Assembly: GCF_013620825.1 (NCBI RefSeq)
Contig: NZ_NJIC01000027.1
Location: 1-40,318, forward strand
DNA: 40,318 bases
From: Rhodanobacter sp. PCA2
GTDB taxonomy: Bacteria; Pseudomonadota; Gammaproteobacteria; Xanthomonadales; Rhodanobacteraceae
Direction: 5' to 3'
How positions within the stretch are numbered: position 1 is the stretch's first letter; each line of letters opens with the position of its first letter. Made by a program: the position numbers and the translations under genes. Below are positions 1-40,318 of this stretch, one piece after another. Below the pieces are notes generated by a model. It did not search any database and was not told the DNA's origin. It worked only from the letters and a program-made list of their open reading frames with translations.

Positions 1-100
<100 letters not shown>

Positions 101-112
101 CCTGGTTTCCTG

Positions 113-187
113 CCCGTCATTCCGGCGACTGCGCGGCTCGCACAAACGCCATCGCCACTGGATCCCGGCCTGCGCCGGGATGACGGG
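113..187. repeat. Dispersed inverted repeat after trxB (Xanthomonadales-type REP/ITR)
   Basis: A 75-base element bounded by 15-base arms at 113-127 and 173-187 that are inverted copies matching at 14 of 15 positions (cccgtcattccggcg against cccgtcatcccggcg). The inner part includes cactggatcccggcctgcgc. The arms match the ends of the repeats at 15330-15780 and 17074-17189, so this is one member of a dispersed family. It lies in the gap between trxB and the next gene and could fold into a transcript hairpin. Confidence 0.75.
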
Positions 188-231
188 CAAAGCGAAAACC
201 TCCACGAGTTCGGAATGCCCGGTTGAACCGC

Positions 232-885
232 ATGAGCGTCGCCACGCTGCACTACATCCACGATCCGCTGTGCGGCTGGTGCTATGCCGCGCAGCCGCTG
301 GTGGGTGCGGTGCTGGCGCAGCTGGGCGGCCGCCTCGCGCTGCGCCTGCACGGCGGCGGCCTGTTCGGCGAGCCGCGCCGCATCGACGACGCGCTGGCGC
401 AGCACATCATGCATTCCGACGAACGCATCGCGCAGCTCAGCGGGCAACCGTTTGGCGAAGCCTATCGGCAGGGCCTGCTGGCCCAGGACGGCACCGTGCT
501 GTATTCGCTGCCGCCGATCGCCGCCGTGCTCGCCGCCGAATCCCTCGATGCCGCCATGGCGTATCCGATGCTGGTGGCGATCCAGAACGCGCACTACCAG
601 CGCGGCCTGCGCGTGGCCGAACCCACGGTGCTGGGCGAACTGGCCGAGGAAATCGGGCTGGACGGCGTGCGTTTCGCGCTGGCCTGGGCCCGGGCGGACG
701 GCCATGCCGTGTTCGAGCACGTGCAGGCCAGCCGCCGCCTGCTGGACGAGGCGGGCGGCCAGGGCTTCCCCACCCTGCTGCTGGAAACCGCGGGGCGCCG
801 CATGCTGCTGCCGCACCACCACTACTACGGCAAGCCCGACGCCTTCGTGCAGGCGCTCTCCGCGCAGTTGCCGGCGCTCCATTGA
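232..885 (+). CDS. DsbA-family thiol oxidoreductase, cytoplasmic type
   Basis: A 217-residue protein with a thioredoxin-fold active site C14-G-W-C17 just after the first beta strand (HDPLCGWCYAAQP) and a cis-proline loop near residue 177 (GQGFPTLLL). These mark the DsbA/FrnE-like branch. No signal peptide or membrane segment is visible, so it probably works in the cytoplasm, unlike periplasmic DsbA. ATG at 232 is preferred over TTG at 223 because the protein then begins directly at the first strand. The upstream Shine-Dalgarno is poor. Its place next to trxB fits a thiol-redox role; the physiological substrate is unknown. It ends 19 bases before the DUF482 gene. Confidence 0.85.
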   Translation: MSVATLHYIHDPLCGWCYAAQPLVGAVLAQLGGRLALRLHGGGLFGEPRRIDDALAQHIMHSDERIAQLSGQPFGEAYRQGLLAQDGTVLYSLPPIAAVLAAESLDAAMAYPMLVAIQNAHYQRGLRVAEPTVLGELAEEIGLDGVRFALAWARADGHAVFEHVQASRRLLDEAGGQGFPTLLLETAGRRMLLPHHHYYGKPDAFVQALSAQLPALH

Positions 886-904
886 GCAGCCACGGATCGC
901 GTGC

Positions 905-2035
905 ATGATCGAAGCGCGCTTCCACGACCGCATCGCCGACATTCCCGCCGCCGACTGGGACGCGCTGCGTCCCGACGACCATCCCTTCGTGTCGCACGCC
1001 TTCCTGCATGCGCTGGAAGAAAGCGATTGCATCCGCCCCGCCTGGGGTTGGCAGGCGCACCACCTCGGCCTGTACGAACACGGTCGGCTCGTCGCCGCCG
1101 CACCGCTCTACCTCAAGGGCAACTCGCACGGCGAGTTCGTGTTCGACTGGGGCTGGGCGGCCGCCTGGGAACGCGCCGGTGGCGACTACTACCCCAAGCT
1201 GCTCTGCGGGGTGCCCTACTCGCCGGTGCCCGGCCCTCGCCTGCTGGCCGGCGGCAGCGTGGAACGGCAGCGCGCGCTGGTGGCCGCGATGCGGCGCGAG
1301 GCGGAACGCCTGCGGCTGTCGTCGGTGCACGCGAATTTCCTGCTTGACGACGAAGCCGCCGCATTCGACGCCGACTGGCTGGCGCGCTCGGACGTGCAGT
1401 TCCACTGGCGCAACCGCGGCTGGCGCGACTTCGACGACTTCCTCGCCGCGCTGAACCACAAGAAGCGCGCGAACATCCGCCACGAACGCAAGCAGGTCGC
1501 CTCCAGCGGCCTGCGCGTGGAATGGCGCGGCGGCGACTCGCTGGACGAGGCCGAATGGGCCGAGGTGCATGCGCTCTACCTCGCCACCTTCGACGCCAAG
1601 GGCAACCACGCCGCGCTCACCGCGGATTTCTTCCGCCGGCTCGGCACGCTGGGCGAGATGGCGCAACTGGCGCTGGCGCACGACGCAAACGGCATCGCGG
1701 CGATGGCGCTGTTCCTGCAAGGCAACGGCGTGCTGTACGGCCGCTACTGGGGCAGCCGCGTCGAGGTGCCGGGCCTGCATTTTGAATTGTGCTACTACCG
1801 CGGCATCGAGCACGCGATCGCCCGCGGGCTGCGCAGCTTCGAGCCCGGCGCCCAGGGCGAGCACAAGCTGGCGCGCGGCTTTCTTCCGGTGCGCACGCAT
1901 TCGCGCCACCTGATCCTGCACGAAGGTTTTCGCGCCGCGGTGCGCGAGGCGCTGCAGCAGGAGGCCGCATCCATGGATCGCTATGCGGACGAATGCCTGG
2001 CGCACAGTCCGTACGCACGGGGCACGGGCCAATGA
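905..2035 (+). CDS. DUF482/COG3146-family GNAT-like acyltransferase
   Basis: A 376-residue protein with the hallmarks of the DUF482 (peptidogalycan biosynthesis-like, COG3146) family: FVSHAFLHALEES near the N-terminus, the VFDWGWAAAWERAG segment, and a C-terminal GNAT-like half with LYGRYWG, HFELCYYRGIEHAI and FEPGAQGEHKLARGF. Members have the double GNAT fold also seen in FemAB-type aminoacyl transferases, but the substrate of this family is not established, so the peptidoglycan label should be taken loosely. Its TGA overlaps the aat start in an ATGA at 2032-2035, indicating translational coupling. Pairing with aat, another GNAT-fold aminoacyl transferase, is suggestive context only. Confidence 0.85.
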   Translation: MIEARFHDRIADIPAADWDALRPDDHPFVSHAFLHALEESDCIRPAWGWQAHHLGLYEHGRLVAAAPLYLKGNSHGEFVFDWGWAAAWERAGGDYYPKLLCGVPYSPVPGPRLLAGGSVERQRALVAAMRREAERLRLSSVHANFLLDDEAAAFDADWLARSDVQFHWRNRGWRDFDDFLAALNHKKRANIRHERKQVASSGLRVEWRGGDSLDEAEWAEVHALYLATFDAKGNHAALTADFFRRLGTLGEMAQLALAHDANGIAAMALFLQGNGVLYGRYWGSRVEVPGLHFELCYYRGIEHAIARGLRSFEPGAQGEHKLARGFLPVRTHSRHLILHEGFRAAVREALQQEAASMDRYADECLAHSPYARGTGQ

Positions 2036-2769
2036 TCCGCCTGCCCCGACTCTCCCCCGCCGCACCCGAGCGCTTTCCCGATCCGCGCACGGCGCTGGCC
2101 GAGCCGAACGGACTGCTCGCGTTCGGCGGCGATCTCTCGCCCGCGCGCCTGCTCGCCGCCTACGGCCAGGGTATCTTTCCGTGGTTCGGCGAGGGCGAAC
2201 CCATCCTGTGGTGGTCGCCGGACCCGCGCTGCGTGTTCCGCACCGACGCGCTGCGCATCAACCGCAGCCTGCGCCGACAGTTGCGCGGCAGCTCGTGGCA
2301 GCTCAGCGTGGATCGCGCGTTCGAGGCCGTGATACGCGCCTGCGCGGAGCCGCGCGAAGGCCACGCCGGCACCTGGATCGTGCCCGGGATGATAGATGCG
2401 TACACGCGGCTGCATCATCTGGGTCACGCGCACAGCGTCGAGGTGTGGGACGGCACCCGGCTGGTGGGCGGCATCTACGGCGTGGCGATCGGCCGGCTGT
2501 TCTGCGGCGAGTCGATGTTCAGCGCCGAGAGCGGCGGCTCCAAGCTCGCCCTGGCGGCGCTGGCCGGCCTGCTGCGGGCATGGGGCTGGCCGCTGATCGA
2601 CACGCAGGTCGCCAACGCGCACACGCTGGGCCTGGGGGCCGAGGAAATCCCGCGCGAACGCTACCTGTGCGAAGCCGCCCGGCTGACCGCGCTGCCGGGA
2701 CGCGTGGGCAACTGGGCCGAGGACGGCACGCCGCTGGTCCGCGCCGTCCTCGCTCAGGCTGCCGGCTGA
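2032..2769 (+). CDS. aat: Leucyl/phenylalanyl-tRNA-protein transferase
   Basis: A 245-residue protein matching Aat along its length: LLAFGGDLSPARLLAAYGQGIFPWF near the N-terminus, WWSPDPRCVF, the HAGTWIVPGMIDAYTRLHHLGHAHSVEVW block, and IGRLFCGESMFS followed by LIDTQVANAHTLGLGA. Aat transfers Leu or Phe from charged tRNA to proteins with N-terminal Arg or Lys, creating N-degrons for ClpS/ClpAP. The start ATG overlaps the stop of the preceding gene by four bases, so its translation is probably coupled. The 3' end overlaps the convergent HD-GYP gene by 16 bases, leaving no room for a separate terminator. Confidence 0.96.
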   Translation: MIRLPRLSPAAPERFPDPRTALAEPNGLLAFGGDLSPARLLAAYGQGIFPWFGEGEPILWWSPDPRCVFRTDALRINRSLRRQLRGSSWQLSVDRAFEAVIRACAEPREGHAGTWIVPGMIDAYTRLHHLGHAHSVEVWDGTRLVGGIYGVAIGRLFCGESMFSAESGGSKLALAALAGLLRAWGWPLIDTQVANAHTLGLGAEEIPRERYLCEAARLTALPGRVGNWAEDGTPLVRAVLAQAAG

Positions 2770-3584
2770 GGCAGTCCTTCCGACCGCTCCAGCCGCTGCT
2801 TCAGGGCCGCGTAATTGTCCAGGAACAGTTTCACCAGCCGCGGATCGAGCTGGCTGCCGGCCACGTCGCGCAGGTAGGCCAGCACGCGATCCTCCGGCCA
2901 CGCCACCTTGTAGACGCGCTCGGTGATCAGCGCATCCCACACGTCGATCACGCTGAAGATGCGCGCGGCCAGCGGGATCTCCTCGCCGCGCAGGCCCTGC
3001 GGATAACCGCTGCCGTCCCAGCGTTCGTGATGGCTGTACGGCACGTCGCTGGACACGCGCAGGAAGTCCACCTGCTGCAGCAGTTCGTAACCGATCCGGG
3101 GATGCTCGCGCATCAGCGCCAGTTCCCCTTCGTCCAGCGGGCCGGGCTTGGTGAGGATCGCGTCGGGCAGCGCCAGCTTGCCGATGTCGTGCAGCAGCGC
3201 CCCCAGCCGCAGCGCGTCCAGCGCGCGACCCTTGATCCCGTCCAGCCGCGCGAGCTCCGAAGCCATCCGCGCCACGCGCTCGGAGTGATGGCCGGTCTCG
3301 CGGTGGCGCGCATCCATCGCCGCCACCAGCACGCCCAGCGCCTGTTCGTGCCCCGCGCGCAGGCGTTCATGGCTGCGCTCCAGGCTGTGCAGGTCGTAGC
3401 GGATCATCCAGTACAGCATCACGCCGGTGACCAGCACGAAGAACCAGCCCTTGAGCGTCTGCAGCGTCATGAGCAGGCCCGCATCGTGCACCAGCAGGCC
3501 GATGGCGCGATCGGAACACCATATCCACACGGCGGCGACCAGCACGTAAACGCACGCAATACGCAATGGCGGATTGATCCGCAT
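2754..3584 (-). CDS. Membrane-anchored HD-GYP phosphodiesterase
   Basis: A 276-residue protein with two N-terminal membrane helices (about residues 8-29 and 42-62, including IACVYVLVAAVWIW and GWFFVLVTGVMLYW), a short coiled linker, then an HD-GYP domain from about residue 85. The HD pair is visible as TGHHSERV and LLHDIGK, followed by HPRIGYELL, HHERWDGSGYP and the GYP-loop GLRGEEIPLAARI. HD-GYP enzymes hydrolyse cyclic di-GMP. All metal-binding motifs look intact, so it should be active. No periplasmic sensor domain is present; the short loop between the two helices is the only exposed part. The start at MRINPP is chosen because the open frame further upstream is only a shadow of the methyltransferase gene. 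Confidence 0.9.
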   Translation of the reverse strand: MRINPPLRIACVYVLVAAVWIWCSDRAIGLLVHDAGLLMTLQTLKGWFFVLVTGVMLYWMIRYDLHSLERSHERLRAGHEQALGVLVAAMDARHRETGHHSERVARMASELARLDGIKGRALDALRLGALLHDIGKLALPDAILTKPGPLDEGELALMREHPRIGYELLQQVDFLRVSSDVPYSHHERWDGSGYPQGLRGEEIPLAARIFSVIDVWDALITERVYKVAWPEDRVLAYLRDVAGSQLDPRLVKLFLDNYAALKQRLERSEGLPQPAA

Positions 3585-3739
3585 ACAAGCGCCCCCTGGC
3601 CCGGCTGAAAGGCATGCCCTGCCGCGCTCCAGCACGACGGGCGATGGACGAGGCACGATACCCGATACCGCGGCAGGTGTCCCATCAATCTCGCGGATGG
3701 AGTGTGTCCGGCCGCACGCGACGCGACGCGCGCAACGCT

Positions 3740-4414
3740 TCAGTGTCGGGCTGCAGCCACCAGGATCAGCGATGCCGGCTCGGCGGTGTGCGGATGCAGC
3801 GGTTCGCGCATGCGCACGAGTTGCAGGCCGGCCCTGGCAAGCGCATCCAGCCAGCCTGCCAGCGTGCGGAAGTACCACGGTGCGGCCTTGCCGAAACCGT
3901 CGCCGCAGCCGGCCCATGACCCCTCGCGCCAGCCATCGGCGCAAGGCCCGTCGCCGCAGGCGCTGATGGGGTGCAAGGTCTGCACGACCAGTACGCCGCC
4001 GGCCTCCAGCAGGGACGGCACCGCATGCAGCAGCGCATCGACCGAGGCGCCGCCCAGCAGCGAGAAGTTGCAGGCCACCACGTCGGCGCGTTCGTGCAGC
4101 GCGCCGTTCGCCACCTCGGCATAGTCCATGGCGATGAAGCGGCCGTCGCCGGCCGCCCGCGCCGCCTCGACCAGCGCCGGCACCGCGTCGATGCCGAGCA
4201 CGTCGATGCCTTGCCCCGCCAGCGCGCGCACCAGCCAGCCTTCGCCGCAGCCGAGATCGATCACGCTGCGCGGCCGGCATGCCAGTACGGCATCGACGAT
4301 GGCGGCGTCGGTGACCAGCCTGCGGCTGGCGATCGCCTGCCCGCGTACGGCCCGCGTCCACGGCTCGGCGCTGGCGTGCCAGACCTCGAGTATCGCCTGC
4401 TCGCGCTCGTCCAT
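3740..4414 (-). CDS. Class I SAM-dependent methyltransferase
   Basis: A 224-residue Rossmann methyltransferase. The SAM-binding motif I is VIDLGCGEG at residues 51-59, followed by the acidic ribose-binding strand VLGIDAVP and a motif IV-like region VVACNFSLLGG. The C-terminal part carries a GVLVVQTLHP strand. The substrate cannot be read from the sequence; the family is a generic Methyltransf_11/12-type enzyme. ATG at 4414 has a GAGGTG Shine-Dalgarno six bases upstream. It lies 41 bases after the PhnA-like gene and is probably cotranscribed with it and ispG. Confidence 0.85.
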   Translation of the reverse strand: MDEREQAILEVWHASAEPWTRAVRGQAIASRRLVTDAAIVDAVLACRPRSVIDLGCGEGWLVRALAGQGIDVLGIDAVPALVEAARAAGDGRFIAMDYAEVANGALHERADVVACNFSLLGGASVDALLHAVPSLLEAGGVLVVQTLHPISACGDGPCADGWREGSWAGCGDGFGKAAPWYFRTLAGWLDALARAGLQLVRMREPLHPHTAEPASLILVAAARH

Positions 4415-4455
4415 CGGCACCTCGCCGCATTCGCCCGCCGGGCGCGGGCGCAGGT

Positions 4456-4797
4456 TCACGCCTTGCGCACGAACTCCGACTTGAGTTTCATCGGGCCGAT
4501 GCCGTCGATCTTGCAGTCGATGTCGTGGTCGCCCTCCACCAGGCGGATGTTCTTCACCTTGGTGCCGACCTTGACCACGAGGGACGAGCCCTTGACCTTG
4601 AGGTCCTTGATCACGGTGACGCTGTCGCCGTCGGCGAGCAGGTTGCCGTTGGCGTCCTTCACCACCAGCGCGTCGCTGTCGGCGGCGCCCTCCGCTTCGC
4701 GCGACCACTCGTGCGCGCACTCGGGGCAGACCAGCAGGCCGCCATCCTCGTAGGTGTAGGCGGAGTTGCACATCGGGCAGTTGGGCAGGTCGCTCAT
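4456..4797 (-). CDS. yjdM: PhnA/YjdM family zinc-ribbon protein
   Basis: A 113-residue protein with an N-terminal zinc ribbon of four cysteines, C7PMC10 and C24PEC27, and the conserved C-terminal PhnA domain ([21 protein letters not shown], then [20 protein letters not shown] and [10 protein letters not shown]). The length matches E. coli YjdM (formerly PhnA). Despite the old name, this family is not the phosphonoacetate hydrolase and its biochemical role is unknown. It is placed 46 bases after ispG and 41 bases before a methyltransferase on the same strand, so these probably form one transcription unit. Confidence 0.92.
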
Positions 4798-4843
4798 GCT
4801 CGTTTCCAGCGTGTCGTGGTGAAGTGTTCGGGGTATGCCGCGC

Positions 4844-6121
<1,278 letters not shown>

Positions 6122-6284
6122 GGGGAACGGCAAGGAACGCGGCAGCGCGATGCAACATGATACCCGATGGGTGCAGGCGGCCACGACCGCGGCGCGGCTT
6201 CCGGAATGCATGATCGCGTCGCACGCCGCGTTTTCCGCCCACCGCCGCTGCCGACGTACGGACGCGCGCCGGGCAAGCCGGATT

Positions 6285-7181
6285 TCAGCCGCGCACGGCG
6301 CTTGGCACCACGCCCAGGTGGCGGCGAAACATGCCGGTCATGTGGCTGTGGCTGAAGAAGCCGCAATCCTGGGCGATGTCGGCGATGGGGCGGCGGGTTT
6401 CGCGCAGCAGCATGCAGGCGCGCTGCAGGCGGCGGGCGATCACGTATTGCAGCGGCGTGGCGCCGAAGCTGCGCCTGAACGCGGCGGGCAGTCCATGCCG
6501 CCGCAGGCCGGCGACGGCGGCCAGGTCGGCTAGCGCGATGCGGCGGTCCAGATGTGCGTCGATGTAGTCCTCGAGGCGCCGCCGCGACGCGGCGTCCAGG
6601 CCTTCGCGCGCGGTCGCGGGCTCCCGCGGCGCCGCGGCGAGCCGGGCCAGGTGCAGCACCAGGCTGCTGCGCAGGCTGTCGGCGAGCAGCAGTGAGAGAT
6701 CGTCGCGGGCGCCGGCCAGCTCGCCCAGCTGCAGCACCATGCGGTAAAGCATCTCGTCGCGATGCGCCTGGCGCACCGGTAGCGGCAGGCGGGCGCCGGC
6801 CTCGTGCAGCGTGAGCGGTTCCACGCGCAATTCGGAATAGCGGATCACGCCGCCCTGCGCGGTGGCGCGGTAGCGCTCGCCGGCGGGAATGAACCACAGG
6901 TCGCCCGGCAGCGGCGGCCCGAACTGGTGCGTGTGCCCGGCGATGCGGGTACGCAGGCGGTCGATGCGGCCGCGCTCGTGGACGACGATGGTGTGGCGCG
7001 GCGCATCTATGGTCCAGTCCACGCGGCCGGCCAGATCCTCCTCGTATTGCGCAAGCTCGACGCGCTGGCGGCTGGCCGCGGCCCCGGCCTGCGCGGGCAC
7101 CTGCCCGTCACGTCCGTGGCGCGACGATCCTGCAAGCGGCGCATCCGTTTTTGGAAGCCTGTCGCCTTGTCCGCGGCTCAT
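6285..7181 (-). CDS. AraC-family transcriptional regulator
   Basis: A 298-residue protein with a cupin-like N-terminal half (about 60-130, including [22 protein letters not shown]) and a C-terminal AraC double helix-turn-helix (about 200-297: [26 protein letters not shown], then [29 protein letters not shown]). The first 40 residues are low-complexity, so translation might start later. It is transcribed divergently from the SDR gene at 7269 across an 87-base gap, the usual arrangement for a regulator and its target. The inducer is unknown. Confidence 0.92.
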
Positions 7182-7268
7182 AGTGCACTCCCCGCCCTGG
7201 TCGCGGATTCACGGCACGCCAAGCGGCGGGCCGTGTCCCGCACCGGTATTCAACCGAAGGAGGATTCC

Positions 7269-8042
7269 GTGTCCGATCATAGTCTGAAAGGCAAATACGT
7301 GGTCATCGCCGGCGGCGGCAAGAACCTCGGCGGCCTGCTCGCGCGGCGGTTCGCCGAAAACGGCGCGGCGGGCATCGCCGTGCACTACAACAGCGCGGGC
7401 AGCAAGGCCGATGCCGAGGAAACGGTCAAGGCCGTGCAGGACGCCGGCGCGAAGGCGTTCGCGATCCAGGGCGACCTGGCCGTGGTGGCGAACAACGCCG
7501 CGCTGTTCGACGAGGCGAAGAAGCAGTTCGGCGGCATCGACATTGCGATCAACACCGCCGGCGTGGTGATCAAGAAGCCCATCGCCGAAGTCACCGAGGC
7601 CGACTACGACCGCAGCTTCGACGCCAACGCGAAGGCCGCGTTCTTCTTCCTGCAGCAGGCCGGCCGCAGCCTGAACGACGGCGGCAAGATCCTCACCATC
7701 GTCACCTCGCTGCTGGCGGCGTACACGCCGTTCTATTCGATCTACGGCGGCGGCAAGGCGCCGGTGGAGCACTTCACGCGCGCGGCCTCGAAGGAATTCG
7801 GCGAGCGCGGCATCTCGGTCAACGCGCTGGGGCCCGGCCCGATGGACACGCCGTTCTTCTATCCGGCGGAGACCAAAGACTCCATCGCCTACCACAGCAC
7901 GGCGGCGGCGTTGAGCCCGTTCACCCGGAGCGGCCTGACCAACATCGGGGACATCGCGTCGATCGTCACCTTCCTGGTCACCGACGGCTGGTGGATCACC
8001 GGCCAGACCATCTTCGCCAACGGCGGCTACACCACGCGCTGA
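7269..8042 (+). CDS. Short-chain dehydrogenase/reductase (classical SDR)
   Basis: A 257-residue NAD(P)-dependent oxidoreductase. The start is GTG at 7269, preceded by a strong GAAGGAGGA Shine-Dalgarno at 7256-7264, which decides the start. The cofactor loop reads AGGGKNLGG in place of the common TGxxxGIG. The NAG-like motif is NTAGV, and the catalytic set is S in TSLLAAY plus Y and K in YGGGK. The C-terminus has the usual GQTIFANGGYT. The substrate is not identifiable. Divergence from an AraC regulator suggests an inducible reaction. Confidence 0.92.
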   Translation: MSDHSLKGKYVVIAGGGKNLGGLLARRFAENGAAGIAVHYNSAGSKADAEETVKAVQDAGAKAFAIQGDLAVVANNAALFDEAKKQFGGIDIAINTAGVVIKKPIAEVTEADYDRSFDANAKAAFFFLQQAGRSLNDGGKILTIVTSLLAAYTPFYSIYGGGKAPVEHFTRAASKEFGERGISVNALGPGPMDTPFFYPAETKDSIAYHSTAAALSPFTRSGLTNIGDIASIVTFLVTDGWWITGQTIFANGGYTTR

Positions 8043-8136
8043 CCGCAACGCGCCTGCCCTTGCCCGTGGGGCAGGCGCCCGCTCCTTCGCCCCCTCGCCG
8101 CCGTGGCTGGCCGCCAGAACCCGCAGGACGAAAACC

Positions 8137-8397
8137 ATGCACTCTCTGATGATCATCCTGGGCGGCCTGGCCCTGCTCGCGATCTGCCTGCTGCTGGGTC
8201 GCCTGGTTCCCTCGCTCGGCATGCGGCGCGCCGCCCTGGTGTTCATTCCGCTCTGGGCCGTGCTGTCGATCTGCAACTTGTGGGCGGGCGTGCGCGCCGG
8301 GCACAGCGTGGCGAGCGAAATCCCCTACCTGATCCTTGTTTTCGCCGTGCCGGCGCTGGTGGCGTGGCTGCTGCGCTGGAAGGCGCCCGGACACTGA
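8137..8397 (+). CDS. Small three-helix membrane protein, function unknown
   Basis: An 86-residue protein with three predicted membrane helices (about 3-22, 31-49 and 61-80) and little else. It begins MHSLMIILGG and ends WLLRWKAPGH. It follows the SDR gene by 94 bases on the same strand. I recognise no enzymatic motif. Codon use matches the neighbours and the frame is hydrophobic throughout, which supports a real gene. Confidence 0.7.
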   Translation: MHSLMIILGGLALLAICLLLGRLVPSLGMRRAALVFIPLWAVLSICNLWAGVRAGHSVASEIPYLILVFAVPALVAWLLRWKAPGH

Positions 8398-8512
8398 GCG
8401 ACGCCGTTCCAAGCTTCAGCCTCAGGCGCGACCCCTGCGATACGACCTGCGGGCGGCACGGCCGGGGCCTGCTCTCAGGCATTACCTGCACAACATACGC
8501 CAAGCCACTGTT

Positions 8513-8529
8513 GCGCAAGACTCTTGCGC
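8513..8529. promoter_or_regulatory. Inverted repeat in the xseA upstream region
   Basis: GCGCAAGA, one base, then TCTTGCGC form a perfect inverted repeat 31 bases before the xseA start. The single-base centre suits a protein-binding site better than a transcript hairpin. A weak promoter overlaps it (TTGCGC at 8524-8529 and TAGGCT at 8545-8550, only 15 bases apart), so the assignment is tentative. Confidence 0.3.
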
Positions 8530-8559
8530 CCGGAGAGGACGTGCTAGGCTCCCGCTTCC

Positions 8560-9912
8560 ATGCAGCCGCCCGACCACCACGCCGCCCCGCCCCGCCACAT
8601 CCTCACGCCCAGCACCCTGAACCGGCTGGTGCGCGGGCTGCTGGAGGACGCGCTGCCGCTGGTGTGGATCGAGGGCGAGTTGTCCAACGTGGCGCGCCCC
8701 GCGTCGGGACATCTCTACTTCACGCTGAAGGACAGCGGCGCCCAGGTGCGCTGCGCGATGTTCCGCCCGAAAAGCGCCGCGCTGCGCTTCAAGCCCGTGG
8801 ACGGCATGCAGGTGCTCCTGCGCGCGCGGGTTGGCCTGTACGAACCCCGCGGCGAGTTCCAGCTGGTGGCCGAGCAGATGGAACCGGCCGGCGAAGGCGC
8901 GCTGCAACGCGCCTTCGAGCAGTTGAAGGCGAAGCTGGACGCGGAAGGCCTGTTCGACACCGCCCGCAAGCGCCCGCTGCCCCGCCATGCGCGGCGCATC
9001 GGCGTGATCACCTCGGCCACCGGCGCGGCGATCCGCGACGTGCTGAGCGTGCTCGCGCGCCGCTGGCCGCTGGCCGAGGTGGAGGTGCTGCCGGTGCCGG
9101 TGCAGGGCCGCGAGGCGCCGCCCGCCATCGTGTCCATGCTGAAGAAGGCCTCGGCCTGCGCCCGCTACGACGTGCTGCTGGTCACCCGCGGCGGCGGCTC
9201 GCTGGAGGACCTGTGGGCGTTCAACGACGAAGCCGTGGCGCGCGCCATCCACGCCAGCGCCGTGCCGGTGGTGAGCGCGGTGGGCCACGAGGTGGATTTC
9301 AGCATCGCCGACTTCGTCGCCGACCTGCGCGCCCCCACGCCCTCGGCCGCCGCGGAACTGCTGGTGCCCGACGCGCAGGACATGCTGCGCCACCTGCGCC
9401 AGTTGCAGCAGCGCCTCGCCACCTTGCAGCAGCGCCGGCTGCAGGCCCGCAGCCAGCGCGTCGACCACCTGCTCGCGCGCCTGCAGGCCCAGCGCCCGCA
9501 GGCGCGGCTGGCGCGCGACCGCGAACGCCTTGCCCATCTGCGGCATCGCCTGCTGGCCGTGCTGCGCGAACGCCGGCAAGCCGACCGCAGCCGGCTGGAA
9601 CGCCTGCACGCGCGCTTGCTGGCGCGCCACCCGCAGCAGCGCCAGCCGCTGTTGCAGCGACGGCTGGCCGAGCAGTCCCAACGCCTGCGCCAGGCCATGG
9701 CGCGCCAACTGGAACGCGAACGCCACGCCCTGCAGGAGGCCGCCCGCACCCTGCACGCGGTGAGTCCGCTGGCCACGCTGGAGCGCGGCTACGCGATCCT
9801 GTTCGACGCGGAGGGAAAAGTGCTGCGCTCCACCCGGGACGCGGAACCGGGCAGCGCGCTGCGTGCCCGTCTCGCCGACGGCGAACTGCCGCTGCGCGTG
9901 CGCGAGGACTGA
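8560..9912 (+). CDS. xseA: Exodeoxyribonuclease VII large subunit
   Basis: A 450-residue XseA. The N-terminal OB fold (about 15-110) carries LPLVWIEGELSNVARPASGHLYFTLKD. The catalytic core has RIGVITSATGAAIRDVL, VLLVTRGGGSLEDLWAFNDE and VVSAVGHEVDFSIADFVADLRAPTPSAAA, all diagnostic. A long Arg/Gln-rich coiled coil occupies about 280-405 and the tail has LERGYAIL. With the small subunit XseB it degrades single-stranded DNA to acid-soluble oligonucleotides. xseB is not visible in this window. The gene converges with a YdcF-like gene, 43 bases apart, with no obvious terminator between. Confidence 0.96.
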   Translation: MQPPDHHAAPPRHILTPSTLNRLVRGLLEDALPLVWIEGELSNVARPASGHLYFTLKDSGAQVRCAMFRPKSAALRFKPVDGMQVLLRARVGLYEPRGEFQLVAEQMEPAGEGALQRAFEQLKAKLDAEGLFDTARKRPLPRHARRIGVITSATGAAIRDVLSVLARRWPLAEVEVLPVPVQGREAPPAIVSMLKKASACARYDVLLVTRGGGSLEDLWAFNDEAVARAIHASAVPVVSAVGHEVDFSIADFVADLRAPTPSAAAELLVPDAQDMLRHLRQLQQRLATLQQRRLQARSQRVDHLLARLQAQRPQARLARDRERLAHLRHRLLAVLRERRQADRSRLERLHARLLARHPQQRQPLLQRRLAEQSQRLRQAMARQLERERHALQEAARTLHAVSPLATLERGYAILFDAEGKVLRSTRDAEPGSALRARLADGELPLRVRED

Positions 9913-9955
9913 TCGCGCCTGACGGCGCCGCATCGTCTGCAGTGGAAGGAAAGGC

Positions 9956-10723
9956 TCAGCCGCCCGCAGCCGCGCTGCCTGCCTCGGGCGCGGGCACGCC
10001 CTGGCGCCAGGCCTGCCAGCGATACAGCAGCAGCCCCCCGCATTCGTGCAAGGCCAGGTCGGTGACCTGGAAGTTGTAGGCGTCGGGAACCCAGGTCCAG
10101 ACCCCGCGCGGGTAGTCGGCGCGCATCGGCGTCACCGGGATGCCGAAATGGCGGAACGCGAACTCCGCACGGCGCAGGTGCAGGGCCGAGCTCACCAGCC
10201 ACACCTTCTCCGCGCCGATGCGCGCGAGCGGCGCGCGGGCGAACTCGGCGTTCTGCCAGGTGGTGCGGCTGCGCGGTTCCAGCACGATGTCCGCCTCGGG
10301 CACGCCCAGGCGCACCAGCACATGCCGGTAGACCTGGGCCAGCGGCTCGCCCAGCATCGAGGCATCGCCGCCGCTCACCAGCACCGTGCAGCGCGTGCCG
10401 GCTTCACGGCAACTGCGGTACAGCGCCACCGTTTCGGCGATGCGCGTGTAGCCGCCCTGACCCGGCTCGGGTCGGCCGCCCGGCGGGTTGTTCGCGCTGG
10501 CGGTCAGCAGCACGACCGCATTGGACGCCGCCCACTGCGCATCCGGCCGGTGCGCATAAGGCGCCTCCCAGTGCTGCAGCAGCCAGGCGGGCACCGGCCC
10601 GCAGCCGATCGCGAGGACCGCCAGCCACGCCAGCACGATGCCGGCGAGCCGCAGGCGCCGCCAGCCCGCGCGCCCGGCGATCCAGGCAGCGGCAAGCAGG
10701 ACGATCAGCAAGATCTCGGTCAT
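9956..10723 (-). CDS. YdcF/DUF218-family membrane protein (copy 1)
   Basis: A 255-residue protein with two hydrophobic segments at the N-terminus (about 3-18 and 25-45) and a DUF218 domain. Conserved parts are NAVVLLTASA, the SGGD loop, VLEPRSRTTWQNAEFA and the VSSALHLRRAEFAFRHFGI block, which is the family signature. DUF218 proteins are linked to envelope functions (SanA, ElyC, YdcF), but no reaction is established here. It starts at ATG 10723, 49 bases downstream of a clear paralogue in tandem, so the two are probably cotranscribed. Confidence 0.85.
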   Translation of the reverse strand: MTEILLIVLLAAAWIAGRAGWRRLRLAGIVLAWLAVLAIGCGPVPAWLLQHWEAPYAHRPDAQWAASNAVVLLTASANNPPGGRPEPGQGGYTRIAETVALYRSCREAGTRCTVLVSGGDASMLGEPLAQVYRHVLVRLGVPEADIVLEPRSRTTWQNAEFARAPLARIGAEKVWLVSSALHLRRAEFAFRHFGIPVTPMRADYPRGVWTWVPDAYNFQVTDLALHECGGLLLYRWQAWRQGVPAPEAGSAAAGG

Positions 10724-10772
10724 GGGCGATCCGCGGACAGGTCGGCGGCCATTATGCCGGGACGACGACGCG

Positions 10773-11531
10773 CTACAGCGCGCCGGGCCTGGTCGCCTGC
10801 ACGTTCCAGCCCATCGCGTTGTAGAGGCGGTAGCGCAGCACCCCGGCGTATTCGTGCAGCGCCAGGTCGGACATCGCGAAGTTCCACGACTGCGGCCACC
10901 AGTCGGGGCGCGCGGTGAGCCAGTCGCCGCGCACCGGCGTGGCCTCGATGCCGAAATGCGTGAAGTACAGCATGGCGCGGCGCAGGTGCGAGGCGGAGGA
11001 AACCAGCACCACGCGCTGCGCACCGTAGTCGCGCAGCAAGGGCGCGCTGAACTGCGCGTTCTGCCAGGTGTTCATGCTGCGCGGCTCCAGCAGGAGGTCG
11101 GCGGCCGGCACGCCCAGGTGTTCCAGCACCGCGCCGTACACTGCGGCCTCCGATTCGCCGCTGTGCAGCGCATCGCCGCCGCTCACTTCGAGCTTGCAGT
11201 CGTTGCCGCTGGCCTTGCAGTCGCGGTACTGCGCCAGCGCCTCGTTGATGCGGCCGTTCGCGTACAGCGTCGGTTTCACCGTGCCGTCCGGCGCGCGCAC
11301 CGCGCCGGCGCCCAGCAGTACGATCGCATTGCGCGGCGCCCAGGCGATCGCGGGCCGCTGCGCATACGGACCCTGCAGCGTGTTCAGCAGCCAGGTCGGC
11401 AGCAGCCCGCAGCCCGTCGCCAGGAACAGCAACACCGCCGCCCACAGCGCGGCCGCGGCCATGCGCCGCCACTTCAGCGCGCGCAAGGCCAGGCCCAGCA
11501 GCACGAGGACGATCAGCACATCCATCGACAT
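10773..11531 (-). CDS. YdcF/DUF218-family membrane protein (copy 2)
   Basis: A 252-residue paralogue of the next gene with the same order: hydrophobic N-terminus, NAIVLLGAGAV, SGGDALHSGESEAAVYG, LLEPRSMNTWQNAQF, VSSASHLRRAMLYFTHFGI, then the shared ending DLALHEYAGVLRYRLY. Two in-frame ATGs (11531 and 11525) are possible; 11531 has GGAG nine bases upstream. It is divergent from the YigZ gene across 88 bases. The shared DLALHE C-terminal motif in both copies suggests tandem duplication rather than independent recruitment. Confidence 0.85.
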   Translation of the reverse strand: MSMDVLIVLVLLGLALRALKWRRMAAAALWAAVLLFLATGCGLLPTWLLNTLQGPYAQRPAIAWAPRNAIVLLGAGAVRAPDGTVKPTLYANGRINEALAQYRDCKASGNDCKLEVSGGDALHSGESEAAVYGAVLEHLGVPAADLLLEPRSMNTWQNAQFSAPLLRDYGAQRVVLVSSASHLRRAMLYFTHFGIEATPVRGDWLTARPDWWPQSWNFAMSDLALHEYAGVLRYRLYNAMGWNVQATRPGAL

Positions 11532-11619
11532 CCGGTTCGCTCCATCAAGGCCAGCAGCAAAACCCCGAGGGTAACGCAAGGGCATGACGGCGTGGCGCGC
11601 ATCGCCTACCCTGCGCTGC

Positions 11620-12216
11620 ATGAGTGATCCGCTGCATACCCTCGTCGCCGCCTGCCGCCATGCCGAGGACATCCGCAAAAGCCGCTTCCTCGCCCAGGCC
11701 GCACCGGTCGCCACGCCGGAGCAGGCGCTGGCCTTCGTGCGCGAGGTGTCCGCCGCGGACGCCACGCACAACTGCTGGGCCTACCGCATCGGCCAGGACT
11801 ACCGCTTCAACGACGACGGCGAACCGGGGGGCACCGCGGGCCGGCCCATCCTGCAGGCCATCGAGGGCCAGGGCTTCGACCGCGTGGTGGTGGTGGTGAC
11901 GCGCTGGTTCGGCGGCATCAAGCTCGGCGCGGGCGGCCTTGCCCGCGCCTACGGCGGCACCGCGGCGGAATGCCTGCGCATTGCCGACCGCGTGCCCATC
12001 GTGGCGATGGCGCGGCTGGGCTTCGCCTGCGATTTCGCGGAGCTGGCCCTGCTCAAGGCACGCCTGCGCGAACTGGGCGCCGAAGCGGTGCAGGAGCAAT
12101 TCGGCGCCGACGGCGTGGCGCTGGAATTCGAGCTGCCCGCCCAGCGCGTGGCCGAAGCCGAACAGCGTATCGCCGACCTCAGCCGCGGCCGCATCGCGGT
12201 CCGTCGCATGGATTGA
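11620..12216 (+). CDS. IMPACT/YigZ-family protein
   Basis: A 198-residue UPF0029 (IMPACT N-terminal) protein: KSRFLAQA at the N-terminus, ATHNCWAYRIG, FNDDGEPGGTAGRPIL and VVVVVTRWFGGIKLGAGGLARAYGG, all strongly conserved. A C-terminal ferredoxin-like DUF1949 domain follows (about 135-198). Bacterial YigZ is of unclear function; the eukaryotic relative IMPACT regulates the Gcn2 kinase. ATG at 11620 is supported by the family N-terminus. Confidence 0.92.
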   Translation: MSDPLHTLVAACRHAEDIRKSRFLAQAAPVATPEQALAFVREVSAADATHNCWAYRIGQDYRFNDDGEPGGTAGRPILQAIEGQGFDRVVVVVTRWFGGIKLGAGGLARAYGGTAAECLRIADRVPIVAMARLGFACDFAELALLKARLRELGAEAVQEQFGADGVALEFELPAQRVAEAEQRIADLSRGRIAVRRMD

Positions 12217-12354
12217 CCGTCCCGCCGAAGCGCCCGCAAATCGCCACGCTTCCGGCTTGAGGAACGCCGACGCGCTGCGCACACTGCGCGGCCAGACGCG
12301 CGCGCAGCACCGGACAAGGGGTCCGGCGCCCGCCGCCCAGCCACCAGGAAATCC

Positions 12355-13455
12355 ATGCAGCGCCTGCCCGGACTGGACCTGTTGCGCGCCATCGCCATCG
12401 TCTGGGTGATGCTGTTCCACTCGTGGATGGTCGGCGGTATCGGCGGCCCGTTCCAGCCCATCGCCGACTACGGCTGGATGGGCGTGGACCTGTTCTTCGT
12501 GCTCAGCGGCTACCTGATCGGCCGCCAGCTGCTGGAACCGCTGGGCCGGGGCGAACCGCTGCGCTTCGGCGCGTTCTACCTGCGCCGCGCCTTCCGCATC
12601 CTGCCGGCCTTCCTCGCGGTGCTGGCGATCTATGTACTGTTTCCCGCCTGGCGCGAGGCGCCGGGCCTGCAGCCGGCGTGGCAATTCCTCACGTTCACGC
12701 TGAACCTGCTGATCGACTACCGGCACAACCAGGCGTTCTCGCATGCGTGGTCGCTGTGCGTGGAGGAACACTTCTACCTGCTGTTCCCGCTGCTGGCCTG
12801 GTGGCTGGCGCGGCGCCCGTCGCGCACGGCCGTCGTCGTCGGCGCCGCGGGCGTCGTGGCGGCCGGCCTGCTGCTGCGCGGCTACGCCTCGCTGCACGGC
12901 AGGGACTGGCTGGAAAGCATCTACTACCCCACCTGGACGCGGCTGGACGGCCTGCTGGCCGGCGTGCTGCTGGCGACGATCCAGACCTGGCAGCCGGCGT
13001 GGTGGGCGGCGATGCAGCGACGCGCGAACCTGCTCGCGGGCGCGGGCCTGCTGCTGGCTGCCGCGGCGATCTGGCTGTTCCGCGACAAGACCGCTTTCGC
13101 CGCCAGCGTGTTCTGCTTCCCGCTGCTGTCGCTGGGGCTGGCCTTGCTGGTGGCTGCTGGCGCGGGCAGCACGGGCTGGCTGGGCCGCTGGCGCGTTCCC
13201 GGCGCAGGCTGGATCGCCGCTGCGTCGTACAGCCTCTACCTGAGCCACAAGCTGGCGATGCATGCGGTACACGAACTGCTGCAGCGCTGGCCCGTACCGC
13301 ACGGGCTGGCCGCGTTCGCGGCGTATGCGCTCGCCATCGCCGCCACGGGCGCCCTGCTCCACTACGCCGTGGAACGGCCGTTCCTGCGCCTGCGTACGCG
13401 GCTGGCCCGTGCCGGTTCGCGCGGCGCCATCGAAGCGCAGCCAGCCTCGGCCTGA
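12355..13455 (+). CDS. Acyltransferase 3 family membrane protein
   Basis: A 366-residue integral membrane acyltransferase (Acyl_transf_3, OafA/NodX type) with about ten hydrophobic helices. The catalytic-type histidine is H22 in VMLFHSW. Other family marks are WMGVDLFFVLSGYLIG, FYLRRAFRILPAF and the AWSLCVEEHFYLLFPLLAWW block. Such enzymes move acetyl or similar groups onto surface sugars; no SGNH domain is fused here. AGGAAA lies a few bases upstream of the ATG, and a small hairpin (CCGGAC/GTCCGG, 12310-12326) sits in the leader. The acceptor sugar is unknown. Confidence 0.9.
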   Translation: MQRLPGLDLLRAIAIVWVMLFHSWMVGGIGGPFQPIADYGWMGVDLFFVLSGYLIGRQLLEPLGRGEPLRFGAFYLRRAFRILPAFLAVLAIYVLFPAWREAPGLQPAWQFLTFTLNLLIDYRHNQAFSHAWSLCVEEHFYLLFPLLAWWLARRPSRTAVVVGAAGVVAAGLLLRGYASLHGRDWLESIYYPTWTRLDGLLAGVLLATIQTWQPAWWAAMQRRANLLAGAGLLLAAAAIWLFRDKTAFAASVFCFPLLSLGLALLVAAGAGSTGWLGRWRVPGAGWIAAASYSLYLSHKLAMHAVHELLQRWPVPHGLAAFAAYALAIAATGALLHYAVERPFLRLRTRLARAGSRGAIEAQPASA

Positions 13456-13536
13456 GCGCCGCTTGCGATTGTATCGCTGCGTACCAGCCCCATGTGGAAC
13501 GGATCGCGGCCTGCCGCTCGTTCCTCACGACCCTCC

Positions 13537-15303
<1,767 letters not shown>

Positions 15304-15329
15304 GCGGGTGTCCGCCCTACCCCGTTGTC

Positions 15330-15780
15330 GTCATTCCGGCGAAGGCCGGAGGCGCTTCACAACAGCGAAGCTGGTCATCCAGTGCCTTTCCGCTTCGATC
15401 AACGAAGTCGCTGGGTCCCGGCTTTCGCCAGGACGACGGAGGCGGAGCACTCCGCATCGCCTGGGCGGACACCAAGTCCTCCTGTGGCCGTCATTCCAGC
15501 GAAAGCTGGAGGCGCTTCACAACAGCGAAGCTGGTCATCCAGCGCCTTTTTGCTTCGATCAACGAAAGTCACTGGGTCCCGGCCTTCGCCGGGACGACGG
15601 ATGCGGAGCGCTCCGCATCGCCTGGGCGGACACCAAGTCTTCCTGTGGCCGTCATTCCAGCGGAAGCTGGAGGCGCTTCACAACAGCGAAGCTGGTCATC
15701 CAGTGCCTATTCGCTTCGATCAACGAAAGTCACTGGGTCCCGGCCTTCGCCGGGACGACGGATACGGAGCGCTCCGCATC
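15330..15780. repeat. Three tandem ~160-bp repeat units
   Basis: Units begin at gtcattcc at 15330, 15490 and 15651 (spacing 160 and 161 bases). Each has a left arm (gtcattccagcgaaagctgg or close), a shared core ggaggcgcttcacaacagcg, a right arm that is an imperfect inversion of the left (ttcgccgggacgacgg), and a spacer starting with a palindrome, perfect in unit 2 (GATGCGGAGCGCTCCGCATC, 15600-15619). Unit 3 ends at this palindrome and runs into the 3' end of the convergent serine hydrolase gene, whose stop codon it contains. The arms match the elements at 113-187 and 17074-17189. Confidence 0.9.
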
Positions 15781-16956
15781 CGCCGCCTGCTTGATCGCCT
15801 CGACGAACGCGCGCCGCCCGGCCACGAGTTCCTTCGAGGTCGCGGCCGGCCACGAGGCCACCTGCGCGATCACCAGCTTGCGCGCGGGATCGACGTAGAC
15901 CATCTGCCCGAAGATGCCGATGGCCGCGTAGCTGCCGTCGCTGTCCGTCCACCACAGGTAGCCGTAGCCTCGGTCCGGCGCGTCGGTGCTCGCATGCTCG
16001 CGGGTGGCGCCGTGCAGCCAGGCCTCCGCGATCGCCTGCTTGCCGTCGATGCGCCCGCCTTCCAGCATGAACTGACCCAGCCGCGCGTAGTCGCCCAGCG
16101 TGGCCGAGAGGCCGCTGCCGCCGGTGTCGCTGCCATCGCATTCGTCCTTGATCCAGTAGGCGTCGGCAGCCATGCCGTAGGGCTTCCAGAGCGCCTCCGA
16201 CAGGTAGGCCGCCAGCGAACGGTGCGTGGCCCGTTGCACCAGGATGCCGAGCAGGTCGGTCTCCGCGGTGTTGTAGTTCCAGTGCGTGCCGGCCGGCCAT
16301 TGCCGCGGCTGTTTCATCAGGTACGACAGCACGTGCGCGCGGCCGTCGACGCAGGCGCCCAGGTACATCTGCGCCACGTCCGACTTAGCGTCGTCGTAGT
16401 CCTCGTTCCAGTGCACGCCCGAGGTCATCGTCAGCAGCTGCTCCACCGTGACGTCGGCGTAGGCGCTGCCGCGCAGCTCCGGGATGTAGGTGCCGAGCGT
16501 GTCGTCCATGCCGTGGATGTAGCCCTGCTGCAGGGCCATTCCCAGCAGCACGGAGGTCACCGACTTCGCCACGGAGAACGAGGTCCAGCGCTGCTGTGGC
16601 CCGAAGCCCAGCGCGTAGCGCTGCAGCCGCACGCGGCCGTCCTGCAGCACCATCACGCCGGCGACGTGGTGCTTCTCCATGTAGTCGCCCAGCCAGACCG
16701 CACCGTCGCGTCCGTCCACCGCCAGCGGCTTGCCTTCCGGCAAGGCATGCGTGTGCGTGCCATGCGCCGCGCGGTCGCTGGGGAAGCGTTCGTACATCCG
16801 CCGGAACTGCGCATCGCGTTCGGCCTGCGGCCAGAACAGCACGCCTTCGCGTTGCTGGCCGATGCTGGGCCTGGCCTGCTCGCGCGCGAGCGACGGCAGC
16901 GAAATGCCCAGGCACAGGGCAACGAGGATGAGGGAGGTGCGAAGATTCGAAGGCAT
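15730..16956 (-). CDS. Exported serine hydrolase, beta-lactamase/PBP fold
   Basis: A 408-residue protein with a signal peptide (MPSNLRTSLILVALCLGISLPSLA) and a class C beta-lactamase-type domain. The nucleophile motif is S128-V-A-K131 in TSFSVAKSVTS, and the second element is WNYNTAETDLLG (Y228). Family members include esterases, D-peptidases and the nylon oligomer hydrolase NylB, so activity cannot be named. The last residues, DAERSVSVVPAKAGTQ, are encoded by the repeat array, and the TGA at 15730-15732 lies in repeat unit 3. The true ancestral C-terminus was probably slightly different. Repeats flank the gene on both sides. Confidence 0.88.
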   Translation of the reverse strand: MPSNLRTSLILVALCLGISLPSLAREQARPSIGQQREGVLFWPQAERDAQFRRMYERFPSDRAAHGTHTHALPEGKPLAVDGRDGAVWLGDYMEKHHVAGVMVLQDGRVRLQRYALGFGPQQRWTSFSVAKSVTSVLLGMALQQGYIHGMDDTLGTYIPELRGSAYADVTVEQLLTMTSGVHWNEDYDDAKSDVAQMYLGACVDGRAHVLSYLMKQPRQWPAGTHWNYNTAETDLLGILVQRATHRSLAAYLSEALWKPYGMAADAYWIKDECDGSDTGGSGLSATLGDYARLGQFMLEGGRIDGKQAIAEAWLHGATREHASTDAPDRGYGYLWWTDSDGSYAAIGIFGQMVYVDPARKLVIAQVASWPAATSKELVAGRRAFVEAIKQAADAERSVSVVPAKAGTQ

Positions 16957-17073
16957 GTCGGCGTGGCGCGGTAGCAACGGAAAGGCCGGCATGGCCGGGA
17001 GCCTTCATGGTACCCAGAACGGCCACAGGCCTGCGATGTTGGACTCTGCCGTGCGCCGCACGAGCCAGATGTC

Positions 17074-17189
17074 GCTCGTCATCCCAACGAAGGCTGGAGG
17101 CGCTTCACAACGGCGAAGCTGGTCATCCGGTGCCCGCAAGCCACGGAACACCAAGGCACTGGATTCCTGCGTTCGCAGGAATGACGAGC
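17074..17189. repeat. Dispersed inverted repeat between two serine hydrolase genes
   Basis: Bounded by gctcgtcat at 17074-17082 and its inverted copy atgacgagc at 17181-17189. The interior includes ggaggcgcttcacaacggcg and gaagctggtcatcc, almost identical to the core of the 15330-15780 units, then ggcactggattcctgcgttc resembling the element at 113-187. It therefore joins the two versions into one family. The 3' end of the next serine hydrolase gene lies 11 bases beyond it. Confidence 0.85.
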
Positions 17190-17199
17190 AAGTGATCTG

Positions 17200-18846
17200 T
17201 CAATCGGACCTTCCCTGGTGCTTCGTGGCCGGAACGAAGCGCAGGTCCTGGTAGTCCCAGCTGAAATCCGCCAGCGGCGAGACGGCCTTCATGGTCATCC
17301 GGTCGATGCTGCCATCGGGATGGAGCGCGAAGGTGACGTAGGCGTCCTCCACGTCGGGCATCGCCCAGTGCGTGCGGAAGGTGTCGTATTGCACGTGCTC
17401 CAGCGTGCCGTGCATCCCGGGCGAACGATCGAAGCTGATGTGCAGCGCGCCGCGCTTGTCCAGGCCGATCGTGGCGTTGCCGTACCACGGGTCGGTGTAG
17501 ACGCCGGCATAGCCGGACAGCGGCAGCGACGGCCCGCGTTCCGGGTGCGTGGCCGCGTGTTTGTCGCGCAGCGCCGCGATGGCCTTGGCGTGGGCGTCGT
17601 CGAACATCCGCTTGTAGCCGGCGATCCAGTCGGGCGAAGGCAGCCCCAGCAGGGTGTCGAGCAGGTGCTCGCGCATCGCGAACAAGGCGCCGACGTCCTC
17701 GGAGTTGAGCATGACGGCGAAAGCCGCATGCTTTTCCGGAACGATCACCACCGCCGATATGCCGCCCAGCACGCCGCCGAGATGGGTGACGATCATGTGC
17801 CCGCGGTAGTCCTGCACCTCGAAGCCCAGCGCGTAGGCATCGAACTGCGGCTGTGCCAGGGCGACCTGGGGCGGCAGCGGATCGATCGGGATCAGCGTCT
17901 GCGGCGTCCACATCATCTTCGACGCTGCCGCGCTGAAGATCCGCTGGTCGCCATCCAGCTGCCCGCGGTCCAGTTGCAGCCGCAGCCAGTTCCCCATGTC
18001 CGCCGCGCTGACCTGCAGCCCGCCGGCCGGCGCGAACACGTCGCCGGTCATCACCGTGGAAAGCACCGCCTGCTTGCCGACGCCGCGCACCGGCGTGGTG
18101 TCCCTGGCGTGCAACGCCACCTGGTTGGCGGTACGCGCGTCGATGCTGGTCCGCGCATCGCGCATCCGCAGCGGGCCGAGGATGTGCTGCTGCACGAAAT
18201 CCTCCCACCGCTGGCCCGAGACGGACTCGACCAGCTGGCCCGCCACGATGTACAGCACGTTGTCGTAGTCGTAGCCGCTGCGGAACGAATGAGCGGGCTT
18301 GAGGTAGCGGATGTCGTGCACCAGTTCCGCGCGGGTGCGGTCGGTGGTCGGGAACATCATCAGGTCGCCCTGGCCCAGGCCCAGGCCGCTGCGATGCACG
18401 AGCAGGTCGGTGACGGTCATCTCGCTGGACGCGTAGGGATCGTACATGCGGAAGCCGGGCAGCCTGTCGGCCACGCGGTCGTCCCAGTGCAGCTTGCCTT
18501 CATCGACCAGGATCGCCAGCGCGGCCGCGGTGAAGGCCTTGGTGTTGGAACCGATCGGGAAGATGGTGTGTGCGTCCACCCTGGCGCTGGCGCCCAGTTT
18601 GCGCACGCCCCAAGCGTAGGTGCTGGCCTTGTCCCCATCGACGACCACCGCCGCCATGCCCGGGGTGTCGAAGACGCGCATGGCCTTGTCCGCGTAGGCA
18701 TCCAGCGCCGACGGCGAAACGGCCTGCGCCCGCGTGGTTTGCCCGATGCCCAGGGACAGCAACACGACCAGCGCAAGCGCCACCGTGGCCGGCCAGCGGA
18801 ATGCGCCCTGCAGGCCACGCCCGGGGAGTCGATGGATCATCAGCAT
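17200..18846 (-). CDS. Exported serine hydrolase, beta-lactamase/PBP fold with C-terminal domain
   Basis: A 548-residue protein with an N-terminal hydrophobic export signal (about 18-41, ending TTRAQA). The beta-lactamase-type domain shows all three motifs: S100-N-T-K103, Y194-D-N196 and H355-L-G357. After about residue 440 there is a DUF3471-like domain (LSGYAGVYTDPWYGNATIGL), common in this family. Likely substrates are small peptides or amides outside the cytoplasm. ATG at 18846 or 18840 both follow GAAGAGGGC. It is the last gene of a run that includes an RpiR regulator, a peptide transporter and a dipeptide epimerase, which favours a peptide-processing role. Confidence 0.9.
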   Translation of the reverse strand: MLMIHRLPGRGLQGAFRWPATVALALVVLLSLGIGQTTRAQAVSPSALDAYADKAMRVFDTPGMAAVVVDGDKASTYAWGVRKLGASARVDAHTIFPIGSNTKAFTAAALAILVDEGKLHWDDRVADRLPGFRMYDPYASSEMTVTDLLVHRSGLGLGQGDLMMFPTTDRTRAELVHDIRYLKPAHSFRSGYDYDNVLYIVAGQLVESVSGQRWEDFVQQHILGPLRMRDARTSIDARTANQVALHARDTTPVRGVGKQAVLSTVMTGDVFAPAGGLQVSAADMGNWLRLQLDRGQLDGDQRIFSAAASKMMWTPQTLIPIDPLPPQVALAQPQFDAYALGFEVQDYRGHMIVTHLGGVLGGISAVVIVPEKHAAFAVMLNSEDVGALFAMREHLLDTLLGLPSPDWIAGYKRMFDDAHAKAIAALRDKHAATHPERGPSLPLSGYAGVYTDPWYGNATIGLDKRGALHISFDRSPGMHGTLEHVQYDTFRTHWAMPDVEDAYVTFALHPDGSIDRMTMKAVSPLADFSWDYQDLRFVPATKHQGRSD

Positions 18847-18902
18847 GCCCTCTTCGATGGCGTTGTCCGCTGCCGGCTGCCGCGTCGACGTGCCGAATGC
18901 GG

Positions 18903-19832
18903 TCAGGTCCTGGTCTTGCCGTTGCGTTTGTGCGGCGTGCCGCCGCCCTGCGGCTTTTTCGCGGATGCGGGCGCCTTGCGCTCCCTGGCGACAGGCGGCG
19001 CCTCGACATAGCCCACCAGCTTCTGGCGCAGCTGCGTGATGTCGCCGATGCGGTCGTACATATCGCCCTGCGCGCGGGTGACCGCGCCGATCAGCAGGCT
19101 CAACAGGCTCATGGCGGCCGTGAAGTTGTGCCACGTCCGCTCCATCTCGGCCGGCAGCATCAGCACGTGGTCGGTGAGCTGGCGCGCCCAGTAGCACTGG
19201 CTGTCGGTGATGATCGCCAGCGGGATGCCGCGCGCCGCGCATTCTTCGGCCAGGATGCGGAAGTGCCGCGAATAGCGCCGGAAATCGATCAGCAGCACGC
19301 AGCTCTTCGCGCTGGAATCGAGCAGCAGGTCGGTATAGGCGCCGTCCAGCCCTTCCTCGAACCGCGTGCACGGCTTGACGCTCTGCATCAGGGTGGCAAA
19401 GCCCAGTCCGAGAAAGCGGCCCTGGTGGAAGCTGGCGACCGAAACGCGGTCGGCCTTCACCAGCAGGTCGACGACGCCCTTCCACTCCGGCGTGCCGGTC
19501 AGCGCATGCGCCGTGGTGACGCCCTGGATCTCGGCCTTGAGGCTTTCGGACATCGTGGCGGGATCGCCCACCACTTCCGGGTTCCGGTACAGCTGCAACC
19601 ACGGCGCGTCGCCGCGCAGTTCCTCTTTCAGCTCGTTGAGGCCGTCGTAGCCGAGGTTGCGCAGGAAGCGCCCCACCGTCATCGCGCTGACGCCCACGCG
19701 CTTGCCCAGCGACGAGGCATTCTCGAACGGGATGCCGCCGGGGTTCTGCAGCAGGTAGGCCGCGATCTTCTGCTCGGCCTTGGTGAAGCCGTCCCAATGG
19801 TCTTTCAGCTTTTTCTGCAGGTCTTTGATCAT
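18903..19832 (-). CDS. MurR/RpiR-family transcriptional regulator
   Basis: A 309-residue regulator: N-terminal HTH_6 domain (about 1-80, with FTKAEQKIAAYLL and ENASSLGKRVGVSAMTVGRFLRNLGYDG) and a SIS sugar-isomerase-like domain (about 120-260). The tail after 280 is Lys/Pro/Gly-rich and probably disordered. Members sense phosphosugars; MurR senses MurNAc-6-phosphate. ATG at 19832 begins at MIKDLQKKL, the family start. It lies 10 bases after the transporter stop and 56 bases before the next hydrolase, so it is inside the operon and probably controls it. Confidence 0.92.
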   Translation of the reverse strand: MIKDLQKKLKDHWDGFTKAEQKIAAYLLQNPGGIPFENASSLGKRVGVSAMTVGRFLRNLGYDGLNELKEELRGDAPWLQLYRNPEVVGDPATMSESLKAEIQGVTTAHALTGTPEWKGVVDLLVKADRVSVASFHQGRFLGLGFATLMQSVKPCTRFEEGLDGAYTDLLLDSSAKSCVLLIDFRRYSRHFRILAEECAARGIPLAIITDSQCYWARQLTDHVLMLPAEMERTWHNFTAAMSLLSLLIGAVTRAQGDMYDRIGDITQLRQKLVGYVEAPPVARERKAPASAKKPQGGGTPHKRNGKTRT

Positions 19833-19842
19833 CAGCGCACGC

Positions 19843-21165
19843 TCATCGGACTGGCACCGGGGTGCCGCCGACGTCTCCATGTTGCCCCACCCCGCGATGG
19901 CGTCGGCCAAGCATAAACAAAAGCGCGGCGGACAAGCCCGAAACCGCGCCGGCCAGCATGAAGAACAGGCCGTGGTTCATCTGGCTCCACAGGGTCCCGA
20001 GCGCGCCGGCGAGCAGGTTGCCGAAGAAACCCGCGAAGAACCACGTGGCGATGCTGGTGGCGCGGAACCCTTCCGGCGCCATGCGCCCGAACAGGGCCAG
20101 GCCCACGGGCAGGATGTGCAGCTCGCCGATGGTGAACACCACGAACCAGACGAACAGCCATACCCAGCTGGCGCGCGTGCCGTGCGCTTCGCTCCAGGCG
20201 GCCACCAGGCCCAGGGCCACGAACGATGCGCCGACGATCGTCGCGCCGAAGGCCATCCGCGCCAGCAGCGGCGTATCCACGCCGCGCTCCGCCAGCCGCG
20301 CCCAGCGCGCCAGAAGGAAGGGCGTGAAGACGAACACCGCCAGCGAGTTGATCGACTGGAACCAGGTCATCGGGATCGACCAGTCCGCCGTCAGGTGCCG
20401 GTCGATGCCCGTGTCGGCCCACAGCGCGATGGTGTTGCCGTTCTGCTCGTAGGCGCCGCGGAAGATCACCACGATGGCGGCGATGCCGATCAGCAAGGCA
20501 AAGCGGTCGCGCGCGGCCCGGTCCATCGGCGCCCGCGCCGCGCGCGCTTCGGCCCCGGGCGCCGGCTCCGGCGGCAGGTAACGGCGCCCGGCGAGGTAGA
20601 TCACCAGCGAGAGCAGCATGCCGATGCCGGCCGCGGCAAAGCCCCAGTGCCAGCCGTAGGCTTCGCCCAGGGTCCCGCACACCAGCGGCGAGAGGAACCC
20701 GCCCAGGTTGATGCCCACGTAGTAGATGTTGTACGCGCTCTTGCTGCGCGCATCGCCATTGCGGTACAGCCCTTCGACCTGGCTGGCGAGGCTGGGCAGG
20801 AAGAGGCCGTTGCCCAGCGCGATCATGCACAGCGCCGGGTAGAACAGGGCCTCGTACGACATCATGAAGTGCCCGAGCGCCATCGTCGCGCCGCCGATCA
20901 CCACGGCGCGATCCTTGCCCAGCCAGCGGTCGGCGAGCATGCCGCCGAACACCGGCGTGAAGTAGACGAAGGCGGCGTACGTGCCATACACCAGCGACGC
21001 GTATTCCTGGTCCATGTCCAGGTGCATGGTCATGTAATAGACCAGGATCGCGCGCATGCCGAAGAAGGAGAACATCTCCCACATTTCGGTCAGGAACAGG
21101 ATGGTCAGGCCACGCGGGTGGCCGAACCAGCTTCTTTCGGTGGGTGGCGGCACGAACACGGACAT
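19843..21165 (-). CDS. POT/PTR-family proton-dependent peptide transporter
   Basis: A 440-residue MFS protein of the POT (PTR2) type. Marks are the N-terminal FLTEMWEMFSFFGMRAILVYYM (ExxER-like region with E then MR), GGMLADRWLGKDRAVVIGG in the loop after helix 2-3, NIYYVGINLGGFLSPLVCG, and IFRGAYEQNGNTIALWAD. About 11-12 helices are visible. These carriers import di- and tripeptides with protons. The start overlaps the epimerase stop: ATG at 21165 gives TGATG, and GTG at 21168 would give GTGA. Either way translation is coupled. It is somewhat shorter than the usual 480-500 residues. Confidence 0.92.
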   Translation of the reverse strand: MSVFVPPPTERSWFGHPRGLTILFLTEMWEMFSFFGMRAILVYYMTMHLDMDQEYASLVYGTYAAFVYFTPVFGGMLADRWLGKDRAVVIGGATMALGHFMMSYEALFYPALCMIALGNGLFLPSLASQVEGLYRNGDARSKSAYNIYYVGINLGGFLSPLVCGTLGEAYGWHWGFAAAGIGMLLSLVIYLAGRRYLPPEPAPGAEARAARAPMDRAARDRFALLIGIAAIVVIFRGAYEQNGNTIALWADTGIDRHLTADWSIPMTWFQSINSLAVFVFTPFLLARWARLAERGVDTPLLARMAFGATIVGASFVALGLVAAWSEAHGTRASWVWLFVWFVVFTIGELHILPVGLALFGRMAPEGFRATSIATWFFAGFFGNLLAGALGTLWSQMNHGLFFMLAGAVSGLSAALLFMLGRRHRGVGQHGDVGGTPVPVR

Positions 21166-22229
21166 CACACGGATGCTTCCCCTCGCTCATCGCCCGCGAC
21201 GGGCTGCGCCTGCAGCGCCCCGGGGCTGCCCCAGAGTGTATCGGGACACCAGATGGCGCCGTCCTCGTACACCACCGACGGCGTGTAATCGACGCGCAGG
21301 CTGAGCGGGCCGTCGAGATCCACCACGTCGCACAGCTGGCCCACCACGAAGGCCGGCGCCATCGCCAGCGAGGAGCCGCCCATGTTGCCGACCATCAACT
21401 CGTAGCCCTGCCGGCGCGCTTCCGCGGCGATGGCGAGCGCCTCGGTCAGGCCGCCGCACTTGTCCAGCTTGATGTTGATGACGTCGACGCGCCCGGCAAC
21501 CTTCGCCAGGTCGCCGAGATGCTGCACGCTTTCGTCCGCGGCGATGCGGATCGGCCGTTCCAGGCCGTCCAACCACGCCTCGTTGCCCATCGGGAACGGC
21601 TGCTCGACCACGTCCACCCGCGCCTCCACCAGGGTCGGCAACAGGCGCGCAAACGACTCGCGCGTGAAGCCCTGGTTGGCGTCGACCATCAGCCAGACGT
21701 CCGGGCGCGCCTTGCGCACGGCCAGCACGCGCGCGGCGTTGCGGTCGTCGTCGGTGAGCTTGAGCTTGATCGCCCTGGCCTGTGCATAGTCTATGGCGTG
21801 GCCGGCCATCGCATCGGGTTCCTCGGCACCCAGCGTATAGGTGGTGAGCAACGGCCGCGGCGCCGCAAGTCCGGCGAGTTCCCACACCGGCTTGCCCGCG
21901 CGCCTGGCTTCCAGCTCCCACAGGGCGCAGTCCAGCGCGTTGCGCGCACCGCCGGCCGGCAGCAGGGTCTGCAGCTCTTCGCGCGTGATGCCCGCCTCGA
22001 CCCGCGCGCGCATCGCTTCGACCTGCGCCAGCATCGATGCGGAAGTGTCGTGGTGGTAGTAGACGCCTTGCGCTTCGCCTCGTCCCACCCGGCCCTGCCC
22101 GTCGACCAGCTCGACGATCAGCGCATCGAACGCGGTAAAGGTGTAGCCGGTGATATGGAACGGGGCCTTGGTGGCCCAGCTCCTGGTCGTCGCCCGGAGG
22201 CGCAGCCGCCCGCCGTCATGAATAGTCAT
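21165..22229 (-). CDS. Dipeptide epimerase (L-Ala-D/L-Glu epimerase-like, enolase superfamily)
   Basis: A 354-residue enolase-superfamily protein of the muconate-lactonizing subgroup. Catalytic lysines are K155-L-K157 and K254 in INIKLDKCGG; metal ligands are D183 (VDAN), E209 (VEQPF) and D232 (ADES). Near the C-terminus D304-L-D306 is the DxD motif that, in characterised dipeptide epimerases, binds the ammonium group of the dipeptide. Together these support epimerisation of the second residue of a dipeptide, as in L-Ala-D-Glu from murein. Exact specificity cannot be read. A Shine-Dalgarno (AGGGAAA) precedes ATG 22229. Stop overlaps the transporter start. Confidence 0.92.
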   Translation of the reverse strand: MTIHDGGRLRLRATTRSWATKAPFHITGYTFTAFDALIVELVDGQGRVGRGEAQGVYYHHDTSASMLAQVEAMRARVEAGITREELQTLLPAGGARNALDCALWELEARRAGKPVWELAGLAAPRPLLTTYTLGAEEPDAMAGHAIDYAQARAIKLKLTDDDRNAARVLAVRKARPDVWLMVDANQGFTRESFARLLPTLVEARVDVVEQPFPMGNEAWLDGLERPIRIAADESVQHLGDLAKVAGRVDVINIKLDKCGGLTEALAIAAEARRQGYELMVGNMGGSSLAMAPAFVVGQLCDVVDLDGPLSLRVDYTPSVVYEDGAIWCPDTLWGSPGALQAQPVAGDERGEASV

Positions 22230-22293
22230 GCGTGTTTCCCTGGAATGGAGTACGCGGCGGCGGTGCTCTGCCGCCGCCGCGCAAACGGAGTCA

Positions 22294-24303
22294 TCAGTAG
22301 TGGACGTTGAAGCTGACCATCCCGAGCGCCAGGATCAGCCACGCCAGGTAGATCGCCGCCAGCGCCAGCAGGCTCTCGCCCAGCAGTACCCAGCGGCCGC
22401 GGCGCGGCTTCATCCAGCTGCGCACCGCGTGGATCACGATGGCTAGAACGCCCAGCAGCGCGAGCACGCCCAGGACGTAAAGCAGGTACATCCAGGGCGT
22501 CGCGCCGCCTTCCAGCAGGATGGTCTGGTCGGCGGATATGGCCACCATCAGGCCCAGCCAGCCGAGCATCGTGACGAACAGCACCAGCACGCCCAGTCGC
22601 GAATACAGGCGCGAGCGGCGCCGACCGGCATCCAGTTCGAGCCGGCGGCCGTAGTGGCGGCGCACCAGCCATCCGCACAGCCAGCTCAGCAAGGCGCCCA
22701 GCAGCAACAGCAGCGCAAGCGTGCCCCAGAGTTCGATGCTGCCCAGCGCGTGCAGCCCGGTCACCGACTGGAAAATCATGACCGGAGGCAGGGAGTCGCT
22801 GGCCCAGTACTGGATGTTGCCGTTCGCGTCCGCGACGAAGTCCAGGCGATAGGGACCATCCACCTGCTGGTACTTCAGCGGCCCCACTTCGCGCCAATGC
22901 ATCGGAGCGCCGGAGGTGTTCATGAAAGCCGGGCTAAGGATCGTGCCGTCGGGCAAGGCGGATATCTGGAGCTGGGTCAGCGCATACAGCATGCTCAGGG
23001 CGCTTTCGTTGCGCCGGCTGGACAGGTACCAGCCCGCGACCCGCGCCGCGTCGGCCTTGGCCGTGGCAACGGTGGGCGGGTTCGACGCGGCGACCGGGAA
23101 GTAGCGGTCGAGGAAGGCGCTGAAGATCGCGGTGCGGATCACCTCGGCGTTGCCCGCCGTGCCGGCGCTGTTGAACGACATGAAGACACCGACGTTCGCA
23201 TCCGTCAGCAGGTGCAGGTCGGAGTGGAAGTAATCCGTGTCGCCGGCGTGGCCGATGATGGTCTGGCCGTTGCGGTTCTCCTGGTAGAAACCCAGCGCGT
23301 AGCCGTTGAGCCCCGGCGCCTCGGTGCGTTGCGGCGTGTGCATCAGGGTAGTCGTGGCCGGCGTCAGGATCTGGCCGCCTTGATAGTTGCCGCCCTGCAG
23401 CTGGGCGATCATGAAGTGCGCCATGTCCAGCGCGGTCGAACTCATCGCGCCGGCCGGCGACGGATCGACGATCTCGAAGGGCTTCAGCTTGCCGTCGGAA
23501 GCCGTGCTGTAGCTGTCGCCCATCAGCGGCGCAAGCCGTTCCGGCAAGGGCTGGCGGAACGTGGAGTGCTGCATGTCCAGCGGCTTGTAGATGTGCTGCT
23601 CGATGTAATCGTCGAAGTCCTGCCCGGACACCCGCTGCACGATGTAGCCGGCCAGGCCGCAGCCGTAGTTGGAGTAGGCCACCACCTGGCCCGGCGGGAA
23701 GATCCGCACCGGCAGGTGGGTCTTGAGGTAATGCTCGAGGTTGACCGGCTTGCCGTCGGTGGTGATGAGATCGCGCGCGGTTTCCTCGAACCCCGCGGTA
23801 TGCGTCATCAGGTTGCGCAGGGTGATCGGCTTGCCCTGGAACGGCGGGATCTTGAAATCGAGGTACGTGTCGACATCGGCGTCCAGGTCCAGCTTGCCTG
23901 CCTCCACCAGTTGCATCACGGCGGTCCAGGTGAACAGCTTGGAGGTGGAACCGATGCGGAACAGCGTGTCCGCAGGGGACGGCACCGTCCGCTTCTCCAG
24001 GTTGTTGTGGCCGTACCCCTTGGCGAAGATCACCTGGCCGTCCTTGACCACCGCGATCACGCCGCCGGCCACGTCGCCGCGCTGCAAGGCGAACGGCACC
24101 ATGCCGTCGAGGAAGCTCGACAGGTCCGCCGCGGTGAGCGCATGCGTCTGTCCGTCCGCATTCGCGGACGGCGCGGCTGCAGGCACGGGCACCGTTGCAG
24201 GATTGGCCGGTGCAGGATTTGGCGACGGCGGCACCTGCGCCATCGCCAACCCGGCGACGAAAGTCGCCGCCAGGGATGCGAGGAATTTCACACAGCGATT
24301 CAT
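22294..24303 (-). CDS. Serine hydrolase (beta-lactamase fold) with C-terminal membrane domain
   Basis: A 669-residue protein: signal peptide (1-22, ending AGLAMAQ), a Pro/Ala-rich linker (about 23-50), a beta-lactamase-type domain with S119-T-S-K122, Y210-S-N212 and H352-A-G354, a region to about 515, and four membrane helices (about 525-547, 568-590, 604-627, 638-662). The catalytic domain is thus exposed in the periplasm and tethered to the inner membrane. This layout occurs in a group of serine hydrolases of unknown substrate. It lies 25 bases after the TonB receptor stop and 64 bases before the epimerase start. Confidence 0.9.
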   Translation of the reverse strand: MNRCVKFLASLAATFVAGLAMAQVPPSPNPAPANPATVPVPAAAPSANADGQTHALTAADLSSFLDGMVPFALQRGDVAGGVIAVVKDGQVIFAKGYGHNNLEKRTVPSPADTLFRIGSTSKLFTWTAVMQLVEAGKLDLDADVDTYLDFKIPPFQGKPITLRNLMTHTAGFEETARDLITTDGKPVNLEHYLKTHLPVRIFPPGQVVAYSNYGCGLAGYIVQRVSGQDFDDYIEQHIYKPLDMQHSTFRQPLPERLAPLMGDSYSTASDGKLKPFEIVDPSPAGAMSSTALDMAHFMIAQLQGGNYQGGQILTPATTTLMHTPQRTEAPGLNGYALGFYQENRNGQTIIGHAGDTDYFHSDLHLLTDANVGVFMSFNSAGTAGNAEVIRTAIFSAFLDRYFPVAASNPPTVATAKADAARVAGWYLSSRRNESALSMLYALTQLQISALPDGTILSPAFMNTSGAPMHWREVGPLKYQQVDGPYRLDFVADANGNIQYWASDSLPPVMIFQSVTGLHALGSIELWGTLALLLLLGALLSWLCGWLVRRHYGRRLELDAGRRRSRLYSRLGVLVLFVTMLGWLGLMVAISADQTILLEGGATPWMYLLYVLGVLALLGVLAIVIHAVRSWMKPRRGRWVLLGESLLALAAIYLAWLILALGMVSFNVHY

Positions 24304-24328
24304 GAGGCGTTGACTCCCTTGGTCATGC

Positions 24329-26644
24329 TCAGAAGTCGAGGCCGACGGTCACGCCGACCGTACGCGGCGGCACGAAGGCCGCGGAGAACGGCGTGCCCCG
24401 CGGGTCGGTGGTTTCCGAGGAAAGCGAGGTGATGCCGCGCGAGTTGGTCACGTTCTTGACGTAGGCGCTGATCGTCCAGTCGCCGAAATACGTGCCGGCA
24501 TGCAGGTCGACGCCGTGGTAGGCCGGCACCGAATACCGCGGCCCGGTCACGGACAGGAAATCCGCCATGCGCGCGCCCACGTAGCGGTAGCTACCGCCCA
24601 CGAAACCCGACCAGCCGCCGCCCAGCGGGAAGTTGTACTCCACGCCCACGTTGGCGTTCCACTTCGGCACCCACGGCAGGCGATCGCCGTTGTAGCCGTA
24701 CAGGCCCGGCGGCGTATCCGCCGTCAGTTTCGCATCGGTCCAACTGGCGTTCGCCGACAGCACCAGGCCGCGCGCAGGCTCGTACTGCCAGTTGACCTCC
24801 ACACCCTGGCTCCTGGCCTTGCCGCCATTGCTGAGGAAGGCGAAGTTGTCGGCGACGGTGGTGAGCTGGATATGGTTCCAGTCGATGTAGAACACGTCGG
24901 CGTCGAAGACCATCCTTCGATCCAGCAAGGTGGACTTGAAGCCGATTTCATAGCTGGTCAGCTTGTCGGGCGCAAAGCTCAGCGGCGCGCCCAGGCCGGG
25001 CGGCACGCCCACGTTCGCGCCACCGGGGCGGAAGCCGGAAGCCACGCGCACGTAGGCCATCAGGTTGTCGTTGAACTTGAAACTGGGATTGACCAGGTAG
25101 GTCGTCGTGGAATCCGTGCTGCGGATGGTGAATTGGCTCGGGCCCACGAGCATGCCGCTGCCCACCTGCGTGTACGAGGTGCTGTCGTGGGTATAACGGG
25201 CGCCGACCAGCACGCTCAGCTGCGATGTGGCATGCCAGGTCGCATCGGCGTAGCCGGCCCATTCCTTGAAGACGCCCGGGCCGACGGACAGGTCGCCCAG
25301 GTTGGGCAGATCGATCGGCACCCCGGTCGTGGCGTCGAAAACGTTGACGTGCTGATGGTTCGTGGTGTTCTCGCGCGTGTAGAACGCGCCAACTCGCCAC
25401 TCGATGGCCTGGTCCGCACGCGACTGAAGCCGCGCATCCTGGGTGAATTTCCCGAGGCTGACCGGCTGGCTTACCGAATAGCCGCCATTGGCAAGGCCGA
25501 AAGCGGGGTTGAGTATCGGGCCATAGGCGGCGGTGACGTCACCGACCTGGTTGACCTTCTGCGTGCCATAGCTGGTCGAGGACACCAGCGTCGCCAGGCC
25601 GAGATCCGCCTTGACCTCGAGGTCGTAGAGGCGGTACTTGATCTTCAGCAGGCCGGTACTCGCCGCCCTGCTCTGCTTCTGGTAGCCGTAGATGGGCTTC
25701 AGCGTGGCCGGGTCCACTTCCACGCCGGAGTTGACCAGGCCGTCGCTGCCGAGGTTCTGGGCCAGCGCCGACAGGCGCACCGATACCTTGTCGCTGGGCG
25801 TCCACAGCACCTGCGCGCGGCCGCCGGCGACCTTGTCCGCGTTGACCTCGGACTTGCCGGTGGCGACATTGTCGACATAGCCGGGGTCGTCGCGGTGATA
25901 GGCATTCACCCGCAGCGCCAGTTTGTCCTCCACCAGGGGCAGGTTGAACATGGCGCGCTCGGTAAAGCCGCTGCCGCCACCGTCCACGCCGGTATAGCCG
26001 GCGCTCACGCGGCCATAGGCACGGGTGGAGTCCGGCGGCGTGGTGACGAATTTCAACAGGCCGCCCAGCGAGTTCGAGCCGTACAGCGTGCCCTGCGGAC
26101 CGCGCAACACCTCGATGCGCTCGATGTCGGCCGGGTCGATGTCCGGCGTCAGCAGGCTGCCCTCGGCATACACCGTGCTGGAACCATACGGCGCCTCGTC
26201 GATATAGGTGCTGACGCTCGCGTTGGACTGGCTGCTGCCCGACGTGATGCCGCGCAGCACCAGCTGCGTTTGCCCCGGCGTCAGGGAAATCATGTTGAGG
26301 CCGGGTATCTGGGTGGCGTAATCGGCCAGGTTGTTGGCGCCCGCGCGGCGAAGGTCGTCGCCGGAAACCGCCGACACCGCCATCGGCACGCTCTGCAGCG
26401 GTTCGCTGCGCTTGTTCGCGGTGACCACGATCGTCTTCAGCTCGATCGGTGCCTTGCTGCTGGTGGGACGTTGATCCTGTTTCGCACCGGCACCCGTTGC
26501 GGACGCCTGGCTTTGCGCGCCTGTCGCAAGGTCGCCACCGTCAGGCACCGATGGCCTTGCTGTTGCAGTGAAGGACCCAAGCAGGCCCATGGCTATGGCC
26601 AGACCCAGGCCATGACGTCGCAGATGCGGCTGATGAAATTGCAT
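24329..26644 (-). CDS. TonB-dependent outer-membrane receptor
   Basis: A 771-residue receptor with a signal sequence (to about 30), a TonB-box-like IELKTIVVTANKR (about 67-79), a plug domain (about 83-190, LQSVPMAVSAVSGDDL, RIEVLRGPQGTLYGSNSLGG) and a barrel ending in GLDF with terminal Phe. Conserved FRPGGANVG lies in the barrel. Plug phrasing resembles receptors of the IroN/Fiu-like and carbohydrate/peptide groups rather than classic siderophore types. The start at 26644 has GGGGAGGGGAGAAC upstream. Being the first gene of the peptide-type operon, it is the likely outer-membrane entry route; the ligand is unknown. Confidence 0.93.
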   Translation of the reverse strand: MQFHQPHLRRHGLGLAIAMGLLGSFTATARPSVPDGGDLATGAQSQASATGAGAKQDQRPTSSKAPIELKTIVVTANKRSEPLQSVPMAVSAVSGDDLRRAGANNLADYATQIPGLNMISLTPGQTQLVLRGITSGSSQSNASVSTYIDEAPYGSSTVYAEGSLLTPDIDPADIERIEVLRGPQGTLYGSNSLGGLLKFVTTPPDSTRAYGRVSAGYTGVDGGGSGFTERAMFNLPLVEDKLALRVNAYHRDDPGYVDNVATGKSEVNADKVAGGRAQVLWTPSDKVSVRLSALAQNLGSDGLVNSGVEVDPATLKPIYGYQKQSRAASTGLLKIKYRLYDLEVKADLGLATLVSSTSYGTQKVNQVGDVTAAYGPILNPAFGLANGGYSVSQPVSLGKFTQDARLQSRADQAIEWRVGAFYTRENTTNHQHVNVFDATTGVPIDLPNLGDLSVGPGVFKEWAGYADATWHATSQLSVLVGARYTHDSTSYTQVGSGMLVGPSQFTIRSTDSTTTYLVNPSFKFNDNLMAYVRVASGFRPGGANVGVPPGLGAPLSFAPDKLTSYEIGFKSTLLDRRMVFDADVFYIDWNHIQLTTVADNFAFLSNGGKARSQGVEVNWQYEPARGLVLSANASWTDAKLTADTPPGLYGYNGDRLPWVPKWNANVGVEYNFPLGGGWSGFVGGSYRYVGARMADFLSVTGPRYSVPAYHGVDLHAGTYFGDWTISAYVKNVTNSRGITSLSSETTDPRGTPFSAAFVPPRTVGVTVGLDF

Positions 26645-26703
26645 GACGTTCTCCCCTCCCCGACGGAATCGCATGGACATCCCGTGAACATCCCACGGCC
26701 ACT

Positions 26704-26746
26704 TTGATATCCAAGTAACATTAATCTGTCAAGATAATTTTTTATC
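26704..26746 (-). promoter_or_regulatory. Promoter and palindrome upstream of the TonB-receptor operon
   Basis: On the minus strand a perfect -35 box TTGACA (26727-26732) is separated by 17 bases from TATCAA (26704-26709, 4 of 6 matches to the -10 consensus). The -10 lies within an imperfect palindrome TTGGATATCAAA. Directly upstream is GATAATTTTTTATC (26733-26746), a perfect 5-4-5 inverted repeat. Both are candidate operator sites, possibly for the RpiR-family regulator encoded in the operon; that link is inference. Confidence 0.65.
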
Positions 26747-26802
26747 ATATGCCGGCATGCGCCCTCCCCCGGAGAAAGCCCGATCACGCGAGGCCGCACA
26801 CG

Positions 26803-26829
26803 AAAAAGCCCTCCGGGCAGCGGGCTCTT
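26803..26829 (-). terminator. Weak terminator-like hairpin
   Basis: Read leftward, AGCCC (26822-26826 side) and GGGCT (26807-26811 side) form a short stem followed by TTTTT. The stem is only five base pairs with a ten-base loop that can form an alternative small hairpin. No recognised gene lies immediately upstream of it, so it might end a small RNA or be read-through protection. Confidence 0.4.
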
Positions 26830-27042
26830 CGCAACTGGCCGGCGCGAACCGCGGGCCGCAAGGAAGCTGGCGGCGCGCCACTGGCAGCACGCTCGCGCTT
26901 TCGCGCTTCGCATCAAGCCTCGCTTAAGCAATCTCGCCCGATCGGAACCCTCGCTGCCGGCCGACGTAGAGAAGTGAATCCCCTCACGCGCCGGAAGCGT
27001 TCATGACGGAGGTGGAGGATTCAGGCGCACGCAGCCCGACAT

Positions 27043-27075
27043 GAAAAAGCCGCCCCTGCGTGAACAGGGACGGCT
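27043..27075 (-). terminator. Rho-independent terminator of tRNA-Leu
   Basis: On the minus strand AGCCGTCCCTG, a TTCACG loop and CAGGGGCGGCT form a stem with one mismatch, followed directly by TTTTTC. It starts 7 bases after the tRNA CCA end. Confidence 0.9.
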
Positions 27076-27081
27076 CTGCAT

Positions 27082-27168
27082 TGGTGCCCGGAGCGGGGAT
27101 CGAACCCGCATACCCGTGAGGGTGAGGGATTTTAAGTCCCTTGCGTCTACCAGTTTCGCCATCCGGGC
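27082..27168 (-). tRNA. tRNA-Leu (anticodon TAA)
   Basis: An 87-base tRNA on the minus strand with encoded CCA. Acceptor arms are GCCCGGA at the 5' end and TCCGGGC before ACCA. The anticodon loop is CTTAAAA, giving anticodon TAA, which reads UUA/UUG leucine codons. A long variable arm (CCTCACCCTCACGGGT region) identifies a class II tRNA. The T arm contains GGTTCGATCC. A -10-like TACGAT lies at 27202-27207. Confidence 0.97.
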
Positions 27169-27375
27169 GGCGGGCGGAATGCCCGTGTGCAGGCGGCGCG
27201 GATCGTAGCATGCACCCGCGAGGCGGCCGTCGCGACGATGGATCGGGTGCGCCGTTCCGGCTAAGAACGATCACGTGAAGGCCTTAGCTCTGCATCGGCC
27301 CGTGCAGTTGCATAGGGGAAGGCGCCGCAAATATGTCCCCAGCGCGTCGCATCAGCGGCCTGTTCCGCCCTGTTC

Positions 27376-27660
27376 TCAGGCCGGCACTGCGACCAGTTTC
27401 ACGCCCACGGCATGGCAGACCTTTGCCAAGGTCTCGAATCGGGGTTTGGCACCCGGGCGCAGCGCCTTGTACAGGCTCTCGCGCCCCAGCCCGGATGCCT
27501 CGGCAATCTCCGCGATGCCGCGCGCCTTGGCAACGTGCCCCAGCGCGCGCAGCAGTTCGTCGGTGTCGCCGTCGGCCAGCACTTGCGTCAGGTATTCGGC
27601 AATCGCCGCCTCACTGTCCAGCAGGTCGGCCATCTCGAAGGGTCGAAGTTTTGCGTTCAT
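27376..27660 (-). CDS. higA: HigA-like antitoxin (addiction module antidote protein)
   Basis: A 94-residue protein starting MNAKLRPFEMADLLDSEAAIAEYL, the standard opening of the addiction-module antidote family paired with RelE/Gp49-type toxins. A helix-turn-helix is visible at about residues 48-80 (GIAEIAEASGLGRESLYKALRPGAKPRFETLAKV). Such antitoxins bind both their toxin and the operon operator. The start lies one base after the toxin stop, so translation is coupled with the toxin frame. The antitoxin is intact although its partner is interrupted. Gene order is toxin first, as in higBA. Confidence 0.92.
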   Translation of the reverse strand: MNAKLRPFEMADLLDSEAAIAEYLTQVLADGDTDELLRALGHVAKARGIAEIAEASGLGRESLYKALRPGAKPRFETLAKVCHAVGVKLVAVPA

Positions 27661-27661
27661 G

Positions 27662-27940
27662 TCATGCCTCCTTCGCCAGTTGCTGGGCATGGCGTATGTC
27701 GCGCCGCTGCGATGCCTTGTCACCGCCGCAGAGCAACACCACCAACACGCCAGCCCGTAGCGTGAAATACGCGCGGTAGCCTGCGCCCACGTCGATCCGC
27801 ATTTCCGAAACGCCCTCGCCTACTGGTTTGGTGTCGCCCAGGTTGCCGGCGCTGGCGCGCTCGATCCGCCGCGCTATTGCCACGCGGGCTTTCAGGTCGC
27901 GCAGTCAGCGATGCCATGCCGCGGATGCCTCGGTGTGCAT
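27662..27940 (-). pseudogene. higB: RelE/HigB-type toxin gene with in-frame TGA
   Basis: From ATG 27940 the frame reads MHTEASAAWHR, a TGA stop at 27905-27907, then LRDLKARVAIARRIERASAG and on through VSEMRIDVGAGYRAYFTL and LLCGGDKASQRRDI to the stop at 27662. The two parts together match the length and motif order of the roughly 95-100-residue RelE/Gp49 killer family, where a residue such as Arg normally stands at the stop position. A CGA to TGA change would explain it. A shorter product could start at GTG 27883 but would lack the first strand and helix. The toxin is therefore probably inactive, unless the stop is a sequencing error or is read through. Confidence 0.85.
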
Positions 27941-27961
27941 GACGGTATAGAGCACGGAGCG

Positions 27962-27990
27962 AATGTATCCACATGGATACAAAACGACAA
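27962..27990 (-). promoter_or_regulatory. Promoter with palindromic operator of the toxin-antitoxin locus
   Basis: TGTATCCACATGGATACA (27964-27981) is a perfect 7-4-7 palindrome. On the minus strand it lies inside a promoter, -35 TTGTCG (27985-27990), 17-base spacer, -10 TACATT (27962-27967), starting 22 bases before the toxin ATG. This is the expected position of an antitoxin autoregulatory site. Confidence 0.75.
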
Positions 27991-28061
27991 GCCAGGGCTT
28001 GCCGGGCTTTCGGACGCAAGCCGATGATTGAGGTGGATGCCTCTAGACAGCATCGGACAAG

Positions 28062-28104
28062 AAAAAGGCCGGAACCCTTGCTGTTGCTGGGGTTTCCGGC
28101 CTTC
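28062..28104 (-). terminator. Rho-independent terminator of ssrA
   Basis: Read leftward, AAGGCCGGAAACCCC and GGGTTCCGGCC form a long stem around an AGCAACAGCAA loop, followed by TTTTTC. It begins about 25 bases after the CCA end of tmRNA. Confidence 0.92.
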
Positions 28105-28128
28105 TTGGGACGCCGTTGGACGGCTTGT

Positions 28129-28480
<352 letters not shown>

Positions 28481-28503
28481 GGGGAAAACGGTATGGCTGG
28501 ACA

Positions 28504-28533
28504 AGTATATGGGGTCGCGGCGCAAGGCTTCAA
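28504..28533 (-). promoter_or_regulatory. Promoter of ssrA
   Basis: On the minus strand TTGAAG (28528-28533), an 18-base spacer and TATACT (28504-28509, 5 of 6 matches) lie 24 bases before the mature tmRNA 5' end. This leaves a short leader that RNase P would remove. The site lies just beyond the fabV stop codon. Confidence 0.7.
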
Positions 28534-28562
28534 TGCGATGCGCCGCTCCCGGCCCGTGCCTG

Positions 28563-29765
28563 TTACATCTCCACGCAGTCGAAGCGGCGATCCGGGTCCA
28601 CCTCGGCGTCGTAGTCGACGTCGCTGCGGTCGAAGCCGAACAGCTTGAGGAATTCGTGCTTGTAGCCGGCGTAGTCGGTGACCTCGCGCAGCGTCTCGGT
28701 GGTGACGTTGGGCCACAGCGCCTTGCAGGCATCCTGCACGTCGCTGCGCAGCTCCCAGTCGTCCAGGCGCACGCGGCCCTCCTCGTCCACCGGCGTCGCC
28801 GCACCGTCGGCGCGGTAGAGGCGGTCGTGGAACAGGCGGTTGATCTGTTCGATGCAACCTTCGTGGATGCCCTTTTCCTTCATGATGCGGAAGGCGATGG
28901 AGACGTACAGCGGGATCACCGGGATGGCGGCGCTGGCCTGGGTGACCACCGACTTCATCACGCCCACGCGGGCGTCCAGCCCGGCATGGCGCCCGCGCAA
29001 CGCCGTCGCGGTGTTGTCGAGATGCTGCTTGGCCTGGCCCAGGGTGCCGTGCCAGTACATCGGCCAGGTGATCTCGGTGCCGATGTAGCTGTAGGCGATG
29101 GTCCTGGCGTTCGGCGCCAGCACGCCGGCCTTGGCCAGCGCGTCCATCCACAGCGCCCAGTCCTCGCCGCCCATCACGGTGACGGTGTCCTTGATCTCCT
29201 GCTCGGTGGCCGGCTCCACGCTGGCCTGGATCACCGTGTCCCGGTTGGTGTCGACCGAACTCGCGGTGAACGTCTCGCCGATGGTCTTGAGCGCGGAGCG
29301 CACCACTTCGCCGGTATCCGGCAGCTTGCGCACGGGCGAGGCCAGCGAGTAGACGACGAGATCCACCTGGCCGCCCATCTCGTTCCTGATGATCTCGATG
29401 GCGCGCTCGCGGGTCGCGTTGGCGAAGGCGTCGCCATTGATGGACTTGCTGTACAGGCCGGCCTGCTTGGCCAGCTTGTCGAACGCGGCGGCGTTGTACC
29501 AGCCGGCGGTGCCGGTCTTGTCCTCGCTGCTGGGCTTCTCGAAGAACACGCCCAGCGTGGCCGCGCCGTAGCCGAACGCGGCGGTGATGCGCGAGGCGAG
29601 GCCATAGCCGGTGGAGGCGCCGATCACCAGCACGCGCTTCGGACCCTTGCCGTCGTCGTGGATGGCGGCCCGGGTGGTGGCGATCTGTTCGGCCACGTTG
29701 AGCTCGCATCCGACCGGATGGGCCGTGACACAGATGAAGCCGCGCACTTTGGGTTTGATGATCAC
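28563..29765 (-). CDS. fabV: Trans-2-enoyl-ACP/CoA reductase, FabV type
   Basis: A 400-residue NADH-dependent enoyl reductase that completes each fatty-acid elongation cycle. The start is GTG 29765 with GGAG eight bases upstream; the protein then begins with the conserved (M)[19 protein letters not shown]. The NADH loop is GASTGYG (49-55), and the active site Y237-x8-K246 in [12 protein letters not shown] is the FabV spacing, distinct from FabI. FabV enzymes are known for relative triclosan tolerance. No fabI is visible in this window. Length equals the family norm. Confidence 0.96.
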
Positions 29766-29878
29766 GAATGATGCTCCACGGGAAATTCGCAAGGCGGCAT
29801 CTTAACCAACGTGGCCAACATGCGCTGCGGTAGGGAGCCGTGCGCCGCGGCCTCCCCGTGGAGCGGGGCTGTCTCCGG

Positions 29879-30613
29879 CTAGCCGGAGGAACGCAGCGCC
29901 TGCACCAGCACGCGCACCTGTTCCTCGTCGCTGCGCAGCTCGCCGCCCTGCATGTCGGTGAGCAGCGGGGGACGATGGCGCATGCCCGAGTCGAGTTGCC
30001 GCTTGGCGGAGGCATGGAATTCGCGCGCGCCGGTGGCGACCGCCAGCGCAGCCAGGTTGCCCGGAGTCACGCCGGCGCCCGGCATGATCGCGATGCGGCC
30101 CGCCGCCTGCGCCAGCAGCTCGCGGATCAGCGGGGCGCCTTCAAGCGCACTGGCCTGCCCGCCCGAGGTGAGCACGCGCTCGCAACCCAGCGCGATCGCG
30201 TCCTCCAGCGCACGCCGGGGATCGCGGGCGAGATCGAAGGCGCGGTGGAAGGTGACGCCCATGCTTCCCGCCGCATCGATCAGCGCGCGGCAACGAGGCA
30301 GGTCCACGTCGCCTTCGGCATCGAGCATGCCCAGCACCACGCCGTCGCAGCCCAGCGCGGCGCAGGTTTCGATGTCGCGCCGCATCGCCTCGCATTCGAG
30401 TTCGTCGTAGAGGAAATCGCCGGCGCGCGGGCGGATCAGCACGTACAGCGGAATGCGCAGGCGTTCGCGCGCCATCGCGATGGTGGCCTGCGAAGGCGTG
30501 AGGCCGCCCAGCTCCAGCGCCGCGCACAGTTCCACCCGCCCCGCTCCGCCGACCTGCGCCGCCAGCACCGAGGCCACGGAGTTCGCGGCCACTTCCAGCA
30601 GGCAGCCGCTCAT
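29879..30613 (-). CDS. cutC: CutC-family TIM-barrel protein
   Basis: A 244-residue CutC: LLEVAANSVASVLAAQVGGAGRVELC at the N-terminus, LTPSQATI, PLYVLIRPRAGDFLY, GVVLGMLDAEGDVD, VTFHRAFDLARDPRRALE and ILTSGGQ-like VLTSGGQAS, then IMPGAGVTPGN. Historically called a copper homeostasis protein, but the biochemical role is not established. Its ATG overlaps the stop of the glycosylasparaginase gene by four bases (ATGA), so the two are translated together, which points toward glycan or amide metabolism rather than copper. A CCCCG/CGGGG hairpin without a T-run lies downstream. Confidence 0.94.
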   Translation of the reverse strand: MSGCLLEVAANSVASVLAAQVGGAGRVELCAALELGGLTPSQATIAMARERLRIPLYVLIRPRAGDFLYDELECEAMRRDIETCAALGCDGVVLGMLDAEGDVDLPRCRALIDAAGSMGVTFHRAFDLARDPRRALEDAIALGCERVLTSGGQASALEGAPLIRELLAQAAGRIAIMPGAGVTPGNLAALAVATGAREFHASAKRQLDSGMRHRPPLLTDMQGGELRSDEEQVRVLVQALRSSG

Positions 30614-31647
30614 GCGGCGAACACGCTGCGGGAAGGAATCAGCGCACGCTGGTCCTTCGCGTCGCACACGGCATAGGAAAAGCCGGGCTGCAATGCCCAG
30701 GCGCCCACTTCGCCGTCCCGGTTCATGGCGAGGAAGCCCACCTGGATCTCCTTCGCGGTCTTCGGCTTCCTGCGCACGATGCGCATCACCGCCTCGCGGC
30801 AGGCTTCGGTGGGCGTGCGGCCCTGGCGCATCAGTTCCACCACGAGGAAGCTGCCGGCGTTGCGGATCACTTCCTCGCCCACGCCGGTGGAGGTGGCGCC
30901 GCCCACTTCGCCGTCCACGTACAGGCCGGCCCCGATGATGGGCGAATCGCCCACGCGGCCGTGCAGCTTCCACTGCATGCCGCTGGTGGTGCACGCGCCG
31001 GCGAGCTTGCCGTGCGCGTCCAGCGCCAGCATGCCGATGGTGTCGTGGTTGTCCTTGCCGCCCGGCCGTCCGGCCGGATGGCTGGCGCCGTAGTCGCGCA
31101 CTTCGCTGTTGACCACGGGCTTGTACTGCGCGGTCTTCAGCCACTCGTGCCAGGCCCGGTCCGCTTCCGGCGTCAGCAGGTTTTCCTTCTCGAAGCCCTG
31201 TTCCAGCGCGAACTGCAACGCGCCGTCGCCGACCAGCAGCACGTGCGGGGTGCGTTCCATCACCCGCCGGGCCACCGAGATGGCGTGGGTGACGTGTTCC
31301 AGCGCCGCCACCGCGCCGCAGTTGCCCTCCGCGTCCATGATGCTGGCGTCCAGCGTGACCTTGCCGTCGCGGTCGGGGTAGCCGCCCTTGCCCACGCTGT
31401 GGTTCCTGAGATCCGCCTCGGGCACGCGCGCACCGGCTTCCAGCGCATCCAGCGCGTGGCCGCCCCGGCCCAGGATCGCCCACGCCGCCTGGTTCGCGGC
31501 GATGCCGAAATCCCAGGTCGAGGCCACGCGCACGGTAGGCGGCTTGCGTGCCACCGAGGCGGTTTCGTCCGTGGCCAGCGATTTGCCTGCGGCGAGGGTC
31601 GAGGCGGCCAGCAGCGAAGTCTTGAGGAAGCGTCGGCGTTCGGTCAT
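30610..31647 (-). CDS. N4-(beta-N-acetylglucosaminyl)-L-asparaginase, Tat-exported
   Basis: A 345-residue Ntn-hydrolase. A twin-arginine signal (MTERRRFLKTSLLAASTLAAG) indicates folded export. The autocatalytic site is HD202-T203-IGM, where T203 becomes the N-terminal nucleophile of the beta chain; GRVGDSPIIGAG and GGATSTGVGE provide substrate-binding residues. Glycosylasparaginase cleaves the GlcNAc-Asn bond left after N-glycoprotein breakdown; related isoaspartyl peptidases share the fold, but the WKLHGRVGDSP and HDTIGM motifs favour glycosylasparaginase. ATG 31647 is chosen because the Tat motif then sits at the N-terminus. It is translationally coupled to cutC. Confidence 0.92.
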   Translation of the reverse strand: MTERRRFLKTSLLAASTLAAGKSLATDETASVARKPPTVRVASTWDFGIAANQAAWAILGRGGHALDALEAGARVPEADLRNHSVGKGGYPDRDGKVTLDASIMDAEGNCGAVAALEHVTHAISVARRVMERTPHVLLVGDGALQFALEQGFEKENLLTPEADRAWHEWLKTAQYKPVVNSEVRDYGASHPAGRPGGKDNHDTIGMLALDAHGKLAGACTTSGMQWKLHGRVGDSPIIGAGLYVDGEVGGATSTGVGEEVIRNAGSFLVVELMRQGRTPTEACREAVMRIVRRKPKTAKEIQVGFLAMNRDGEVGAWALQPGFSYAVCDAKDQRALIPSRSVFAA

Positions 31648-31678
31648 GGCGGTTCTCGTGAATGGTTCTGCTGGATCG

Positions 31679-31752
31679 TCCATGGCTGCATTTTCCGGGA
31701 CTCTGCGATCGACCCGATCGCGATAATCAAACGGACAGCATCCATGGCTGCA
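31679..31752. promoter_or_regulatory. Repeat cluster upstream of the glycosylasparaginase gene
   Basis: Two identical 12-base direct repeats, tccatggctgca, lie at 31679-31690 and 31741-31752. Between them is a perfect 7-3-7 inverted repeat, GCGATCG ACC CGATCGC (31705-31721). The cluster begins 31 bases upstream of the start codon and looks like an operator region. No clear promoter boxes could be assigned. Confidence 0.5.
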
Positions 31753-31773
31753 CTATTTAATCAAATATGAAAA

Positions 31774-31808
31774 CAAAGAGCCCCGCGCCTGGGCGCGGGG
31801 CTCTTTGT
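31774..31808. terminator. Terminator after the cold-shock gene
   Basis: CAAAGAGCCCCGCGC and its inverted copy surround a short CTGGG-type loop, with T or A residues flanking both sides. It ends the csp transcript 36 bases after the stop and is symmetrical enough to work in both directions. Confidence 0.92.
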
Positions 31809-31844
31809 CACTGCACGGCCGGCGCGGGCGCCGGCCGGTGGAAC

Positions 31845-32051
31845 TCAGGCCGCGATTTCCACGCCCGAAGCCTGGGCGCCCTTGGGCCCCTGGGTGACTT
31901 CGAACTTCACGCGCTGGCCTTCCTGCAGGCTGCGAAAGCCCTTGGAATTGATGGCCGAGAAGTGGACAAACACGTCCTCCCCACCGTCCTCGGGCGCGAT
32001 GAAACCGAAGCCCTTGGCATCGTTGAACCACTTGACCGTACCGAAACGCAT
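31845..32051 (-). CDS. Cold-shock domain protein (CspA family)
   Basis: A 68-residue single-domain cold-shock protein: [34 protein letters not shown], with RNP1 (KGFGFI) and RNP2 (VFVHF) intact, and the usual [19 protein letters not shown]. It binds single-stranded RNA and DNA and melts RNA structure. The start is given by the family N-terminus; AGAGGTTCC lies upstream. A weak promoter (TTGCGC at 32161-32166 with GATACT about 18 bases on) would give a leader of roughly 80 bases, as is typical for csp genes. Confidence 0.96.
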
Positions 32052-32245
32052 TGCTGGAACCTCTGGAAACATGGACAGGGTATGCACCTGGCCGAGCTCG
32101 AACCATTCCCCTGGCTCACCGTCCTGGTGCCCGGAAAGTATCAACATGTTTCAAGGCAAAGCGCAATATGCGCCGGTTGATCCCGGGCACGAAACTCCAA
32201 CCAGGCTTATGAAAATGCTTCATGCCCCCATGGGCCGGGGTTCGC

Positions 32246-33652
<1,407 letters not shown>

Positions 33653-33656
<4 letters not shown>

Positions 33657-34669
33657 GCGTTGCCCTGTGCGGCGTCCAGCGCCGTGATGCGCGCGACGAA
33701 GCGGTCGCGCTGGGGATTGTCGGTGAGGCTGTCCCAGCTCGCGCCGATCGCGCCGCGCAGCGAAACCAGCCGTTCGGGATGCGCCGGCGCACGCCCGGCG
33801 ATGGCGGCGATGGCCTCGTCCACCACGTCCGGGAAGCAGGCCAGCACCAGGTCGCAGCCGGCATCCAGATGACCGTGCACGCGCTCCGCCACGCCGCCGG
33901 CCACGCCCGCGGCGGCCATGCTGATGTCGTCGCTGATCACGGCGCCGGCGAAATGCAGCTCGCTGCGCAGGATGTCGCCGATCCAGACACGCGAATAGCC
34001 GGCCGGCTGCGCATCGACGGCGGGATAGACCACGTGCGCCATCATCACCGCCTCCGCACGTGCCGCGATGCATTCGGCGAACGGGCGCAGGTCGTCGCGG
34101 CGGATTTCCTCCAGCGGACGCGGATCGACGGCCTGCGCCTTGTGCGTGTCGGCAGCCACCGAGCCGTGGCCGGGGAAATGCTTCAGCACCGCGGCCATGC
34201 CGGCCAGGTGCATGCCGCGCACATAGGCCGTGGCAAGCTCCGCGGCAATGGCAGGGTCGGCATGGAAGGCGCGCACGCCGATCGCCGCATTGCCGCGCGC
34301 CAGGTCGGCGACCGGTGCGAAGCTGAAATCCACGCCGCAGGCGCGCAACTCGCTGGCCATCACCCAGGCGTGTTCCTCGGCCAGGCGCACGGCCTCAGCT
34401 GGATCGCGGTCGTATACCTCGCCGATCCGCACCAATGCGGGCAGGCGCGTGAACCCGTCGCGGAAGCGCTGCACCGGGCCGCCTTCCTGGTCCACGGCGA
34501 TCAGCATGTCCTCACCGCCGATCTCGCGGATGGACTCGCACAAGGCCATCAGCTGCGCGCGATCCGCGTAGTTGCGCGCGAACAGGATCACGCCCGCCAC
34601 GCCCGGCGCGCGCAGCCACGCGCGCTCGGCGTCGGCGACCTGCAGCCCGGCCAGACCGATCAGCAGCAT
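33653..34669 (-). CDS. nagZ: Beta-N-acetylhexosaminidase (peptidoglycan recycling)
   Basis: A 338-residue GH3 enzyme of the NagZ type, which removes GlcNAc from anhydro-muropeptides in the cytoplasm. VDQEGGPVQR (59-68), KHFPGHGSVAADTHKA (163-178) with the acid/base Asp-His pair D174/H176, and nucleophile D247 in ISDDISM are present. No signal peptide, as expected. The start overlaps the CYTH gene by ten bases and the stop overlaps hpt by four. Its product pool influences AmpR-type beta-lactamase induction in other bacteria. Confidence 0.96.
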
Positions 34670-35193
34670 CCGGCGGATTCTCCATCGGCGGCGTCGCGCT
34701 CGGCCTGCGTCCAGCGGACATACGGGTGCGCGATCAGGTTGACGTTGTAGTAGCGCCCCAGCGTACTCACCTCGCGGCCCAGCCACGGCGGTCGCGGGAA
34801 CATGGCGTCCGCATGCGGCAGCTCCACCTCGGCCACCACCAGTCCGGTGTTGTCGCCCAGGAACTCGTCGATCTCGAACAGCGTGCCGTCCACCCTGACG
34901 TGGTGGCGCCACTTGCTCAGCACGCCGTCGCACAGCGTGGCCAGCAGGGTATCGGCATCGTCAGGCGGTATCGGGTAGTCGTACTCGGCGCGCTCCACGC
35001 CCAGCCGCGCGGCCTTGATGTTGAGCCACGCCTGCTCGCCGGCCCGCCGCACGCGCACCGAGGCGCGCGCCAGCCCGGCCGTCAGCGCATCCGCACCCAC
35101 CAGGTAACCCTGCACGATACGTTCGCTGCGCTGCACCTGCGTGCGCCAGCTGTCGTCGTGCAGGATGAATTTGCGTTCGATCTCTATACCCAT
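34660..35193 (-). CDS. CYTH-domain protein (triphosphate tunnel type)
   Basis: A 177-residue CYTH protein. The signature EIERKFIL at the N-terminus (ExExK) and basic and acidic strands such as ASVRVRRAGEQAWLNIK, SKWRHHV, LFEIDEF and VVAEVELP are those of triphosphate tunnel enzymes, many of which hydrolyse inorganic triphosphate. ATG 35193 places the motif at residues 3-10; the frame continues upstream but without family similarity. It overlaps nagZ by ten bases, so it heads the coupled set of CYTH, nagZ and hpt. Older annotation as adenylate cyclase is unlikely for this short form. Confidence 0.9.
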   Translation of the reverse strand: MGIEIERKFILHDDSWRTQVQRSERIVQGYLVGADALTAGLARASVRVRRAGEQAWLNIKAARLGVERAEYDYPIPPDDADTLLATLCDGVLSKWRHHVRVDGTLFEIDEFLGDNTGLVVAEVELPHADAMFPRPPWLGREVSTLGRYYNVNLIAHPYVRWTQAERDAADGESAGCC

Positions 35194-35304
35194 GGAATCA
35201 GGATCCCAGCCCACGGCAACGCCTGGATGAAACATGGTGTCATCGGGAAGCGCGGCCATGGCGGGCCGCTTTCCGATTCTCGCATCCATGCATGAAGGAA
35301 CGAA

Positions 35305-36648
35305 TCACCTCTCGAACACGGCAATGGATTCGACATGCGCCGTGTGCGGGAACATGTCCATCACGCCCGCCGCACTGAGCCTGAAGCCGTGCTGGTTGAC
35401 CAGGATGCCGGCATCGCGCGCCAGCGAGGCCGGATGACAGGAAACATAGACGATGCGCCGGGTGGCCTTGTGCGGCAGATAGGCCAGCACCTGGTCGGCG
35501 CCGGCGCGCGGCGGGTCCAGCAGCAGCTTGTCCCAGGGCTGGCGCGCCCACTCGGCGCCGCGCTGGTCCTCGAACAGGTTGGCGACATGGAAGCCCGCGT
35601 TGGCGATGCCGTTGCGCCGTGCGTTGTCCGCGGCGCGCGCCACCAGGCCGTGCTCGCCCTCCACGCCCGCCACCTCGGCCACCCGGCGCGCGATCGGCAA
35701 GGTGAAGTTGCCCAGCCCGCAGAACAGGTCGAGCACGCGGTCGGTGGGTTGCGGGTCCAGCAGTTCCATCGCCCGCGCCATCATCCGGCGATTCATGCCC
35801 GCGTTGACCTGCACGAAATCCAGCGGCTGGAACTCCAGCTCGACATCCTGCGCACCGCCGCCAGGCGACAGCTTGAACGCCAGCCGCGGCGCCTCCGGCC
35901 ACAGCGGGTGCACGCTGCTCACGCCGCCGGGCTGCAGGTAGATCGCGAAGCCGTGCGCCTGGCCGAATGCGGTCAGCGCCTCGCGATCCCGCTCGCTCAA
36001 GGGCTGCATGTGGCGGAACACCAGCGCCACCGTGTCGTCGCCCGCGGCGAATTCGATCTGCGGGATGTCGGCAGCGGCGTCCATGGCGCTGACCAGGTCG
36101 CCGATCAGCTCGATCTTCGAACCCAGCGCCGGATGCAGCACGTCGCAATGGCGGATGTCGGCCACGTAGCGTGGGTTGGCTTCCTCGCGGAAGCCCACCA
36201 GCACGCGGCCCTTCTTCGCCACCGAACGCACCGAGAGGCGCCCCTTGCGGCGGTAGCCCCAGGGCTCGTCGACCAGCGGCGGCAGCCACTGCGCCGGTTC
36301 CACCTTGCCGATGCGCGCGAAGTTGTCGGCCAGCACGCGCTGCTTGGCGGCGATCTGCGCCGCCGCATCCAGGTGCTGCAGCGAGCAGCCGCCGCACTGG
36401 CCGAAATGCGGGCACTTCGGCTCGACCCGGTGCGGCGAGGGGCTGAGCACCTCGACCACCTCGGCCTCGTCGAAATGGCGATGGCGCTGGCGGATGCGCA
36501 GGCGCACCCGCTCGCCCTCCAGCGCACCGGCGACGAACACCGCCTTGCCGTCGATGCGGGCCACGCCGCGGCCGTCATGGCCGAGATCGGTGACGTCGGC
36601 TTCGATCTCGACGGCGGGCGCGCGGGAGCGGGAGTTGGATCGGGACAT
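35305..36648 (-). CDS. rlmD: 23S rRNA (uracil-1939-C5)-methyltransferase
   Basis: A 447-residue RlmD. It has an N-terminal TRAM domain (about 10-70), a [4Fe-4S] site made of C79, C85, C88 and C167 (CPHFGQCGGC and RHCDVL), and a C-terminal SAM methyltransferase with LDLFCGLGNFTLP, LLLDPPRAG and the catalytic cysteine in YVSCHPASLARD (about 403). The final HTAHVESIAVFER is the family ending. It forms 5-methyluridine in 23S rRNA. It is 74 bases after the YdbL-like gene on the same strand. Confidence 0.96.
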   Translation of the reverse strand: MSRSNSRSRAPAVEIEADVTDLGHDGRGVARIDGKAVFVAGALEGERVRLRIRQRHRHFDEAEVVEVLSPSPHRVEPKCPHFGQCGGCSLQHLDAAAQIAAKQRVLADNFARIGKVEPAQWLPPLVDEPWGYRRKGRLSVRSVAKKGRVLVGFREEANPRYVADIRHCDVLHPALGSKIELIGDLVSAMDAAADIPQIEFAAGDDTVALVFRHMQPLSERDREALTAFGQAHGFAIYLQPGGVSSVHPLWPEAPRLAFKLSPGGGAQDVELEFQPLDFVQVNAGMNRRMMARAMELLDPQPTDRVLDLFCGLGNFTLPIARRVAEVAGVEGEHGLVARAADNARRNGIANAGFHVANLFEDQRGAEWARQPWDKLLLDPPRAGADQVLAYLPHKATRRIVYVSCHPASLARDAGILVNQHGFRLSAAGVMDMFPHTAHVESIAVFER

Positions 36649-36722
36649 GGTCTGCGGGGCATCGGCACGGCAAGGGCAGACCGGCCATTATGCCGATCGG
36701 CCGGCCCCATGTCCCCTGCCCG

Positions 36723-37337
36723 CTACTTGCGCTGCCAGGCGCCGGAAGCGTTCTGGTAATACCAGCCCGCGTGCGCGTGGTCGATCCAGGTCTGGGCGAA
36801 GGTGGCGCGGATCTGCGCTTCCCATTCGGGATGGTTGTTGGCGTTGGCGATCTCGCGGTACAGCGCGGAGCGGTCGCGGTTCTCATCGGCCACGGTGGCG
36901 CTGGCCTGGGCGCGTTCGCTCAACGGCAGCTTGGCGGCATCGCGCATGGCGACCATGCCGTCGCGGGTAAAGCCCACCGCACCGCTGTCCAGCAGGGCCT
37001 GCAGCGAGTTCTGGAAGCGTGCCTGCATGCGGTCGTGGATCGCCTGCACCGCCGGCGTCTGCACGCGCAGGTTCGGCACGTCGTCGGCATAGGCGGCCGG
37101 CACCAGCAGGTCCAGCAGCATGGCCGAGGGCTGGCGGGCGGGCGGCGGGGTGTCCCGCGCGGGCGCGCTCTTGTCGGTGGCAGGCGGCGCCTTCGGGGCG
37201 CTGCCGTCGAGCACCGTGCCGATGAACTGGTCGGCGGCCTTCTGCGCCGCCGCCTCGGGAAAGTAGACGTTGATCGTGACGCAACCCACCAGCGCAATGG
37301 CCAGCATGGTCAGGACGATGCAGGTGAGCTTGCGCAT
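36723..37337 (-). CDS. YdbL-like lipoprotein (DUF1318) with YnbE-like N-terminus
   Basis: A 204-residue protein with a lipoprotein signal ending LVGC19, then TINVYFPEAAAQKAADQFI, a Pro/Ala-rich linker (about 45-75), and a DUF1318 (YdbL) domain to about 165 (AVQAIHDRMQARFQNSLQALLDSGAVGFTRDGMV). A short C-terminal part ends HAGWYYQNASGAWQRK. In E. coli, YdbL is a soluble periplasmic protein and a separate small lipoprotein, YnbE, partners YdbH. No separate ynbE exists here: this gene starts 37 bases after ydbH. It may combine both roles; that is inference. AGGAG precedes the ATG. Confidence 0.85.
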   Translation of the reverse strand: MRKLTCIVLTMLAIALVGCVTINVYFPEAAAQKAADQFIGTVLDGSAPKAPPATDKSAPARDTPPPARQPSAMLLDLLVPAAYADDVPNLRVQTPAVQAIHDRMQARFQNSLQALLDSGAVGFTRDGMVAMRDAAKLPLSERAQASATVADENRDRSALYREIANANNHPEWEAQIRATFAQTWIDHAHAGWYYQNASGAWQRK

Positions 37338-37374
37338 GTGCCACTCCTGTGAATGCGATGGGGACGACCTTGGC

Positions 37375-39396
37375 TCAGCGGACCACCGGCGCATGGCCGT
37401 TGACGGCCTCGCGCAGCCGGCGCACCAAGGTGGGCCAGTCTACCTTGGTCTGATGACCGATCACCTCCAGGTGCGGCAGGCCGCTCCCTTCGACGATGGT
37501 GTAACCGCCATCCTCGTTCCCCAGGCCGCCCATTTCGCAGATCGCGCCGCGCAGCTTGCAGTTGAGGCCGATGCGCTTGTAGCCGAAGGTCTTGAACAGT
37601 TTCAGCATCGCGCCCTGCAAGCCGCCCGCCAGGCCGCCGCCGCCCACCGTGGTGAGGTTGTTCACCGCGCGCTGGCTGATCCTGCCGCCGCCGTCGGCGA
37701 TCAGCGAGGCATCGAACGCGACCGGGTTCCAGTTCACCAGGCGCAGGTTGTCGACGGAACCGTCCAGCCGCCCGGTGATGCTGCCGAAGTTGAACACGCT
37801 GGTGAGCGCGCCGAGGTCGAGTTGTTTCAGGCTGATGTTGCCGGCCAGCACCGGCGCATCGCCGAAGGGTTGCTGCACGGAGAGATGGGTGACGTCCACG
37901 AAGCCATCGAACACGTTCACCGAAAGGCCGCCCTCCAGTTCCAGGCGGTCGCCGACCAGGCGCAACGAGGGAATCGCCCCGCCCAGCGTGCCGGGGAACG
38001 AGGGCCAGCCGAGCGCATGGCTGAAACTGGCCATGTCGACGCCGGTGACGGCAAGGCTGGTGGCCAGGCGCTGCCCCTTCGCCGCCGCCGGGCGCCAGTC
38101 CAGGCTGGCCAGCCGCAGCTGGCCCTTGAATACCGGCACGACGATCGGCTGCAGCAGCGCCAGGGTGCCGTCGCGGCTTTGCCAGCGCGATTGCGTGGCG
38201 CCGTTGGCGATGCGGTAGAACTGCAGGTTGCTCCAGCCCAGCGTGGTGGCGGGCCGGTCGCCCTGCGCCGACCAGTCCACGGCACCGCGCAGGTCGCTCA
38301 CGGCGAAGCGGCCGCTGCCATCGGCAAGCTGCAGTCCCTCGGTATCGAACGCGAAAGCGTGCAGGCCGTCGTTGCGCAGGTCCAGGTTGCCGCTCAGGTG
38401 CCCGGCGGCGCGCACGTCGCGCAGGCCCAGCGTGGCCAGCCACGCCTGGCCGTAGCGCTGGTAAGCGGCCGGGAAGCTGGCGCGGAAGCGATCCAGCCGC
38501 AGCTTCTGCAGGTCGCCCTTCGCGTCGAAGGCCAGTGCGCCTTCCAGTTGCAACGCATCGGCATCGCTGACGCGCAGCCGGTCCAGCTCGATCGCGCCGC
38601 GCCGGACGTTCGCGCCCAGATCCAGTTGCACCGGGTGCGCCGGCAGCTTGGCATACAGCGGCCCCAGCAACAGCTCGCCGCCGTCCAGGGTGCCTTGCAG
38701 GCCGATCCGGGCGCCATCGGGGTCGTGGGCGAAGTCGAAACGCCCCTTGCCGTCCACCCGCTGCCCGGCCAGCCGGCCACCGGGGCTGTCGAACCCCACG
38801 CCGTCCAGCGTGAACTGGCCGGACGACTGCGCGCCGGCGCCCCCCGTGTCCAGCGCAAGGTCGGCATCCAGCCGGCCGCCGGTGAGCCGGCCCGACCACA
38901 CCGTGCCCAGCAAGCCCTGCAGCCAGCCGGCCGGCAACTGCCGCAGGCTGATCTTGGCGTGGCTGAGCTGGTCCAGCGGCAGCCACGCATTGGCCTGCGC
39001 CTTGTCCTGGCGCAGTTCGATCTGCATGGTGTCGGAGCCCGGGTTCACCACCCAGGTCAGCTCCCCGTCGCTCAGCGCGCCGCCCGGGGCGCCACGCAGC
39101 TGCACGCGGCCGTCGAACACCCAGCGCTGCTGCGCATCGCGCTGCAACTGGCCATCCAGGCGCAGGCCTACGCGTCGCCAGCCCATCGCGGCCACGTCGA
39201 CCCGGGCCGCCTGCAGTTGCAGGTGCACGCCGCCTGCCGGATCATCGGCGAGGCGTGCGTTCACGTCCTGCAAGTGCAGGCCCGGCAGGTCGAACTGCTT
39301 CGCGGCGACAGCAACGTCCGCGCAGGCCGGCCGCGCCAGGACGAAACCCAGCAGCAGGCACAGGCACAGCAGCAGGTGGCTGGGGGTCGCGCGCAT
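37375..39396 (-). CDS. ydbH: YdbH-family AsmA-like envelope protein
   Basis: A 673-residue protein with an N-terminal hydrophobic anchor or signal (about 7-27) and a long beta-rich body of AsmA-like repeats. The C-terminal YdbH domain is recognisable: LGWSNLQFYRI, NISLKQLDLGALTSVFNFGSITGRLDG, LVNWNPVAFDASL, RISQRAVNNLTTVGGGG, and GYKRIGLNCKLRGAICEMGG. In E. coli YdbH is one of three bridge-like phospholipid transporters between the membranes, acting with TamB and YhdP. This copy is about 200 residues shorter than the E. coli one (879). ATG 39396 is preferred to an upstream ATG whose reading would overlap the divergent regulator gene. Confidence 0.88.
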   Translation of the reverse strand: MRATPSHLLLCLCLLLGFVLARPACADVAVAAKQFDLPGLHLQDVNARLADDPAGGVHLQLQAARVDVAAMGWRRVGLRLDGQLQRDAQQRWVFDGRVQLRGAPGGALSDGELTWVVNPGSDTMQIELRQDKAQANAWLPLDQLSHAKISLRQLPAGWLQGLLGTVWSGRLTGGRLDADLALDTGGAGAQSSGQFTLDGVGFDSPGGRLAGQRVDGKGRFDFAHDPDGARIGLQGTLDGGELLLGPLYAKLPAHPVQLDLGANVRRGAIELDRLRVSDADALQLEGALAFDAKGDLQKLRLDRFRASFPAAYQRYGQAWLATLGLRDVRAAGHLSGNLDLRNDGLHAFAFDTEGLQLADGSGRFAVSDLRGAVDWSAQGDRPATTLGWSNLQFYRIANGATQSRWQSRDGTLALLQPIVVPVFKGQLRLASLDWRPAAAKGQRLATSLAVTGVDMASFSHALGWPSFPGTLGGAIPSLRLVGDRLELEGGLSVNVFDGFVDVTHLSVQQPFGDAPVLAGNISLKQLDLGALTSVFNFGSITGRLDGSVDNLRLVNWNPVAFDASLIADGGGRISQRAVNNLTTVGGGGLAGGLQGAMLKLFKTFGYKRIGLNCKLRGAICEMGGLGNEDGGYTIVEGSGLPHLEVIGHQTKVDWPTLVRRLREAVNGHAPVVR

Positions 39397-39439
39397 ATCG
39401 GACCATTCTGCCAAAACTAACTGAACCAGGGATTCGGTC

Positions 39440-40150
39440 ATGCCTATTCGTACTGCCCCTTTGCCACCTCCACGCGTGCTCGTGGCCGACGACGACCCGG
39501 CCAGCCGCCATTTCCTGTGCGAGGGCCTGCGCTCGCTGGGCGCCGAGGCGCGGGAATGCGCCGACGGCCAGCAGGCGCTGCAACTGGCCCGCAGCGAGGC
39601 CTTCGACCTGCTGCTGCTGGACTGCCGCATGCCCGGCGCGGGGGCCCTGGAAGTGCTGACGGCGCTGCGCGCCGATGGCCAGGCACGCTCCGCCGGCGCT
39701 CCCGCCGTCGCCAGCTCGGCCGAGCTTGATTCCGCCCTGCGCCGCGAACTGCTGGCGGCCGGCTTCCGCGAGGTGCTGCACAAGCCTTGCGGCATCGCCG
39801 AACTGCAGCGCCTGCTGGCCTTGCTGCCCGGCAACCTGCCGGTGCTGGACGATGCCGCGGCGCTGCGCGCCAGCGGCGACACCGCCACCATGCTGGCGCT
39901 GCGCCAGCTGTTGCGCAGCGAACTGGCCCAGTTGCACCGGGAACTGGGCGCGCCGGAATACGACGCCGCCGGACTCGACGACCGCCTGCACCGCCTGCGC
40001 TCGTCCTGCGGCTTCTGCGGCGCGCCTGCGCTGGCCACCGAGGTGGCGCGCCTGCAGCGGCAACTGCGCGAGAACCCTCGCGATACCGTGCCGGCCATCG
40101 CGCAGTTCCGCGACGCGGTGCGCGTCACCTTGCTGGCCCTGGATACCTGA
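39440..40150 (+). CDS. Response regulator with receiver and Hpt-like domains
   Basis: A 236-residue protein. The receiver domain (about 10-130) has acidic D17, D18 and D19, the phospho-acceptor D61 (LLLLDCRMPG) and K115 (LHKPC). The C-terminal half (about 145-235) is helical and includes H184 in LHRLRSSCGFCGAPALA, aligned with the histidine phosphotransfer motif HxLKGxxxxxG, although the KG is changed to RS. There is no DNA-binding domain. It could pass phosphate within a phosphorelay or act as a sink. It is divergent from ydbH with only 43 bases between starts, and convergent with recO. Confidence 0.88.
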   Translation: MPIRTAPLPPPRVLVADDDPASRHFLCEGLRSLGAEARECADGQQALQLARSEAFDLLLLDCRMPGAGALEVLTALRADGQARSAGAPAVASSAELDSALRRELLAAGFREVLHKPCGIAELQRLLALLPGNLPVLDDAAALRASGDTATMLALRQLLRSELAQLHRELGAPEYDAAGLDDRLHRLRSSCGFCGAPALATEVARLQRQLRENPRDTVPAIAQFRDAVRVTLLALDT

Positions 40151-40160
40151 GCGGGCTCAG

Positions 40161-40183
40161 GCCGGGCCGCTCAGCGGCCCGGC
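40161..40183. terminator. Bidirectional terminator between the regulator and recO
   Basis: GCCGGGCCGCT and AGCGGCCCGGC form a perfect inverted repeat with a one-base centre. It contains the recO stop codon (40171-40173) and lies 10 bases after the response regulator stop. No T-run follows in either direction, so its efficiency is uncertain. Confidence 0.55.
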
Positions 40184-40318
40184 CCCGGCCGCAGCCCCGC
40201 CAGCACGCGCCAGGCCCGCAGTTCGCCGCCGCCAAGGTGGTAACGGATCACCTCGCGCATCAGTCGGCGCAGCGTGACCAGGCCTTCCGGGTCGGGCATG
40301 CGGTCTTCGGCCAGCGCC
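40171..40318 (-). CDS. recO: DNA repair protein RecO, C-terminal end (partial)
   Basis: Forty-eight C-terminal residues read on the minus strand to TGA at 40171-40173: ALAEDRMPDPEGLVTLRRLM, then REVIRYHLGGGELRAWRVLA and a short Gly/Pro tail. The L(R/K)RLMRxxIxxHLGGxxLxxxxxL pattern is the C-terminal helical ending of RecO, which loads RecA onto gapped DNA with RecR. The N-terminal OB fold and zinc site lie outside the window. The assignment rests on this short region only. Confidence 0.75.
   Translation of the reverse strand, partial: ALAEDRMPDPEGLVTLRRLMREVIRYHLGGGELRAWRVLAGLRPGPGR

Follow-up and report, generated by a model that had tools for sequence, protein, structure and literature searches.

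The window, a 40,318-nucleotide stretch of Rhodanobacter sp. PCA2 DNA, contains six genes on the minus strand, running from position 26644 down to 17200, and coordinates, Pfam scores (all six above the curated cut-offs) and motifs agree with an earlier note that described a linked, same-strand set of these families. In gene order, they encode a TonB-dependent outer-membrane receptor (24329..26644, 771 amino acids from the likely start; PF07715 and PF00593); a hydrolase with an SxxK motif, SxxK-1 (22294..24303, 669 amino acids; PF00144, 233 bits); an enolase-superfamily epimerase of the 'ITGY / GVYY / GNM' clade, GVYY for short (21165..22229, 354 amino acids; PF13378/PF02746); a POT-family transporter (19843..21168, 441 amino acids; TIGR00924, 274 bits against a cut-off of 130.2); an RpiR-type regulator with HTH_6 and SIS domains (18903..19832, 309 amino acids, ATG at 19832; PF01418 and PF01380); and a second hydrolase, SxxK-2 (17200..18846, 548 amino acids; PF00144, 197 bits, and PF11954 (DUF3471), 86 bits). 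The successive intergenic distances are 25, 64, -4, 10, and 56 bp, with one 4-bp overlap. The open reading frame of the receptor begins at 26680, but the start at 26644 is favored by a signal peptide and by a stretch resembling a ribosome site, both recognized by eye. PF00144 has seven matches in the genome, three of them inside the window; the third gene (15730-16992) was excluded from the locus, being 207 bp away and having no counterpart at the end of L031-L033, the nearest orthologous loci.

Genome comparison indicates that the six genes form a genuine, conserved set served by a promoter of their own. The earlier note had proposed a search of related genomes for this gene order, and the order TonB receptor, SxxK, epimerase, POT, RpiR does recur outside the window, at 19 distinct loci, extended by the second SxxK gene in eight (seven duplicate loci were removed before counting). 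Nor are the homologues scattered and unlinked, an outcome that the earlier note would have taken as a refutation: among 99 genomes, 16 POT homologues are 56-100% identical and every one adjoins such an epimerase, the next two being only 38% identical. Across the six genes, dN/dS is 0.21-0.29 relative to L031, the nearest orthologous locus. The locus lies within a 13-kb segment, and two relatives lack this segment at the corresponding site, a pattern to be expected for an accessory trait.

A conserved promoter, recognized as a comparative motif, lies upstream of the receptor gene (26704..26732, minus strand) and consists of TTGACA, a 17-bp spacer containing ATGTTA, and TATCAA. This pattern is present in 21 of the 26 RpiR loci, the window included, is missing from the other five, and occurs in none of 34 non-RpiR regions. 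With up to two mismatches allowed, the motif has a single site in this genome, and across 18 genomes it has 14 sites, all at copies of the locus, matching 10 of the 12 locus-bearing genomes. No site was found in six genus-mates without the locus, in the permease-type genomes G037 and G054, or at the second locus copies of G009 (L041) and G033 (L043). A sigma-70 scan recovered no promoter (1.1 expected by chance), having missed this one because it requires the final T in the -10 box. Adjoining the -35 box is an inverted repeat, GATAAAAAATTATC (26733..26746, minus strand), with the consensus TGATAtnnAAATAtCA in 21 aligned loci, a candidate RpiR operator. Taken together, the gene order, the locus-specific promoter and the POT-epimerase linkage indicate that the genes are linked and probably co-regulated, and the promoter can serve as a single-site marker for the regulon.

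The solved relatives of the TonB receptor are siderophore, PQQ, B12 and haem receptors, with no peptide receptor among them. The regulator belongs to the MurR/RpiR family by its HTH_6 and SIS domains, in line with the earlier note, but the phosphosugar sensing attributed to the family there is doubtful for this protein. The usual SIS phosphosugar pattern is GxGxS / SxS, and the SIS stretches conserved in 27 aligned sequences are SF..g.FLG and D.RRY. The name SapR was rejected for this protein, which scores 121 bits where 500 are required.

Both hydrolases begin with a signal helix followed by an S12-type serine hydrolase domain. In SxxK-1, the domain carries the motifs S119-x-x-K122, Y210-S-N212 and H352-A-G354 and is followed by a beta domain (about 424-514) and four C-terminal membrane helices (AlphaFold2 model, pLDDT 85.9); in SxxK-2, the motifs are S100-x-x-K103 (SNTK), Y194-D-N196 and H355-L-G357, and DUF3471 is present in addition. 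In a profile comparison of SxxK-1 with solved structures, Lip3 (9sn1) ranked top (E 3.2e-46, profile positions 79-499), with 2qmi narrowly behind (1.2e-45); Foldseek with the SxxK-1 model placed 2qmi first and Lip3 third, over 488 columns, and comparison of single sequences put 2qmi and Flp ahead of Lip3. The match to Lip3 in sequence and fold spans the hydrolase plus the beta domain, and over the hydrolase domain, other S12 proteins match SxxK-1 nearly as well as Lip3, or better. SxxK folds are found in esterases and beta-lactamases too. Across these comparisons, Lip3 is one of the nearest solved relatives of SxxK-1. Lip3 is described as a DL-peptidase that cuts the DL-amide bonds of the lipopeptide syringafactin (PMC13188892).

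The transporter exceeds the cut-offs of TIGR00924 and PF00854, but the features of canonical POTs, namely ExxER, the TM4 Lys and the HA/HB helices, are missing. The window protein has ExxEM (M32), FF, Leu for the TM4 Lys (L124), and Leu for the Ser of SPVG. In all 44 POTs from such loci, the ExxER Arg and the TM4 Lys are absent and the Ser is replaced by Leu, while the TM5 Asn, TM7 Glu and TM10 Glu are kept; five have Lys at the ExxER Arg position, so that the charge persists there. ExxERF is retained in the genome's remaining three PF00854 proteins. In the 12-helix model, which lacks HA/HB, one helix ends at 193 and the next begins at 217, and the TM6-TM7 region is ~55-60 residues shorter than in two solved POTs. 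In POTs, the ExxER Arg and a second positive residue meet the peptide carboxylate (PMC9309889, PMC6338836). With these contacts and HA/HB gone, the protein does not appear to be the ordinary di/tripeptide importer suggested previously. Two points tell against the D-peptide reading given below. Loss of the carboxylate clamp is awkward for free dipeptides as cargo, which the epimerase needs, and an amino-acid permease replaces the POT in six distinct RpiR loci (L035, L088, L089, L091, L093, L098) and in the more distant L103, an arrangement better suited to free amino acids than to dipeptides; DgcN is absent from two permease-type genomes, G113 and G114. If that reading is right, the POT subfamily would let natural variation test the role of the clamp.

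The epimerase has catalytic residues K155-x-K157 and K254, metal ligands D183/E209/D232, and the DxD motif at D304/D306. Its best named model is NCBIfam NF042940 (DgcA), at 372.7 bits, under the cut-off of 400. Arg at both 28 and 58 is found in 8/8 aligned sequences of the Ala-Glu/DgcA type, including YcjG and 4gfi, as opposed to none of 91 GVYY epimerases (eight duplicates dropped); the window protein has G28 and Y58. It also has Y29 at the position of YkfB R24, where Arg occurs in two of the 91. Judging from these residues, the enzyme does not appear to be of the Ala-Glu type; residues and a tree place it in the GVYY clade, which lacks the two Arg. The epimerase and the POT have both lost positive charges that their relatives use for cell-wall or ordinary peptides, which points towards other D-peptides.

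The wider family adds a further component, DgcN, which 44 of 80 loci include in their co-directional run and which, in L082 and L110, directly follows the same six genes. Sister loci also carry an M19 dipeptidase and an amidohydrolase, which we take to be of the D-aminoacylase-like kind; another gene in these loci, c17, was discarded as a catabolic enzyme, since its sequence reads by eye as a membrane transporter and matches nothing in Pfam or the PDB. Together with the DxD epimerase and the Lip3-like hydrolase, these sister loci uphold the theme of D-residue peptides put forward in the earlier note.

We consider it about an even chance that the locus is a dedicated operon under its own RpiR repressor that feeds on peptides with non-acidic, probably nonpolar D-residues, for example, fragments of non-ribosomal lipopeptides. 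Peptides would enter the periplasm through the TonB receptor and be cut at D/L bonds by the two SxxK hydrolases, one of which is predicted to be anchored in the inner membrane; the atypical POT would take in the small products of mixed chirality, and the epimerase would invert the residue at the carboxyl end, leaving ordinary cytoplasmic L-peptidases to finish the job. RpiR would bind the inverted repeat at the promoter, repressing what may be a single transcript until released by a pathway ligand. Of the peptide-scavenging route in the earlier note, the linked, probably co-regulated set and the D-residue theme are retained; the muropeptide option and the ordinary POT are not, and neither is the completeness of the route, there being no cytoplasmic peptidase within the locus.

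Frequent linkage of DgcN, an N-acetyltransferase, in the wider epimerase clade implies that the ancestral substrate may have been an N-acyl-D-amino acid, and the locus could be a DgcN-less remnant or branch of a D-amino-acid pathway, its epimerase being an N-acyl-D-amino-acid racemase and the acyl substrates being imported or made by another acyltransferase. We consider this possible, though unlikely. It accords with DgcA as the best named model and with the DgcN scores, which split by epimerase type: 514-524 bits, above the 480 cut-off, beside six Arg-bearing epimerases (L061, L063-L067), and 423-476 bits, below it, beside eight of the GVYY type (L046, L048, L049, L052, L054, L057, L058, L070), with matches away from a clear epimerase omitted and L062, in neither group, at 466. 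This split suggests that DgcN-epimerase pairs diverged together. However, the DgcA match is below threshold, the Arg of the DgcA-type sequences linked to DgcN and LysR is missing, and the POT is strictly linked to the epimerase. Furthermore, no DgcN was found in the window's genome (G000) or in G009, G021, G033 and G048, nor in G100, G101, G102, G108 and G109 (some of them the same strains as in the preceding set), all with a POT-type locus; the epimerase here thus cannot depend on N-acyl amino acids made by DgcN.

Scavenging of muropeptides, with L-Ala-D-Glu and longer murein peptides imported and epimerized as by YcjG/YkfB, was one of the options named in the earlier note, and the YcjG-like fold and catalytic residues, the resemblance of the SxxK enzymes to DD-carboxypeptidases and AmpH (all under cut-off), the membership of MurR in the RpiR family, and the murein locus that a Bacteroidota symbiont carries (PMC10199937), in which SusC transporters of the TonB type accompany an Ala-Glu epimerase and a DD-carboxypeptidase, are all compatible with it. 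The absence of the Arg pair throughout the GVYY clade makes it highly improbable, as does the fact that GGT, DAP decarboxylase and the glutamate symporter GltS, which accompany the Arg-bearing relatives, occur in none of the 80 loci; G005, moreover, carries both kinds of epimerase, which are accordingly not simply redundant. Only slightly less improbable is self-protection, whereby the operon would take up and destroy toxic D-residue peptides of neighbors, with nutrition secondary. The Lip3-like hydrolase and the patchy presence of the 13-kb segment would suit such a role, and Stenotrophomonas, four genomes of which (L136, L145, L154, L157) have a sister locus, is reported to degrade linearized orfamide (PMC13188892); still, a receptor, an importer and an epimerase exceed what detoxification needs, a promoter specific to a single operon suits a catabolic repressor equally well, and the text of the orfamide study PMC11203913 names none of the terms sought.

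Returning to catabolism of nonpolar D-residue peptides, we tentatively sketch a broader scheme, itself somewhat less than probable: a mobile, self-regulated operon for such peptides (non-ribosomal lipopeptide fragments), common across Gammaproteobacteria and related to forms in Alphaproteobacteria and Verrucomicrobia, in which a new POT subfamily without the carboxylate clamp and a new non-Glu epimerase clade would have evolved together, the DgcN-bearing sister form serving free D-amino acids, whereas the form without DgcN would act on dipeptides directly. Few enzymes that break down D-residue peptides and lipopeptides are described as characterized (PMC13188892). If the scheme is true, the gene set would predict which bacteria can eat such compounds, and the specificity of the epimerase clade is easy to assay.

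Several known systems resemble parts of this locus. The murein locus of the Bacteroidota mussel symbiont likewise brings together TonB-type uptake, an Ala-Glu epimerase (so identified by annotation in that source), a DD-carboxypeptidase and an inner-membrane MFS importer, but its genes for sugar and murein, encoding SusCD, AmpG, MurQ and glycoside hydrolases, have no counterpart here (PMC10199937). YcjG and YkfB share the enolase fold, the KxK + K catalysis, the metal ligands and the DxD motif, and their neighborhoods also hold peptide-handling genes (PMC5808125); the window epimerase differs in lacking the YcjG/4gfi Arg at 28, in having Y29 for YkfB R24, and in having no PYxRY loop, and its neighbors are a TonB receptor and a POT instead of murein endopeptidases. 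A dipeptide epimerase is also named in a table of PMC6090828, which gives no locus there. In the DgcN-DgcA pathway for D-glutamate, the epimerase belongs to the same wider DgcA-like family and sister loci hold an adjoining DgcN, but here DgcN is missing from locus and genome, the residues differ, RpiR takes the place of LysR, and a POT is present. The Paenibacillus DL-peptidases Lip3/Lip7, similar to SxxK-1 over the hydrolase and beta domains, are described as single enzymes, not as part of an operon with a receptor, importer or epimerase. The closest parallel to the transporter is the atypical POT DtpC, in which the ExxER Arg is also replaced (R21Y; PMC9309889); the window POT goes further, losing the TM4 Lys and HA/HB as well, and has Leu at the SPVG Ser where, if this is the putative D392 position, DtpC has Asp.

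The six genes that an earlier note had placed on one strand at 17200-26644 are present at those coordinates, all on the minus strand of a 69% GC contig that belongs to a 3.9 Mb genome. From 26644 to 17200 they encode a TonB receptor, an S12-type serine hydrolase (SxxK-1), the epimerase, a transporter of the POT family, an RpiR regulator and a second hydrolase (SxxK-2), with successive intergenic gaps of 25, 64, -4, 10 and 56 bp. Conservation of this order in related genomes, which the same note had proposed to seek, was found: with seven twice-present loci removed, the first five genes recur in order in at least 19 loci besides the window, and all six in at least 8. The loci compared comprise 40 stretches around the better epimerase matches among 99 relatives (65 of which have a match at the loose threshold of E <= 0.001, many being distant paralogues) and 80 loci, the best of 575, obtained by scanning named genomes; their genes were predicted by script and labeled by similarity. 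Among these best 80 of 575 loci, the co-directional run around the epimerase includes SxxK hydrolases in 66, the D-glutamate pathway enzyme DgcN in 44, TonB receptors in 43, POT in 39, the c17 family in 28, RpiR in 21, amidohydrolases in 17, M19 in 8 and amino acid permeases in 7. Between the window and L031, one of the related loci, dN/dS is 0.21-0.29 for each gene. The gene set is genuine and conserved, has regulation of its own and is probably dedicated to D-peptides, with POT and the epimerase as its two unusual components; in the close set, they are not found apart, except where a permease replaces POT.

The pattern TTGAC[AT], 16-18 bp, TA[AT]CA lies upstream of the TonB gene in 21 of the 26 loci with RpiR (window counted, duplicates removed), which is not an independent count because the pattern was derived from these loci; it is missing from L043, L082, L092 (where the DNA is truncated), L096 and L143, and from all 34 regions upstream of TonB genes in loci lacking RpiR. 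Conservation extends beyond the pattern, to TGATAtnnAAATAtCA ahead of the -35 box and ATGTTA within the spacer. A stronger basis for one promoter dedicated to one locus is the genome-wide search for TTGACANNNNNATGTTANNNNGATAWCA, allowing up to 2 mismatches, which yielded 14 sites in 18 genomes: 10 of the 12 locus-holding genomes were positive, none of the six genus-mates without the locus was, and the reversed motif, as a control, gave no site. The two locus-holding genomes without a site, G037 and G054, have permease-type loci that carry a variant, and the second locus copies in G009 and G033 were likewise unmatched. Thirteen of the 14 sites precede known locus copies, including one without an adjoining RpiR gene (L034) and one in which the site lies ahead of SxxK-1, the TonB gene being absent (L037). 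The fourteenth revealed a second five-gene copy in Dyella jiangningensis (L173 and L090), with the promoter core common to both copies. We infer that the inverted repeat at the window's promoter (26733-26746) is the binding site of RpiR. The SIS domain of this regulator does not show the usual phosphosugar motif.

The region downstream of the gene at 28563-29792, presumably fabV, was compared across nine genus-mates. In G005 and G012, this gene directly adjoins the counterpart of the ABC gene at 13492-15303, so that about 13 kb of the window (15307-28563), including tmRNA, tRNA-Leu, the locus and a third SxxK gene, is additional DNA at this position. In G013, G003, G002, G010 and G006, five genomes in all, the gene is followed by tmRNA without the locus; downstream of the gene in G001 and G009, the comparison found neither tmRNA nor the locus. 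Next to tRNA-Leu, 27376-27723 encodes a small HTH protein that by eye is similar to an addiction-module antidote. The reading frames of the intergenic segment 15300-15800 show one peptide repeated several times.

Compared with solved POTs, the transporter of the locus has Met for the Arg of ExxER, Leu for the TM4 Lys and Leu for the Ser of SPVG, and retains N154, E241, E349 and R39. Among 44 POTs from loci that include the best 80 of 575, counted without duplicates and without the unrelated protein of L146, none has the ExxER Arg (Met 22, Gln 8, Ile 6, Lys 5, Leu 2, Glu 1) or the TM4 Lys, all have the Leu and all four retained residues, 15 have Asp in place of the TM8 Asn, and 14 carry Asn or Gln instead of the first Glu of ExxE. 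For the model (pLDDT 85.9), a manual count from the helix list gives 12 membrane helices, of which some are split, without an HA/HB pair. A search of 99 genomes at 1e-60 gave 18 POT matches, 16 of which (56-100% identity, one, in G030, a fragment) each have an epimerase match no more than about 70 bp away; the other two, at 38% identity, are located elsewhere. ExxERF is kept by the genome's three other PF00854 proteins; the same genome holds a second POT-SxxK pair (contig C59, 90210-93578), its genes about 1.2 kb apart, with an ExxERF POT. Loss of the Arg is shared with DtpC, described as an atypical POT that prefers a C-terminal Lys (PMC9309889). The pocket of the locus POT turns nonpolar, from which we read its cargo as probably having a nonpolar or blocked carboxyl end.

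SxxK-1 combines an SxxK domain with a beta domain and four membrane helices. When searched with a profile built from 22 sequences, the PDB gives 9sn1, the Lip3 DL-peptidase, as the best match (3.2e-46), with 2qmi close behind (1.2e-45); Lip3 ranks third in the single-sequence search and also in Foldseek, there behind two chains of 2qmi. Further near matches include D-stereospecific enzymes as well as esterases and beta-lactamases. The TonB receptor's relatives, receptors for siderophores, PQQ, B12 and haem, are uninformative as to cargo. According to PMC13188892, Lip3 and Lip7 cleave DL-amide bonds in syringafactin, and Stenotrophomonas breaks down linearized orfamide through successive amide cuts. 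Four Stenotrophomonas genomes have a sister locus (L136, L145, L154 and L157); a tie to orfamide breakdown is only suggestive, since the terms sought in the text of the primary study, PMC11203913, are absent from it.

The epimerase belongs to the enolase superfamily, with 4gfi and YcjG as its nearest PDB relatives, and keeps the catalytic lysines, metal ligands and DxD. The earlier note had offered muropeptide fragments as one possible substrate. In YkfB, an Arg contacts the Glu side chain. An alignment of 125 rows, made up of the window, 5 PDB chains and 119 locus sequences that come in part from the best 80 of 575, contains 99 with GVYY-type loops like the window, eight with both R28 and R58 (six loci together with YcjG and 4gfi) and 18 that belong to neither group (3 PDB chains, 15 loci); removal of eight duplicates leaves 91, 8 and 18, the pair L048/L134 being retained. 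None of the 91 GVYY-type epimerases has Arg at 28 or 58, and two have it at 29, equivalent to R24 of YkfB. The window lies within a 15-row clade (99/98) nested in a 21-row clade (99/99), separate from the YcjG/4gfi/DgcA group, the own support of which is weaker (87/89). All six Arg-bearing loci adjoin DgcN and LysR genes, most also a gamma-glutamyltransferase, DAP decarboxylase or glutamate symporter, which fits D-Glu and murein peptides as their theme. As the window's epimerase lacks both arginines and these neighbors sit beside Arg-bearing relatives, a muropeptide substrate is disfavored here. Both epimerase types occur in G005. L063, L064, L066 and L067, where a DgcA-type Arg-bearing epimerase lies with DgcN, gamma-glutamyltransferase, DAP decarboxylase and SxxK hydrolases, look like a murein tripeptide/D-Glu catabolic cluster.

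The sister loci with DgcN make N-acyl substrates a possibility. In L082 and L110 (Luteibacter jiangsuensis), all six genes are present with DgcN immediately after them. DgcN has no match in the window's own genome; among eight genomes with the five-gene order, it is absent from this one, G009, G021, G033 and G048, and present in one or two copies in G005, G006 and G027. Of 20 genomes reached through loci, 13 have it and 7 do not. Retention of the epimerase in several genomes lacking DgcN favors its acting directly on peptides here. Adjoining DgcN in sister loci is the c17 family (L109:16826-17947 and 33 relatives), a membrane protein of about 375 amino acids that looks like an amino acid transporter; the members tested had no Pfam or PDB match.

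The gene set is not described in the open-access literature searched by titles and abstract openings, subscription papers lying mostly outside that search. Of two papers that name an epimerase and TonB, PMC6090828 gives a table entry and PMC10199937 a murein locus, the make-up of which differs from that of the window's locus. The locus is new as a variant of known peptide-scavenging systems.
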